Origin: Brenneria sp. hezel4-2-4
GTDB taxonomy: Bacteria; Pseudomonadota; Gammaproteobacteria; Enterobacterales; Enterobacteriaceae
NCBI RefSeq assembly: GCF_013155275.1
Contig: NZ_JABJXS010000007.1
Span: forward strand, 124,001 to 188,000
DNA: 64,000 nucleotides
Direction: 5' to 3'
The position numbers and the translations under genes are program-made. The stretch's first letter is position 1. The number at the start of each line of letters is the position of its first letter. Of this stretch, positions 1-64,000 are shown piece by piece. The notes beneath the pieces are model-generated. The model ran no database searches. It was not told where the DNA came from and worked only from the letters and a program-made list of their open reading frames with translations.

Positions 1-343
1 GCTTGCCGATGATAAGCAGCGCAGCTGGGGCGAAGCCGTCAATATCAACTTCCCGGGTCAGGAAGCATCAGGCACGCACGTTAACATCAGCGGGGCTGTG
101 CTGGCGAAATATGCGCCAAACCGCGACAATGCCGTGCAGCTGATTCGCTTCCTCAGCGAGGATCGGGCGCAGCATATGTACGCTGACGTTAACGGCGAAT
201 ATCCGGTGAAACCGGGCGTACAGCCGTCGGAAGTGGTTGCGTCGTGGGGAACATTCAAGGCCGATGCGCTGCCGCTGGAGAAAATCGCCGACGAATATCA
301 GCACGCCTTGCGGTTAATCGATGAGGTTAAGTTTGATCTGTAA
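1..343 (+). CDS. Fe(III) ABC transporter periplasmic binding protein, C-terminal part
   Basis: Partial gene, truncated by the left window edge; the reading frame is open from base 2 to the TAA at 341-343. About 113 residues of the C-terminal lobe are visible. Segments such as THVNISGAVLAKYAPNR, followed by EYPVKPGV, are typical of the FbpA/SfuA/IdiA family of periplasmic ferric-iron binding proteins. These deliver Fe(III) to an FbpB-type permease, and such a permease and its ATPase follow immediately. The N-terminal half, including signal peptide and most iron ligands, lies outside the window. Family assignment is firm; exact orthology (FbpA, SfuA or IdiA) is not. Confidence 0.85.
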   Translation, partial: LADDKQRSWGEAVNINFPGQEASGTHVNISGAVLAKYAPNRDNAVQLIRFLSEDRAQHMYADVNGEYPVKPGVQPSEVVASWGTFKADALPLEKIADEYQHALRLIDEVKFDL

Positions 344-379
344 ATAAACATCTGATATTCAGGTGATAGGATAATTCAA

Positions 380-431
380 GCCCGGAATATATCGCCCTGC
401 GGAAAGCGTGATTATTGTTCCGGGCATTTTT
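380..431 (+). terminator. Intra-operon hairpin between binding protein and permease genes
   Basis: The perfect arms GCCCGGAA (380-387) and TTCCGGGC (418-425) are followed by ATTTTT. The hairpin lies between the binding-protein stop and the permease gene, so it probably works as a partial terminator that keeps the binding protein in excess over the membrane components. It also overlaps the first possible permease start (GTG 408), which favours the later GTG at 456. Confidence 0.6.
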
Positions 432-455
432 GTTTACGAGTGGTACGGAATAGAC

Positions 456-2090
456 GTGGCGAGTGAGAGCGGTTTCAGTATCCGACGTTGGCGAGTGAGT
501 AGTTGGTTATTAACGGGGCTGTTGCTGTTCCCGATAGCCGCCATTTTTTTCCAGGCCTTTTTCGCCCGGGGCGAGGGGTTTATTCATCTGTGGCAAACCG
601 TGTTGCCCACCTATATTGTCAACTCTCTGGGGTTGGTGGCGGGGACGGTGGCGCTGAGTCTATTATTGGGTCTGCCTGCCGCCTGGCTGATGACCCAGTA
701 TCGTTTTCCCGGTCAACGCGGGTTGCGGTGGATGCTGTGTTTACCGCTGGCCATGCCGCCTTATCTGGTCGCCTATATTTATACCGATCTGCTGGACTAT
801 GCCGGCCCGGTGCAGGGATGGCTGCGTCGGGCGTTTTCCCTGCACAGCGCCGGTGATTACTGGTTTCCGCCGATCCGCTCTCTCGGCGGCGCCTGCGTCG
901 TTCTGGCGCTGGTGCTGTATCCGTACGTTTACCTGCTGGCGCGCAAAGCCTTGCTGGAACAGTCGGTTACCTTGCTGCATTCGGCGCGTCTGCTTAACCA
1001 TTCCCCCAACCGGGCTTTCCGGCGCATCGCTTTTCCGCTGGCCAGACCGGCGATTGTCGTCGGCGCCTCGCTGGTGGCGATGGAAACCCTGGGCGATTTC
1101 GGCACCGTCTCCTATTTTGCTCAGGCCACGCTGACCACCGCCGTGTATGACACCTGGCTGGGGTATGGCGATCTGGGCGCTTCGACGCGAATTTCCGCCC
1201 TGATGTTGCTGTTCATCTTTATGATGATCTCGGCGGAGTTTTACAGCCGGCGTCGGCAGCGTATTTATCAGAAAAGCATGGGGCAGGAGCGGGAAGATCA
1301 ACAGCCGCTTACCGGCCTGAGAAAATGGCTGGCGCTGGGGTATTGCTGGGGGCTTATTGCGCTGGCGATGGGGATACCCTGCCTGATCCTGATAACCTGG
1401 AGCTGGCGCTATATCACTCAGTCCTGGTCGATGGCGTTTTTTCACTACGGCATGAACAGCCTGCTGGTATCGTCGCTGGCGGCGGGCGTGACGCTGCTGG
1501 CGGCGCTGGTGCTGGTCTTCTCCACCCGCCTGGATAAATCCAGCCCGGTATTATTGCGGCTGGCCAGCCTTGGGTACGCGGTGCCCGGCACCATTCTGGC
1601 TATCGGCCTGCTTATTCCTCTGGCGGCGTTCGACCATGCCGTCAACCGGCTGGCCAACTGGATAAACCTGCCCGCGCCGGGACTATTGCTGTCGGGAACG
1701 CTGTTCGCGCTGGTGATCGCTTACTGCATCCGTTTTAGCGCCATGATGATAGGCAGCGTGGAAAGCAGCATGTCGAGAATCTCGCCGTCGCTGGATATGG
1801 TCAGCCGGACATTAGGAAGTTCTCCCGCGCAGCTGTTGCAACGGGTGCATCTGCCGCTATTGCGACGGGGGATCGTAACCGGTACGTTGCTGGTTTTTAT
1901 TGAGAGTATGAAAGAATTGAATGCGTCGCTGTTGCTGCGGCCGTTTAATTTTGAAACGCTGGCAACCTATGTTTTTACCTTTACCTCCGATGAGCAACTG
2001 GAGCAGGCGGCGCTGCCGGCGATGATCCTGGTGCTGGTCGGGCTGTTCCCCGTTATCTGGCTGAATGCGGTGCTGGAAAATAAACGATGA
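456..2090 (+). CDS. Fe(III) ABC transporter two-domain permease (FbpB/SfuB type)
   Basis: Inner-membrane channel subunit of a ferric-iron importer. The 544-residue product has two homologous halves of about six membrane segments each. Each half carries a cytoplasmic EAA-type loop for docking the ATPase: HSARLLNHSPNRAFRRIAFP in the first, DMVSRTLGSSPAQLLQRVHL in the second. This fused layout is standard for FbpB/SfuB. The frame is open from GTG 408, but GTG 456 has GGAA upstream (447-450), avoids the terminator-like hairpin and puts a membrane segment close to the N-terminus, so it is preferred. The stop overlaps the ATPase start by 4 nt (ATGA), indicating translational coupling. Confidence 0.88.
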   Translation: MASESGFSIRRWRVSSWLLTGLLLFPIAAIFFQAFFARGEGFIHLWQTVLPTYIVNSLGLVAGTVALSLLLGLPAAWLMTQYRFPGQRGLRWMLCLPLAMPPYLVAYIYTDLLDYAGPVQGWLRRAFSLHSAGDYWFPPIRSLGGACVVLALVLYPYVYLLARKALLEQSVTLLHSARLLNHSPNRAFRRIAFPLARPAIVVGASLVAMETLGDFGTVSYFAQATLTTAVYDTWLGYGDLGASTRISALMLLFIFMMISAEFYSRRRQRIYQKSMGQEREDQQPLTGLRKWLALGYCWGLIALAMGIPCLILITWSWRYITQSWSMAFFHYGMNSLLVSSLAAGVTLLAALVLVFSTRLDKSSPVLLRLASLGYAVPGTILAIGLLIPLAAFDHAVNRLANWINLPAPGLLLSGTLFALVIAYCIRFSAMMIGSVESSMSRISPSLDMVSRTLGSSPAQLLQRVHLPLLRRGIVTGTLLVFIESMKELNASLLLRPFNFETLATYVFTFTSDEQLEQAALPAMILVLVGLFPVIWLNAVLENKR

Positions 2091-3160
2091 CAGATGTAAC
2101 CGACGTATTAAAGATTGAGCACATAACCTGCCGTTATCAGCCGCGTAAGGAAAGGGACGGGAACGTACTGAATAACCTTTCCCTGACGGTACGGCAGCGG
2201 GAAATTGTTTGTCTGCTCGGCGCCAGCGGCTGCGGCAAGACCACCTTGCTTAAAGCGGTGGCGGGACTGCTTGCGCTGGATAAAGGTTTGATCGCCATCG
2301 CCGGCCAAACGATGAGCGATAGCGAACGGATTGTCGCGCCGGAGTTCCGCCAGGTCGGGTTGATTTTTCAGGATTACGCGTTATTTCCGCACCTGACGGT
2401 GGCGGAAAATATCGCCTTTGGCCTGTACGGCCAGCCGCAGGAAACGATTGTCCGTAGCGTCGGCGAGATGATCGATCTGGTGCGTCTGGACGGGCTGGAA
2501 GCCCGCTACCCGCATGAACTTTCCGGCGGACAGCAGCAGCGGGTGGCGATAGCCCGCGCCCTGGTCTGTAAACCGAGCGTACTGCTGCTTGATGAGCCTT
2601 TTTCCAATATTGATAATCAGGTGCGCGACAACCTGATGAGCGAGTTACGCATTATTCTGAAGCAGCGGCAGGTTGCCACCGTGTTTGTGACCCACAGTAA
2701 GGAAGAGGCTTTTGCCTTTGCCGATCGGCTGGCGGTCATGGACAATGGCGCCATTGTGCAGGAAGGCTATCCGGCAACGCTGTACCAGCGTCCCAACAGC
2801 CGTTTTGTTGCCGATTATCTGGGCAGCAGCAACTATCTGCCGGTTAACATCCTCAGCGATCATCAGTGGCAGAGCCTGTTCGGCGAGCACCTCGCCGCCC
2901 ACCCCCACGGGCAGCCGATCGGTTCGCAATGTGACTGGCTGGTTCGTCCGCATGATATTGCTCTGGCGCTGGATCCCAACGGCACGGCGCAGATTCAGGA
3001 TCGGTTGTTTATGGGCACCTTAAACCACTACCGCATCAAACTGGACGATCGCATTATCCAGGTGCAAAGCAGCACCTGGTTTGAGCCGGGGCAGCCGGTA
3101 AGGCTGAGCGTCAAGGCCTCGCAGCCACTCTTTTTCCCCAGCGCGGCCGGGAGTGAATAA
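2087..3160 (+). CDS. Fe(III) ABC transporter ATP-binding protein (FbpC/SfuC type)
   Basis: ATPase that powers the preceding ferric permease. The 357-residue protein has Walker A GASGCGKTT (about residues 43-51), Q-loop, signature LSGGQQQR, Walker B VLLLDEPFSNID and an H-loop histidine in FVTHSKEEA. After about residue 240 it continues into a C-terminal TOBE-like regulatory domain, as in FbpC, PotA and CysA relatives. The start overlaps the permease stop (ATGA). With the binding protein it forms a complete three-gene cassette. No Fur box is visible here because the operon promoter lies left of the window. Confidence 0.9.
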   Translation: MTDVTDVLKIEHITCRYQPRKERDGNVLNNLSLTVRQREIVCLLGASGCGKTTLLKAVAGLLALDKGLIAIAGQTMSDSERIVAPEFRQVGLIFQDYALFPHLTVAENIAFGLYGQPQETIVRSVGEMIDLVRLDGLEARYPHELSGGQQQRVAIARALVCKPSVLLLDEPFSNIDNQVRDNLMSELRIILKQRQVATVFVTHSKEEAFAFADRLAVMDNGAIVQEGYPATLYQRPNSRFVADYLGSSNYLPVNILSDHQWQSLFGEHLAAHPHGQPIGSQCDWLVRPHDIALALDPNGTAQIQDRLFMGTLNHYRIKLDDRIIQVQSSTWFEPGQPVRLSVKASQPLFFPSAAGSE

Positions 3161-3256
3161 GAGACGGCGGCCTTGATTTCATTCGGGCGATTACCCGGAC
3201 GCGGTGATGTTTTTTCAACGCCCGGTTTGGGGTAATACCCGGTAGCCTGCGCTTTC

Positions 3257-3265
3257 TGGTATACT
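3257..3265 (+). promoter_or_regulatory. Possible extended -10 promoter for hpt
   Basis: TGGTATACT is an extended -10 element about 100 nt upstream of hpt, just after the iron-transport operon. No convincing -35 hexamer is visible at the usual distance, so the call is tentative. Confidence 0.35.
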
Positions 3266-3367
3266 TCGCGCCCTTAGGCGCTATCCGTCTGCACTGGCGC
3301 ATCATCAATGGTCAGAGCCTGAACCCTCTTGATGGTGCTGAATACCTTTATTCAAAGAGTTATGAGT

Positions 3368-3904
3368 ATGATGAAACATACCGTAGAAGTCATGATTTCC
3401 GAACAGGAAGTCAGGGCGCGGGTTACCGAATTGGGCCGGGAAATCAGCGAACATTATCGTGACAGCGGCAGCGATATGGTCTTGGTTGGTTTATTGCGCG
3501 GGTCGTTTATTTTTATGGCCGATTTATGCCGGGCGATTGATGTTTCACACGAAGTCGATTTCATGACGGCCTCCAGCTATGGCAGCGGTATGAGCACCAC
3601 CCGTGACGTGAAGATCCTCAAAGATCTGGATGAGGATATTCGGGGCAAGGATGTGTTGATTGTCGAGGACATTATCGACTCGGGAAATACCTTGAGCAGA
3701 GTGCGTGAAATCCTGCAATTGCGCGCCCCGAAGTCGCTGGCGATCTGTACGCTGTTGGATAAGCCGGAACGCCGTGAAGTAAGTGTGAAAGTCGAGTGGG
3801 TCGGCTTCTCTATTCCTGATGAATTCGTGGTCGGCTATGGTATTGACTACGCGCAGCATTATCGGCACTTGCCGTATGTTGGTAAGGTTATTCCTCAGGA
3901 ATAA
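3368..3904 (+). CDS. hpt: Hypoxanthine phosphoribosyltransferase
   Basis: Cytoplasmic purine salvage enzyme that converts hypoxanthine (and guanine less well) with PRPP to IMP (GMP). The body is almost identical to E. coli Hpt. It includes the PRPP-binding loop [13 protein letters not shown] and the catalytic-loop region [15 protein letters not shown]. The frame is open from 3329, but E. coli homology starts at MKHTVEVM, and AAGAG at 3354-3358 is well placed for ATG 3368 (178 residues, the usual length); ATG 3371 is an alternative. A hairpin follows the gene and the neighbour can is convergent, as in E. coli. Confidence 0.97.
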
Positions 3905-3912
3905 ACAGGGTT

Positions 3913-3948
3913 ACTGACGCCCGGAACCGGCATAGGTTGGGCGTCAGT
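3913..3948. terminator. Bidirectional hairpin between hpt and can
   Basis: Perfect 10-bp arms ACTGACGCCC (3913-3922) and GGGCGTCAGT (3939-3948) fill the gap between the convergent genes hpt and can. There is no clear T run, so its termination efficiency is uncertain. Confidence 0.6.
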
Positions 3949-3953
3949 GGCGA

Positions 3954-4595
3954 TCAGGAACGGGAAGACATGGCCCGGCGATAGCGTTGTTCCAGCGTCT
4001 CCCTGCTGGTGGCCGTCACTTCCAGATCGCGCAGCCGTCCGTCCTGAATACCGTAAACCCATCCGTGGATGGTCACTTTCTGGCCGCGTTTCCAGGCCGA
4101 CTGCATCACGGTGGAGTGACCGAGATTATAAACCTGCTCGACCACGTTGATTTCGCACAGGGTATTCAGCCGTTGTTCGGGAGGCAATTCTCCCAGCAGC
4201 GAACTATGCTTATACCACAGGTCGCGGATGTGCAGCAGCCAGTTGTTGATTAAGCCCAGTTCGGGGTTTTCCACCGCCGCCTGGACTCCGCCACAGCCGT
4301 AATGGCCGCAAATAATGATATGTTCGACTTCCAGAACTTCGACGGCATATTGCACCACGGAAAGGCAATTCAGGTCGGTATGAATCACCAGATTGGCAAC
4401 GTTGCGATGAACAAACAGTTCGCCCGGTTCGAGGCTGGTGAGGCTTTCCGCCGGTACGCGGCTGTCGGAACACCCAATCCACAAAAATCGAGGTCGTTGT
4501 GCCTGCGCCAGTCGTTCAAAATAACCAGGATCCTCTTCCACCATCGTTGTTGACCAGCGTTGGTTATTGGCGATGAGCGTTTCGATTTCTTTCAT
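3954..4595 (-). CDS. can: Beta-class carbonic anhydrase
   Basis: Cytoplasmic zinc enzyme interconverting CO2 and bicarbonate; in E. coli it is essential in ambient air because it supplies bicarbonate for carboxylations. The product is 213 residues (E. coli Can is 220). Zinc ligands and catalytic residues are visible at the E. coli positions: C42 and D44 in WIGCSDSR, H98 and C101 in CGHYGCGG. It is convergent with hpt and divergent from yadG, the same arrangement as in E. coli. Confidence 0.97.
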
Positions 4596-4721
4596 GAAAG
4601 TAAATGACCTGTAACAAACAAGGGGCGGTGGGGGTAATATAAGTCAACAATCGCCGTTTGAAAACGATAGTTTATGAATTGAAACTGTAGAACTTACTGA
4701 TAATAAGGCAACCCATTTTTT

Positions 4722-5645
4722 ATGACATATGCACTGGAGCTGGCGCAGTTAACTAAAACCTACCCGGGAGGCGTCAGGGCGTTGCGCGGCATCGATTTAC
4801 GTGTTGACGCGGGTGATTTCTACGCTCTGTTAGGGCCGAATGGCGCCGGGAAGTCCACTACGATCGGCATCATCAGCTCTTTGGTCAATAAGACCGCCGG
4901 GAAAGTTCAGGTATTTGGTTACGATCTAGAGCGGGATGTGGTTAACGCGAAACGTCAATTGGGACTGGTCCCGCAGGAATTCAACTTTAATCCGTTTGAA
5001 ACCGTGTTGCAGATTGTGGTCAATCAGGCGGGGTATTACGGCGTTAAACGTCATGATGCGCAAAAAAGGGCGGAAAAGTATCTGAACCAGCTGGATTTAT
5101 GGGGAAAACGCAACGACCGCGCCCGTATGTTGTCCGGCGGGATGAAGCGTCGTCTGATGATTGCCCGCGCGTTGATGCATGAGCCGAAGTTACTGATCCT
5201 GGATGAACCCACCGCCGGGGTGGATATCGAACTGCGCCGCTCCATGTGGGGATTCCTGAAGGAGTTGAATGCGCAGGGGACGACGATTATTTTGACCACC
5301 CACTATCTGGAAGAGGCTGAAATGCTGTGCCGCAACATCGGCATTATTCAGCATGGCGAATTGGTGGAAAATACCTCCATGAAACACCTGCTTTCCAAGC
5401 TTAAATCAGAAACCTTTATTTTCGATCTGGCGGCCAAGAGCCCGTTGCCGAAGCTTGAGGGGTATCAGTATCGTCTGGTGGATACCTCGACGTTGGAAGT
5501 GGAAGTCATGCGCGAACAAGGGCTAAACGGCTTGTTCAGCCAGCTAAGCGGGCAGGGCATCCAGGTGTTGAGTATGCGTAACAAAGCTAACCGGCTGGAA
5601 GAATTGTTCGTCACCCTGGTTAATGGTTATGGAGGAAAAGCATGA
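4722..5645 (+). CDS. yadG: ABC-2 type transporter ATP-binding protein YadG
   Basis: ATPase of an ABC-2 exporter whose substrate is not established. The product is 307 residues (E. coli 308). It carries Walker A GPNGAGKST (about residues 38-46), signature LSGGMKRR, Walker B LLILDEPTAGVD and the H-loop in LTTHYLEEAE. The C-terminal 80 residues form the usual accessory domain of this DrrA/NatA-like class. It overlaps yadH by 4 nt, so the two are translationally coupled. It is divergent from can across about 125 bp that must hold both promoters. Confidence 0.93.
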   Translation: MTYALELAQLTKTYPGGVRALRGIDLRVDAGDFYALLGPNGAGKSTTIGIISSLVNKTAGKVQVFGYDLERDVVNAKRQLGLVPQEFNFNPFETVLQIVVNQAGYYGVKRHDAQKRAEKYLNQLDLWGKRNDRARMLSGGMKRRLMIARALMHEPKLLILDEPTAGVDIELRRSMWGFLKELNAQGTTIILTTHYLEEAEMLCRNIGIIQHGELVENTSMKHLLSKLKSETFIFDLAAKSPLPKLEGYQYRLVDTSTLEVEVMREQGLNGLFSQLSGQGIQVLSMRNKANRLEELFVTLVNGYGGKA

Positions 5646-6412
5646 TGCGTTTGTATTGGGTGGCGTTGCAGAGTATCTGGATCAAAGAGGTGAACCGTTT
5701 TGGCCGAATCTGGATACAGACGCTGGTGCCGCCGGTTATCACCATGACGCTGTATTTTATTATCTTTGGCAATCTGGTCGGTTCGCGCATCGGGGATATG
5801 CGCGGATTCGATTATATGCAGTTTATCGTTCCCGGGCTGATTATGATGTCGGTGATCACCAATGCCTATGCGAATGTGGCTTCTTCCTTCTTCAGCGCAA
5901 AATTTCAGCGCAACATTGAAGAACTGCTGGTGGCGCCGGTTCCGACCCATGTGGTGATTGCCGGTTATGTCGGCGGCGGAGTGGCGCGGGGGATCTGCGT
6001 CGGCGTGCTGGTGACGGCGGTATCGCTGTTTTTTGTGCCGCTGCATGTTCATGCTTGGTGGATCATTGTATTAACGCTGCTGCTGACGGCGGTGCTGTTC
6101 TCGCTGGCGGGATTGCTGAATGCGGTTTTCGCCAAAACTTTTGACGATATCAGCCTGATCCCGACTTTTGTACTGACGCCCTTGACCTATCTCGGCGGGG
6201 TGTTTTATTCGCTGACGCTGCTGTCGCCGTTCTGGCAGTCGGTATCCAAACTTAATCCCGTGGTGTATATGATCAGCGGATTCCGCTGTGGTTTTCTCGG
6301 GATACAGGATGTCCCGCTGGTATTTACCATGGCGGTGTTGGTCGCCTTTATCGTCGTATTTTATATTCTGGCGTGGTGGCTGATTGAAAACGGACGCGGG
6401 CTGCGAACCTGA
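5642..6412 (+). CDS. yadH: ABC-2 type transporter permease YadH
   Basis: Inner-membrane partner of YadG. The product is 256 residues, the same length as E. coli YadH, with six predicted hydrophobic segments. The ABC-2 signature region is recognisable around PTFVLTPLTYLGGVFYSL. Its start overlaps the yadG stop (ATGA). The transported substrate is unknown. A strong hairpin lies just downstream. Confidence 0.93.
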   Translation: MMRLYWVALQSIWIKEVNRFGRIWIQTLVPPVITMTLYFIIFGNLVGSRIGDMRGFDYMQFIVPGLIMMSVITNAYANVASSFFSAKFQRNIEELLVAPVPTHVVIAGYVGGGVARGICVGVLVTAVSLFFVPLHVHAWWIIVLTLLLTAVLFSLAGLLNAVFAKTFDDISLIPTFVLTPLTYLGGVFYSLTLLSPFWQSVSKLNPVVYMISGFRCGFLGIQDVPLVFTMAVLVAFIVVFYILAWWLIENGRGLRT

Positions 6413-6429
6413 TCTGCGGATGGAAGTAA

Positions 6430-6451
6430 AAGGCGGTGGCGGCACCGCCTT
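6430..6451. terminator. Hairpin terminator between yadH and panD
   Basis: Arms AAGGCGGTG (6430-6438) and CACCGCCTT (6443-6451) with a 4-nt loop lie between the convergent ends of yadH and panD. Confidence 0.65.
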
Positions 6452-6462
6452 GGTTATTCAAT

Positions 6463-6843
6463 TCAGGCTATCTGTACCGGAATCGCTTTGGCCTGGCGCT
6501 GTAGCTCGTTGTCGCCGGAGAAATAAGCGACTTTGGGATGATGGCTTCTCGCCTGCTCATCGGACATCTGCACATAAGAACAGATGATCAGCTTATCGCC
6601 CACGCAGGCGCAACGGGCGGCGGCGCCGTTTACCGAAATAATCCGCGAGCCTCGTTCTCCGGCTATCGCATAGGTTGAGAACCGCTGGCCGTTATCCACG
6701 TTGTAGATATCAATGGCTTCGTATTCCAGTATGCCAGCCGCATCCATAAAATCCTGATCGATAGCGCAAGAGCCTTCGTAATGTAAATCGGCCTGGGTTA
6801 CTTTTACCCGGTGCAGTTTGCCCTGCAACATGGTACGTATCAT
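6463..6843 (-). CDS. panD: Aspartate 1-decarboxylase proenzyme
   Basis: Makes beta-alanine from aspartate for pantothenate and CoA. The product is 126 residues, the family length. The self-cleavage site that creates the N-terminal pyruvoyl group is present as G24-S25 in HYEGSCAI. Lys9 and the following RVKVTQADL match the active enzyme. Maturation of the enterobacterial protein normally needs PanZ (PanM), which is not in this window. panC lies downstream on the same strand but is separated from panD by a 106-bp palindromic repeat. Confidence 0.97.
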
Positions 6844-6871
6844 TGTTTATCACCTCGGTTATCCCCTTCAT

Positions 6872-6977
6872 CTTTCAAGCTGCATCTGTGTTGGCTTCCC
6901 TCTCTCACCCCAGTCACTTACTGGTGTAAGCTCCTGGGGATTCATTCAGGCGCCGCCTTGATGCAACTCGAAATCTA
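6872..6977. repeat. Long imperfect palindromic intergenic repeat between panC and panD
   Basis: Outer arms are TTTCAAGCTGCATC (from about 6873) and GATGCAACTCGAAA (ending about 6973), which pair with two mismatches. The centre has a second stem, CCCCAGT-CACTTAC...GTAAG-CTCCTGGGG. The whole unit of about 106 bp therefore folds into one long hairpin with no coding capacity. Dispersed palindromes with a CTTAC/GTAAG core and an outer CAAG-TTGCA stem occur between genes in several enterobacterial genera, so I infer a REP/MITE-class dispersed repeat; copy number cannot be judged here. Confidence 0.65.
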
Positions 6978-6983
6978 TTGGGT

Positions 6984-7838
6984 TCATACGGTCAAATCGA
7001 CCTGCTGGTTATCAATTAATCGCGCTTTACCCAGCCAGGCGGCCATTAACACCACCGCGCGGGTGCTGGCTGCCGTGAGCGGCTGCAACGTGTCGGCATC
7101 ACGGATGAACAGTTCGTCAGGCGTGAACCCGGCTTGTCGCAGCGATTCTTCCGCCTGGGCAATCAGCGGCTCTATCTGGCGATCGCCGGCAGCCAGTTGC
7201 TCCACTACGGTTGCCATGATCTGATGTAATCGTGGCGCGATCCGGCGCTGCTCGGCGCTGAGATAACCGTTGCGTGAGCTGAGCGCCAGCCCGTCGTTGG
7301 CGCGCACAATCGGTACGCCGACAATACTGATGTCATAACTCATATCGCTGACAAGCTGACGGATCAACGCCAACTGCTGATAATCTTTTTCGCCGAAGCA
7401 GGCCAGATCGGGCTGTACCATATTAAACAGTTTGCTGACGATAGTGGCGACGCCGCGAAAATGGCCGGGACGACTGGCGCCTTCCAGCATATAAGAAAGA
7501 CCGGGAACCTCGACGAAAGTTTGTTCTTCCAGTCCGTTGGGATAGATCACCTCGGAGCCGGGAGCGAAAACCAGGTCGACGCCGCGCTGGTTCAGCTTCT
7601 CACAGTCTTCCTGCAACGTCCGTGGATAATGCGCCAAATCATCTTGCCGTTCAAACTGCATCGGATTGACGAAAATGCTGACGACCACAATGTCGGCCCG
7701 TTCTCTCGCTTCATCAACCAGCCTCATGTGCCCGTCGTGCAAATTACCCATAGTAGGCACCAGAGCGATACGTTTCCCCTCCTGGCGCCAGCGACGGATT
7801 TCACGACGTAGCAGTAGAGGGGTTTCAATAATCAACAC
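6984..7838 (-). CDS. panC: Pantothenate synthetase
   Basis: ATP-dependent ligation of pantoate and beta-alanine to pantothenate. The product is 284 residues (E. coli 283). The nucleotidyltransferase HIGH-like motif is in [11 protein letters not shown], and the KMSKS-like loop is [11 protein letters not shown]. Translation starts at GTG 7838 with a good AAGGAGT upstream. In E. coli panB directly precedes panC; here panB is absent and about 240 bp separate panC from folK, so the pantoate supply must come from a panB elsewhere or from outside the cell. Confidence 0.97.
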
Positions 7839-8078
7839 ACCTACACTCCTTAACGATTAACGAAAACAGCCAATTTTAGTAAAAAGAATAATCAGGAGAA
7901 GCTGGCGTTGTCAGCCATAATGCAAACAAATTTTCTCTGTTCTTATTGCCATTGAGACGCCGGGCGTTCGGTTTTATGACGGCCTTCCTGACGTCAAGAT
8001 GGCGGAGGAGCAGGGGATCATTCTAATGGAAGCACACGGGTAACGATAGCATTCACCCCACCTGAATAAACAGAGGGA
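7839..8078. other. panB-less gap between folK and panC, with a start-less coding-like fragment
   Basis: This 240-bp interval occupies the position of panB in E. coli, and I find no panB-like peptide on either strand. On the plus strand a frame without a start codon is open from 7921 to the TAA ending at 8025. It reads like protein (for example TPGVRFYDGLPDVKMAEEQG) and could be the 3' remnant of a lost gene; I cannot name the family. The panC promoter and ribosome binding site must also lie here. Confidence 0.4.
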
Positions 8079-8576
8079 TCAGCCGACGCGGCTCTTATCC
8101 CAAAACGTCAACCCGTTACGGCCAACGTTAGTCAAAAGATGGGAGAGCGCTTCTCCATCGGGAAAAACCAGTTCCGGGGCGATCTCGGCCAGCGGAAACA
8201 GCATGAATTCGCGATTTTTCATATCGTAATGAGGAACCGTCAGCCGCGGCGTCTGGATGACCTCATCGCCGAACAGCAACATATCCAGATCCAGCGTACG
8301 CGGCCCCCAGCGGTGCGCTTTGCGCACGCGTCCCTGTTGCTGTTCAATCGTCTGGGTATGATCCAGCAGGCGCTCGGCGTCCAGAGCGGTTTCCAGTTCG
8401 GCAACGGCGTTCAGATAATCGGGTTGATCCTGCGGGCCTAACGGTCGGCTACGGTAAAAAGAGGAACAGCGGATCAACCGGGTTTGCGGCAGGTTATCCA
8501 GCGCGGTCAGGGCGGCATTAACCTGCTGTAAAGGCTGTGCCAGATTGCTGCCCAGGGCCAGATAAACGCGCGTCAT
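8079..8576 (-). CDS. folK: 2-amino-4-hydroxy-6-hydroxymethyldihydropteridine diphosphokinase
   Basis: Transfers pyrophosphate from ATP to hydroxymethyldihydropterin in folate synthesis. The product is 165 residues (E. coli 159), with ALGSNLAQPLQQ at the N-terminus, the pterin-binding YLNAVAELET and the hallmark WGPRTLDLDMLLFGD that binds ATP and magnesium. It overlaps the pcnB stop by one base, so it is translated from the pcnB mRNA, as in E. coli. The C-terminal tail is slightly longer than usual. Confidence 0.97.
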   Translation of the reverse strand: MTRVYLALGSNLAQPLQQVNAALTALDNLPQTRLIRCSSFYRSRPLGPQDQPDYLNAVAELETALDAERLLDHTQTIEQQQGRVRKAHRWGPRTLDLDMLLFGDEVIQTPRLTVPHYDMKNREFMLFPLAEIAPELVFPDGEALSHLLTNVGRNGLTFWDKSRVG

Positions 8577-9988
8577 CAGGCTTTTTCTCGGCGCTCGGCG
8601 CTCGGTTTGCGCGGACGCCGGGGGCGGGAACGACGATGTGGCGTCGGGCCGTCATCCAGAGAACTCAGCATGGCCTGCTGACGCGGCGGCACCGCCGCCT
8701 GGAACTCTCCCCACCAGTGCGCCAGACGCAGCAGATCCTGATGGTTTTCTATTTCAGCGCGCAGACACAGCAGATCATAGGCGGCCCGGAACTTGGGATG
8801 CTCCATCAGTTTATAGGCGCGCTTGCCCTGGCGGCGTGACAGACGTAGCTGCAACTGCCAGATATCACGCACCAGCGAGGTAATACGTTTAGGTATCGCC
8901 AGTGAACGGCACTGTTCGTCCAGAATGTCATTCATCGCCAGTGAAAAGGCATCAAAATAGGCCAGACCGCTTTCCTGTGCCAACTTTTGCGCGTGCTCAA
9001 TCAGCGGATACCACAACATGGCCGAGAACAGAAATGCCGGGTTAACCCGCATATTGTTTTGCAGCCGTTGATCGGTATTTTTCAAGACCTGAGCCACCAT
9101 CCGTTCCAGCGTGGTATCGCCCGTTTCGGTAAAGTTACGGCTGATTAACGGGAAAAGCGGCTGGAATAACTGATATTCACACAGCATTTTGTAGGTTGGA
9201 TAGCCGTAACCGGTCTGTAACAGCTTCAGCGATTCCTCAAACATGCGGGCCGCCGGGATGTCGTGCAGCAGGGCGGCAAGGCGGGGGATCGGTTCGGCCG
9301 TTTCGGGGCTGATGGTCATACCCAGTTTGGCCGCGAAGCGCACCGCGCGCAGCATTCGTACCGGATCTTCGCGATAGCGGGTTTCCGGATCGCCGATCAT
9401 GCGAATCACGCCCTGACGCAGATCGTTTAAGCCGTCGGTATAGTCACGCACGGTGAAATCAGAAATCGTGTAATAAAGGCTATTGATGGAGAAATCGCGG
9501 CGTTGAGCGTCTTCCTCGATGGAGCCAAAAATATTGTCGCGCAACAGCATGCCGCTCTGGGCTTGCTGGGCTGAATTCCTGATTTCCTGCTGTTCCTGGT
9601 GCCGCTCATGGTGGCCGCGGAATGTGGCGACTTCGATCACTTCCGGCCCGAACATCACATGAGCCAGACGGAAGCGGCGGCCGACCAAACGGCAATTGCG
9701 GAATAACTTACGCACCTGTTCCGGGGTGGCGTTGGTGGTGATATCAAAATCTTTGGGTTTTTTGCCCAGCAGCAGGTCACGGACGCCGCCGCCGACCAGA
9801 TAAGCCTCGTAGCCCGCTTTGTTCAGGCGATAAAGTACTTTCAGTGCGTTATCACTGATATCACTGCGCGAAATATTATGCTGGTCACGCGGGATCACCG
9901 TCAAATGCTGACGCGTTTTCTCAGGTTTGACCATTTCGTTCTCACGATTCAGTACTTTACGGCAAAAATTAGCGACTCGGGTAAAGAT
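8576..9988 (-). CDS. pcnB: Poly(A) polymerase I, probably with a non-AUG start
   Basis: Adds 3' poly(A) tails that promote RNA decay and controls ColE1-type plasmid copy number. The nucleotidyltransferase core shows [19 protein letters not shown], with the DxD-type metal ligands; the RNA-binding helical domain follows, then a basic Arg-rich tail ([12 protein letters not shown]). The first AUG is at 9934, but upstream in frame the sequence encodes [13 protein letters not shown], which matches the true N-terminus of E. coli PcnB, known to start at AUU. Here AUU (9991) and AUC (9988) are adjacent, preceded by GAGGTG (9993-9998). I place the start at 9988, giving about 470 residues; 9991 is equally possible. 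Confidence 0.9.
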
Positions 9989-10042
9989 AATACACCTCGA
10001 TAGTGATGGATAAACAAAGTCACAATAAAAAATAGCGGCTAA

Positions 10043-10963
10043 TCATAGCTCACCGGGCCCGGTTTGAGAATGCCGATGTGAGCTCTGGCCGGTTTTTGCT
10101 GCTGGCGAAGGGATTCGGGAAAGCGACCAATGTTCTACGGACCACTCAAGTAATGCCGCAAGCGTCAGGTCTTGCCAGCTTTCGGGCAATGGCTGATGTA
10201 AAAACTGTAATGCCGATATCAATATCGGGCGCGGGTCGCTATCGGGCAGCGCCGGGGCATGATTTTGTTTGGAGAGTTTATGTCCGTGCGCATTCAGTAC
10301 CAGCGGCAGATGGATATACGCCGGCTGTTCATATCCCAGTTGACGATATAGCGAGATCTGCCGCACGGTGGGGGCGATCAGATCGGCTCCGCGGACAATT
10401 TCCGTGACGCCCTGCGCATGATCGTCGACGACCACGGCCAGATTGTAGGCAAAAAGCCCGTCGCGACGATGAATAATAAAGTCTTCACCCGCCAATGCGC
10501 GATCCGCATAAATTTCACCGCTTAATCGATCATAAAAGTGGCATACCGGCATGGTCTGGCGTAAGCGTAGTGCGGCGTTTTTGGCGCTTAGGCCGCGATC
10601 CCGGCAATAACCGTCATAGTGTCCGCCTAATTGCCGGATACGGCGGCGGCTACAGGTGCAGTAGTAGCATAATCCCTGTTGCGTAAGCCAATGCAGCGCC
10701 TGGTGATAAAGCGCGTGGCGTTGTGACTGATAGACGACTTCGCCGTCCCAATAAAGGCCGTAATGCTCAAGCTGGGAGAGGATACGGGCGGCAGCGCCGG
10801 GGATTTCACGGGGAGGGTCGATGTCTTCGATACGCACCAGCCAGCGCCCGCGCTGAGCGCGAGCCTGAAGGTAACTGCCGAGGGCGGCAATCAGAGAACC
10901 AAAGTGCAGATCCCCGCTTGGGGAAGGGGCAAAACGCCCGATGTAACGATCTGTTTGACGCAT
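10043..10963 (-). CDS. gluQ: Glutamyl-Q tRNA(Asp) synthetase
   Basis: Truncated GluRS paralogue that attaches glutamate to queuosine-34 of tRNA(Asp). The catalytic domain has [16 protein letters not shown] (HIGH-like), a zinc-binding cysteine cluster CYYCTC with downstream YDGYC, and HKLSKQN as the KMSKS-equivalent. There is no anticodon-binding domain, as expected. The start chosen is ATG 10963 ([11 protein letters not shown]), where family homology begins; the frame is open to 10993. The last 25 residues (Ser/Pro/His-rich) are divergent. It lies downstream of dksA, as in E. coli, separated by about 150 bp containing a hairpin. Confidence 0.95.
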
Positions 10964-11065
10964 CACTATAAGAATAACGCCGCGCATCGGCACTAAATCG
11001 GCAGCAGGCCGCGGCGAACGTTTTCTTTCTATAACGTTAAGCGCGGCTTATCGCCGCAGAGCCTA

Positions 11066-11104
11066 TCCCTGTGTGCGAATATCCGCCCGCAGGGTTAGGC
11101 TTTT
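11066..11104 (-). terminator. Probable dksA terminator
   Basis: On the minus strand GCCTAACCCTG pairs imperfectly with CAGGGATAGGC across a loop of about 17 nt, directly after the dksA stop. There is no strong T run, so partial read-through into gluQ is plausible. Confidence 0.45.
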
Positions 11105-11115
11105 AGGATGAATGA

Positions 11116-11571
11116 TTACCCAGCCATCTGCTTTTCGCGTATTTCCGCCAGTGTTTTGCAGTCAATACACAGATCAGCCGTTGGACGAGCTTCCAAACGA
11201 CGGATGCCAATCTCCACGCCGCAGGATTCGCAATAACCGAAGTCTTCATCTTCGATTTTTTGCAAGGTTTTGGCGATCTTCTTGATCAGCTTGCGTTCAC
11301 GATCGCGGTTGCGCAGTTCAAGGCTGAATTCTTCTTCCTGAGCCGCACGATCCACTGGATCGGGGAAATTAGCCGCTTCATCTCGCATATGCGATACGGT
11401 ACGATCCACTTCGTCCCTGAGTTGGTTGCGCCATGCTTCAAGAATACGCTTAAAATGAGCCAACTGAGCGTCGTTCATATACTCTTCGCCCGGCTTCTCC
11501 TGGTATGGCTCTACTCCGGCAATTGCGAGAATGCTCAGAGAAGATGTCTTACGGTTTTGCCCTTCTTGCAT
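11116..11571 (-). CDS. dksA: RNA polymerase-binding transcription factor DksA
   Basis: Binds the RNA polymerase secondary channel and, with ppGpp, represses stable-RNA promoters and activates amino-acid biosynthesis promoters. The product is 151 residues and nearly identical to E. coli DksA. The coiled-coil tip [11 protein letters not shown] carries the functional acidic residues, and the zinc finger CESCGVEIG...CIDCKTL follows. The frame is open to 11601, but ATG 11571 ([11 protein letters not shown]) matches the family and has GGAG just upstream. The stable-RNA promoters in this window (45337, 47176) are likely targets. Confidence 0.98.
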
Positions 11572-11816
11572 GTTGCTTCTCCTACATAACACGACACGCA
11601 CTATACCCTGCTTATTTGCCGCCGCAGCCAGGCTGCAACGCCAATTATTCGGGGTATATCGATCCCCTAAGGGGAAAAACAGGCCGCTATAAATAGCAGA
11701 TGAAGATTAGGTTGGCAATGGTTCCTGACACGGGCCTGATAAAGTGTGAGGAACAACGTATTATCATCGGATGATAAACAACATGTTAGCGTGTATTGCT
11801 ACGGCCATTTTATTTA

Positions 11817-12524
11817 TCACGTTATCAATAACGGCAACGGATCGGTAAGTTTGATGCTGTCAGGGGATAAATTGGCGCCATAACATAAAATTTCAACCCC
11901 CTGCTGTTGCGCTGTCACCAATAATTCAGCGTAACGCGGGTCAATCTGTCGGGCAGGGCAAACCTGGTTGATCCCCGAATGAAGGACGGCGAAAAACAGC
12001 ACGGCTCGCTCGCCATTGGCTGCTACCTGTTGGAGTTCGCGCAGGTGCTTTTGTCCCCTGAGCGTAACCGCATCGGGAAAGTAACCACATCCATGTTGCA
12101 ACAATGTGACAGATTTCACCTCAATATAGCAGTTAATCTTGTCCGGCGCTTGTAATAGCAGGTCAATACGGCTGTTTTCCGTGCCGTATTTGACTTCCGT
12201 TTTTAAGGACGTATAACCCGCGAAGGTTGCTATCTGATTTGCTAACAAGGCTTCATGCAATAAGGCATTGGCACGCAACGTATTAACGCAAATCCAGTGA
12301 TTTTCCTGCGTCTCGGTCAGCTCCCAGCTGTGCGGATATTTCCGCTTCAGGTTGTCGGAGGTGGAGTACCAGACGGTATCGCCGGGGGTGGCGCATCCGG
12401 TCATTGCGCCGGTATTGGCGCAGTGCAGCGTAAGTTCTTTTCCTTCCGGGGTCACTACATCGGCCAGAAAGCGTTTGTAGCGTTTAATCAGCCGGGCCGG
12501 CTGTAAGCGGGGAATGAATTGCAT
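11817..12524 (-). CDS. sfsA: SfsA family nuclease-like DNA-binding protein
   Basis: Named for sugar fermentation stimulation in E. coli; structurally it has an N-terminal OB-like domain and a C-terminal PD-(D/E)XK nuclease-like domain. The product is 235 residues (E. coli 234). The likely metal-site residues are in NSRIDLLLQ and YIEVKSVTL. The biological role is poorly defined. It lies 7 bp downstream of thpR on the same strand, so it is co-transcribed. About 245 bp without genes separate it from dksA. Confidence 0.93.
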
Positions 12525-12531
12525 AGGTATC

Positions 12532-13065
12532 CTACTTGTTGATCAGCGGCCAGCTTGCCAATTCCTGATAGCGGGTTTTGCCATGTTCAAACAGTGATTG
12601 ATAAAGCGAAAAATGGCGTATGGGGATTGACCAGTTAAAATCCGCGGGCGGCAGGGCAACGAATTTGGTTGCGCCGCGCAGCAGGGTGATATGCGGGTGG
12701 AAAGGCTGCGAGGGCTGGCTGCATCCGTTGCGGGCCGCCTGCGAGCGTAATAAATCCGCCAGTTGCAATAACCCGCGGGGAGCCTGTCGGCAGCCCATCC
12801 ATACCACGCCGGAGCGCGGCCATTGGCCCGCGTCATTCAGATGCAGCGTAAATTCAGGCTGGCGGATTCGCCCCGCCAGCGTGCGCAGAGCCAGTTCTTT
12901 TTGTTCACTCACGTCGCCAAGAAAGGCCAACGTCAGATGAAGGTTGGCCGCAGCGACCGGGCGACCGGCCTGCGCTGAAAAGCTATCGGCGCGCCAGCGC
13001 ACGATCGCCTGGCGGGTCGATTCCGGTAGCGACAAAGCAAAAAACAGGCGACGGGTGGGATGCAT
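12532..13065 (-). CDS. thpR: RNA 2',3'-cyclic phosphodiesterase / 2'-5' RNA ligase
   Basis: Member of the 2H phosphoesterase superfamily (former LigT/YadP), 177 residues. Both catalytic HxTx motifs are present: HLTLAFLG (about residues 43-50) and HITLLRG (about residues 125-131). The enzyme hydrolyses 2',3'-cyclic phosphate RNA ends and reversibly ligates 2'-5' bonds in vitro; its cellular role is unclear. It is divergent from hrpB across 75 bp and forms a short operon with sfsA. Confidence 0.93.
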
Positions 13066-13140
13066 GTCGATCTCTTAAGTTCTGATTCCAGCAGATGCTA
13101 CAATGCCTGCCGCTGAAAGTTAACCCTTACGGAGATTTCT

Positions 13141-15585
13141 GTGATTTTACCGCCCGTCAGTGCCGTATTGAATGATGTGATCGCCGCGCTGCACATGTCG
13201 CCCCAGGTTTTATTGAATGCGCCGACCGGTGCGGGAAAATCAACCTGGCTGCCGTTGCAACTGCTGCATCAGGGCAAACTGGACGGTCGGATCATCATGC
13301 TGGAGCCGCGACGGCTGGCGGCGAAAAGCGTGGCCTGGCGTCTGGCGCAGCAGTTGGGGGAAGAACCCGGCCGGACGATTGGCTACCGTATGCGCGCAGA
13401 AAGCCGGGTCAGCGCCTCAACCCGTCTGGAGGTGGTCACCGAAGGAATATTGACGCGCATGCTGCAACAGGACGCTGAACTGAACGGCGTGGCGCTGGTT
13501 ATTCTGGATGAGTTTCACGAGCGTAGCTTGCAGGCCGATCTGGCGCTGGCGTTGCTGTTGGAGGTTCAGACGGGGCTGCGTGAGGATTTGAAGCTGTTGA
13601 TTATGTCCGCCACGCTGGATAATGCCCGGCTTTCGGTCCTGCTTCCCGAGGCGAGCGTGGTGACGTCCGCGGGGCGCAGCTATCCGGTTGAGCGTCATTA
13701 TCACCCGTTGAATGGTCAGGAGCGGCTGGAGGAGGGCGTAGCCCGTCAGGTAAAACGTTTACTGGCCGAGGAAACCGGGTCGATGTTGTTATTTCTCCCC
13801 GGCGTGGCTGAAATCAAGCGGGTACAGGCTTTGCTGGCGGGCAGCGTGACGGACGATGTGGACTTGTGCCCTTTATATGGCGCGCTGACGCTGGCGGAGC
13901 AGCAGAAAGCGATCCTGCCGTCGGAAAGCGGACGGCGTAAGGTCGTTTTGGCGACCAATATCGCCGAAACCAGTCTGACCATCGAAGGGATCCGGCTGGT
14001 GGTGGACAGTGGACTGGAACGGATGGCGCGCTTTGACGTCAAAAGCGGTTTGACCAGGCTGGTCACCCAGCGTATCAGTCAGGCATCGATGGTCCAGCGC
14101 GCCGGACGCGCCGGGCGGTTAAGCGAAGGGATCTGCTGGCATTTATGTTCCCGCGAACAGGCCGAGCGCGCCGCCGCGCAAAGCGATGCGGAAATACTCA
14201 ACGGCGATCTCAGTAGTTTCTGGCTGGATCTGTTGCAGTGGGGATGTACCGACGCCGGCCAATTAACCTGGCTGGATGCGCCGCCGCCGCCCGCTTTACA
14301 GGCGGCCCGGCAACTTTTGCGCCAGCTAGCGGTTACTGATCGGCATGACAAACTGACGTCGGAAGGGCGGAAAATCGCCGCGCTGGGGTGCGATCCGCGC
14401 TTGGCGACCATGTTGTGTGCCGCCGCCCGGCAAAATGACGATGCGCTGGCAACGGCGGGGTGTCTGGCCGCGATACTGGAAGAGCCGCCCCGCAGCGGAT
14501 CGATGAACCTGCTTGACTGGCTGCATCGCCCGTTGCCGCACTGGCTGCGGCGCGCGCAGCAGCTTACCCGTCGTTTGTCCGGGACGTCGGGCCGTATAGA
14601 CGACGGATGGGCCGCCTGGCTGCTGGCGCAAGGCTTCGCCGATCGCATCGCCCGGCGCCGAAGTCAGGATGGCCGCTATCAACTGGCAAACGGCGCCGGG
14701 GCGATGATGTCGGCGGACGAGGCGTTGTCCGGCACCGACTGGCTGATGGTTCCCAGTTTATTGCAAAACAGCCATAATGCGGATGCGCGTATCCTGCTGG
14801 CGTTGCCGCTGGATATGGCGCGTTTGGAACAACAACTGCCCGGGTTGGTCAGCGAACATAACGTGGTGCGCTGGGACGAAGAAAAAGGTACGCTGCGCGC
14901 CAGTAAATGCAGTCAGATCGGTTGCCTGACGTTGCGCTCCCGTCCATTAAGCAAACCCTCCGACGAGGAGTTGCAACAGGCGATGTTGGGCTGGCTGCGG
15001 GAACAGGGGTTGTCCGCGCTGAACTGGGATGCGGCGGCATTGCAGTTACGCGCCAGAATACAATGCGCCCGCCAGTGGTTGCCCGAGGTAAACTGGCCGT
15101 CGGTGGATGATGAAACCTTGCTGGCGACGCTGGAACAGTGGCTACTGCCGTCTTTGTCCGGGGTGAGGGATATGCGGGCATTGCGACAGATTAACCTCGG
15201 CGAGGCGTTGATGCGCCTGCTGGACTGGCCGTTGCGCCAGCGGCTGGACAGCGCGTTGCCCAGCCATTACACCGCGCCGGGCGGGAGCCGTTTGCCTATC
15301 GCCTATTATGAGGATAAGCCGCCGGTGCTGTCGGTACGGATGCAGGAAATGTTTGGCGAGCGGCAGAGTCCGCTGCTGGCGGAAGGGCGGGTTGCGCTGG
15401 TGCTGGAGCTTTTATCGCCCGCGCAGCGTCCCTTACAGATTACGCGCGATCTGGCGGCTTTCTGGCAGGGCGCTTACCGTGAAGTTCAAAAAGAGATGAA
15501 AGGGCGTTATCCCAAACATGTCTGGCCGGACGATCCGGCGAATACGGCGCCGACCCGGCGTACCAGGAAATATCAGAATCATTAA
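13141..15585 (+). CDS. hrpB: ATP-dependent RNA helicase HrpB
   Basis: DEAH-type helicase of unresolved cellular role. The product is 814 residues (E. coli 809-824). Motif I is APTGAGKSTWLP, motif II is DEFH (in VILDEFHERSL), motif III is MSATLDNARL and motif VI is QRAGRAGRL. The HA2-like and HrpB C-terminal domains follow. Translation starts at GTG 13141, after a purine-rich GGAG (13131-13134). It is divergent from thpR, upstream of mrcB, as in E. coli. Confidence 0.96.
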   Translation: MILPPVSAVLNDVIAALHMSPQVLLNAPTGAGKSTWLPLQLLHQGKLDGRIIMLEPRRLAAKSVAWRLAQQLGEEPGRTIGYRMRAESRVSASTRLEVVTEGILTRMLQQDAELNGVALVILDEFHERSLQADLALALLLEVQTGLREDLKLLIMSATLDNARLSVLLPEASVVTSAGRSYPVERHYHPLNGQERLEEGVARQVKRLLAEETGSMLLFLPGVAEIKRVQALLAGSVTDDVDLCPLYGALTLAEQQKAILPSESGRRKVVLATNIAETSLTIEGIRLVVDSGLERMARFDVKSGLTRLVTQRISQASMVQRAGRAGRLSEGICWHLCSREQAERAAAQSDAEILNGDLSSFWLDLLQWGCTDAGQLTWLDAPPPPALQAARQLLRQLAVTDRHDKLTSEGRKIAALGCDPRLATMLCAAARQNDDALATAGCLAAILEEPPRSGSMNLLDWLHRPLPHWLRRAQQLTRRLSGTSGRIDDGWAAWLLAQGFADRIARRRSQDGRYQLANGAGAMMSADEALSGTDWLMVPSLLQNSHNADARILLALPLDMARLEQQLPGLVSEHNVVRWDEEKGTLRASKCSQIGCLTLRSRPLSKPSDEELQQAMLGWLREQGLSALNWDAAALQLRARIQCARQWLPEVNWPSVDDETLLATLEQWLLPSLSGVRDMRALRQINLGEALMRLLDWPLRQRLDSALPSHYTAPGGSRLPIAYYEDKPPVLSVRMQEMFGERQSPLLAEGRVALVLELLSPAQRPLQITRDLAAFWQGAYREVQKEMKGRYPKHVWPDDPANTAPTRRTRKYQNH

Positions 15586-15688
15586 TTTCAGACGTTTCCT
15601 CTTCTTTGCAAAGGGCGGTGGAAACAGAGTAGGCGGCTTGAGTACCGAAGTAGGTGGCCGTTAATAACCTGACGGAGAAGTAACAGCA

Positions 15689-18166
15689 ATGTCTCGGGAT
15701 GACCGCGAACCGATTGGACGCAAGGGGAAAGCGTCGGGACGTAAACCTGCTCGCAAGCAGGCGATACGGCGTCGCAGGGATGACGACTATGATGATGATT
15801 ACGAAGATTATCAGGATGGCTTTGATGACGACGACGATGGTTATGATGATGAGGACACGATGACGCGAAAACCGCGTAACAAACGGCGCTGGCTGGGGCT
15901 ATTCATCAAATTGTTCCTGGTGTTCGCCGTATTGATGGCGATCTACGGCGTGTACCTCGACAGCCAGATCCGCAGCCGTATTGAAGGCAAGGTGTGGCAG
16001 TTGCCGGCGGCGGTGTACGGACGCATGGTTAATCTTGAGCCTGGGATGCCGTATAACCAGAAAGAGATGATTGGCCTGCTGGAAGGCATGCAATATCGCC
16101 AGGTGACCCGGATCACCCGTCCCGGCGAATTCAGCGTACGCGGCAACAACATTGAAATGCTGCGCCGTCCGTTCGATTTTCCTGACGGCAAAGAGGGGCA
16201 GATCCGCGCCCGTCTGACGTTCAGCAACGATCGTCTGTCGCAGATCCAGAATCTGGATAACCAGCGCAATTTCGGTTTCTTCCGTCTCGATCCGAAACTT
16301 ATCACCATGATGCAGTCGCCGAATGGCGAACAGCGCCTGTTCGTGCAGCGCGCCGGGTTTCCCGATTTGCTGGTGGACACGCTCATCGCCACCGAAGATC
16401 GTCATTTCTATGAGCATGACGGCATCAGCCTGTATTCCATCGGCCGCGCGTTTTTAGCCAATATCACCGCCGGTCGGGCGGTGCAGGGCGGGAGCACCCT
16501 GACGCAACAACTGGTGAAAAACCTGTTCCTGACCAATGAGCGCTCCCTGTGGCGTAAGGCTAACGAAGCCTATATGGCGTTGATCATGGATTATCGCTAT
16601 AGCAAGGATCGTATTCTGGAGTTGTATCTCAACGAAGTGTACCTCGGTCAGAGCGGCAGCGATCAGATCCGCGGGTTCCCGCTGGCCAGTCTTTACTATT
16701 TTGGCCGTCCGGTGAATGAGCTGAGTCTCGATCAACAGGCGCTGCTGGTCGGAATGGTGAAAGGGGCGTCGCTGTATAATCCGTGGCGTAATCCTAAAAT
16801 CACGCTGGAACGCCGTAATCTGGTATTGCGCCTGCTTCAGAATCAGCAGGTGATCGATGTCGAACTGTATAACATGCTGAGCGCGCGGCCGCTGGGCGTG
16901 CAGCCGAAAGGCGGCGTCATCAGTCCCCAGCCGGCGTTTATGCAACTGGTTCGTCAGGAATTACAGCAGCGGCTGGGGGATAAAGTCAGCGACCTGTCGG
17001 GGGTGAAAGTGTTCACCACGCTTGACCCGGTATCGCAGGATGCGGCGGAAAAAGCGGTGGAAGAGGGGATCCCGGCCTTGAGGGCCGCGCGGGGCGTTAA
17101 CGATCTGGAAACCGCGATGGTGATCGTCGATCGTTTCAGCGGCGAGATCCGGGCGATGGTTGGGGGATCACAGACGCAATACGCCGGCTTCAACCGCGCC
17201 TTGCAGGCGCGTCGGCCGGTTGGTTCGTTGGCGAAACCCCCCACCTATCTGGCGGCGCTGAGTCAGCCCGATGCCTATCGGCTGAATACCTGGCTGGCGG
17301 ATGAACCGTTGTCGCTAAGGCAGCCCAACGGCCAATTGTGGCAGCCGAAAAACTACGATCGCCAATTCCGCGGGCGCGTGATGCTGGTTGACGCGCTGGC
17401 GAATTCACTCAACGTGCCAACGGTGAATCTGGGGATGGCGGTGGGGCTGGATCAGGTTACCGCCACGCTGAAACGACTGGGGATCCCCGAGAATGTGATT
17501 GAACCGGTTCCTTCGATGCTGCTGGGGGCGATCAGCCTGACGCCGATGGAAGTGGCGCAGGAATATCAGACCATTGCCAGCGGCGGAAACCGGGCGTCAT
17601 TGTCCTCGTTGCGCTCGGTTATTGCGGAAGACGGTAATGTGCTGTATCAGAGTTTCCCCCAGGCCGAACGTGCGGTTCCCGCGCAGGCGGCTTATCTGAC
17701 GCTGTACGGTATGCAACAGGTGGTGGCGCGCGGCACCTCACGTTCTCTGGCGGTCAAGTTCCCGAATTATCATCTGGCGGCGAAAACCGGTACTACCAAC
17801 GATCTGCGCGATAGCTGGTTTGCCGGGATAGATGGTAAAGAAGTGGCGATCAGTTGGGTCGGGCGGGATAACAACGGGCCGGCAAAGCTGACCGGCGCGA
17901 ACGGCGCGTTGACCATTTATCGTCGCTATCTGGAAAACCAGACGCCGCTGCCGTTGATGCTGACGCCGCCGGAAGGGATCGCCACCATGACGGTCGACGG
18001 CGGCGGCAATTTCCTGTGTAACGGCAGCGGCGGCGGACGGGTTTTACCGGTATGGACGGATAATCCGCAGGCGCTGTGTCAGGCCAGCCAGCCGCAGACG
18101 GCGCAGCCAGCGCAGCAAAATGGCGAGGGCGTCGCGGATTGGATCAGGGAAATGTTCGGCCAATAA
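15689..18166 (+). CDS. mrcB: Penicillin-binding protein 1B (bifunctional transglycosylase/transpeptidase)
   Basis: Builds and crosslinks peptidoglycan at the inner membrane. The product is 825 residues (E. coli 844). A short cytoplasmic tail has a striking Asp/Tyr-rich tract (about residues 30-55, [11 protein letters not shown]). One membrane anchor (about 70-92) is followed by the UB2H domain that docks LpoB, the GT51 glycosyltransferase with [10 protein letters not shown], and the transpeptidase with the catalytic serine in GSLAKPPTY and KTGTT near the C-terminus. The Gln-rich C-terminal tail of E. coli is shortened. Confidence 0.97.
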
Positions 18167-18192
18167 TTTTTTCTTCCGGCCCCCGCGTCGCC

Positions 18193-18524
18193 CTGTCTCT
18201 TAGTCGCATTTTTATGCAGACGCAGAGGCAGTTTCGTGCGCCGGAATGCCGCCATTTCTATGCCATGCCGTAGCACGCGCCCGACGCAGGGCGCTCAAGC
18301 GCCGCCGCCCTGCGAACCCAGGCTTCCGGCTAAATTATGCCGCTGACGCGGTGCCTTCGTCGGCATCAGGCTTAACGGACCGCTTGCGACACGTTCCCGA
18401 CGTGGCGCAAGCTTTCGCCGCATCCATGCGGCTCATCCTAAGCCTGCTACCTCCTCAGCATAATTTTTTACGCCGGGTAACAGCCAAACCCGTTAGAACC
18501 CCTGCATTTGTGACTAAGAGACAG
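18193..18524. mobile_element. 332-bp MITE-like element with IS50/IS4-type ends and target duplication
   Basis: The terminal inverted repeats are CTGTCTCTTAGTCGCA at 18193 and, at the other end, TGTGACTAAGAGACAG ending at 18524 (one mismatch in 16). The element is flanked by a near-perfect 9-bp direct repeat, CGCGTCGCC (18184-18192) and GGCGTCGCC (18525-18533), the hallmark of transposition. The ends resemble the CTGTCTCTT ends of IS4-family, IS50-group elements, which make 9-bp duplications. The interior is GC-rich and hairpin-forming (CGCAGGGCG...CGCCCTGCG) with no transposase, so it is non-autonomous. It lies between mrcB and fhuC, where fhuA sits in E. coli. Confidence 0.75.
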
Positions 18525-18638
18525 GGCGTCGCCGGGGGATCTTTTTCGCCTTGTCTCTGGCGTTTTTGCGTCTTCATCGTTGATTTCCGGCAGTGTAAAT
18601 TCCTTGCGGAGCGTATTCCGTTACGCCTATTATGCAAT

Positions 18639-18657
18639 CTTTATAATAATTATTATC
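18639..18657 (+). promoter_or_regulatory. Fur box upstream of fhuC
   Basis: The AT-rich 19-mer ending ATTATTATC matches the Fur consensus GATAATGATAATCATTATC at 14 of 19 positions and lies about 70-85 bp before fhuC. It implies iron-dependent repression of fhuCDB. Confidence 0.7.
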
Positions 18658-18723
18658 ATTGTCTTTTAGTTTGATAACCATTAACCACCTTGATTCCAGG
18701 TCGGCGGTAAAGCTCAAAACGTT

Positions 18724-19521
18724 ATGCGAAACCAACATGCACTGCCAGATACTACGTTCAGGCTGGATAAAGTCAGCTTTTCCATCGCCGGCCGTACGCT
18801 GCTTCACCCGCTGTCCCTGACTTTCCCGGTGGGAAAAGTCTGCGGTTTGATTGGACACAATGGCTCCGGGAAATCCACGCTGTTGAAAATTCTTGGTCGC
18901 CATCAGGCGGCCAGCAGCGGTTCGGCCTGGTTGGGCGAACGCTCCGTCAACGACTGGGACAGCAAATCCTTTGCCCGTCAGGTCGCTTACTTACCCCAGC
19001 AGTTGCCCGCCGCGGAAGGCATGACCGTGCGCGAATTGGTCGCGGTGGGGCGCTATCCGTGGCACGGCGCGTTGGGGCGTTTCGGCAGCGCCGATCGGGA
19101 AAAGGTCGACGAGGCGATTATGCTGGTGGGGCTGAAAGCCTTTGCCAACCGTCTGGTGGACAGTCTGTCCGGCGGCGAACGGCAACGGGCCTGGCTGGCG
19201 ATGACGGTGGCGCAGGACAGCCGTTGTCTGCTATTGGATGAACCGACCTCCGCGCTGGACATTGCCCACCAGGTTGAGGTTCTGGCGTTGATCCAGCGCA
19301 TGAGCCGGCAGCGCGGCCTGACGGTGATCGCCGTTTTACACGACATCAATATGGCGGCCCGTTATTGCGATTATTTAGTGGCATTGCGCGGCGGTGAAAT
19401 GATTGCGCAAGGCGATCCGCTGGCGCTGATGAACGGCCCGGTGCTGGAAAATATTTACGGAATTCCCATGGGGATACTGCCTCATCCCGGCGGTGGCGCG
19501 CCGGTAAGTTTTGTTTGCTGA
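18724..19521 (+). CDS. fhuC: Ferric hydroxamate uptake ATP-binding protein
   Basis: ATPase of the FhuBCD importer that brings ferric hydroxamates (ferrichrome, coprogen, ferrioxamine) from periplasm to cytoplasm. The product is 265 residues, the same length as E. coli. Walker A is GHNGSGKST, the signature LSGGERQR, Walker B CLLLDEPTSALD, H-loop AVLHDINMA. It begins the fhuCDB operon here because fhuA is missing upstream, and a Fur box precedes it. fhuD starts 2 nt after its stop. Confidence 0.97.
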   Translation: MRNQHALPDTTFRLDKVSFSIAGRTLLHPLSLTFPVGKVCGLIGHNGSGKSTLLKILGRHQAASSGSAWLGERSVNDWDSKSFARQVAYLPQQLPAAEGMTVRELVAVGRYPWHGALGRFGSADREKVDEAIMLVGLKAFANRLVDSLSGGERQRAWLAMTVAQDSRCLLLDEPTSALDIAHQVEVLALIQRMSRQRGLTVIAVLHDINMAARYCDYLVALRGGEMIAQGDPLALMNGPVLENIYGIPMGILPHPGGGAPVSFVC

Positions 19522-19523
19522 CC

Positions 19524-20444
19524 ATGTCTGACTTATTTCTTTCTGTTGATCCCCCGGATCGGAAACGCCGCCGTTTGCTGACGGCGCTGATGCTATCGCC
19601 GCTATTCTATTCCTCATTCGGTCGGGGGGGCGTTTATCCCGATACGCAGCGTATCGTGGCGCTGGAATGGCTGTCGGTTGAGATCATGATGGCGCTGGGC
19701 GTCACGCCGCTGGCCGTGGCGGATATCTATAATTACCGCCTGTGGGTGGAGGAACCTGTTTTGCCGCAACAGGTCATTGATGTCGGCTTGCGTACGGAGC
19801 CGAACCTGGAACTGCTGGCCGAGCTTCAACCCTCGCTGATTCTATATTCCAAAGGCTACGGCCCGTCGGAGGATAAAATTAAGCGCATCGCGCCGATTCT
19901 GGGGTTCGATTTTAATGACCAGCATGGCAAACCGCTGACCATCGCGCAGGGATCGGTCGTGACGCTGGCGAGGGCGCTGGGCATACCTGAAGCGGCCGAG
20001 CGGCATTTGCAACAGCTTGCGGCATTTATGCAGCAGGCAAAAACACGCTTGCAGCCCTATACCCAACGTCCTCTGCTGTTGTTTTCCCTGCTGGATGCGC
20101 GTCACGCGCTGGTGTTGGGCAAAAACAGTTTATTTCAGCAGGTGATGGATGAACTCGGGATTGAAAATGCCTGGCGCGGAGAAACCAGTTTTTGGGGCAG
20201 CGCCATCGTCGGCATCGAGCGTCTGACCGAAATTAATGATGCTCACGCGCTTTGTTTCGATCACGGCAATGATGCGATTACGCGACAGGTCTCCGCCAGC
20301 CCGCTATGGCAGGCAATACCGTTTGTGCGGCAGCGGCGTTGGCAGCGGGTGCCCGCGGTATGGGTTTATGGCGGCACGCTGGCGGCGATGCGTTTTTGCC
20401 GCGTGCTGGAACAGGCATTGGAGGCGCGGCGTCATGTCGGTTAA
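19524..20444 (+). CDS. fhuD: Ferric hydroxamate periplasmic binding protein
   Basis: Periplasmic receptor of the hydroxamate importer, class III binding-protein fold with a single helical backbone between lobes. The product is about 306 residues (E. coli 296). ATG 19524 is preferred over an in-frame TTG at 19515 because it directly follows the fhuC stop. The N-terminus is basic (PDRKRRRLL) followed by a hydrophobic stretch. This looks like a Tat-type signal, as E. coli FhuD is Tat-exported, but here the pattern is degenerate. The core RIVALEWLSVEIMMALGVTP is family-typical. It overlaps fhuB by 11 nt. Confidence 0.95.
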   Translation: MSDLFLSVDPPDRKRRRLLTALMLSPLFYSSFGRGGVYPDTQRIVALEWLSVEIMMALGVTPLAVADIYNYRLWVEEPVLPQQVIDVGLRTEPNLELLAELQPSLILYSKGYGPSEDKIKRIAPILGFDFNDQHGKPLTIAQGSVVTLARALGIPEAAERHLQQLAAFMQQAKTRLQPYTQRPLLLFSLLDARHALVLGKNSLFQQVMDELGIENAWRGETSFWGSAIVGIERLTEINDAHALCFDHGNDAITRQVSASPLWQAIPFVRQRRWQRVPAVWVYGGTLAAMRFCRVLEQALEARRHVG

Positions 20445-22422
20445 GCATCGAATGCTGCCTATCCTGCTGATTGGACTGCTGTTGGCGTTGACGCTGGGGA
20501 TGGGCGGCTACAATTTGCAGCGGCAATTGCCGGTGGCGTTATGGTCACAGGGGCTATGGCAGCCGTCCACCGACGATATTCGGCAACTTCTGTTCCACTA
20601 TAGTCTGTTGCCGCGGATGGCGCTGGCTCTGCTGGTGGGGGCCGGGTTGGGGCTGTGCGGCGTGCTGTTCCAGCAGGTATTGCGTAATCCGCTGGCGGAA
20701 TCGTCGACGCTGGGGATCGCCACGGGCGCCCAGTTGGGCATCACGGTGGCGACGCTGGCGGCGCTGCCCGGCGGCGCGTTTATCCAGCAAATCGCCGCGA
20801 TGATCGGCGCGTTACTGGTCGGCGCGCTGGTGTTCGGCGTTGCCTGGGGCAAGCGATTATCACCGGTTACGCTGATACTGGCCGGGCTGGTGCTGAGCTT
20901 TTACTGCGGCGCGGTCAACCAACTGCTGGCGCTGTTTCACCACGATCAGCTTCAGAATATGTTTCTGTGGAGCAGCGGCGCGCTGAATCAGCAGGACTGG
21001 CGGAACGTGTGGTTTGTCCTCCCCCGGCTGCTGGCGTGTTTCTGTCTGGCGCTATTACTGCTGCGTCCGCTGACGTTGCTGGGGCTGGACGACGGCGTCG
21101 CGCGTAATTTGGGCTTAGGACTATCGCTGGCGCGGTTGGGCGCCCTCGGGCTGGCGGTTTTCCTCAGCGCCCAACTGGTCAATGCGACCGGCATTATCGG
21201 TTTTATCGGTTTGTTTGCCCCGCTGTTGGCGAAAATGCTGGGCGCCAGGCGATTACTGCATCGACTTTGGCTGGCCCCGCTGTTGGGCGCGCTATTGCTC
21301 GGCGTGACCGATCAGATCGTGATCTGGCTGACCGGCGTATGGCGCGAGGTGCCGACGGGCGCGGCGACCGCCCTGATTGGCGCGCCGCTGCTGCTGTGGC
21401 TGCTGCCGCGCCTGCGCGCCAGCGGGCCGGCTTCGATGACGGATCGTGCCGGCGCGCAGACGACGGAACGCCGCCAATGGGGTCTGTGGCTATTGGGGGG
21501 CAGTCTGTTGCTTGCCGCGGTGGTGTTAACGGCGCTGTTGCTGGGGAAAAACGCCCAGGGCTGGCAGTGGAGCAGCGGCGATCTGTCAACCCAGCTATTG
21601 CCGTGGCGCTGGCCGCGGGTGCTGGCGGCGCTGACCGCCGGGGTGATGCTGGCGGTGGCCGGCACGCTGATACAGAAACTGACCGGTAACCCGATGGGCA
21701 GCCCGGAAGTGCTGGGGATCAGCTCCGGCGCGTCGTTCGGAGTGATCCTGCTGATGTTCCTGGTGCCCGGCAATGCGTTTGTGTGGTTGATCCCCGCCGG
21801 AAGCGCGGGCGCGGCGGCGACGCTGTTGACGATAGTTATCGTCGCCGGACGCGGCGGGTTTTCCACCCAGCGCATGCTGTTGGCGGGTATTGCATTGAGT
21901 ACGGCGTTCACCACCGTGATTACCCTGCTGTTGGCCAGCGGCGATCCGCGCATGGGAAGCGTGCTGACCTGGTTGTCCGGGTCAACCTATGCCGTCGAAG
22001 CGACGGATGCGCTGCGAACGGCGGTTATAGCCGCCTTATTGTTGCTGATGGTGCCGCTGTGTCAGCGCTGGTTACGTATTTTGCCGTTAGGCGCCGCGAC
22101 GGCGCGCGGGCTTGGAATGGCCGTCACGCCGGTGCGTCTGCTGGTGCTGCTGTTGGCTTCGGTGCTGACCGCCATGGCTACGCTGATGGTGGGGCCGATG
22201 AGCTTTGTGGGGTTGATGGCGCCGCATCTGGCGCGCCTGATGGGTTTTAGCCGCGTGATGCCGCAACTGTGCTGTTCGGCGTTGATCGGCGGATTGCTGA
22301 TGGTGTTGGCCGACTGGTGCGGGCGCATGATGTTGTTCCCGAATCAGATCCCGGCCGGGCTGCTGGCGACCTTTATCGGCGCGCCGTATTTTGTTTATCT
22401 GCTGCGTAAGCAGGTGAGATAA
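20434..22422 (+). CDS. fhuB: Ferric hydroxamate ABC permease (fused FecCD-type)
   Basis: Inner-membrane channel for ferric hydroxamates. The product is 662 residues (E. coli 660), a tandem fusion of two FecCD-type halves with about 20 membrane segments in total. Each half contains the conserved NPLAES/NPMGSP element followed by LGIATGA or LGISSGA, and the G-rich ATPase-docking loop (GFIGLFAPLLAKM and GLMAPHLARLM). The frame is open from 20236, but ATG 20434 (MSVKHRML) is the proper start, overlapping the end of fhuD. Confidence 0.97.
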   Translation: MSVKHRMLPILLIGLLLALTLGMGGYNLQRQLPVALWSQGLWQPSTDDIRQLLFHYSLLPRMALALLVGAGLGLCGVLFQQVLRNPLAESSTLGIATGAQLGITVATLAALPGGAFIQQIAAMIGALLVGALVFGVAWGKRLSPVTLILAGLVLSFYCGAVNQLLALFHHDQLQNMFLWSSGALNQQDWRNVWFVLPRLLACFCLALLLLRPLTLLGLDDGVARNLGLGLSLARLGALGLAVFLSAQLVNATGIIGFIGLFAPLLAKMLGARRLLHRLWLAPLLGALLLGVTDQIVIWLTGVWREVPTGAATALIGAPLLLWLLPRLRASGPASMTDRAGAQTTERRQWGLWLLGGSLLLAAVVLTALLLGKNAQGWQWSSGDLSTQLLPWRWPRVLAALTAGVMLAVAGTLIQKLTGNPMGSPEVLGISSGASFGVILLMFLVPGNAFVWLIPAGSAGAAATLLTIVIVAGRGGFSTQRMLLAGIALSTAFTTVITLLLASGDPRMGSVLTWLSGSTYAVEATDALRTAVIAALLLLMVPLCQRWLRILPLGAATARGLGMAVTPVRLLVLLLASVLTAMATLMVGPMSFVGLMAPHLARLMGFSRVMPQLCCSALIGGLLMVLADWCGRMMLFPNQIPAGLLATFIGAPYFVYLLRKQVR

Positions 22423-22445
22423 GCAGCCCCACATCGTGGGGCTGC
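22423..22445. terminator. Bidirectional terminator between fhuB and fhuE
   Basis: Perfect 10-bp stem GCAGCCCCAC / GTGGGGCTGC with loop ATC lies between the convergent genes fhuB and fhuE. Confidence 0.75.
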
Positions 22446-22470
22446 GGCGGGTTGTCGAAACGATCGTCGG

Positions 22471-24690
22471 TCAGAATGTGTAGTTGACCGCCACCGAGAC
22501 GCTGCGCGGCGCGCCGTAAACGCTATAACTGTTCAGGTAGCTGTAGTAGGTCTTATCCAGCAGGTTGTTGATGTTGGCCTGTACGGAGAACTGAGGCGTG
22601 ACCTGATAACGGCCAAACAGACTCACCAGCGAATAGCTTCCCTGGGTGACGCGGGTTTCGCCCTGGGGGCCGGTGACATCCGCATAGGTATGACTCTGCC
22701 AGTTGACGCCGCCGCCCACCGTCAGTTCCGGCAACGTAGGTAGCTGATAGCGGGTAAACAGCTTCAACTGCGTCCGGGGTAAGTGGGAGTTTACCGCCGT
22801 ATTGTCCTGATCGACGGCGGTATAGTGCGAGCCGCCGAGGGTGAGTTGCAGATTGTCGGTCACGGCGCCGTTCAACTCGACATCGAAGCCTTTGCTGACC
22901 GTGCCTTGCGCGCCGTAATACGCCTGCTGGGACGTGCCGGGCACAAACAAACTGCCGTCGGGCTGGGCGACGTTATCCTGCTCGATGCGAAATACCGAAA
23001 AGGAGGCGGTCAACCGGCCGTCATACCAGGCCGCTTTCAGGCCGGTTTCATAGTTTTTCCCCACTATCGGATCGAGGTAGCTGCCGTTGCGATCTTTATA
23101 GTCCTGCGGCATAAAGATTTCGGTGTAGCTCACATAGGTCGACCAGACGTCATTGATGTCATAGATCAGGCCGCCGTAAGGCGTGATGTTATCCTGATTA
23201 CGCACTGAGGTGGTCGCGGGGGTACTCCAGTAATTTTTGGCGGTGCTGCGCCAGTCGGTGTAACGCGCGCCGACGATGAGCGCCAGCGGGTCGGCCAGCG
23301 AGAAGCGGGCGGCGGTATAGAGCGCTTTTTGATGCACGGTCTCGTCCGAATAATCGGCGAAGTCAGGCCAGCTAAGATCGGAGGTAACGCCGTTCCAGTT
23401 GTTAAAATTGCCGATATCCACAACGGGAACCACGGCGTAGCGATAGTTATTGGTCTGCCGGCTGTAACTGACGCCGCTCACCAGTTCATGCTGGCGGCCC
23501 AGCAGCTCAAACGGCCCGCGAACCAGCGTGTCGATGGCGTCCAGTTTGCGCGTGCCGATATACCAGCCGCCGTAGCCAGAGGTGCCCAGACCGGTGGTTT
23601 TATCGGGGAGGCCGCCGATGAACATCAGCTTGCTGTCGAAGTCGGTTTCCGCGTGGGTGGCGGCGCTGCGGATTTCCCAGCCGTTATCAAACTGATGGTT
23701 GAGGTTGGCAAACACCTTGGTGGTGTCGACATAGTGATGGCTCCAGTTCGGCGCCACGTTGAATCCGCGATCCAAACGGGTGCGGCTGCCGTCGCTGTAC
23801 CAATTGGGCATGCCGCCCCAGGTTACTGAAGTAGGAGTGCTTTGCTGGTAATCATAACCCAGCGACAGCGTGGTGTTGGCGGACAGATCGGCATCGATCA
23901 CGCCGTAAAGAAATTTTTTCCGGTAGTGGTAGCGGTCAAGGAAAGAGTCATTATCCTGATAGCCGGCGATAACGCGGCCGCGTACGTCTCCGGACTGGCT
24001 AAGCGGGGCGGACAAATCCGCGACGTAGCGTTGATTGTCCCAACTGCCATAGCTGCCCGATACCGAACCGATAAACTCGCGGCTGTCGGCATGTTTGCGC
24101 ACCATATTAACCGATGCGGAGGGGTTGCCGGCGCCGGTTAACAACCCCGTCGCGCCGCGCACGACTTCGATGCGATCATAAATGGCGGTGTCCGAACCCG
24201 CGTCGCCGAAGTTCCATGCTTCGGTCATGGTGGTGGGAATACCGTCAAACTGATAGTTGTTAATGTAGAATCCGCGCGAATAAAAGCTGGTGCGCTCACT
24301 GTCGATCACCTGGGTGGCAATGCCGGTGGTATTTTGTAATACCTCCCCGATGCTCTGTAGATTCTGATCCTGAATGCGCTGTTTGGTTATCACGCTGACC
24401 GATTGCGGAATATCACGCGGGGTTAGCGACAGACCCGTGCCGGCGCTGGTGGTTTTGACGCTGTAGTCCGTATCGCTGTCGACCGCGTCGTTGCCCGGAC
24501 TGGCGCTGACGACCAGGGTATCCCCGGCATTCGCGCTCTCATCGGCGGCCAGAACGTCAGGGGCGGTCAAGGCCGAAGCGATTAAGATAGCGATAAGGGA
24601 AAGTGCGTATTTGCTTTTTGATCCGCCAAGCGCGGCGTTGTCAATACGCCGGTTTTCCCTCACCGGTACGGTCTGTGAATACATGGGCAT
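22471..24690 (-). CDS. fhuE: TonB-dependent ferric hydroxamate receptor (FhuE-like)
   Basis: Outer-membrane receptor, 739 residues. Alignment from memory with E. coli FhuE (coprogen, rhodotorulic acid, ferrioxamine B receptor) is strong throughout, for example SAGTGLSLTPRDIPQSV, VEVVRGATGLLTGAGNPSA-type plug sequence and RIEQDNVAQ. A long signal region ends near ALTAPDVLA, a TonB box (DTLVVSA) follows, then the plug and a 22-strand barrel ending in aromatic YTF. It sits convergent to fhuCDB, so receptor and inner-membrane importer are adjacent, unlike E. coli where fhuE is unlinked. A Fur box lies upstream. Confidence 0.9.
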   Translation of the reverse strand: MPMYSQTVPVRENRRIDNAALGGSKSKYALSLIAILIASALTAPDVLAADESANAGDTLVVSASPGNDAVDSDTDYSVKTTSAGTGLSLTPRDIPQSVSVITKQRIQDQNLQSIGEVLQNTTGIATQVIDSERTSFYSRGFYINNYQFDGIPTTMTEAWNFGDAGSDTAIYDRIEVVRGATGLLTGAGNPSASVNMVRKHADSREFIGSVSGSYGSWDNQRYVADLSAPLSQSGDVRGRVIAGYQDNDSFLDRYHYRKKFLYGVIDADLSANTTLSLGYDYQQSTPTSVTWGGMPNWYSDGSRTRLDRGFNVAPNWSHHYVDTTKVFANLNHQFDNGWEIRSAATHAETDFDSKLMFIGGLPDKTTGLGTSGYGGWYIGTRKLDAIDTLVRGPFELLGRQHELVSGVSYSRQTNNYRYAVVPVVDIGNFNNWNGVTSDLSWPDFADYSDETVHQKALYTAARFSLADPLALIVGARYTDWRSTAKNYWSTPATTSVRNQDNITPYGGLIYDINDVWSTYVSYTEIFMPQDYKDRNGSYLDPIVGKNYETGLKAAWYDGRLTASFSVFRIEQDNVAQPDGSLFVPGTSQQAYYGAQGTVSKGFDVELNGAVTDNLQLTLGGSHYTAVDQDNTAVNSHLPRTQLKLFTRYQLPTLPELTVGGGVNWQSHTYADVTGPQGETRVTQGSYSLVSLFGRYQVTPQFSVQANINNLLDKTYYSYLNSYSVYGAPRSVSVAVNYTF

Positions 24691-24814
24691 TCCTTATGAT
24701 AAAGTTATTGTTTTTACTGAATATTTTAAAACCAGCGTACCGCTAGGCCTGATTTCCGACCGGCGCGGCAGCATTAGGGCGAGCAATGAGTGTGATGTGG
24801 TTAATAATTTGAAT

Positions 24815-24833
24815 GCGAATAATACTCATTATA
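24815..24833 (-). promoter_or_regulatory. Fur box upstream of fhuE
   Basis: The 19-mer GCGAATAATACTCATTATA matches the Fur consensus at 14 of 19 positions and is followed by a further CATTAT half-site. It lies about 125 bp before the fhuE start codon and predicts iron repression of the receptor. Confidence 0.65.
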
Positions 24834-25005
24834 AGCATTATTGTAAATAAACGTAAGCGCTCACCAATGGGGCAAAAAAAGACAAGAAATCGCGGTTTGC
24901 TTGTTGTGGATACAGGCAGCGGCCGAGCGGTGGTTAACGGCGCGGGGGGCGCGATCGGCTTTCCGCTCGGCGGCAGGGAAATAGCGTGGGTCAGTCAGAG
25001 ATGCG

Positions 25006-25035
25006 CGCGCCCTATCATGTTGATGATCGGGCGCG
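25006..25035 (-). terminator. hemL terminator hairpin
   Basis: A long stem is formed by CGCGCCC-ATCAT and ATGAT-GGGCGCG around a GTTG loop, with one internal mismatch. It begins 31 nt past the hemL stop on the minus strand. Confidence 0.55.
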
Positions 25036-25065
25036 GCTTAAGAAACGCAGTGGCTTGGTCGGCGG

Positions 25066-26346
25066 TTACAACCGGGCAAAGCAGAACTGCGCGGCTTCTA
25101 TCGTGCGTTCGATATCCTGCGGGGTATGCGCCAGCGACATAAAGCCGGCTTCAAAGGCGGAAGGGGCCAGATAGACGCCTTCTTCCAGCATCATGTGGAA
25201 GAAGCGCTTGAAGCGTTCTACGTCGCTCGTCATCACGTCCTGATAGCAGGTAACGCTATTCGCCTCGGTAAAGAACAGGCCGAACATGCCGCCTGCCTGA
25301 TTCACCACCAGCGGGATATGTTCCGCTTTGGCCGCCGCCAGCAGCCCCGCCGCCAGCTGCTGCGTTAGTTCGGTCAGCGTTTGATGAACGCCGGGTTTGG
25401 CGACTTCCGTAAGGCAGGCGAAACCGGCGGCCATGGCGATCGGGTTGCCGGACAACGTCCCGGCCTGATAAACCGGCCCGGTCGGCGCCAGCGCCTGCAT
25501 CACTTCGCGTCGGCCGCCAAACGCCCCGACCGGCATGCCGCCGCCGATGATTTTCCCCAGACAGGTTAAATCAGGCACCACCCCGTAGTGCGCCTGTGCG
25601 CCGGCGAGGGCGACGCGAAAGCCGGTCATCACTTCATCGATAATCAATAGCGCGCCGAATTCATCGCACAGCGCGCGTAATCCGGGTAAAAACTCGGGTA
25701 ACGGCGGAACGCAGTTCATATTACCGGCGACCGGCTCCACAATAATGGCGGCGATATCCTGAGGATATTGCTCAAACGCGGCGCGTACGGAGCTCAGGTC
25801 GTTATAGGTGCAGGTCAGGGTATGGCGGGCGAAATCCGCCGGTACGCCCGGGGAGTTCGGCTGCCCCAGCGTTAACGCGCCGGAGCCGGCTTTCACCAGC
25901 AGGCAGTCGGCGTGTCCGTGGTAGCAGCCTTCGAATTTGATGATTTTATCGCGCCCGGTAAAACCGCGCGCCAGACGGATCGCGCTCATGGTCGCCTCTG
26001 TACCGGAGTTGACCATGCGAACCATGTCGATGGTCGGCACCAGCGACGTCACCAGCCGCGCCATCCGCACTTCCATTTCCGTCGGCGCGCCAAAGCTCAA
26101 TCCACGTTCCGCCGCCGCGATCACCGCCTGACGAATGGCCGGATGGTTATGCCCCAGCACCATCGGTCCCCAGGAGCCAACGTAGTCGATGTAGGATTTG
26201 CCATCGGCATCGTAAAGATAGGCGCCGTCCGCCCGTTCGATAAACAGAGGAACGCCGCCAACGCCGTTAAACGCACGGACCGGCGAATTGACGCCGCCTG
26301 GAATGAGTTGCTGCGCCGCCGCATACAGACTTTCAGATTTGTTCAT
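25066..26346 (-). CDS. hemL: Glutamate-1-semialdehyde 2,1-aminomutase
   Basis: PLP enzyme that converts glutamate-1-semialdehyde to 5-aminolevulinate for haem synthesis. The product is 426 residues, identical in length to E. coli HemL. The PLP lysine is in [17 protein letters not shown]; upstream [12 protein letters not shown] provides the aspartate that contacts the pyridine nitrogen. The N-terminal gating region [10 protein letters not shown] is intact. In E. coli clcA lies between hemL and erpA; here that gene is absent and only about 270 bp separate the divergent hemL and erpA. Confidence 0.98.
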
Positions 26347-26619
26347 TAAGAGGGTCCTGACGTTACGTTTATCGTGGAAAGTAAGGCTATTCTAATAAAC
26401 TGACCCGCGTTATGAAATCATTGTGCTGCCGTCGTGCCGGAAAACCCGGCGCGTCGGGGATCGAAAGCGTGGCGGAAGCAGCGCGCCGGCTGCATAATAT
26501 GGCGATTAATTCGTCCACCGATGTCAAATCTTGAACGTTTTAACCCGCTATTGGATAATAAGCGTATGATTGGGTGAGCATGTATATCACCCGATAAGCA
26601 TTGAGTTGGGAGTAAAGAG

Positions 26620-26964
26620 ATGAGCGACGATATGGCATTGCCCCTGCAATTTACTGATGCGGCGGCGAAAAAAGTGAAACTCCTGGTGGCTGATGAAGAA
26701 AACCCAGAGCTGAAACTGCGGGTTTATATCACCGGAGGGGGGTGCAGCGGCTTCCAGTACGGCTTTACGTTTGACGACCAGATCAACGAAGGCGATATGA
26801 CCATCGAGAAGCAGGGCGTTGCGTTGGTGGTTGACCCGATGAGCCTGCAATATCTGGTGGGCGGTTCGGTCGATTACACCGAAGGGCTGGAAGGTTCGCG
26901 TTTTATCGTGACCAACCCGAATGCCAAAACAACCTGTGGTTGCGGTTCTTCTTTCAGTATCTGA
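26620..26964 (+). CDS. erpA: Iron-sulfur cluster insertion protein ErpA
   Basis: A-type Fe-S carrier that delivers clusters to apo-enzymes, for example IspG and IspH. The product is 114 residues, identical in length to E. coli. The three cluster-ligating cysteines are present: C42 in GGGCSGFQY and C106/C108 in [13 protein letters not shown] occurs 8 nt before ATG. A strong bidirectional terminator follows, shared with convergent btuF. Confidence 0.98.
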
Positions 26965-26991
26965 TCGCGCCTTCATCGGCCAGGAAACCTT

Positions 26992-27027
26992 AAAACCCGT
27001 GCAATCGGAATGACTGCGCGGGTTTTT
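26992..27027. terminator. Bidirectional terminator between erpA and btuF
   Basis: AAAACCCGTGCA (26992-27003) pairs with TGCGCGGGTTTTT (27015-27027); the A and T runs on either side make it a rho-independent terminator in both directions. Confidence 0.8.
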
Positions 27028-27039
27028 GATTTTTTGGCG

Positions 27040-27858
27040 CTAATCCGTTTGTTTCAATTCGGCCAATTGCCGGCAAATTTGTTGCGCCGCCAGCAACAAA
27101 CGGGGGCCGCTGCGATTAAACCAGTCTTCATTAACCGCAATCACCGGCGCCGACAGTTGAGGACGCCAAAAAGCCTGCGTACTGGCGATGGCGTCGGGCG
27201 AACCACTGATGATAATGGCCTGCGGTTTGCGCATCAGCACCTGTTCCCGGCTGACCTGAGGCCACGGCGCCGGGCTGTCGCTGAAAATATTCTGCGCGCC
27301 GCACAGTGAGACGACCTGACTTTGCAACGTGCCTTTGGCGGAGGTGAACAACGGCTGGGAACCAAACTGCATGAAAACCCGCAGCGGTTGCTGGTTTGTA
27401 TATTGCCGCCGTAATTCGGCCAACTGCCGACGAAGCGCGGCGGCGGCATGTTGCGCCTGTTCAGGATGGGAACTGTATTGCGCCAGATGCGTCAAAGCGT
27501 CGGGAATATCGTCAAGCGTTTTGGGATCCAGATAAACCACCGGGATGCCAAAATTGATCAGCTGTTCCAGCGGCCTTTGCGGATTGCCTTCGCGCCAGGC
27601 CAGAATAAGATCGGGCCGTAGCGCGAGGATCCGCTCAAGGTTAATTCCCTGCCAGGAGGCGACCCGCTCCAGTTCTTTGGCCTGCGGCGGATAGTCGGAC
27701 CATGCGCTGACCGCCGCCATCTGCCCCCCCATACCGGCGGCGTAGGCCATTTCCGTGGCATGCGGCGCCAGGCTGATGACGCGCTGCGGCACCGCGTTGG
27801 CCGCGGCGATCGCCGAAAATAGCAGTAGCCCGAGCAGGCCGAGGATCGGCGATTTCAT
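27040..27858 (-). CDS. btuF: Vitamin B12 periplasmic binding protein
   Basis: Class III periplasmic binding protein that passes cobalamin from BtuB to the BtuCD importer. The product is 272 residues (E. coli 266), with a signal peptide ending near AIAAANA and then [19 protein letters not shown], the standard start of the mature lobe. [20 protein letters not shown] is the conserved interlobe region. It follows mtn directly, with the mtn stop adjacent to its start codon, as in E. coli. Confidence 0.95.
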
Positions 27859-28560
27859 TTACCGGCGTTCAGCCAGCGCCTGCAACATGGTTTCCACCAT
27901 GCGGGTGGACTGCTGGGCGGCAAGCGCCAGAAATTCATCAAAGCTCAGGTGGGATTCCTGGTCGGCAACGTCGGAAATCGCCCGCACAATGACGAAAGGC
28001 ACGGCAAACTGATGGCAGACGTGCGCAATGGCGGTGGCTTCCATTTCTACTGCGATAGCCTGCGGAAAGGTGCGACGAATACGAGCCAGCGGCTCCGCGC
28101 CGTTGATAAACGCATCGCCGCTGACCACCAACCCCCGCACCGCATTCAACTGAAGTTTGGCAATCGCCTCCTGCGCCAGCGTAATTAATCCCTCATCGGC
28201 GGTGAAAGCCGCCGGGCAGCCGGCCATCTGGCCCGGCTCATAGCCAAAGGCGGTGACATCGGCGTCGTGATAGCGTACTTCATCGGAAATGACAATATCG
28301 CCGACCTTGAGCGTGGCGGTCAGCCCGCCGGCGGAACCGGTGTTGATCACCACGTCCGGCTGGCCGTGTTCCAACAATAAGGTGGTTCCCAGCGCGGCGG
28401 AAACTTTACCGATGCCGGACTTCAGCAATGCGACGTCGACCCCGTTCAACCGACCGCTGTAGATTTCACAACCTGCGCGCTGGAAGGTTTGACGGTTTTC
28501 GATCCGATCGCGCAGTAAGGTAACTTCTTGTTCCATAGCGCCGATAATGCCGACTTTCAT
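27859..28560 (-). CDS. mtn: 5'-methylthioadenosine/S-adenosylhomocysteine nucleosidase
   Basis: Hydrolyses MTA, SAH and 5'-deoxyadenosine in the activated methyl cycle; the SRH product feeds LuxS and AI-2 formation. The product is 233 residues (E. coli 232). The start [13 protein letters not shown] (ATG 28560) is the family N-terminus, although the frame is open to 28668. The catalytic Glu12 is in AMEQEV, the substrate-binding [12 protein letters not shown] and the catalytic Asp in VRAISDVAD are intact. It is divergent from dgt. Confidence 0.97.
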
Positions 28561-28679
28561 AAGGTTCCCCACAAATTTTGTGATAAATGGCACGAGTATA
28601 GCGCCAGCTAGTCTATCATGGCTAACGGGGTTAAATGGAGACGGTGAGAAGCTTACGGCGGCATTCAATGGAGAATTTT

Positions 28680-30191
28680 ATGTCTGATATCGATTTTGCG
28701 AAAAAGATGAGTTTTCAGCGGCCTCTCAGCAGTAAGACGATTACTGCCGAGAATGAATATGCCATTGTTCGCCAGTTCGAAAGCGATCGCGGACGCATCA
28801 TCAACTCCGCCGCCATTCGCCGTCTACAGCAAAAAACGCAGGTCTTTCCGCTGGAGCGTAATGCGGCGGTACGTTCGCGCCTGACCCATTCGATGGAAGT
28901 TCAGCAGGTCGGGCGTTATATCGCCAAAGATATCCTGGATCGCCTGAAGCGGGATAACCGGCTGGAGGCGCTGGGGTTGGACCAATGGCAAACGCCTTTT
29001 GAAAGCATGGTGGAAATGGCGTGCCTGATGCATGACATCGGCAATCCCCCGTTCGGCCATTTTGGCGAGTCGGCGATCAATAACTGGTTCGGGCAGTTAT
29101 TGGACGTCGCGCATCTGGAGGATGAGGCGATAAGCGAAGATCGCTGCCGGGTCGGTTTTTTACAGCGTAAAAACGACGATCTGGATGAATTGCGCTGGCG
29201 TATTCGTCAGGATTTAAGCCATTTCGAAGGCAATGCGCAGGCCATTCGTATGGTGCATACCCTGCTTAAGCTGAATCTGACCTACGGACAGGTCGGCTGT
29301 ATCTTAAAATATACCCGGCCGGCCTATTGGCGCGGCGGCGTGCCCGCGCAGTACGACTACCTGATGAAAAAGCCGGGTTATTATCTGGCTGAAGAAGCCT
29401 TTGTCACCACCCTGCGCGAAGCCTTGTCAATGGGGGAATTTCATCGTCATCCGCTGACTTATATTATGGAAGCGGCAGACGATATTTCTTATTGCATTGC
29501 GGATCTGGAAGATGCGGTCGAGAAAGATATTCTCACCGTAGAACAACTCTATGAGCGTTTGCAGGAGGCCTGGGGGGAAACGCTTGCCGGCGATTTATTC
29601 GCCAAAACCGTTGGCCGGGCGTTTGATAATAAAAATCATCATCAATGGCGCGGCTCCAACGATCAATTTTTCATGAACCTGCGGGTTAACACGGTGGCCA
29701 AACTGGTGCCGCATGCCTCGCAGCGCTTTATTGATAATTTGCCGAAAATTTACACCGGCGAGTTTAATCAGGCGTTGCTGGAGGATGAGAGCGAACAGAA
29801 TCGTTTACTGAAAATCTTTAAACGTGTGGCGCTGAAACACGTATTCAATCATCACGAAGTGGAACAGCTTGAACTTCAGGGATACCGGGTTATCCGCGGA
29901 CTGCTGGATATTTACAGCCCGCTGCTCGATATGTCGTATGAAGATTTCAGCCGGTTGGTGACGGAAGATACCCACCGGCGCTACCCGATAGAAACGCGGT
30001 TGTATCATAAATTATCCCGCAAACATTGCCTGGCTTACCGTGAGGCCGTTGAGAATCTGCAAACGTTATCCCCGGAAGAACAGGAAGTTCGCGAGTATTA
30101 TTACCGCGCCCGCTTAATTCAGGACTATATCAGCGGCATGACCGATCTTTATGCCTATGATGAATATCGGAGACTGATGGCGGCGGAATAG
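28680..30191 (+). CDS. dgt: Deoxyguanosine triphosphate triphosphohydrolase
   Basis: HD-domain hydrolase that converts dGTP to deoxyguanosine and tripolyphosphate. The product is 503 residues (E. coli 505). The HD metal site is visible as [10 protein letters not shown]...[16 protein letters not shown], and [13 protein letters not shown] provides the second Asp. The frame is open from 28635. ATG 28680 is chosen because GGAG lies 6 nt upstream and the sequence [10 protein letters not shown] aligns with the E. coli N-terminus. degP follows on the same strand with its own sigma-E promoter. Confidence 0.96.
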
Positions 30192-30247
30192 AAAGAATTT
30201 TGTAAACAGGCTCAATATTTTCTTACGCTTCAGCAGCTTCCACTGAT

Positions 30248-30274
30248 GAACTTTGTTGCTTCATATTTATCTGA
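30248..30274 (+). promoter_or_regulatory. Sigma-E promoter of degP
   Basis: GAACTT (30248-30253), a 16-nt spacer and TCTGA (30270-30274) match the RpoE consensus GGAACTT-N16-TCTGA closely. It lies about 65 nt upstream of the degP start. E. coli degP is a well-established sigma-E target, and rpoE itself is in this window. Confidence 0.82.
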
Positions 30275-30340
30275 TGCAATACGACCGCTGTATAAAGGTC
30301 GCGGGACTTGCCTGTTGATTACGATGGAAACACTATTCCC

Positions 30341-31783
30341 ATGAAAAGAAAATCATTAGTTTTAAGCGCGCTGACGTTAAGCCTGGCGATGGCAATGGGG
30401 CCGCTCGGCGCGAATGCGGCGGAGCCCGCCGCATCCCCGGTTGCATCGAACCCGCTTCCCAGTCTGGCGCCGATGCTGGAAAAAGTCATGCCTTCGGTGG
30501 TCAGCATCTATGTGGAAGGGCATACCAGCGTGAGCAATGAGAAGATCCCTCAACAGCTACAGCCTTTCTTTGGTGAGAATTCACCTTTCTGCCAGGAAGG
30601 TTCGCCGTTCCAGGGATCGCCGATGTGTCAGGACGGCGGCGATGAGGACGGCGACGGACAGCCCTCCAGACAGCAAAATTTTCAGGCGCTGGGCGCCGGC
30701 GTGGTCATCAATGCTGAAAAAGGCTATGTGGTCACCAATAACCACGTGGTGGACAACGCCGACAAGATTCAGGTTCGGCTCAACGACGGGCGTAAATATG
30801 AGGCCAAAACGATTGGCAAAGATCCCCGTTCTGATGTGGCGCTGCTCCAACTGAAAGAGTTTAAGAATCTGACGGCGGTCAAACTGGCGGATTCGGATCA
30901 GTTGCGTGTCGGCGATTATACGGTGGCGATCGGTAACCCGTACGGTCTGGGGGAAACGGCAACCTCGGGGATTGTGTCGGCGCTGGGGCGCAGCGGATTG
31001 AATATTGAAAATTATGAAAACTTTATTCAGACCGATGCCGCCATCAACCGGGGGAATTCCGGCGGCGCATTGGTTAACCTGAACGGTGAACTGATCGGTT
31101 TAAATACCGCCATTCTGGCGCCCGACGGCGGCAATATCGGTATCGGTTTCGCTATCCCGAGCAATATGGTGAAAAGCCTGGTGGCGCAGATTATCGAGTT
31201 CGGCGAGGTGAAACGCGGCGAACTGGGGATTCTCGGCACCGAACTGAACTCAGAGCTGGCGCAGGCGATGAAGGTGGACGCGCAGCGCGGCGCGTTTGTC
31301 AGCCAGGTGCAACCTCAATCCGCCGCCGCCGCCGCGGGGATTAAAGCGGGCGATGTCATTGTGACGCTGAACGGTAAGGCGATCGGCAGCTTTGCCGCGT
31401 TGCGGGCGCAAGTGGGATCGTTGCCTGTCGGCAGCAAAGTGGCGCTGGGCTTATTGCGCGACGGCAAACCGCTAACGGTGGATGTCACCTTGCAGCAGAG
31501 CAGCCAGGCGCAGGTGGCGTCAGGGAATCTTTATTCCGGCATTGAAGGCGCCGAATTAAGCAATACGCAGCTGGGCGGCCAAAAAGGCGTCAAGGTCGAT
31601 AACGTGAAAGCGGGTTCCGCGGCGGCGAAAATCGGCCTGAAAATGGATGATGTTATCCTGGGCGTAAACCAGCAGCCGGTACAGAATCTTGGCGAGCTGC
31701 GTAAAATCCTCGACGGCAAGCCCGCCGTTCTGGCGCTGAATATTCGCCGCGGCGACAGCAATCTTTATCTGCTGGCGCAATAA
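30341..31783 (+). CDS. degP: Periplasmic serine protease/chaperone DegP (HtrA)
   Basis: Degrades and chaperones misfolded envelope proteins. The product is 480 residues (E. coli 474). The signal peptide MKRKSLVLSALTLSLAMAMG ends near GANA. The catalytic triad is His in NNHVVDNA, Asp in SDVALLQL and Ser in RGNSGGALVN. Two PDZ domains follow, the second beginning around LYSGIEGAEL. The LA loop with a disulfide-type CQEGSPFQGSPMC is present. The frame is open from 30308, but ATG 30341 gives a normal signal sequence. It is expected to be induced by sigma-E, and in E. coli also by CpxR. Confidence 0.97.
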   Translation: MKRKSLVLSALTLSLAMAMGPLGANAAEPAASPVASNPLPSLAPMLEKVMPSVVSIYVEGHTSVSNEKIPQQLQPFFGENSPFCQEGSPFQGSPMCQDGGDEDGDGQPSRQQNFQALGAGVVINAEKGYVVTNNHVVDNADKIQVRLNDGRKYEAKTIGKDPRSDVALLQLKEFKNLTAVKLADSDQLRVGDYTVAIGNPYGLGETATSGIVSALGRSGLNIENYENFIQTDAAINRGNSGGALVNLNGELIGLNTAILAPDGGNIGIGFAIPSNMVKSLVAQIIEFGEVKRGELGILGTELNSELAQAMKVDAQRGAFVSQVQPQSAAAAAGIKAGDVIVTLNGKAIGSFAALRAQVGSLPVGSKVALGLLRDGKPLTVDVTLQQSSQAQVASGNLYSGIEGAELSNTQLGGQKGVKVDNVKAGSAAAKIGLKMDDVILGVNQQPVQNLGELRKILDGKPAVLALNIRRGDSNLYLLAQ

Positions 31784-31797
31784 TTCAATGTGATGTA

Positions 31798-31821
31798 AAC
31801 CGGGTGTCGCCGCACCCGGTT
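31798..31821 (+). terminator. degP terminator
   Basis: Perfect 9-bp stem AACCGGGTG / CACCCGGTT with a 6-nt loop, followed by a T-rich stretch, 15 nt past the degP stop. Confidence 0.75.
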
Positions 31822-31959
31822 ACCTTTCTGTTTCTGCCTGCATTTTGTGAAGCCTGCCACAGTTTCAAGCGAACTGTTGATTCTTTGTGAATTTGCACAA
31901 TGTGCGGCGTAACACGCAGCGCTATGCTGGTGCGATTGTCGTACTTCTTCGAGGTGGAA

Positions 31960-33117
31960 ATGGCGTCGTATCATCTTAATGCCAAAATGGCGCAGGATAT
32001 TGTCGCACGGACTATGCAGATTATTGATAGCAATATCAACGTCATGGATGCCCGCGGTAAGATTATTGGCAGCGGCGATCAGGAGCGGTTGGGGGAATTG
32101 CATGAAGGCGCGCTGCTGGCATTGTCTCAGGGGCGGGTTGTCGATATTGATGAAGCGGTGGCGCGCCATCTGCACGGCGTTCGCCCCGGCATCAATCTGC
32201 CGCTGCGTATCGACGGAGATATTGTCGGGGTGATCGGTCTGACCGGCAACCCCGGACAACTGCGTCAGTACGGCGAACTGGTATGCATGACGGCGGAAAT
32301 GATGCTTGAGCAGGCAAGATTGCTGCATATGCTGGCTCAGGATAGCCGCCTGCGTGAAGAACTGGTGCTTAACCTGATTCGTACCGATGAACTTTCTCCC
32401 GCCTTGATGGAGTGGGCGCAGCGTTTAGGCATCGATCTTAATCAGCCCCGCGTAGTGGCGGTGGTCGAGGTTGATAGCGGTCAGCTTGGCGTAGACAGCG
32501 CGATGGCGGAATTGCAGCAGTTGCAGACGCTGCTGACTACGCCGGAGCGCGACAACCTGATCGCCATTGTTTCCCTGACGGAAATGGTGGTGCTGAAACC
32601 GGCATTGAACAGTCATGGCCGCTGGGATGCGGAAGAACACCGCCGCCGCGTGGATAGCCTGCTGTCGCGCATGGCGGAAAGCAGCCGTTTGCGAGTGCGT
32701 CTGGCGCTGGGAAACTACTTTTCAGGCCCCGGCAGTATCGCCCGTTCCTACCGTACCGCCCGAACCACCATGAGCGTCGGCAAGCAACGGATGCCTGCAC
32801 AACGCTGCTATTACTATCAGGATCTTATGCTGCCGGTTTTACTGGACAGCTTGCGGGGCGGCTGGCAGGCGAACGAACTGGTGCGCCCGCTAACCCGGCT
32901 GAAAGCGATGGACGGTAATGGCCTGCTATGCCGCACGTTGAACGTTTGGTTCCGTAACAATGTCCAGCCCGGCGCAACGGCGAAGGCGTTGTTTATTCAT
33001 CGCAATACGCTGGAATACCGCCTTAATCGTATCTCTGAGCTTACCGGGCTGGATTTGGGGAATTTCGACGATCGCCTGCTGCTGTACGTCGCCTTGCAAC
33101 TGGACGAAGAAGAGTAA
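31960..33117 (+). CDS. cdaR: Carbohydrate diacid transcriptional regulator
   Basis: Activator of glucarate, galactarate and glycerate utilisation genes in E. coli. The product is 385 residues, the same length as E. coli CdaR. The N-terminal diacid-recognition domain spans about residues 1-135 (MAQDIVARTM, VMDARGKIIGSGD), and the C-terminal PucR-type HTH has ATAKALFIHRNTLEYRLNRI. The frame is open from 31900, but ATG 31960 has GAGG upstream and aligns with E. coli. The target genes gar/gud are not in this window. Confidence 0.95.
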   Translation: MASYHLNAKMAQDIVARTMQIIDSNINVMDARGKIIGSGDQERLGELHEGALLALSQGRVVDIDEAVARHLHGVRPGINLPLRIDGDIVGVIGLTGNPGQLRQYGELVCMTAEMMLEQARLLHMLAQDSRLREELVLNLIRTDELSPALMEWAQRLGIDLNQPRVVAVVEVDSGQLGVDSAMAELQQLQTLLTTPERDNLIAIVSLTEMVVLKPALNSHGRWDAEEHRRRVDSLLSRMAESSRLRVRLALGNYFSGPGSIARSYRTARTTMSVGKQRMPAQRCYYYQDLMLPVLLDSLRGGWQANELVRPLTRLKAMDGNGLLCRTLNVWFRNNVQPGATAKALFIHRNTLEYRLNRISELTGLDLGNFDDRLLLYVALQLDEEE

Positions 33118-33131
33118 GTTTTCACCGCGCC

Positions 33132-33154
33132 GCCGGAACAGCCGCTGTTCCGGC
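33132..33154 (+). terminator. Hairpin after cdaR
   Basis: GCCGGAACAG pairs with CTGTTCCGGC around a CCG loop, 14 nt past the cdaR stop. There is no good T run. Confidence 0.5.
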
Positions 33155-33437
33155 GCAGCTCACTTACTTAGATTGAAAACTATTACATAACCATTAACAA
33201 TATAACGCGATAGCATAAATTATCGCGAAACAGTATTTTTGCCCCTTTCTCATATCCTCTATTGTCACTTCCATGTTGTCGGTCTGATATTCGTGTGCAA
33301 ATCACGCCAGCCGGTCGTATCCATCGCTATTTTTTGAGTCGGATTGATTCAAAAATGTCAGGAATGGCAACGCATTAACCTATTGTTCCGTGCACACAAG
33401 CGTTTGTATAAATACCGTCAAATTTTAGGGAGTGATA
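33155..33437. other. Upstream region of the sulfate operon
   Basis: AT-rich non-coding stretch carrying the sbp-cysTWA promoter region. A perfect hairpin CGCGATA / TATCGCG with 8-nt loop occurs at 33206-33227. CysB would be expected to bind upstream of the operon by analogy with E. coli cysP, but CysB sites are too degenerate to call by eye. No ORF is visible. Confidence 0.4.
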
Positions 33438-34451
33438 ATGATGTCAATACGTCGTCTGGGGTTGTCTCTTGCTACGGCAACGCTATTGTTTTCTGGCGTC
33501 GCTTCTGCGGCAACGGAATTATTGAATGTGTCTTACGATCCGACCCGTGAACTGTATCAACAATATAACGCCGCTTTTATCAAGCATTGGAAAGAAACCA
33601 CCGGTGAGGATATTTCCATCAAGAATTCGCATGGCGGCTCGGGCAAGCAGGCGCGATCGGTGATTGACGGCTTACAGGCTGACGTGGTGACGTTGGCGCT
33701 GGCCGGGGATATTGATGCGCTTAATCTGAATCAACAGATTATCGATCCGAAGTGGCAGGCGCGCTTGCCTGATAACAGTACGCCTTATACTTCCACTATC
33801 GTTTTTCTGGTTAGAAAAGGTAATCCGAAGCAGATCAAAGACTGGGACGACCTGGTGAAACCGGGCGTTGAAGTGATTACGCCAAACCCGAAAACTTCTG
33901 GCGGCGCGCGTTGGAATTTCCTGGCCGCCTGGGCTTATGCCAAAGCGCAACCCGGTGGTAATGATGAAACGGCGCTGAAGTTCGTCACCGAACTGTACCG
34001 TCATGCGCCGGTGCTGGATACCGGCGCTCGTGGCTCGACGATCAGCTTTGTTCAACGTCAACTGGGCGATGTGCTGCTGGCCTGGGAAAACGAAGCCTAT
34101 CTGTCGTTGAAGGAGCAGGGCGGCGATCAACTGGAAATTGTGACGCCATCGCTGTCAATTCTGGCTGAACCGCCGGTTGCCGTGGTTGATAAAGTGGTGG
34201 AGCGCAAAGGCACTCAGAAGCAGGCGGAAGCCTATCTGCAATATCTCTACAGTGATGAGGCGCAGCGGATTATCGGTAAAAACTTCTATCGTCCGCGTAA
34301 TGCCAACATTGCTGAAGAATTTAAAGATCAATTTGCGCCAGTGAATCTGGTCACCATTGATAAAGACTTCGGCGGTTGGAAGGCCGCACAGGATCAATTC
34401 TTCAAAGATGGTGCGGTATTCGACAAAATATTCCAGGAGATCAATAAGTAA
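33438..34451 (+). CDS. Sulfate/thiosulfate periplasmic binding protein (Sbp-type)
   Basis: Periplasmic sulfate receptor. The product is 337 residues with a signal peptide ending near VASA, followed by [17 protein letters not shown] and the anion-binding [12 protein letters not shown]. The sequence is clearly closer to E. coli Sbp than to CysP ([27 protein letters not shown]). Here it heads the cysTWA operon, the place of cysP in E. coli. ATG 33438 has AGGGAG 5 nt upstream; ATG 33441 is also possible. A hairpin separates it from cysT. Confidence 0.93.
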
Positions 34452-34476
34452 TTAACCGATCTTCCGATTCTTTCAG

Positions 34477-34499
34477 GCCGCTGTTTATCCAGCGGCTTT
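34477..34499 (+). terminator. Intra-operon attenuator hairpin between sbp-like gene and cysT
   Basis: GCCGCTG (34477-34483) pairs perfectly with CAGCGGC (34490-34496), followed by TTTA, about 60 nt before cysT. It probably reduces read-through and keeps the binding protein more abundant than the permease. Confidence 0.55.
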
Positions 34500-34559
34500 A
34501 TCACGTCGGCAATGTTTGATTAGCCAGGCTACCTGAGCAATGATTATTAAAGGCACTGT

Positions 34560-35372
34560 ATGTCACAACGTTCTTCCTCGGTCATTCCCGGTTTCGGATT
34601 AACTTTAGGTTTTAGCCTGAGTTACTTAGGGTTGATTGTACTGATCCCGTTGGCCGGTATGTTTCTTTATGCCAGCCAACTCACCTTGGCGCAATTCTGG
34701 GAGCTGATCACCAGCCGACAGGTGTTGTTCTCGCTCCAGCTATCTTTCGGTACGGCGCTGACCGCGGCATTGATCAATGGCATTTTGGGAACGCTGCTGG
34801 CGTGGGTGCTGGTCCGTTACACTTTTCCCGGCCGCAAGATCATTGATGCGATGATCGATATGCCGTTTGCATTGCCGACCGCCGTGGCGGGGATTGCGCT
34901 GACGGCGTTGTATGCGCCAAACGGCCTGATCGGATCGCTATTTCCGTTTAAAATCGCCTATACCAGTATTGGCATCACGCTGGCGTTGATTTTCGTCACC
35001 CTGCCTTTCGTCGTTCGCACATTGCAGCCGGTGCTTGCCGATATTCCGAAAGAAATCGAAGAGGCCGCCGCCTGTCTGGGCGCGCGTCCGCTGCAAGTGT
35101 TCCGCCATGTTCTGATCCCCGCCTTGCTTCCCGCCTGGCTGACCGGTTTCGCCCTGGCGTTTGCCCGCGGGGTGGGGGAATACGGTTCAGTGGTGTTTAT
35201 CGCGGGCAACATTCCGTTTAAAACAGAAATTCTGCCGCTGCTGATCGTCTCTAAACTCGATCAGTATGACTATAAAGGCGCAACCGGGATTGGCGTATTT
35301 ATGCTGCTGGTTTCATTCATCATGTTGCTGTTGATTAATTTATTGCAGCGCCGCATTCAACCGAAACTGTAA
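34560..35372 (+). CDS. cysT: Sulfate/thiosulfate ABC permease CysT (CysU)
   Basis: Inner-membrane channel subunit of the sulfate-thiosulfate importer, 270 residues with about six membrane segments. The cytoplasmic EAA loop is [20 protein letters not shown]. The conserved [20 protein letters not shown]-type segment is family-typical (E. coli CysU is 277 residues). cysW starts 11 nt after the stop. Confidence 0.95.
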
Positions 35373-35383
35373 GGCATGTCGTC

Positions 35384-36265
35384 ATGGAACAGGTTATTTC
35401 CGCTCAGGCCGGTAAGCAAAAAATCCAGAAAAACCCAGTAACGTATTACGTTCTGGTTTCACTGGCGTGGATCGTTTTTTTTCTGGTTCTGGTTTTGCCG
35501 CTGCTGATGGTGGTGACGCAGGGGTTGGAGAAAGGCATTGGCGCTTTCTGGGAGGCGATTACCGAGCCGGATGCGATTTCCGCATTAAAACTGACGTTAT
35601 TGGCAACGGCGATTTCCGTGCCGCTTAACGTTGTTTTCGGTCTGGCGACCGCGTGGTGCGTGACGAAATTTGAATTCCGCGGCAAAAGTTTTCTGCTGGC
35701 GTTAATCGATTTACCGTTTTCCGTTTCACCGGTGGTGGCCGGTTTGGTCTATGTCCTGCTGTTTGGGGCGCAAAGTAAACTCTATCCGTTCCTGACCGCC
35801 CATAATCTGGAAATCGTTTATGCGGTGCCGGGGATTGTGCTGGCGACCATTTTCGTCACGCTGCCCTATGTGGCGCGTGAACTGATTCCGCTGATGGAGC
35901 AGCAGGGATCGCAGGAAGAAGAGGCCGCCCGACTGTTGGGCGCCAACGGTTGGCAGATGTTCTGGCATATCACGCTGCCTAACGTGAAGTGGGCATTGAT
36001 TTATGGCGTGGTGCTGTGCACCGCCAGGGCGATGGGGGAATTCGGCGCCGTCTCCGTTATCTCCGGACATATTCGCGGTTTGACCAACACGCTGCCGCTG
36101 CATATCGAAATTCTTTATAACGAATACAATATCGTCGCTGCTTTTAGCGTCGCCATTCTGCTGTTGGTGATGTCGCTGGTCGTGCTGCTGTTACGCCAGT
36201 GGAGTGAGAGCCGCCTGACGAAGCAAATACAGAAACAACAGGAGTTGACCAAAAATGAGCATTGA
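35384..36265 (+). CDS. cysW: Sulfate/thiosulfate ABC permease CysW
   Basis: Second channel subunit pairing with CysT. The product is 293 residues (E. coli 291), with six membrane segments, an EAA loop [20 protein letters not shown] and the typical [20 protein letters not shown]. Its last 11 nt overlap the start of cysA, indicating coupled translation of the ATPase. Confidence 0.96.
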
Positions 36266-37247
36266 GATCCGCAATATTAATAAACAATTTGGTCAGTTTC
36301 AGGCCCTGAATGAAATTAATCTGGCGATTCAGAGTGGCGAACTGGTGGCGTTGCTGGGGCCGTCCGGATGTGGCAAGACGACGTTATTGCGCATCATCGC
36401 CGGTCTGGAACAGCCGGATAGCGGCAGCATTATTTTTCATGGCGAGGATGTCTCGGTTCACGACGTGCGCAAACGTAATGTCGGATTCGTTTTTCAGCAC
36501 TATGCCTTATTCCGTCATATGACGGTGTTTGACAACGTGGCGTTTGGGCTGCGGATGAAGCCGAAAAATATCCGCCCGTCGAAACGTGACATTGAGCGGA
36601 AAGTCCATGAATTACTTAATCTGGTTCAATTGGACTGGCTGGCGGATCGCTATCCTGAACAGTTGTCCGGCGGTCAGCGCCAGCGTATCGCCCTGGCCAG
36701 AGCGCTGATTGTCGAGCCTAGCATCCTACTGTTGGATGAACCTTTTGGCGCGCTGGATGCCAAGGTGCGTAAAGAACTGCGCCGCTGGTTATCTCAACTG
36801 CATGAAGATATCAATCTGACGTCGGTGTTTGTGACCCACGATCAGGAAGAGGCGATGGAAGTCGCCGATCGTATCGTGCTGATGAATAAAGGCGTGATTG
36901 AACAAATCGGTTCGCCCGATGAAGTTTACAATCACCCGGCCAGCGAGTTTGTGTATCACTTTCTGGGCGACAGCAACCGACTGACGATTGAACAAACCGA
37001 GGAAACCATTTTGTTCCGTCCTCATGAAGTGGCGTTGTCCGTTCAGGCGCAGGAAGGCTACCAGCCGGTGATCGTTCGTGATATTCGCCCACTGGGCGCA
37101 TTAACCCGCCTGTCATTGAAGATTGGCAATCAGCAGGAGCTGATAGAGGCTGAAGTGGCAAAGGACGACCTGAGTCTGCATGGTTTGCAGAAAGGCGATG
37201 TCATCCAGTTCAAGCCCAAGCGCTATAACCATGATTGGGAAATCTGA
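36255..37247 (+). CDS. cysA: Sulfate/thiosulfate ABC transporter ATP-binding protein CysA
   Basis: ATPase of the sulfate importer. Walker [10 protein letters not shown] (about residues 36-44), Q-loop FVFQHYALF, signature LSGGQRQR, Walker [13 protein letters not shown] and H-loop [12 protein letters not shown] are all intact. The product has 330 residues, about 35 fewer than E. coli CysA (365); the shortening is in the C-terminal regulatory part after the TOBE-like region. In E. coli cysM follows cysA; here the operon ends with a terminator and cysM is not present. Confidence 0.94.
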
Positions 37248-37284
37248 TCGTTAACGCTAAGTCTGGTTGTGATATCAAATCTGG

Positions 37285-37312
37285 AAAAACGCTCTGCATA
37301 GGGCGTTTTTTT
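37285..37312 (+). terminator. Terminator of the sulfate operon
   Basis: AAAAACGC pairs with GCGTTTTT around the loop, and the 3' arm runs into a T tract, about 40 nt past the cysA stop: a typical rho-independent terminator. Confidence 0.75.
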
Positions 37313-37323
37313 ATGGTCAGGGA

Positions 37324-37640
37324 CAGCGTTGCTGTTACAAAGCGCTCATCAATCGTGGTTCCATTACTTTCTGGCTGGAAGATGGCTTTCTTTCAGGTAG
37401 GGTATGAGACCGCTATACCCTGGTCATGAGGGCAATCACGGCGCGACTCTGATCTTGCCATCTACTGTCCTGATGATTAAAGGCGTGTTCCGGCTCACAT
37501 TAAGTGCTGCTCAGGGTTTCCTTAACTTCATTTTATCCCTGATGAGCGTTCCGGATTACACTCGCGTCAGCAAACGCGCAACGTCCTCAAAAGCATCCGC
37601 ATTAATAGAAAGCAGGTCACATATCACATAGATGGTTTTA
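37324..37640 (+). pseudogene. IS903-like (IS5 family) transposase remnant, frameshifted and truncated
   Basis: Two frames give successive pieces of an IS5-family transposase N-terminus. From 37336 the frame reads YKALINRGSITFWLEDG. In a different frame, from about 37452, it reads TVLMIKGVFRL, then LSAAQGF and VPDYTRVSKRA, the order found in IS903-type transposases (TVLMIK-VF-L-LRALQGF...PDY). A degenerate ISH-DG piece near 37620-37640 may continue the match. The catalytic part is missing. The remnant marks the left border of the accessory block between cysA and the exporter operon. Confidence 0.72.
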
Positions 37641-37670
37641 TTCAGTAGAAGGCGTTTGTTAACGATAGAC

Positions 37671-38930
37671 TTATTTGTCGATTTCTATCTCTCCCGTGGA
37701 TAGGCCCGCCACCTCAACACCCGGCGGCACGGCAAGCCCCGGCGTCACATCGATTCGCCGTGGCGCGCTGGCGGCGTCGGGACGGAAAATCACATAGCTG
37801 TTGCCCGCATCGTCGGTGCGCAGCGCTTCGGCGGGAACGGCAATCCCTTGTTCATTGCGGTACGTCACCACCGAAAGTCGGGCGCTCATCCCCAGCCGAA
37901 GACGCTGGCGCTTTTCGGGGGATGGCGTGTCGATGGCGACCAGCACGTCATAGCGAGCGCCTGCGCTCTCGGATTCGGCGGCTCGGCCCTCGATACCGAT
38001 AGTCTGGATACGGCCTTGCAGCGTCCGCCCGGCGAAGCCGTCGCCGTCGATCTCCACTGGCATCCCCTCGCGTAGCTGGTGCAGATCGGCCTCTTCAATG
38101 CTGGCGACGGCTTGCAGACGCTCGGGGTTAATCAGGCCGAACAGCGGCATACCCTGTGCGATATGCATCCCCGGTTGCGGCGGTTGCCACTTGCTGGTTT
38201 CCGTTACGGGGGGTCGTACCAGCACACCGGCGAACGGCGCGCGCACTACCTGCTGCGCTTGCATAGCCAGCAGCGCCTGATGACGCGATTTAGCATTCGC
38301 CAGTTCCATTTCAGCAATCTGACGATCTTCGCCGCGCCCCTTGTTCAGCGTGGCCTGCAACTCTTCTTGCGCGGCGGCCAGATCTTGCCGCTGAGCCTGC
38401 ACCTGCTGTTTCAGCGCATCCACTTCCATGCGGGCTACAATACCGCGCTCAAACAGTGTACGGGTGTCTTTCAGGCTGGTCTCGGTGTTCGCCAGCGTGA
38501 TACGGGCGTTGTTCAGGGTGCGGCGCGCCCGCGCCACTTCCTGACTTTGTTCCCAATGTTGCAGTTCCTGCTCCATGCGCTGCGCCTTGAGCAGTTCGGC
38601 CAGCGCCTGACGCAGTTGGATATCCAGCAGACCTGTATCCAGCGTCAGCAGCGGTTGCCCTTTTTCTACACGCTGCCCTTCGGCGACCAACACGCTTTTA
38701 ATCGTGCCTTCAAACGGCGCGGAGAACGTCAGATGGGTGGCCGCTTGAATCCGACCGATCAGTCCCAGCCGGTTCTCCAGCACCTGTGGTTCGATGCGCA
38801 GCCATTGCATTTGCGGTGCGTCGGCGACTGGCTCCGACCAGAACCGCCAAATGCCGGTTACGGCAATCGGGATGATCAGGATTGTCAGCGCGGCTAAGCG
38901 GCGCGACCAGAAGCGTACGATTTTAATCAT
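37671..38930 (-). CDS. HlyD/MacA-type periplasmic membrane fusion protein
   Basis: Adaptor that links an inner-membrane ABC transporter to an outer-membrane channel. The product is 419 residues with one N-terminal membrane anchor (about residues 12-30), a biotinyl-lipoyl half (FEGTIKSVLVAEGQRVEKGQ), a long Gln/Glu/Ala-rich coiled-coil hairpin (about 95-215), the second lipoyl half (VVRAPFAGVLVRPPV), and beta-barrel and membrane-proximal domains. It is the last gene of the seven-gene minus-strand operon; its start overlaps the preceding outer-membrane gene by 8 nt. Substrate unknown. Confidence 0.88.
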   Translation of the reverse strand: MIKIVRFWSRRLAALTILIIPIAVTGIWRFWSEPVADAPQMQWLRIEPQVLENRLGLIGRIQAATHLTFSAPFEGTIKSVLVAEGQRVEKGQPLLTLDTGLLDIQLRQALAELLKAQRMEQELQHWEQSQEVARARRTLNNARITLANTETSLKDTRTLFERGIVARMEVDALKQQVQAQRQDLAAAQEELQATLNKGRGEDRQIAEMELANAKSRHQALLAMQAQQVVRAPFAGVLVRPPVTETSKWQPPQPGMHIAQGMPLFGLINPERLQAVASIEEADLHQLREGMPVEIDGDGFAGRTLQGRIQTIGIEGRAAESESAGARYDVLVAIDTPSPEKRQRLRLGMSARLSVVTYRNEQGIAVPAEALRTDDAGNSYVIFRPDAASAPRRIDVTPGLAVPPGVEVAGLSTGEIEIDK

Positions 38931-40386
38931 TGAGTGAGATATCCCAGCTTAACAGCGTTGTTCCCAGCGTCTGATCCAGTTCGGCCTGGGCGTTGAGATA
39001 GGCGATCAGCGCGTCGAGCCGGGCATTTTCAGCGTTGCGCAGGTCGGCCTCATAGCTCAACACCTGAAAGTTGCTGGAGCGCCCGACGGTGAGCTTATCC
39101 CGTTCGATATCCAGCTTGCGGCGCGACAGATCGCGGGCGCGTTGGGCGATTTCGAACTGGCGCCAGCGTACGCCGATACCGCGCACGGCATTGGTGACGT
39201 CGCGTTCCAACTGCTGGCGGGCCTCGGCGAGCTGTACACGCTGATTCTGCACGCTCACCCGCGCCTGCACTTCCGCCTGCCGCTGGCTCATGTCGCCGAT
39301 GGGAATTTCCACCTGCACGCCGACATAGTTTTCCCAACTGCGTGAGCCGTCCGCCGCGGCGTTGCGGTTTCGTTGCTGACTCGCCCCGCCCACCAGGGAC
39401 ACATCCCACAACCGTTCGTTACGCGCCACCGCCAGATTGATATCCGCCTGTTCGCCGGCGATCAACTGCGTGAGGTAGGTGGGCTGCATGGCTTCGGCCT
39501 GTTTCAGCGCCTCGGCGGGGCTGACGCTGACTCGGCTGACCTGTAGCTTTTCGGCGGCGCGGATCGGCGTGCGTAAATCCAGCGCCAGCAGTTGCAGCAG
39601 TTCCAGGCGGCTGCTGTCGAGCTGGTTGTGCGCGTCTTCGTAAGACAGTTCCTGCGTCGCCACGTCCGCTTCGGTCTGCACAATGTCAAACTCCGCCATT
39701 CGCCCGGCAGCGATCAGCGAACGGTTTACGGCCAGCAACTGACGCGAGCGCGTCAGCGCATCGTTGGCAATTTGCAACTGCTCTTGCGCGCGCAGCAGTT
39801 CCCGGTAGGCGACAATAATCTGCGTAATGGTCTGGGCGACGGTGGCTTTCAGCATCAGGCTGTTGGCTTGTTCGGTCAGCCGGGCCAGCCGCACCGGCGC
39901 GGTGGCGGCTTCACGGCCCGCGCCGCGCAGCAGCGGCTGAATAACGGTGATGCTGGCCCCGTCGTTGCGGTCGTTTCCGGCATCGTCGGCCTGCGTGGTT
40001 CGATGCGTCCAGGCCAGGCTGAACTGGGTACCGTAGGGCGTCAGCAGCGTGGTGGTGGGGGCAATGTCGCGCTGGCGGTAGCGGTCGTCATGATTTCGCG
40101 CCGCCAGATAACTGCCGCTTAGCACCAGTTTGGGCGTGAATCGGTCTTCGGCCACCAGCAGATCGAATTTCTGCGCTACGCGATCCAGATAGGCGCTGCG
40201 GATAACGCGGTTGTCGCGCAGGCTGAGGTAGATAGCGTCGCTCAACGTCAGATCAATGATTTGCGCATTGAGCCGCGCAGCGCTGGCTCCCGGACGGGGG
40301 GGGTGGGACGGCAACAGACGATCGGTCAGCGCGGCCGAAGCATTCAGGCTGATAAGCAATAGGACGGAAGTAAAGGCTCTAATCAT
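38923..40386 (-). CDS. TolC-family outer membrane efflux protein
   Basis: Outer-membrane exit duct of a type I or MacAB-like exporter, 487 residues. A signal peptide of about 18 residues (RAFTSVLLLISLNASA) precedes two tandem OEP repeats rich in long alpha helices (for example LLRAQEQLQIANDALTRSRQ and EARQQLERDVTNAV). It overlaps both neighbours by 8 nt, so it is translated as part of the exporter cassette. A dedicated outer-membrane partner suggests this exporter does not rely on housekeeping TolC. Confidence 0.88.
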   Translation of the reverse strand: MIRAFTSVLLLISLNASAALTDRLLPSHPPRPGASAARLNAQIIDLTLSDAIYLSLRDNRVIRSAYLDRVAQKFDLLVAEDRFTPKLVLSGSYLAARNHDDRYRQRDIAPTTTLLTPYGTQFSLAWTHRTTQADDAGNDRNDGASITVIQPLLRGAGREAATAPVRLARLTEQANSLMLKATVAQTITQIIVAYRELLRAQEQLQIANDALTRSRQLLAVNRSLIAAGRMAEFDIVQTEADVATQELSYEDAHNQLDSSRLELLQLLALDLRTPIRAAEKLQVSRVSVSPAEALKQAEAMQPTYLTQLIAGEQADINLAVARNERLWDVSLVGGASQQRNRNAAADGSRSWENYVGVQVEIPIGDMSQRQAEVQARVSVQNQRVQLAEARQQLERDVTNAVRGIGVRWRQFEIAQRARDLSRRKLDIERDKLTVGRSSNFQVLSYEADLRNAENARLDALIAYLNAQAELDQTLGTTLLSWDISLND

Positions 40387-41570
40387 CGCGCAGCGCCCTT
40401 ACCGGTTCGAGCCGGGCCGCCGTCAGGGCCGGATACAGGCCGAAGAACAATCCGACCAGCAGCGAACTGATGATCCCCAGCGGCAACGACAGCGGCGACA
40501 GGGAAAAGGCCCAGCCGGACAGTTTTACGAACAGCCAGGCGGCGGCCAGACCGAAAACAGACCCGGCCAACGCCCCGGCCACTGCCAGCACGACCGCTTC
40601 CAGTAGAAATTGGCGGCCAATATCCTGTGGGCGTGCCCCCAACGCCATGCGCACGCCGATTTCACGCCGCCGTTCGGACACATTCATCACCATGACGTTC
40701 ATCACGCCCACGCCGCCCACCAGTAGCGCGATCCCGCCCAGCCCAGCCAGCAGCCAGGTGAAGGTGCGCGACTGGCGCGCCATCCCCTCCAACAGTTGCT
40801 GCGGGATCTGAACCGTTACCTCGCGGCCTGGAGCAAGCGATGAGAGGTAGTTGCGCAGCGCGGCGGCCTGCTGCGGCAGCGTGGCGCCATCGCGGGCTCG
40901 CGCCACTACGGTACCAATTTCCGGGGAGGGAACCAGACGACGGATTCCCTCGACGGGCAGCAGAATAGCCTCGTCCACTGGCACCGGGATCAGGGGATTT
41001 TGCCCTCGTTCCTGCAAAACACCCACCACCTCGAACAGATAGCCGCCGATCTGTATCCGGCTGCGGAGTGACGCGCCCAGTTCAATGGCGGCTTTCGCGC
41101 CCAGCACCGCATAGGTGCTCTGGCGATCGTAACGGGTGAGGAAACGGCCTTGCGTCATGCGTAGCTCCATCGCCAGAGCCAGCTCGGCGCTGGTGCCGAC
41201 CACAATAGTACTGAAATTTCGACCGTTCAGGCGGGCGTCGGTTGAGGTCAGGATAAGCGGAGCAGCGTAGTGGATACCGGGTAAGGCGCGGGTCAGTGCC
41301 AATGTATCCAGTGTGACGGGCGCGCGGCGCTGACCGCCCGATTCTGCTGCGGAAAAGCTTGCAACCAGCATATCGCTGCCCATGTCTTTAAATGTACTGA
41401 TGGCGTCTGCCGCCGCATTGTGACCGATGTTCAGCAGTGCGACCATCGACGCGCAGCCGACAGCGATACCCAGCAGGGCCAGTAGCGCCCGACGTCCCAA
41501 CTGTCGCAGGCTATCCAGCGGTTCGGTCAGGGTGTGGCGCAGCGAAGGGCCGTAGGGGCAATGGGAAGTA

Positions 41571-41578
<8 letters not shown>
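40379..41578 (-). CDS. MacB-type ABC transporter permease (FtsX domain)
   Basis: Inner-membrane subunit of a mechanotransmission-type ABC exporter, 399 residues. One N-terminal membrane segment (about residues 33-52) is followed by a periplasmic MacB_PCD-like domain (about 55-270) and three C-terminal membrane segments forming the FtsX domain. Typical landmarks are MNVSERRREIGVRMALGA and the final PALTAARLEPVRALR. Unlike canonical MacB, the ATPase is a separate gene. The frame is open from 41602, but ATG 41578 has AGGAAG upstream and overlaps the ATPase stop by 8 nt. Confidence 0.9.
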
Positions 41579-42266
<688 letters not shown>

Positions 42267-42299
42267 TCCCCCAGCATTGCGGGCAGGGACGATAACGGA

Positions 42300-43103
42300 T
42301 TATTTTTTATTGTCATTGGCAAGCAGGGTGAAAAGGCTCATCGGAACGAGATGGGAATTTTTCTCCTGTAGCTCGTTTTTCCAGTTATTCAGCGTACTAA
42401 ACAGGGAGGTGCTATTTGTTGTAAGCGATGAAGAATCTGACGCAATTACCGACTGCAATCGTGCTTCATAACCTGTCGGATATTGTGCCTGTTCTATTGC
42501 AGGTAGCGACTGATAATGTTCTAGAATATCAGAGAGTGATTTGGTGATTTTCCCAGTTCGGTTATATTCCGCTTCCATTTTTGCCACGATTTTCTCACGC
42601 CATGCTTGTTCCTGATCATATGATTCCGACCAGGCCGCCCGACGTTCATTGACGGTGAAGGCACCACTGTCATCATAGGTGATCAGGGCGAGTTGTTCCC
42701 GCGACATTCCTTTGAAGGGATTGCTTGCTTTACCGTTTAAATAATCAGTGGCCTGTTTTGCCCTAGCCAGCAAATCTGGGTCAGTTGTATCGGGAATTTC
42801 GGCGTCATAAATTTTTTTATACGAATCGGTATAATAATTCGCGTCGGTGATCTCTTTAAGAATTGACTCGGCTTTGGTCTTGAGTTCGCTGCGGCTAAGA
42901 CTGGCGTCGCGTTTTTCTGCTCGAGTAGCTGCATCACTTAATTGCTGGGCGAAAGACGACACCTTAGTGGATGTTGTATTGGTGGATTTATTTTGTTCAC
43001 TCTGTACGGAATCGCTGCTCACTTGATTTTTAATTGCTGAACTCGATGTATTACTTATTTCGTTAGTTAACGTGGTTATTGAAAATTTATTGATGCTGAC
43101 CAT
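42300..43103 (-). CDS. Unrecognised 267-residue protein of the exporter operon
   Basis: No function recognised. The N-terminal 55 residues are Ser/Thr/Asn-rich and low-complexity, with no signal peptide. The centre is charged and probably helical (AQQLSDAATRAEKRDASLSR), and a conserved-looking block follows (SREQLALITYDDSGAFTVNE, then RRAAWSESYDQEQAW and LPAIEQAQYPTGYEARL). There are no cysteines. I have an impression of similar proteins in Pseudomonas, unverified. ATG 43103 is chosen because GGAG lies 6 nt upstream; ATG 43115 is also in frame. It lies directly upstream of the ABC ATPase, so it may be an exported substrate or an accessory factor. Confidence 0.75.
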   Translation of the reverse strand: MVSINKFSITTLTNEISNTSSSAIKNQVSSDSVQSEQNKSTNTTSTKVSSFAQQLSDAATRAEKRDASLSRSELKTKAESILKEITDANYYTDSYKKIYDAEIPDTTDPDLLARAKQATDYLNGKASNPFKGMSREQLALITYDDSGAFTVNERRAAWSESYDQEQAWREKIVAKMEAEYNRTGKITKSLSDILEHYQSLPAIEQAQYPTGYEARLQSVIASDSSSLTTNSTSLFSTLNNWKNELQEKNSHLVPMSLFTLLANDNKK

Positions 43104-43186
43104 AAACTTCTCCATTCGTTATAGTGTCGCCTGATTGAATTGAAAATAAATTAAATCGACACCACAATACATTTTAATAACAGTAC

Positions 43187-43212
43187 CCATCGCCACCTGT
43201 TGGTGACAATGG
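43187..43212 (-). terminator. Hairpin between the two unknown genes of the exporter operon
   Basis: CCATCGCCACC pairs with GGTGACAATGG (two mismatches) around TGTT, just after the stop of the 153-residue secreted protein. There is no clean T run, so it could be an mRNA-stabilising or attenuating element. Confidence 0.45.
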
Positions 43213-43232
43213 GGCTATCCATTTCTGGATAA

Positions 43233-43694
43233 TTACTTCATGGTAAATTCAACCGCCCATGCGCCAGTTATACTGGTTGACGTGATGGTGGCTTTACAAG
43301 TAGCCCCACCGCTTGCTGTCGCCGTTTTGTTCCATTTTGGTACTTTGGGAATTGTGCCGCTAAACAATCCCCCCGGAATAACTTCATTTACAAACGTCGT
43401 ACCAAAAACGCAGGTTTTTTTGCCAATGGTGTAGCGAACTACTGCGGCATTTGCGTCAGACGTAATGAGGTTTTGCACAATATATTTATCGGTTCCTTTT
43501 GCTACAACAGAAGTTTCCGGCGCAGGTTTCGCTAGTACGCTTGTGCTAACTTCGTTAGTTGTCACTGGGGAATATTTTGCCGGTGCGGTTCCGAGGTTTT
43601 TAAATGTAATAGTTACCGGCCCAGCATAAGCCGCGCCAGCAGTAAACAATGACGCAACTGTAATCGTAGCCAGAATACTTTTTTTAATTCGCAT
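43233..43694 (-). CDS. Unrecognised secreted 153-residue protein with two cysteines
   Basis: A clear Sec signal peptide, MRIKKSILATITVASLFTAG followed by AAYA, predicts a mature protein of about 129 residues in the periplasm or outside the cell. The mature part is Thr/Val/Ala-rich with alternating hydrophobics (PVTITFKNLGT, VVRYTIGKKTCVFGTTFVN), suggesting a beta-sandwich. Two cysteines (KKTCVF and GATCKAT) could form a disulfide. ATG 43694 has GGAGAT upstream; longer in-frame starts to 43763 lack a signal sequence. It sits in the operon with a tripartite exporter. Function unknown. Confidence 0.8.
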   Translation of the reverse strand: MRIKKSILATITVASLFTAGAAYAGPVTITFKNLGTAPAKYSPVTTNEVSTSVLAKPAPETSVVAKGTDKYIVQNLITSDANAAVVRYTIGKKTCVFGTTFVNEVIPGGLFSGTIPKVPKWNKTATASGGATCKATITSTSITGAWAVEFTMK

Positions 43695-43794
43695 ATCACA
43701 TATCTCCATATATTGATTTTTCACACATTTAATAACAAACACATCTTGCCCGATATGCGGCACGGCTTCTTTACTATGCCGCCATCCATCCCTG

Positions 43795-44139
43795 CTACTG
43801 TTTATTCAGCCGTTCCAATAGATTCGTTATCCTCTGCTGTTGAACTTGATCGTACAGCTCGGACGGCATCTCGCGGTCATCGTTGGTGAGTAAGTTGACT
43901 GAGGACATGGCTATCGTAGTTTCCGTCAACTGCGTTATAACTGGAGGGTTAGCATTTGCATCACGAAACAGGCGGGACATCATAAGTTCCTCGCCACTAA
44001 GGCTAAACAGCCCGGAAGTTGACAACGATTTGTCTGACAAGCCATTCGCCAGTGAAGCCTGTGATTGCACCGTCTTTGAAGTGTTGCTTGGCGTATTTTG
44101 CACCTGAATATAGGCCGTCGTGGCTGTGTTGATTTCCAT
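43795..44139 (-). CDS. Unrecognised 114-residue first gene of the exporter operon
   Basis: No family recognised. Polar and Ser/Thr/Gln/Asn-rich, with no cysteine, no signal peptide and no membrane segment. The N-terminus (MEINTATTAYIQVQNTPSNT) resembles in style the low-complexity start of the 267-residue product. The C-terminal third is helical and charged (DQVQQQRITNLLERLNKQ). AAGGATTGGGAT precedes the start. It lies about 100 bp upstream of the secreted-protein gene on the same strand. It could be a secreted substrate or regulator; nothing visible decides. Confidence 0.65.
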   Translation of the reverse strand: MEINTATTAYIQVQNTPSNTSKTVQSQASLANGLSDKSLSTSGLFSLSGEELMMSRLFRDANANPPVITQLTETTIAMSSVNLLTNDDREMPSELYDQVQQQRITNLLERLNKQ

Positions 44140-44519
44140 ATCCCAATCCTTGAGGTATCAATAGCGTCAGTCGATTTCATTAGAAACAGGCGGAAAAATC
44201 TGTCTGATCAAATATCGACACAATTATTTAAATCTTTACTAATTCTTTACTATTTACTGCATTAATGCTTTCACTGTATTTGCATTTTATTATTTATATA
44301 CAATGGGTTATCGTCACGCTTGCCTCTTCTGAAATTTATTTTTTTGCTCAATTTTTAAACCATCGCATGAACCACTAACAAAGTGGTACTGATCGGCCAA
44401 ACCGATCGATATGATCTTGCCGATCTATAAAAACAATTATCTTTTGATCGTTACTTCAATATAGATTCTTCCGGGATTTCTACTAACTGTATGACTTTAT
44501 TCGCTTTATCCTCAATAGG
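44140..44519. other. AT-rich leader region of the exporter operon
   Basis: About 380 bp, strikingly AT-rich compared with the flanks, with no convincing gene. It must contain the operon promoter on the minus strand. Two perfect 6-5-6 inverted repeats lie at 44371-44407. I could not pick a single clear -35/-10 pair. Confidence 0.45.
44371..44407. promoter_or_regulatory. Two adjacent 6-5-6 inverted repeats, possible operators
   Basis: ACCACT-AACAA-AGTGGT (44371-44387) and GATCGG-CCAAA-CCGATC (44391-44407) are both perfect inverted repeats with 5-nt centres, and their centres are 20 bp apart (about two helical turns). The geometry suits dimeric repressors or activators. The two sequences differ, so they may bind different proteins. 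Confidence 0.4.
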
Positions 44520-44675
44520 ATGGGTGAAGTACTTTTTCCTGTTCGTCAAGGAAATGGCACCCGGCAGGCTATCATGGCGGAGTATTACCGGCAGGTGCTG
44601 GAAACCGCTCGCGCAAAAGACGCCGGGATGGCGGCGGCGCTGGAACTCTCGAGGTTGATGGGATTACGCTCATGA
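44520..44675 (+). CDS. 51-codon ORF, possible phage terminase small-subunit remnant
   Basis: ATG 44520 to TGA 44675. The product reads as real protein: an N-terminal VRQGNGTRQAIMAEYYRQVL and a helical C-terminal RAKDAGMAAALELSRLMGL. The latter resembles the C-terminal helix repeat of phage terminase small subunits, where Ala-Ala-Leu-x-Leu and a final hydrophobic GL motif are common. That resemblance is weak and from memory. Composition is more GC-rich than the region immediately left. It could be a leftover of a prophage or island integrated beside the tRNA genes. Confidence 0.35.
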   Translation: MGEVLFPVRQGNGTRQAIMAEYYRQVLETARAKDAGMAAALELSRLMGLRS

Positions 44676-44746
44676 CAGTGATGGAGTGGTGCAATATTCT
44701 GTTTTCTTACTTCTCCGGACTCTATAAAGGTATCCCAAGAAGATGA

Positions 44747-44766
44747 ATTGGTGGGTCGTGCAGGAT
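44747..44766 (-). repeat. Duplicate of the tRNA-Lys 3' end, possible attachment-site remnant
   Basis: The 20 bp at 44747-44766 are identical to 44920-44939, which encode the 3' end of the tRNA-Lys gene including CCA. Duplication of a tRNA 3' end is the usual scar of tRNA-targeted integration. A decayed extra tRNA-Lys gene is the main alternative. No integrase gene is visible between or beside the copies. Confidence 0.5.
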
Positions 44767-44771
44767 GACTC

Positions 44772-44852
44772 GGCCTTTGGCCTCGCCCCTTCGGGGTCAA
44801 CGCTGACGCGTTGTTGTCTCGCTTCGCTCGGCTCGAACCTGAACGCAGGTTC
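44772..44852. repeat. Hairpin-dense segment downstream of the tRNA operon
   Basis: Short perfect stems follow each other: GGCC-TTT-GGCC (44772-44782), CCCC-TTC-GGGG (44786-44796) and GAACCTG-AACG-CAGGTTC (44835-44852). The segment is non-coding and lies just past the tRNA-Lys gene in the direction of tRNA transcription. It may act in termination or 3' processing of the tRNA precursor. Confidence 0.5.
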
Positions 44853-44921
44853 TCACCCGCACGACTCGTGCAATATAAAGATAAGTGGATTGACTTCGGA
44901 GAGGTAAAACTTTGCGGATAT

Positions 44922-44997
44922 TGGTGGGTCGTGCAGGATTCGAACCTGCGACCAATTGATTAAAAGTCAACTGCTCTACCAACTGAGCTAACGACCC
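44922..44997 (-). tRNA. tRNA-Lys (TTT)
   Basis: Minus-strand 76-nt cloverleaf starting GGGTCGTTAGCTCAGTTGG, with anticodon loop ACTTTTAA (anticodon TTT), the T-loop GGTTCGAATCC and encoded CCA (44922-44924). It is the last gene of the four-tRNA operon, matching lysV in the E. coli valU-valX-valY-lysV cluster next to gltX. Confidence 0.97.
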
Positions 44998-45004
44998 GCA
45001 GAAG

Positions 45005-45080
45005 TGGTGGGTGATGACGGGATCGAACCGCCGACCCCCTCCTTGTAAGGGAGGTGCTCTCCCAGCTGAGCTAATCACCC
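45005..45080 (-). tRNA. tRNA-Val (TAC), copy 1
   Basis: Minus-strand tRNA starting GGGTGATTAGCTCAGCTGGG with anticodon loop CTTACAA (anticodon TAC), T-loop GGTTCGATCCC and encoded CCA. Only 7 bp from tRNA-Lys. Identical to the other two copies. Confidence 0.97.
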
Positions 45081-45124
45081 ACTTATGTACTTCACTTGCT
45101 ATAAGAAGATCGCTGGTATGAGAT

Positions 45125-45200
45125 TGGTGGGTGATGACGGGATCGAACCGCCGACCCCCTCCTTGTAAGGGAGGTGCTCTCCCAGCTGAGCTAATCACCC
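45125..45200 (-). tRNA. tRNA-Val (TAC), copy 2
   Basis: Identical in sequence to the copies at 45005 and 45244, separated from them by spacers of about 44 bp. Encoded CCA at 45125-45127. Confidence 0.97.
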
Positions 45201-45243
45201 AATCTCACTTCTTCTTACTTACACAACGCGGCACTCGAAAGAG

Positions 45244-45319
45244 TGGTGGGTGATGACGGGATCGAACCGCCGACCCCCTCCTTGTAAGGGAGGTGCTCTC
45301 CCAGCTGAGCTAATCACCC
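45244..45319 (-). tRNA. tRNA-Val (TAC), copy 3
   Basis: First gene of the val-val-val-lys operon, 17 bp downstream of the promoter -10 element. Encoded CCA at 45244-45246. Confidence 0.97.
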
Positions 45320-45336
45320 TCGCTGTGTGGAGTCGC

Positions 45337-45364
45337 ATTATAGGGATAGTTGAAAGTGAGTCAA
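45337..45364 (-). promoter_or_regulatory. Sigma-70 promoter of the tRNA-Val/Lys operon
   Basis: On the minus strand TTGACT (45364-45359), a 16-nt spacer and TATAAT (45342-45337) are followed by a GC-rich discriminator GCGACTCC. This is the pattern of stringently controlled stable-RNA promoters, a likely ppGpp/DksA target. Confidence 0.88.
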
Positions 45365-45488
45365 CGCTTTTTAAAAGTAAAATGGCCGTTCGTTGTAAAA
45401 TTAGGCAGGACGTCTTATTTCTGGTCGTTACCGATGCTTCCTTATTCACTTCAATAAGTAATAAACCGTGCTGTGGTTCGTTACAGCG

Positions 45489-45516
45489 TTGAGGATTCGG
45501 GGCAGAATGATAGAAT
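45489..45516 (+). promoter_or_regulatory. Probable gltX promoter
   Basis: TTGAGG (45489-45494), 16-nt spacer, TAGAAT (45511-45516), about 75 nt before the gltX start codon. Confidence 0.5.
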
Positions 45517-45591
45517 GTTGTCCACTTTTGTTATTTGAACTCATGTCGGTATCCGCCGGCAGCCGTTGCGTAATAAGGCTTGTAATCCCAA

Positions 45592-47007
45592 ATGAAAATC
45601 AAAACCCGTTTCGCGCCCAGTCCAACTGGCTATCTTCACGTCGGCGGCGCCCGTACCGCACTTTATTCCTGGCTGTTTGCCCGTCATCAAAACGGCGAGT
45701 TCGTTTTGCGTATTGAAGATACCGATCTGGAGCGTTCCACACAGGATGCGATTGATGCCATCATGGATGGTATGAACTGGCTGAATCTTAATTGGGATGA
45801 AGGCCCGTATTATCAGACCAAACGCTTTGATCGTTATAATGCGGTCATTGATCAAATGGTGGAAAACGGTACGGCCTATAAGTGTTATTGCTCAAAGGAA
45901 CGTCTGGACGCGTTGCGTGAAAAACAGATGGAGAACGGCGAGAAGCCGCGTTATGACGGATGTTGCCGTGATTCCCATGAGCATCATTCCGCTGATGAAC
46001 CTCATGTGGTGCGTTTTCGCAACCCGCAGGAGGGCGCGGTTATTTTTAACGATCGCATCCGCGGCCCCATCGAGTTCAGTAACCAGGAGCTTGACGATCT
46101 GATTATCCGTCGTACCGATGGCTCGCCAACCTATAACTTTTGCGTCGTGATCGACGATTGGGATATGGAAATCACCCACGTCATCCGTGGTGAAGACCAT
46201 ATCAACAATACGCCGCGTCAAATCAACATCCTCAAAGCGTTGGGCGCTCCCGTGCCGGAATATGCCCATGTTTCCATGATCCTGGGCGACGATGGTAAAA
46301 AGCTTTCCAAGCGTCACGGCGCCGTCGGGGTGATGCAGTATCGTGATGATGGCTACCTGCCTGAAGCGCTGTTGAACTATCTGGTGCGCTTGGGGTGGTC
46401 ATATGGCGATCAGGAAATCTTCTCCGTTGACGAGATGAAAGCATTGTTCTCATTAGATGCCATCAGCAAATCCGCCAGTGCTTTTAATACCGAAAAGCTG
46501 CAATGGCTGAACCACCACTATATTAATCACCTGCCGGCGGAATATGTGGCGACGCATCTGGCGTGGCATATCGAACAGGCGGGCATTGATACCCGTACCG
46601 GCCCGCAACTGAGCGAACTGGTTACATTACTGGGCGAGCGCTGCAAAACCCTGAAAGAGATTGCGGCTTCCTGCCGTTACTTTTATGAGGATTTCGACCA
46701 GTTTGACGCTGATGCGGCGAAGAAGCATTTGCGTCCGGTTGCCCGTCAGCCATTGGAGTTGGTTCGCGCCAAGCTGGCGGCGATTACTGACTGGACGGCG
46801 GAAAACATTCATCATGCTATTCAGGGAACCGCCGATGAGCTGGGACAAGGCATGGGCAAAGTCGGTATGCCGCTGCGTGTGGCGGTGACCGGCGCCGGAC
46901 AGTCTCCCGGCGTCGATGTCACGGTACAGGCTGTCGGTCAGCAGCGATCGCTGGCGCGTATTGATAAAGCGCTGGCGTTTATCGCCGAGCGTGAAGCTCA
47001 GCAATAA
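45592..47007 (+). CDS. gltX: Glutamyl-tRNA synthetase
   Basis: Charges tRNA(Glu) with glutamate. The product is 471 residues, the same length as E. coli GltX. HIGH-type motif in [22 protein letters not shown]-type motif [11 protein letters not shown], and a zinc-binding insert [11 protein letters not shown]...CCRDSHEH. The C-terminal anticodon-binding domain is intact. It is flanked by divergent val/lys tRNAs upstream and two tRNA-Ala genes downstream, as in E. coli. Confidence 0.98.
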
Positions 47008-47046
47008 CCGTTGTTGCTAAACCCGCGGTCATCAATAGAATCTTCG

Positions 47047-47070
47047 CCCCGGCGCCTGCCGGGGTTTTTT
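47047..47070 (+). terminator. gltX terminator
   Basis: CCCCGGC pairs with GCCGGGG around GCCT, followed by six T residues: a standard rho-independent terminator. Confidence 0.85.
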
Positions 47071-47175
47071 ATGGTAACAATACGCGGCATCCGACGCTTC
47101 TGTTGCCATTTTCATCTGAATGACGAGCGGTTTGGCGTCTTTTTCAGCGGTTAAGCGCATAAACAGATTTAGCCG

Positions 47176-47204
47176 TTGACACTGCTAATCGGGTTTCATA
47201 TTAT
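47176..47204 (+). promoter_or_regulatory. Sigma-70 promoter of the tRNA-Ala pair
   Basis: TTGACA (47176-47181), 17-nt spacer, TATTAT (47199-47204), followed by GC-rich GCGACCC. It lies 36 bp before the first tRNA-Ala gene and has the form of a stable-RNA promoter. Confidence 0.87.
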
Positions 47205-47240
47205 GCGACCCGTTCGCACGGATACTGTCTGTCACAGAAC

Positions 47241-47316
<76 letters not shown>

Positions 47317-47362
47317 AACTCCTTTGGGTTTGGTTTCCGTATTACGAACATTCCACATATGT

Positions 47363-47438
<76 letters not shown>

Positions 47439-47538
47439 AATCAAGATATCTCTTTCTGTTTATCTCCCTTTATCTAAGTCATCCCGATTTTTTGCGTGGG
47501 TAAAATTACTGCCTCCATTGGCTGAAGGCAGCGTTTGC

Positions 47539-48225
47539 TTATTGATTCTCCGGCAGACGCGGCATCCAGTCTATCGGAGCCAATCCTTGTTGCTCAAGGA
47601 GCCGGTTGGCCTGGGAAAAGTGTTTACACCCCAGGAAGCCGCGATGGGCCGATAAAGGGGAGGGGTGCGGCGCTTTTAAAACGTGGTGGCGCTGGCGGTC
47701 AATAATGTTGCCTTTTTTCTGCGCATGCGATCCCCACAGTAAAAAGACAAGCCCTTCCCGGTTCTCATTCAATGCCGCAATAACGCGATCGGTAAAAGTT
47801 TCCCAGCCCAGATTAGCGTGGGAATGGGCCTGACCGGCCTCAACGGTTAACACCGTATTCAGCAACAGCACCCCTTGCTCGGCCCAGCTTTGCAGGAAGC
47901 CATGTCGTGGGATTTCAAAGCCCGGTATGTCATTAGCCAGTTCTTTATAAATATTGACCAGCGACGGCGGCGCAGGAACGCCGGGACGAACGGAAAAAGA
48001 GAGTCCATGCGCCTGGTTAGGGCCGTGATAGGGATCCTGACCGAGAATAACCACTTTAACCTGATGAAGTTCGGTAAAGCGGAAAGCGTTAAAGACATCT
48101 TTCTGCGGAGGGTAAATGGTTTTTCCAGCGGCGCGTTCTTTGCCGACGAATTCAAGCGTATTAATAAAGTAGGGCTGCTGTTTTTCTTGCGCCAGTACGT
48201 CATGCCAGGTTAGGGAAGTCGCCAT
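47539..48225 (-). CDS. ung: Uracil-DNA glycosylase
   Basis: Removes uracil from DNA in base excision repair. The product is 228 residues (E. coli 229). The catalytic water-activating Asp is in [17 protein letters not shown], and the DNA-intercalating loop is [16 protein letters not shown] 48225 ([15 protein letters not shown]) aligns with E. coli; the frame is open to 48243. It is divergent from grcA, sharing a 365-bp region with the FNR sites. Confidence 0.97.
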
Positions 48226-48387
48226 CATGCACTCTCTGTCCATAGGGTGGATTTTATTGTCGGTAGCTTACCGTTCAATTGTGCCGAGGTAAAATCGTAC
48301 CGACAGGAAAAGTGCGGGAGTGATTGATTGTTTTGAAAATAAATTGAAAATTTACAAAAAAAATTGCAATTATGTGGGTGGTTAAAT

Positions 48388-48401
48388 TTGATATAAAACA
48401 A
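48388..48401 (+). promoter_or_regulatory. Upstream FNR site of grcA
   Basis: TTGAT-ATAA-AACAA matches the FNR consensus TTGAT-N4-ATCAA with one mismatch. Its centre is exactly 53 bp upstream of the perfect site, the same separation as the two FNR sites of E. coli yfiD (-93.5 and -40.5). Confidence 0.65.
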
Positions 48402-48440
48402 TAAATTGCCCGAATCGCTAGATTACGCAAGGTTCTTAAA

Positions 48441-48454
48441 TTGATTTAAATCAA
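48441..48454 (+). promoter_or_regulatory. Perfect FNR box of grcA
   Basis: TTGAT-TTAA-ATCAA is a perfect FNR palindrome. If centred at -40.5 it predicts a transcription start near 48488, and a -10-like TGGTATA lies at 48474-48480. It implies strong anaerobic activation of grcA. Confidence 0.85.
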
Positions 48455-48590
48455 GGTTACTCCCACCTTGTACTGGTATACAGGGAGTCAGATACGGTTG
48501 GTTTTATGCAAACGTTAAGAACTGACGATAGTTTGTTACTGATACCAATTTTCAATTAAGACAATAATACGCCGTTTTACGGAGGCAATA

Positions 48591-48974
48591 ATGGTTACTG
48601 GTATTCAAATCACCAAAGCGAACAACAGTGCGCTGATCAATTCCTTCTGGTTGCTGGACGAAGAAAAATCTCAGGCACGTTGTGTCTGTGCAAAATCCGG
48701 TTATAGCGAAGATCAAATCGTGCCGGTAAGCGATCTGGGCCAGATCGAATATCGTGAAGTTCCGCTGGAAATCAAATCGGAAGTGCGCGTGGAAGGCGGT
48801 CAACATCTGAATGTAAACGTGCTGCGTCGGGAAACGCTGGAAGATGCCGTTCAACATCCGGAAAAATATCCGCAGCTGACAATCCGTGTTTCTGGTTATG
48901 CCGTGCGTTTTAACTCTTTGACGCCGGAACAGCAGCGCGACGTTATCACTCGTACTTTTACTGAAAGCCTGTAA
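48591..48974 (+). CDS. grcA: Autonomous glycyl radical cofactor GrcA (YfiD)
   Basis: Small stand-in for the C-terminal glycyl-radical domain of pyruvate formate-lyase, which rescues oxygen-damaged PFL. The product is 127 residues, the same length as E. coli. The radical-bearing glycine is in [14 protein letters not shown] near the C-terminus, and the terminal PFL-like helix [11 protein letters not shown] is intact. Tandem FNR sites and a GGAGG ribosome binding site lie upstream. Confidence 0.97.
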
Positions 48975-49004
48975 GTTTCCAAGGTTATTCGAAACCTGGA
49001 TTAA

Positions 49005-49037
49005 AAAGAAAGGGAGCCGCGGCTCCCTTTCTTTTTT
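49005..49037. terminator. Bidirectional terminator between grcA and srmB
   Basis: The 14-bp stem AAAGAAAGGGAGCC / GGCTCCCTTTCTTT continues into A and T runs on both sides and terminates both convergent genes. Confidence 0.9.
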
Positions 49038-49043
49038 TGCGTG

Positions 49044-50375
49044 TTATTTGCCGGCCGATTCGTCAGTTTTTTGCTTCGGCTGGCGACGTTTACCGATGTT
49101 TTTGCTATCCCGGTGACGTACTTTCACTTTGACTTTGGCCTTCTCTTTGTCTTTCTCTTTTTTTTCTTGCCGCTTGGCCAACGCTTTCTTGGACGGCTTG
49201 CCCGTGGTTTTGGCGCTCGGCGCTTTGGTGGCCGGACGCAGCTCTTCAACAATGCGCGGCTTGAGCGGTTCATTCAGGTAACGGCTGATTTTGCCAAGCA
49301 GAAGATGGTCGTGCGCTTCAACAAAAGAGATGGCGCAACCTTTGCGACCCGCACGGCCCGTGCGTCCGATACGGTGGAGATAGGTGTCCGCGGTACGGGG
49401 CAGGTCAAAGTTGAACACATGGCTGACATCATTGATGTCTATGCCGCGCGCGGCGACATCGGTTGCAACCAGCACGTTCACCCGACCGTCGCTCAGGCGT
49501 TTAATCGCTTCGTTACGCTTGGCCTGCACCATTTCACCTTCGAGGTAACAGGCGGTAATGCCCGCTTCCCGCAACCAGGCAACCAGTTCATGAACGCGCT
49601 CGCGCTTACGCACGAAAACAATGGAGCGGGTGACATCCGGTTGTTTTAACTGATGGCAAAGCAGAGCCGTTTTGTGTTTGATGTCGTCGGCACGGTAGTA
49701 CCATTGCAGAATTTTTTTACGCTCGCGGCGTGAGGGATCGGCCTCAACTTCGACCGGATCGTTCAGCAAACGCTCGGCGAAGTCTTTAATCGCTTCGCCT
49801 TCCAGCGTGGCGGAAAAGAGCAGAGTCTGTTTACGCCAGCGGGTTTCACCGGCGATATGCTCGATATCCTGCGCGAATCCCATATCCAGCATTCTGTCCG
49901 CTTCATCGAGGATCAAGGTTTCCACCGCGCGGCAATCAAAGTTTTCTTCTTTAATGTATTGCAGCAAACGCCCCGTCGTGGCAACCACAACATCCTGGTT
50001 TTCACTAAACACTTCGGCGTGGTTCATATAAGCCACGCCGCCGGTAATAGTGGCGATGTCCAGATGGGTGTGGGCGGCCATGATGCGCGCCTGATCGGCA
50101 ACCTGCATGGCAAGTTCGCGCGTCGGCGTTAAGATCAGAATGCGAGGCGGCCCGGATTTTTTACGAGGAAAATCCAAGAGATGCTGTAAGACCGGCAACA
50201 GGTACGCGGCGGTTTTACCCGTGCCTGTCGGCGCTGAACCCAGTACATCGCGGCCGTCCATTGCCGGCGGGATTGCCGCCGACTGAATTGCAGTCGGACG
50301 TTCATAACCCATATCGCGCAGGGCGTCTAACAGGCTGTCATCAAGATCTAACTCGGAAAAATGTGTTGCTGTCAT
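49044..50375 (-). CDS. srmB: DEAD-box RNA helicase SrmB
   Basis: ATP-dependent RNA helicase for early 50S ribosome assembly, important in the cold. The product is 443 residues (E. coli 444). Motif I is APTGTGKTAAYLLP, Ia PTRELAMQVADQ, II DEAD (LILDEADRMLDMG), III SATLEGEA, VI HRIGRTGRAGRKG. The C-terminal tail is Lys-rich. It is divergent from trmN, as its E. coli counterpart is from yfiC. Confidence 0.97.
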   Translation of the reverse strand: MTATHFSELDLDDSLLDALRDMGYERPTAIQSAAIPPAMDGRDVLGSAPTGTGKTAAYLLPVLQHLLDFPRKKSGPPRILILTPTRELAMQVADQARIMAAHTHLDIATITGGVAYMNHAEVFSENQDVVVATTGRLLQYIKEENFDCRAVETLILDEADRMLDMGFAQDIEHIAGETRWRKQTLLFSATLEGEAIKDFAERLLNDPVEVEADPSRRERKKILQWYYRADDIKHKTALLCHQLKQPDVTRSIVFVRKRERVHELVAWLREAGITACYLEGEMVQAKRNEAIKRLSDGRVNVLVATDVAARGIDINDVSHVFNFDLPRTADTYLHRIGRTGRAGRKGCAISFVEAHDHLLLGKISRYLNEPLKPRIVEELRPATKAPSAKTTGKPSKKALAKRQEKKEKDKEKAKVKVKVRHRDSKNIGKRRQPKQKTDESAGK

Positions 50376-50508
50376 GGTCTACCTCTGTTTGGGGCGCTGA
50401 TTATAGACGCATTGGCCGTGTTCTTCACCTGTTTAAACCGACAACCGCGCTTTTACTGTATAGATGTTTATCCTATGCTACGACGGTTTTAATCTGGAAC
50501 GCATAATC

Positions 50509-51255
50509 ATGAGTGTGCAATCTGATAATAAACCGACGCTGCGTGGCGGCGGGTTTACTTTCAAACAATTTTTTGTCGCGCACGATCGCTGTGCGATGAA
50601 GGTGGGCACCGATGGCATATTGTTGGGCGCCTGGACGCCGGTAGCCGGCGTATCGCGCATATTGGATATTGGCTGCGGCTCTGGCCTGATCGCCCTGATG
50701 CTGGCGCAGCGAACCCGTCATCACGTGCAGATTGATGCGGTTGAACTGGATGCGGCGGCAGGCCGTCAGGCCGGTGAAAATATCGCGGCGTCGCCGTGGT
50801 CTGAACGTATGCGCGTTTATGTTGATGATGTTGTGAATTTCGCGGCCGCCGGCCCGGCGAGTTACCCCCTGATTATCAGCAATCCGCCTTATTATGCGCC
50901 CGGCGTCGCCTGCGGCACCGCGCAGCGAGCGCAGGCGCGTTACACCACCGCGCTGACGCATGAGATCCTGCTCGACTGCGTGCGGCGTTTGATAACGCCC
51001 GACGGCGTGTTCTGCGTGGTGTTGCCGACGGCGGTTGCCGACGATTTTATTCCGCTGGCGCAGCGGCGGAATTGGTTTCTCCGTCAGCGCTTGGACGTAA
51101 GCGAATATCATTCGCGGCCTGCGCACCGCACGTTGCTCGCCCTATCCCCGCAATCGGGAGAGTGTCTGACGCGGCAACTGGTGATTCGTGATGCGGATCG
51201 GCGCTATTCCACTGAATTTCAGGCGCTGACAAAAGATTTTTATCTGTTTATGTAG
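50509..51255 (+). CDS. trmN: tRNA1(Val) (adenine(37)-N6)-methyltransferase
   Basis: SAM-dependent enzyme (YfiC, TrmN6) that makes m6A37 in the tRNA(Val) with cmo5UAC anticodon; three genes for this tRNA lie about 5 kb away. The product is 248 residues (E. coli 245). The SAM-binding motif is [14 protein letters not shown] and the catalytic motif [11 protein letters not shown]. The start ATG 50509 ([11 protein letters not shown]) aligns with E. coli; the open frame extends to 50464. Confidence 0.94.
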
Positions 51256-51277
51256 GTTCCGCGATCGGGAACCTACA
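51251..51277. terminator. Hairpin between trmN and nadB
   Basis: TGTAGGTTCC (51251-51260) pairs perfectly with GGAACCTACA (51268-51277) and overlaps the trmN stop codon. It serves the convergent genes trmN and nadB. Confidence 0.65.
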
Positions 51278-51288
51278 TAACGGTGAGG

Positions 51289-52890
51289 CTAGGGCGTAAG
51301 GATCGTCGGTTTAGGTGCATCGAACCGGACTGGATAATCAAGGGTGTAGTGCAATCCGCGGCTTTCTTTTCTGTCCAGCGCGCAGCGAACGATTAACTCG
51401 GCCACCTGTACCAGATTGCGTAACTCCAGCAAATTATTGGAAATGCGGAAATGCGAGTAATACTCGTCGATTTCCTGCTGGAGCAGGATAATGCGATGCA
51501 GCGCCCGTTCCAGTCGTTTAGTGGTGCGCACGATCCCGACATAGTCCCACATAAATAGCCTTAGCTCGTGCCAGTTATGCTGGATAACCACCTGTTCGTC
51601 CGAATTGTCGACCTGACTTTCATCCCAGGCCGGCAATTCCCCTGCCGGCATGATTTGCGGCAGGCGTTGCAGGATATCTTCCGATGCCGACCAACCGTAT
51701 ACCAGACACTCCAGTAAAGAGTTCGACGCCATGCGGTTTGCGCCGTGCAGTCCGGTATAGCTCACCTCGCCGATGGCATACAGCCCGTCGACATCGGTAT
51801 GCCCATGCTGATCGACCATCACGCCGCCGCAGGTATAGTGCGCGGCAGGAACAATGGGGATCGCTTCACGGGTGATATCAATGCCTAACGACAACAGCTT
51901 TTCATAGATGGTGGGGAAATGCTGCTTCACAAACTCGGCAGGTTTGTGGCTGATGTCCAGGTACATGCAGTCAGCGCCAAGACGCTTCATTTCGTGGTCA
52001 ATGGCTCTGGCAACCACATCACGCGGGGCAAGTTCGCCCCGGGGATCGAAATCAGGCATGAAACGGCTGCCGTCGGGGCGCTTCAGGTAAGCGCCTTCCC
52101 CACGCAGGGCTTCGGTCAGCAGGAAGTTTCGCGCCTGCGGGTGAAATAAGCAGGTAGGGTGAAACTGATTAAATTCCAGATTGGCCACCCGGCAGCCCGC
52201 ACGCCATGCCATGGCAATGCCATCGCCGGATGAAATGTCCGGGTTGGTGGTGTATTGATACACCTTGGATGCGCCGCCGGTGGCGAGAACCACGGTTTTC
52301 GCCCGGCAGGATTCGACGACTTCCCGTTCACGGTTCCAGATGTAAGCGCCGACAATTCGCCGGGTTCCCGTCAGACCTAGCTTATCGGACGTGATCAAAT
52401 CGACGGCATTACAACGTTCCATAATATGGATATTGGGATGAGAGCGGGCTTTTTGTACCAGAATATTTTCCACTTCTTTCCCGGTGGCGTCAGCCGCGTG
52501 CAGTATGCGGCGGTGGCTATGCCCCCCTTCGCGGGTAAGGTGATAGCGCGCTTCACCGTTGGTGCTGGTTTCCGTATCGAACAAGACGCCCTGATCGATC
52601 AGCCATTGCACACAACTTTTGGCATTGCTGGCGATGAACTCCACGGCTTGGCGTTCGCACAGTCCGTCACCCGCGATTAATGTGTCTTCAATATGTGAAT
52701 CGATGCTATCGGTCTCATCGAAAACCGCGGCGATACCGCCCTGGGCATAGAAAGTCGAGCCCTCATTAAGCGGGCCTTTGCTGAGAACGGTAACGTTTGC
52801 CTGCGCGGCCAGACGAAGGGCGAGAGACAGCCCGGCAGCGCCGCTGCCAATGATCAATACATCACAGGAGTATTCAGTGGTCGGTTGCAT
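51289..52890 (-). CDS. nadB: L-aspartate oxidase
   Basis: FAD enzyme that oxidises aspartate to iminoaspartate, the first step of NAD synthesis. The product is 533 residues (E. coli 540). The FAD-binding motif is [20 protein letters not shown], the succinate-dehydrogenase-type active-site region is [15 protein letters not shown], and [20 protein letters not shown] closes the FAD site. The frame is open to 53001, but ATG 52890 ([11 protein letters not shown]) matches the family. It is divergent from the rpoE operon, as in E. coli. Confidence 0.97.
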
Positions 52891-53089
52891 GTTCGTGTCG
52901 TCAACGTAAGAAAGAAGAGGAAAACCGATGTTAGCACTCAATGTTTTATCCCTGTATTGATTTTTACCGCCCTGTAAAGATGTATAAATACCGGACTCCA
53001 TGAGGGCCCGGGCCGTGCTAATGTGGTGGATTTATCGTATGATCGGTCAGGTCTGCGCCATGATAAATGAAAAAACCAGGGGCGTTGAC

Positions 53090-53239
53090 GTGAAAGCGTT
53101 ACGTACGGGGTTAAACAACGGTAAGCAGAAGAAATTGATTACCCGGAACTTTATGTCATGTATTGACTCCAAGCTAGAGCTTGCTCTGGGTATAACTATA
53201 TGGCTGGCAGTACTATTTTACGTGTGGAGAACGATTTGA
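53090..53239 (+). CDS. Candidate rpoE leader peptide (RseD-like)
   Basis: A 49-residue ORF starting at GTG 53090 with AGGGG 7 nt upstream and ending at TGA 53237-53239. The start of the rpoE Shine-Dalgarno (GAGGAGA, 53238-53244) overlaps its stop, so translation of rpoE could be coupled to it. The product has a basic N-terminus (GKQKKLITRNF) and one hydrophobic helix (LALGITIWLAVLFYVW). E. coli has a short leader ORF, rseD, in this position; the assignment rests on position and size. The frame is open further upstream (to 53000). Confidence 0.6.
   Translation: MKALRTGLNNGKQKKLITRNFMSCIDSKLELALGITIWLAVLFYVWRTI
53145..53172 (+). promoter_or_regulatory. Autoregulatory sigma-E promoter of rpoE
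   Basis: GGAACTT (53145-53151), 16-nt spacer, TCCAA (53168-53172). The -35 is perfect; the -10 deviates from TCTGA, but the E. coli rpoE promoter also has a non-consensus -10. It lies inside the leader ORF, so transcripts from it would lack the leader's start codon. Confidence 0.65.
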
Positions 53240-53255
53240 GGAGATATTACCTCGG

Positions 53256-53831
53256 ATGAGCGAGCAGCTAGCAGATCAGGTTCTGGTCGAGCGGGTCCAG
53301 AAGGGCGATCAAAAATCGTTTAACCTACTGGTTATTCGCTACCAGCATAAGGTGGCGAGCCTGGTATCCCGTTATGTGCCCCAAGGGGACGTGCCTGACG
53401 TGGTGCAGGAATCGTTTATCAAAGCGTATCGCGCCCTGGAATCATTTCGCGGCGATAGCGCTTTTTATACATGGTTGTATCGGATTGCGGTGAATACGGC
53501 GAAAAATTATCTGGTTGCTCAGGGCCGACGCCCTCCTTCCAGCGATATTGATGCCAATGACGCTGAAAACTATGAAAATGCAGGCGCATTGAAAGAAATA
53601 TCGAACCCTGAGAATTTAATGTTGTCAGAGGAATTGAGAAGTATTGTTTTCCGTACTATTGAGTCTTTACCGGAAGATTTGCGCCTGGCGATTACGCTGC
53701 GCGAGTTAGATGGACTGAGTTACGAAGAGATCGCCATGATCATGGATTGTCCGGTCGGCACTGTTCGTTCTCGTATCTTCCGGGCCCGGGAAGCTATTGA
53801 TAATAAAGTACAACCGCTTATTCAGCGTTAG
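53256..53831 (+). CDS. rpoE: RNA polymerase sigma-E factor
   Basis: Group IV (ECF) sigma factor for the envelope stress response. The product is 191 residues, the same length as E. coli, and near-identical. Region 2 includes VVQESFIKAYRALESFRGDS and YTWLYRIAVNTAKNYL; region 4 includes LRLAITLRELDGLSYEEIA and PVGTVRSRIFRAREAI. It is followed by its anti-sigma factor gene rseA. Predicted targets in this window are its own promoter and degP. Confidence 0.99.
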   Translation: MSEQLADQVLVERVQKGDQKSFNLLVIRYQHKVASLVSRYVPQGDVPDVVQESFIKAYRALESFRGDSAFYTWLYRIAVNTAKNYLVAQGRRPPSSDIDANDAENYENAGALKEISNPENLMLSEELRSIVFRTIESLPEDLRLAITLRELDGLSYEEIAMIMDCPVGTVRSRIFRAREAIDNKVQPLIQR

Positions 53832-53888
53832 TGAGCTCCCATCGCTGCGCGTGATTAATGATGGATTTGACAAGGTAAGGGTATCGGT

Positions 53889-54539
53889 ATGCAGAAAGAG
53901 AAACTTTCCGCTTTAATGGATGGTGAGGCAGTAGATTCCGAACTGCTGAATTCCTTGTCACGCGATGACAAGTTGCAGCAAAGTTGGCAAAGTTATCATC
54001 TAATCCGCGATACGTTGCGTGGGGATATTGGTGAACAGGTCGTCCATCTGGATATCGCCTCCCGCGTTGCCGCCGCGATTGAAAAGGAACCCGCTCGCCT
54101 GGTTCCGCAATCGCAACCGGAGTCTCAGCCGCATCCCGATCGCTGGCCTCAGATGCCGTTCTGGCATAAGGTTCGTCCGTGGGCCAGCCAGTTGACTCAG
54201 GTAGGCGTTGCGGCCTGCGTGTCTCTGGCGGTTATCGTCGGCGTTCAGAATTATAACCAGACGGGGGTTGCGGACACCGTTACGGAATCCGCCGCGTTCA
54301 GCACGTTGCCGGCAATGGGAACCGCGTCTCCGGTCAGTCTGGGGGTTCCTTCAGAAAATATCGCCTCCCATAGCGGTCAGCAGAAATCCGATGTGCAGCG
54401 CAATCGCCTCAATGCTATTTTGCAGGACTATGAATTACAGCGCCGCCTGCACGCAGAGCAACTTCAGCAGCATGACGATCATCAGCAGGCTGCGATTCAG
54501 GTTCCAGGAACTCAATCATTAGGGACTCAGCCTCGGTAA
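53889..54539 (+). CDS. rseA: Anti-sigma-E factor RseA
   Basis: Inner-membrane protein that sequesters RpoE until cleaved by DegS and RseP. The product is 216 residues, equal to E. coli. The cytoplasmic RpoE-binding domain comes first (MQKEKLSALMDGEAVDSELL), then a single membrane segment (about residues 98-118, LTQVGVAACVSLAVIVGVQN), then a periplasmic domain where RseB binds, Gln/His-rich at the end. Its stop overlaps the rseB start by one base. Confidence 0.97.
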   Translation: MQKEKLSALMDGEAVDSELLNSLSRDDKLQQSWQSYHLIRDTLRGDIGEQVVHLDIASRVAAAIEKEPARLVPQSQPESQPHPDRWPQMPFWHKVRPWASQLTQVGVAACVSLAVIVGVQNYNQTGVADTVTESAAFSTLPAMGTASPVSLGVPSENIASHSGQQKSDVQRNRLNAILQDYELQRRLHAEQLQQHDDHQQAAIQVPGTQSLGTQPR

Positions 54540-55495
54540 TGAAGCATGTCTGGCTTGCCGCCTGTTTGCTGATTGGCAGTTTATGTTATTCCACCCTCGC
54601 CCCGGCGCAAACCGCGTCCGGGGCATTGTTGCAACAGATGAACAATGCCAGTCGCTCGTTAAACTACGAAATCTCTTTTATCAATATCACCCGTCAGGGA
54701 TTTGAGTCGGTACGATACCGTCACGCCGTTATTAATAATCGTTCATTGGCGCAGTTGGTGTTTATGGATGGGCCGCGGCGTGAGATCGTGCAGCGCGGGA
54801 ATGAAATCAGCTATTTCGATTCCGGCCTGGAGCCTTTTACCCTGTCGAGCGATCATATCGTCGATTCGTTACCTTCGCTGGTTTATGCAGATTTCCAAAA
54901 GCTCACCCAATATTATGATTTCGTTCCCGCGGACGGGCGAGTCCGTATCGCCGATCATCTGGCGGTGGGGATCCGGATTATTTCACGGGATGCGACGCGT
55001 TACAGCTATGCCGTGTGGGTTGACGCGGAGTCTAAACTGCCGTTACGGGTCGATTTGCAGGATGGTAATGGCGAACGTCTGGAACAGTTTCTGGCGACGT
55101 CGTTAATTGTGGACGATGACATTGTAAACGCCATGCGGCCGCTGGAAAGCATTCACTTGCCTCCGTCATTGCCCGTGCCCCGTTCAGAAAACATCGATTT
55201 CGCCTGGTCGGCAGAATGGTTGCCGGTGGGGATGAAAGAGGTTTCGCACAGCCGCAGAACGTTGCCGGGCGTCAATTTGCCGATTGAAACGCGTTTGTAC
55301 AGTGATGGTTTGTTTAGTTTTTCCGTCAACGTCAGCCCTGCTTCCGAAGCGCGGGCTGAGCAGGCTGTTCGTACCGGAAGGCGTTCAATACACACTGAGG
55401 TTCGCGATAATAATGAGATCACGGTTGTCGGTGAACTCCCGCCGGCCACGGCTAAACGCGTGGCGGACAATATTATCCTGAAGGCGCAACAATGA
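54539..55495 (+). CDS. rseB: Periplasmic sigma-E regulator RseB
   Basis: Binds the periplasmic part of RseA and shields it from DegS; off-pathway LPS and outer-membrane proteins release it. The product is 318 residues (E. coli 318). The signal peptide ends near LAPAQT. An N-terminal LolA-like domain (ALLQQMNNASRSLNYEISFI) and a smaller C-terminal domain (about residues 215-318) are present. It overlaps rseA by one base and rseC by four. Confidence 0.97.
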   Translation: MKHVWLAACLLIGSLCYSTLAPAQTASGALLQQMNNASRSLNYEISFINITRQGFESVRYRHAVINNRSLAQLVFMDGPRREIVQRGNEISYFDSGLEPFTLSSDHIVDSLPSLVYADFQKLTQYYDFVPADGRVRIADHLAVGIRIISRDATRYSYAVWVDAESKLPLRVDLQDGNGERLEQFLATSLIVDDDIVNAMRPLESIHLPPSLPVPRSENIDFAWSAEWLPVGMKEVSHSRRTLPGVNLPIETRLYSDGLFSFSVNVSPASEARAEQAVRTGRRSIHTEVRDNNEITVVGELPPATAKRVADNIILKAQQ

Positions 55496-55962
55496 TTAAA
55501 GAATGGGCGACGGTTATTTCATGGCAGGACGGCATCGCGCTGCTACGCTGTGAACAACGTTCCGGATGCAGCGGCTGCCAATCGCGTTCGACATGTGGAA
55601 CCGGGTTGTTGAATCAGCTAGGCGCGCCGGCTGAACACCTGTTGCAGGTGCCTTGTGAACAACCGTTGCAAACCGGGCAACGGGTGGAGCTGGGGATTGC
55701 CGAAAAGCATTTGTTGCAGTCCGCGGTGATGGTCTACTTTGTTCCTCTGGTGGGGTTGCTTGCCGGAGCGGCGCTGTTTCAGGCTCTTTTTATCAGCGAG
55801 TTCTCCGCCATTCTCGGGGCATTGACCGGGGGCGGGCTGGCTTTTTTATCGGTAAAGCGCTGGGCGGGAAACCCCGATAAAAACAGCCGCTATCAACCCG
55901 TCATTTTGCAAATTGCGTTGCCGGGTGAGTTATTACACATTCACAGCGTCGCGGAGTCATAG
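55492..55962 (+). CDS. rseC: SoxR-reducing system protein RseC
   Basis: Inner-membrane protein of the RseC/MucC family, 156 residues (E. coli 159), implicated in reduction of SoxR and in sigma-E signalling. A cysteine cluster CEQRSGCSGCQSRSTCGTG lies near the N-terminus, followed by two membrane segments (about residues 77-98 and 100-121). The start overlaps the rseB stop (ATGA). About 280 bp without a clear gene separate it from lepA and should hold the lepA promoter. Confidence 0.95.
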   Translation: MIKEWATVISWQDGIALLRCEQRSGCSGCQSRSTCGTGLLNQLGAPAEHLLQVPCEQPLQTGQRVELGIAEKHLLQSAVMVYFVPLVGLLAGAALFQALFISEFSAILGALTGGGLAFLSVKRWAGNPDKNSRYQPVILQIALPGELLHIHSVAES

Positions 55963-56240
55963 AATGGGGCGAGCGGGGTAATACCCTATCGCTATTCCTT
56001 ATTATTCCCCATTATTTTCAGCCGTTGTCATCGATTTGATCTCTTCTTTCACCCCGTCGTTCCGTGGTTCAGCATAAAACCGTCATAATCAAAGGTAATG
56101 CGCGGTACATGACTAGGTTTTCAGTCGTCCGGCATGTAGAATGCAGCGATTCAGGTGGAAGGTCGTCGCTGCTGTTTTCACCTAATGCGCATGCCCATCG
56201 GCAAGAATTTCAGGAATATCAAGGTAGAAAAATTTTTATA

Positions 56241-58040
56241 ATGAAGCACATACGAAATTTCTCCATTATTGCCCACATCGACCACGGTAAGTCGACGTTA
56301 TCTGACCGCATTATCCAGATTTGCGGTGGTTTAACCGAACGTGAAATGGCTGCGCAGGTTCTGGATTCTATGGACCTGGAGCGTGAACGCGGTATCACGA
56401 TTAAAGCGCAGAGTGTGACGCTGGATTACAAGGCGCAGGATGGTCAAACTTACCAGTTAAACTTCATTGATACTCCCGGACACGTTGACTTTTCTTATGA
56501 GGTTTCCCGTTCGCTGGCCGCTTGTGAAGGCGCTTTGCTGGTGGTGGATGCGGGGCAGGGAGTGGAAGCCCAGACGTTGGCGAACTGCTACACTGCGCTG
56601 GATATGGATTTAGAGGTTGTTCCGGTACTGAATAAAATCGACCTGCCCGCCGCCGACCCGGACCGCGTCGCGCAGGAAATTGAAGATATCGTCGGTATTG
56701 ATGCGACGGATGCCGTGCGTTGTTCGGCTAAAACCGGTATCGGCGTGCCCGAAGTATTAGAGCGTCTGGTACGGGACGTTCCCCCTCCCGCAGGAAGTGG
56801 GGATGCGCCATTACAGGCGCTGATTATTGACTCCTGGTTTGATAACTACCTGGGCGTTGTGTCGCTGGTGCGCATTAAAAATGGTTCGATGCGTAAAGGC
56901 GACAAAATTAAAGTCATGAGCACCGGGCAGGTTTACAACGCTGACCGGCTGGGTATTTTCACCCCGAAACGCCTTGATCGCGACGTGCTCAACTGCGGTG
57001 AGGTCGGCTGGCTGGTTTGTGCCATCAAAGATATTCTGGGGGCGCCGGTCGGCGATACGCTGACGCTGGCTCGTCAGCCGGCGGAAAAAGCGTTGCCGGG
57101 ATTCAAGAAAGTTAAACCTCAGGTATATGCCGGGTTATTCCCCATCAGTTCCGATGATTATGAAGCGTTTCGTGATGCGCTGGGCAAATTGAGCCTTAAC
57201 GATGCTTCCCTGTTTTACGAACCGGAAAGCTCCACCGCGCTGGGCTTTGGTTTCCGCTGCGGTTTCCTGGGGCTGTTGCACATGGAAATCATTCAGGAAC
57301 GGCTGGAGCGTGAATACGATCTGGATCTGATCACCACCGCGCCTACGGTTGTTTATGAAGTGGAAACCACCGCCGGCGAGACAGTCTACGTCGATAGCCC
57401 GTCAAAGCTGCCGCCGCTGAATAATATTCAGGAATTGCGCGAGCCTATCGCCGAATGCCATATGCTGATGCCGCAGGAGTTCCTGGGGAACGTCATCACG
57501 CTGTGTATCGAGAAGCGCGGCGTACAGACCAATATGGTCTATCACGGCAATCAGGTGGCGCTGACGTATGAAATTCCGATGGCGGAAGTGGTGCTCGATT
57601 TCTTTGACCGTCTGAAATCGACCTCTCGGGGTTACGCCTCGCTGGACTACAGTTTCAAACGCTTTCAGGCTTCCGACATGGTGCGCGTCGATGTGCTTAT
57701 CAACGGCGAGCGCGTGGATGCTCTGGCGCTGATTACTCATCGGGATAACGCTCAGTACCGTGGCCGCGATCTGGTGGAAAAGATGAAAGATCTTATCCCG
57801 CGTCAGCAGTTTGATATCGCCATTCAGGCGGCGATCGGCAACCACATTATCGCCCGTTCCACCGTTAAGCAGTTGCGCAAGAACGTACTGGCGAAATGTT
57901 ATGGCGGCGATGTCAGCCGTAAGAAAAAACTATTGCAGAAACAGAAAGATGGTAAGAAACGTATGAAGCAGGTAGGTAACGTTGAATTACCGCAGGAAGC
58001 GTTCCTGGCTATTTTGCACGTCGGCAAAGACAACAAATAA
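56241..58040 (+). CDS. lepA: Elongation factor 4 (LepA)
   Basis: Ribosome-associated GTPase affecting translation initiation and elongation fidelity. The product is 599 residues, the same as E. coli. G1 is [10 protein letters not shown]2 [11 protein letters not shown]3 DTPGHVDF, G4 NKIDLP, and the LepA-specific C-terminal domain ends ILHVGKDNK. The frame is open from 56064, but ATG 56241 ([14 protein letters not shown]) is the conserved start. lepB follows 15 nt later. Confidence 0.98.
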
Positions 58041-58055
58041 TCCTGAGGAGTTGGC

Positions 58056-59015
58056 ATGGCCAATATGTTTGCCGTAATTTTGGCGTTGGTAACGCTAGTC
58101 ACGGGAATTGTCTGGTGCTTTGAACGTTTTATGTGGGCGCCCGCGCGGCGGAAAAAATTTGCGGCGTTGAATGCGCCGGCGGATGACCGCGCAGTGTCAA
58201 AAGCCGTTGAGCAACCGGGATGGATCGAAACCGTCGCCTCCATCTTTCCGGTGGTGGCGTTGGTTTTAGTTGTGCGTTCATTTATTTATGAGCCGTTTCA
58301 GATCCCCTCCGGTTCCATGATGCCGACATTGCTGATCGGCGATTTTATCCTGGTAGAGAAATTTGCTTACGGTATTAAAGAACCCTTTACTCAGAAAACC
58401 TTGATTGAGACCGGCCTTCCGAAGCGTGGCGATATTGCCGTGTTTAAGTATCCATCCGATCCTAAGGTTGATTTTATCAAACGCGTGGTCGGCCTGCCGG
58501 GCGATCGGGTCAGTTATAATCCGCTGAGCAAGCAGATTACGATTTACCCGGCCTGCGACGGTCAGCAAATTTGCGATAAAGCACTGGCTGTAACCTATAA
58601 TAATGTACAGCCCAGCGACTTTGTGCAGACATTCAATCAGCCGGGCCTGGAATCGCGCAGCGGTTTTTATCAGATCCCGGTGAATGAAAATAAAGCCGAC
58701 GGCATCCGCATGGGGATACGTAAAGAGTCGTTTGGCAATGTGACGCACAATATTCTGGTGGTTCCCGGGGTGCAGGATCAACTCGGCGGATATTATCAGC
58801 AGTCGCAACAACCGCTCGCAACCTGGGTTGTGCCGGCCGGTCATTATTTCATGATGGGAGATAACCGCGATAACAGTCTGGATAGCCGTTATTGGGGTTT
58901 TGTACCGGAAAGAAATCTGGTTGGTAAAGCGACGACAATCTGGATGAGCTTTGAGAAACAGGAAGGTGAATGGCCTACCGGGGTTCGATTGAGCCGTATT
59001 GGCGGTATTCACTAA
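58056..59015 (+). CDS. lepB: Signal peptidase I
   Basis: Membrane endopeptidase that removes signal peptides from exported preproteins. The product is 319 residues (E. coli 324), with two N-terminal membrane segments (about residues 4-22 and 60-77). The catalytic Ser87 is in IPSGSMMPTL and the catalytic Lys142 in FIKRVVGLPGD. The C-terminal box GDNRDNSLDSRYWGFVP is intact. In the E. coli lepAB operon the arrangement is the same. Confidence 0.98.
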   Translation: MANMFAVILALVTLVTGIVWCFERFMWAPARRKKFAALNAPADDRAVSKAVEQPGWIETVASIFPVVALVLVVRSFIYEPFQIPSGSMMPTLLIGDFILVEKFAYGIKEPFTQKTLIETGLPKRGDIAVFKYPSDPKVDFIKRVVGLPGDRVSYNPLSKQITIYPACDGQQICDKALAVTYNNVQPSDFVQTFNQPGLESRSGFYQIPVNENKADGIRMGIRKESFGNVTHNILVVPGVQDQLGGYYQQSQQPLATWVVPAGHYFMMGDNRDNSLDSRYWGFVPERNLVGKATTIWMSFEKQEGEWPTGVRLSRIGGIH

Positions 59016-59189
59016 TTCAAGGCGATAAACACGCAGCATTATTACGCTGCCCGTTGTAGAATATTTCCGGAAATAAACGCAGGCTCCCGGTCGGGAGCCA
59101 ATGCAAACGAAACAGTTTTGGCAGCAAGTTAGCAAGTCAGGACTGTTCCGTGTGCTGTTGTTTTTGACGCATTCTTGATCTATTGGTAA

Positions 59190-60775
<1,586 letters not shown>

Positions 60776-60780
60776 GGCCG

Positions 60781-61524
60781 ATGCCGATGGAAGGCTGGCA
60801 ACGCGCGTTTGTCTTGCATGGGCGACCTTACAGCGAAACCAGTCTACTACTGGATTTATTCAGTGAAAGCGATGGTCGGGTTCGGGTGCTTGCCAAAGGC
60901 GCCCGGGCGCGTCGTTCAAGTCTGAAAGGCTGCTTGCAGCCTTTTACTCCTCTGCTGGTTCGCTGGAGCGGGCGGGGCGAAGTGAAAACCCTGCGCAATG
61001 CCGAGCCAGTCTCTCTGGCGCTTCCGCTTAGCGGAAGTATGCTCTACAGCGGTTTATACGTGAATGAACTGCTGGCCCGGGTTCTGGAGCATGAAACCAA
61101 TTATTCCGCGCTCTTTTTTGATTATCTCAACTGTTTGCAGCAGCTTGCCGTTCAGAATGTCTCGCCTGAGCCGGCATTGCGCCGCTTTGAGCTTGCCTTG
61201 CTGGGGAACCTGGGATATGGCGTGGATTTTCTGCATTGTGCCGGGAGCGGCGAACCGGTAGCCGATAGCATGACCTACCGCTATCGTGAAGAGAAAGGCT
61301 TTATTGCCAGCCTGGTCGTCGATAACAACAGCTTTACCGGTTATGAGTTGCGCGCGTTGGCGTCACGGGAGTTTCCCGACGCGGCGACATTACGCGCGGC
61401 CAAGCGTTTTACCCGTATCGCCCTAAAACCTTATCTTGGCGGTAAGCCGCTGAAAAGCCGTGAACTGTTTCGCCAGTTTTTACCTAAGTTCGATTTACCG
61501 AAAACCCCGCCTGCCGATAAATAA
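60781..61524 (+). CDS. recO: DNA repair protein RecO
   Basis: RecFOR pathway mediator that loads RecA on SSB-coated gaps. The product is 247 residues (E. coli 242). The N-terminal OB-fold ([20 protein letters not shown]) and a helical domain around [14 protein letters not shown] are clear. As in E. coli, the zinc-finger cysteines of Gram-positive RecO are missing. The gene runs with rnc and era. Confidence 0.96.
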
Positions 61525-61604
61525 TCCTGCTTCTTCTGTACCCGGAAACGCGCACATCGGTGTAAACTGCCTTTTATTACGCATTATTTTATCGAGGATT
61601 TACC

Positions 61605-62336
61605 ATGGCTGAGCTGTTATTGGGCGTTAATATCGATCACATCGCAACCCTGCGTAATGCCCGCGGTACCGCCTATCCGGACCCGGTGCAGGCTGCCTTT
61701 TTGGCTGAGCAGGCGGGGGCTGACGGGATTACCGTCCACCTGCGTGAAGATCGTCGTCATATCACCGATCGTGATGTCCGTATCCTGCGGGAAACCATTC
61801 AAACCCGTATGAATCTGGAAATGGCCGTGACCGAAGAGATGGTGAATATTGCCTGTGAGTTGAAACCGCATTTTTGCTGTCTGGTGCCTGAAAAACGTCA
61901 GGAAGTGACCACCGAGGGCGGACTGGATGTTGCGGGTCAGCAGGAGAAAATGAACGATGCGGTGGCCAGATTAAGTCGCGCGGGGATCCAGGTGTCCTTG
62001 TTCATTGATGCCGATAAACGCCAAATCGATGCGGCCGCCGCTAGCGGCGCGCCTTACATCGAAATCCATACCGGCGCTTATGCCGATGCCGTCGATGAAC
62101 CGTCCCGTCAACATGAGTTTGCGCGCATCCGCGAGGCTGCTGCCTATGCCGCGGGCAAAGGATTGAAAGTCAATGCCGGCCACGGTCTGACCTACCATAA
62201 TGTGCTGCCTATTGCGGCGTTGCCGGAAATGCATGAGTTGAACATCGGTCACGCCATTATCGGACGTGCGGTGATGAGTGGCTTGGGCACTGCGGTTGTT
62301 GAAATGAAAGCGCTGTTGCGGGAAGCGCGACGCTGA
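61605..62336 (+). CDS. pdxJ: Pyridoxine 5'-phosphate synthase
   Basis: Final ring-closing enzyme of the DXP-dependent pyridoxine route, condensing 3-amino-1-hydroxyacetone phosphate and DXP. The product is 243 residues, same as E. coli, a TIM barrel with [16 protein letters not shown] at the start, HLREDRRHI, and GHGLTYHN near the end. Its stop overlaps the acpS start by one base. Confidence 0.98.
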
Positions 62337-62716
62337 TGGCGATCCTCGGTCTCGGAACGGATATTGTCGAGATCGCTCGCATCGAATGGGTGATTGAGCG
62401 TTCGGGGGAGCGGCTGGCGCGGCGGATTTTGACGGAAAATGAGTGGCGACAATATCAGCAGCATCGGCAACCGGCCCGTTTTCTTGCCAAGCGCTTTGCC
62501 GTTAAGGAAGCGGCGTCGAAAGCCTTTGGTACTGGAATTCGCAACGGGTTGGCTTTTACTCAGTTTGAGGTATTTAACGACGAACTGGGGAAGCCTTGCC
62601 TGCGCTTTTTTGCCAAAGCTTCCGAGCTGGCTGCTCGTCTGGGGGTAAAGCATGTGCATGTTACCCTGGCGGATGAGCGGCGTTACGCATGCGCAACGGT
62701 GATTATCGAAGATTAA
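62336..62716 (+). CDS. acpS: Holo-[acyl-carrier-protein] synthase
   Basis: Transfers 4'-phosphopantetheine from CoA to apo-ACP. The product is 126 residues, same as E. coli. The magnesium-binding Asp is in [12 protein letters not shown], and the catalytic region [16 protein letters not shown] is intact. Coupled to pdxJ and convergent with yfhL, with only 3 nt between their stops. It consumes the CoA made from the pantothenate pathway also partly encoded here. Confidence 0.98.
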
Positions 62717-62719
62717 GGC

Positions 62720-63342
<623 letters not shown>

Positions 63343-64000
63343 ATGGCGGAAATTATAGTGCAACAGGAAGGGAATTTTAATCAGTTTGGGCTATTGTTTC
63401 CCCAGCAGGGGAACGCTGAATCATTGGATCCTGACTACTGGCGTCAATGCCAGCGGCGGTATACTTTTCAGCCGATTTACCGAACATCAGGTAAATTGAT
63501 GGCTATTGAGTTATTAACCTCGGTTTTTTCCCCTTCCTTGCCACAACAGTTTGTTTCTCCTGAAAAATATTTTGCCAACATCAATGTTGACGCGCGTCTG
63601 AAAATTATTGTGGAGCAACTGCAACTTCTGTCCCAGTGGCACCTGCGTTTTATCCGTGACGACCTGGTGGCATCGCTTAATATTGACGGTATGACGTTGC
63701 TTGCTTTACAAAAAAGTCATGAAGCGAAAAGGCTTATCTCTTCGATGCCCTGGATCCGTTTCGAGATGGTAGAAAACCAGGGGGGATTACCGAAAGAGAT
63801 CTTGACGAAACTGCCCGAAGCGCAAACGCTCTGGTTGGATGATTTTGGTTGCGGGATGGCGAATTTTTCATCATTAATGTTGGCGCAGTATGATTGCATT
63901 AAAGTTGCCCGTGAACTGTTTATTCTGCTACAGCAAAGCGGTGAAGGCCGTGAGGTTTTCCCTGCGCTGATTGCCTTGCTCGCGCGCTTTTGCAATTACG
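63343..64000 (+). CDS. pdeH: EAL-domain c-di-GMP phosphodiesterase, PdeH (YhjH)-like, N-terminal part
   Basis: Partial gene cut by the right window edge; 219 codons are visible from ATG 63343. No GGDEF or sensor domain precedes the EAL domain. YTFQPIYRTSGKLMAIELLT provides the first metal ligand (the EAL motif reads ELL), SLNIDG and WLDDFGCGMANFSSL follow, and KVARELF matches PdeH. This architecture and the order of motifs closely follow E. coli PdeH, which lowers c-di-GMP so that YcgR does not brake the flagellar motor. The FliA promoter supports the assignment. The last part of the barrel lies outside the window. No strong ribosome binding site is visible at this ATG. Confidence 0.82.
   Translation, partial: MAEIIVQQEGNFNQFGLLFPQQGNAESLDPDYWRQCQRRYTFQPIYRTSGKLMAIELLTSVFSPSLPQQFVSPEKYFANINVDARLKIIVEQLQLLSQWHLRFIRDDLVASLNIDGMTLLALQKSHEAKRLISSMPWIRFEMVENQGGLPKEILTKLPEAQTLWLDDFGCGMANFSSLMLAQYDCIKVARELFILLQQSGEGREVFPALIALLARFCNY

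Follow-up and report, generated by a model that had tools for sequence, protein, structure and literature searches.

A conserved exporter operon of Brenneria and the paired small proteins associated with it

Genes of the operon

The window, that is, the whole stretch of 64,000 nucleotides analysed here, comes from a genome of 4.54 Mb and contains seven open and intact reading frames, all on the minus strand, at 37671..44139. The upstream genes encode U114 (114 aa; 43795..44139), U153 (153 aa; 43233..43694) and U267 (267 aa; 42300..43103), with intergenic gaps of 100 nt between U114 and U153 and 129 nt between U153 and U267. They are followed by the genes of an ABC ATPase subunit with a MacB/LolD-type NBD (41571..42263; PF00005, ABC_tran, 5.4e-36; Walker A and LSGGQ are readable in P0004), a MacB/FtsX-type permease with a periplasmic domain (40379..41578; PF12704, MacB_PCD, 4.2e-28; PF02687, FtsX, 2.4e-21), a TolC-type outer-membrane factor (OMF; 38923..40386; PF02321, OEP, 4.8e-40) and a periplasmic adaptor, or membrane fusion protein, of the HlyD/biotin-lipoyl type (37671..38930; PF13437, 4.9e-19; TIGR01730, 2.2e-34). 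An earlier reading of the sequence only had described seven consecutive minus-strand genes, the last four encoding the ATPase, permease, duct and fusion protein of a MacAB-TolC-like exporter, overlapping by 8 nt and starting 33 nt after U267. The reading frames and the overlaps (41571-41578, 40379-40386 and 38923-38930) were confirmed, the first overlap presuming the permease ATG at 41578, while the longest permease frame begins at 41602; the spacing of 33 nt holds with the TTG start of the ATPase gene (36 nt with ATG), and all parts of the tripartite exporter, including both the permease core and FtsX, lie above the Pfam cut-offs.

The same reading had assigned U114, U153 and U267 to no known family. 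All three indeed stay below every curated Pfam and NCBIfam cut-off, but U114 is a truncated copy of a larger family, U114L (about 315 aa at full length), covering positions 1-103 of its 320-position HMM. The final residues of U114 show weak similarity to the C-termini of two fused, full-length relatives (shuffle p 0.013 and 0.040) but not to those of two others (0.445 and 0.136).

U153, the likely cargo of the exporter, has a Sec-type leader, judged by eye since a crude Sec-signal script returned False for the window frame with its upstream extension. Two cysteines are invariant in the 16 aligned sequences, as is A-G-P (16/16), the cleavage site being placed by eye. A single AlphaFold2 model built from 16 sequences, with residues 1-20 below pLDDT 50, predicts a beta-sandwich of the actinoporin/aegerolysin (cytolysin-lectin) type, and U153 may bind membranes or glycans. 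The window protein (P0002) matched 0 Pfam families at E<=1, the list of 13 families obtained with 16 U153 members at E<=10 included neither aegerolysins nor actinoporins, and comparison with sequences of solved structures yielded only a weak match to 9p6w, a honey truffle protein (E 0.0048). Thus U153 shares a predicted fold with Cry34Ab1, RahU, ostreolysin A and AfIP-1A, but differs from them in having no sequence match to their Pfam families and in carrying a leader and a conserved cysteine pair. Its cognate partner U267, which is leaderless and Cys-free, differs from aegerolysin partners as well: the window U267 and one fused relative matched neither MACPF nor Toxin_10 in Pfam.

The genes of the two proteins are separated by a hairpin on the minus strand (43186..43213; 12 pairs, 4-nt loop), classed as terminator-like and probably an attenuator or a 3' stabiliser. 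Overall, the region has no excess of terminator-like sites (6 found, 7.8 expected). The 80 nt 3' of U153 fold at z<-2 in 19 of 29 loci, versus 6 of 59 after U267 (dinucleotide shuffles), which suggests that more U153 than U267 is made.

Pairing of small proteins with leaderless partners

Full-length U114L is found on plasmids of Citrobacter, Rahnella and Pantoea. A second small-protein family with a leader-like N-terminus, W156, adjoins a U114L-containing gene in all nine copies collected, a count that is not independent, as these loci were fetched via U267, U114L or the exporter. After W156 the hairpin occurs less regularly (z<-2 in 3/9). The window U114 is probably a vestige of a second partner, whose own W156-type small protein is absent. 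Partner domains also occur fused, as U267-U114L (551-555 aa), U267 with about 2.5 U114L (805-826 aa) and U267-U267-U114L (791 aa, on the IncP plasmid pALTS33), and a fusion holding several of them can adjoin both small proteins (L008 and L012, the latter with a fragmented U153).

Both partner families are poor in cysteine (0.13 per 100 aa in U267 and 0.15 in U114L, compared with 1.18 in the ATPase and 0.38 in the permease as controls), with no Cys at all in 51 of 65 U267 and 13 of 17 U114L domain copies. They are also rich in Ser/Thr (17.5% versus 11.9% in the ATPase), in particular at their N-termini. A nearly Cys-free, Ser/Thr-rich composition is usual for exported proteins, and hence U267 and U114L could be cargo themselves. 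Among sequences of solved structures the best matches were weak for both, FlgM for U267 (E 0.35) and pantothenate synthetase for U114L (E 0.36); PHROGs matches were solely to families of unknown function (best for W156, E 9.6e-4), and PADLOC gave no match.

W156 is a remote relative of FlhE (PF06366), with an hhalign probability of 80.7%, or 91.7% to two FlhE-like proteins encoded beside such exporters, column shuffles (30 each) reaching at most 1.2 and 3.5; the FlhE-like set was selected by a C-terminal motif and comprised 10 sequences, with one locus left out. The FlhE relatives also include small proteins encoded next to related exporters in L033 and L210. U153, in contrast, has no profile signal for FlhE (0.1%), and the listed W156 loci were not recognised as flagellar. 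Excerpts of PMC11247099 describe Salmonella FlhE as a chaperone preventing periplasmic flagella and mention an alternative function suggested for its relatives where flagellar genes are missing.

A scan of genome contigs with U267 yielded 37 loci, in Pseudomonas, Stutzerimonas, Azotobacter, Burkholderia, Thauera, Zoogloea, Gallionella and others; U153 adjoins U267 in many of them, with exporter genes beside both in several, as judged by profiles. Both U153 and U267 are again encoded next to a related exporter in Burkholderia, Pseudomonas, Stutzerimonas, Thauera and in three further genomes from the window's own family. The gene arrangement is thus not due to chance, and the co-occurrence in unrelated genera proposed as a check by the sequence-only reading was observed for these two proteins. 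In a class-wide draw of 369 genomes only the source genome matched U153 and U267, and E. coli genomes gave no match at megablast sensitivity.

More detailed counts come from 199 Pseudomonas genomes, scored on the first candidates per genome (at most 19 for U153 and W156, 12 for U267, 7 for the OMF), and from 119 genomes of the family to which the window belongs, the Enterobacteriaceae. In Pseudomonas, U153 is present in at least 36 genomes, a U267-profile match in at least 56 and a close OMF (E<=1e-30) in at least 60. For the places, we used 40 of 41 for U153 (leaving out the second piece of one gene), 99 of 113 for U267 (leaving out seven fragments of genes that were broken or had been counted already, and seven weak matches, E 1.2e-6 to 3.7e-4) and, for adjacency, 60 of 61 for the OMF (leaving out a 141-residue fragment in G548). 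U267 lies within 2 kb on the same strand at 39 of the 40 U153 places, the exception being G620, where U153 directly precedes the exporter and no U267 match was found among the candidates scored in that genome. Conversely, 53 of the 99 U267 places have no U153; many of these belong to distant subfamilies, hence the class of at least 180 bits was used. In this class (n = 53) U153 accompanies U267 at 43 places, W156 at none and neither at 10; between 100 and 180 bits (n = 20) W156 is found at 10 places, U153 at 2 and neither at 8; below 100 bits (n = 26) the figures are 4, 1 and 21. A U267-profile place is near 14 of 19 W156 places; this count rests on the U267 profile. In the own family, all five U153 places, in four genomes, adjoin U267, and 5 of 10 U267 places of at least 180 bits have no U153. 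Thus, the small proteins pair with specific partners, and U153 without U267 is rare.

Distances within the two families correlate (mirror-tree r 0.874 for 56 pairs, permutation maximum 0.363), any species-tree signal included. Orphan copies of U267 are under purifying selection, with dN/dS of 0.15-0.28 in five orphan-orphan comparisons and 0.07-0.18 in four paired ones; comparisons with L020 (0.13, 0.15), which has U153 1.3 kb downstream and hence is not an orphan, and two saturated comparisons were left out. Relative to the window, the related Brenneria roseae lacks the DNA from about codon 11 of U114 to about codon 14 of U267 and a second stretch that starts within the ATPase gene and runs past the adaptor gene; its U267 is still open and in frame although U153, most of U114 and most of the exporter are missing.

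The sequence-only reading had named the occurrence of the upstream genes apart from this exporter as evidence against itself, and this was observed in part. A close OMF (E<=1e-30) is present in 17 of 33 genomes reached via U267 loci (26 if any match at E<=0.001 is counted), and among the first seven candidates per genome none was found in 19 of the 36 U153-bearing Pseudomonas genomes; the co-occurrence of U153 and a close OMF in the other 17 is weak (Fisher p 0.013). Because so many genomes with U153 or U267 have no close OMF found, the pair looks like the core of the system and the exporter optional.

The exporter and its relatives

The exporter operon is real and conserved. Unlike MacB, in which they are fused, the ATPase and permease of the window are separate chains, scoring 231.7 and 140.4 bits against the cut-off of 966 for the fused-chain equivalog NF007826. 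Among the listed exporter matches only that of the adaptor to TIGR01730, a family of RND efflux adaptors, passes an NCBIfam cut-off (118.9 versus 94.9 bits). The window OMF has no second match in its own genome at E<=0.001.

In a tree of 25 exporters (concatenated permease and OMF), that of the window falls within an 18-member clade (support 0.99), in which 17 members have as neighbour U153, W156, an FlhE-like protein or some other protein with a leader; the remaining one, L003, is cut by the record start, and its circular plasmid has U114L at the opposite end. Many members were picked for holding U153 or U267: three entered via OMF similarity (L210, L211, L212), three via DNA similarity to the operon (L002-L004), L193 as the U153 exception, the window as itself, and the rest via U267 or U153. 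Seven loci (L005, L008, L011, L020, L028, L033, L209) were left out as broken, cut, or failing a length or distance filter. The sister clade of these 18 (support 1.0) consists of six Pseudomonas exporters, beside which no U153, U267 or W156 was found by profile; a TetR-like neighbour was recognised by eye in four of the five loci with genes listed (all but L202). The sequence-only reading would have been contradicted by a grouping with a characterised drug or macrolide pump that never has such neighbours; the comparison here was with this sister clade, and the window exporter falls outside it. One sister-clade locus, L199, encodes a 256-aa leader-like protein beside the adaptor gene.

The six best-scoring Pseudomonas homologues of the window OMF all belong to exporters adjoined by a leader-like small protein; the seventh, from the sister clade, has none, and the eighth has U153. 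In three loci (L193, L209, L210) exporter and small protein occur with no recognised partner; two of them, L209 (outside the tree) and L210, are close exporter relatives inside flagellar gene clusters, whose genes were recognised by eye.

The closest described systems are MacAB-TolC exporting the enterotoxin STII and Aat exporting dispersin/CexE (portions of PMC7943197), which share the MacB-type permease, ATPase, adaptor and OMF. As presented in parts of PMC5985334, such pumps eject periplasmic proteins, for example the Sec-delivered, Dsb-oxidised STII, are thought not to carry cargo across the inner membrane, and have STII, dispersin and CexE as named protein cargo. Their cargo is small and delivered by Sec, and U153 probably is likewise, although it would represent another cargo family and has a leaderless partner family added. 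Aat includes a dedicated acyltransferase, AatD, with the cargo gene; no acyltransferase domain was found among the seven operon genes, although, according to the same portions of PMC7943197, AatD can be distant and a cargo gene can lie apart from the exporter genes. Mature dispersin-type cargo begins with Gly, to be compared with the invariant A-G-P of U153.

Possible roles of the operon

In our estimate there is about an even chance that the operon serves as a dedicated unit for secretion in two steps. In this case U153 would be made in excess, cross the inner membrane by Sec, fold, probably with Dsb, into a small actinoporin/aegerolysin-like beta-sandwich with one disulfide, and be driven out of the periplasm by the MacB-type ATPase-permease together with its adaptor and TolC-like duct; U267 would be its dedicated partner, probably at a lower level, and U114 the remnant of a second partner left without its W156-type protein. 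We take U153 as the candidate cargo because no other neighbour is as constant, and because it carries both a leader and a cysteine pair, is apparently in excess, and would fit the analogy with other MacB-type pumps; seemingly it does not need this particular pump, given the Pseudomonas genomes with U153 and no close OMF found. Of the original proposal that all three proteins are substrates or partners of the exporter in a secretion or antagonism system, what stands is U153 as likely cargo and U267 as its pair-specific partner, and the predicted toxin/lectin-type fold fits; the equivalence of the three does not, U114 being a vestige.

As to the partner, U153 and W156 could be antibacterial toxins released via the pump, with U267 and U114L conferring immunity and the fusions poly-immunity, a reading we consider possible though somewhat improbable. 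An immunity role explains why orphan U267 is retained under selection, as in Brenneria roseae, and why U267 is missing beside only one of 40 U153 places; it also explains the specific pairing and the fusions. It does not explain the missing leader, as a membrane-active toxin is expected to act from outside, or the depletion of cysteine, which we would expect to be unusual for cytoplasmic immunity proteins, and it is at odds with G620, with the five of 19 W156 places lacking a nearby U267-profile place and with the PADLOC result. If, instead, both proteins left the cell as a two-component effector, with U153 as the membrane- or glycan-binding half, in the manner of Cry34/Cry35, AfIP-1A/1B or ostreolysin/PlyB, then the predicted fold of U153, the composition of the partners, the correlated distances and the precedent of aegerolysins acting with a partner, encoded in A. 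faecalis by a neighbouring gene (portions of PMC9505663), would all fall into place. However, this does not account for orphan U267, and a leaderless U267 would have to reach the periplasm without the pump; the window U267 and one fused relative also lack Pfam matches to MACPF and Toxin_10. We regard this reading as doubtful. Between the two, we lean slightly towards a protective, immunity-like U267 over a co-exported second component.

It is unlikely that U153 and W156 are FlhE-like periplasmic chaperones or regulators and the leaderless partner the real exported product. The relationship of W156 to FlhE, the function of FlhE itself and the exporter relatives in flagellar clusters point in this direction, but U153 has no FlhE signal and a toxin/lectin-type predicted fold, the hairpin suggests an excess of U153 over U267, and some exporters have a small protein with no recognised partner. 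Still less probable is an ordinary small-molecule efflux pump with unrelated neighbours; the sister clade with its TetR-like neighbours, the U153 genomes in which no close pump was found and the efflux-type adaptor match would agree with it, whereas the repeated adjacency in Burkholderia, Pseudomonas, Thauera, Stutzerimonas and the own family and the separation of the two exporter clades would not.

More broadly, and with somewhat less than even confidence, we propose that gamma- and betaproteobacteria carry widespread unnamed paired modules, in which small exported proteins of two or more families (the aegerolysin/actinoporin-like U153, the FlhE-like W156) are each combined with their own leaderless, Cys-poor, fusible partners and have one clade of dedicated MacB-type exporters in common, as a modular toxin-partner system whose multi-domain partners would be poly-immunity proteins or parts of multi-component effectors. 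In the open-licence literature searched, we found no paper describing the U153, U267 or W156 families with this exporter; protein export by MacB-type pumps is as such already known. If the proposal is true, the cargo of these pumps would extend beyond the proteins named in the consulted parts of PMC5985334 to a broad clade with swappable cargo families, a family below the Pfam cut-offs would gain a predicted toxin/lectin fold, FlhE relatives, for which excerpts of PMC11247099 suggest another function where flagellar genes are missing, would be offered a setting, and the pairing would make the function of the partner families directly testable. In a Gallionellaceae MAG (L033), four couples of a small and a leaderless protein, recognised partly by profile and partly by eye, are grouped round one exporter.

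The Brenneria operon and the B. roseae locus

Compared with the window, the Brenneria roseae locus (L007:10001-11101) lacks two stretches, leaving U267, the leaderless partner of the small protein U153, with a start derived from U114, and the ATPase gene reduced to a fragment. The U153 profile (window 43233-43694) had a weak match (E 0.0048) to chain 9p6w, a honey truffle protein. Upstream of the operon, at window 44797-45198, spurious long ORFs arise from tRNA-Val/Lys repeats.

Couples and fused partners

At L033:7275-18442, in a Gallionellaceae MAG, a single MacB-type exporter is flanked by four couples of a small and a leaderless protein, one of the four small proteins being FlhE-like. On the IncP plasmid pALTS33 (L044:6410-8785), a 791-aa protein comprising two U267 domains and one domain of the U114L partner family adjoins a U267-U153 couple. 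U114L is also carried by Pantoea plasmids (L047 and matches H31-H38); in the only such region read, L047, it occurs without the exporter or W156, the second small-protein family. At L197:5950-7511, a distant U267-like protein of 334 aa lies directly 3' of a further small protein, which is unclassified and has a leader-like N-terminus. Inspection by eye showed a V-x-L-S-x-x-A-like motif here and in several partners too.

Exporters in Pseudomonas

Two close relatives of the window exporter (L209 and L210) are placed within Pseudomonas flagellar gene clusters, L210 being flanked by genes recognised by eye as cheR-like and flgB-like. The small protein is FlhE-like at L210 and of another kind at L209; no recognised partner was found at either locus. 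By profile, neither U153, U267 nor W156 was found at the sister-clade exporter loci (L199-L204), and a regulator judged TetR-like by eye adjoins four of the five loci read.
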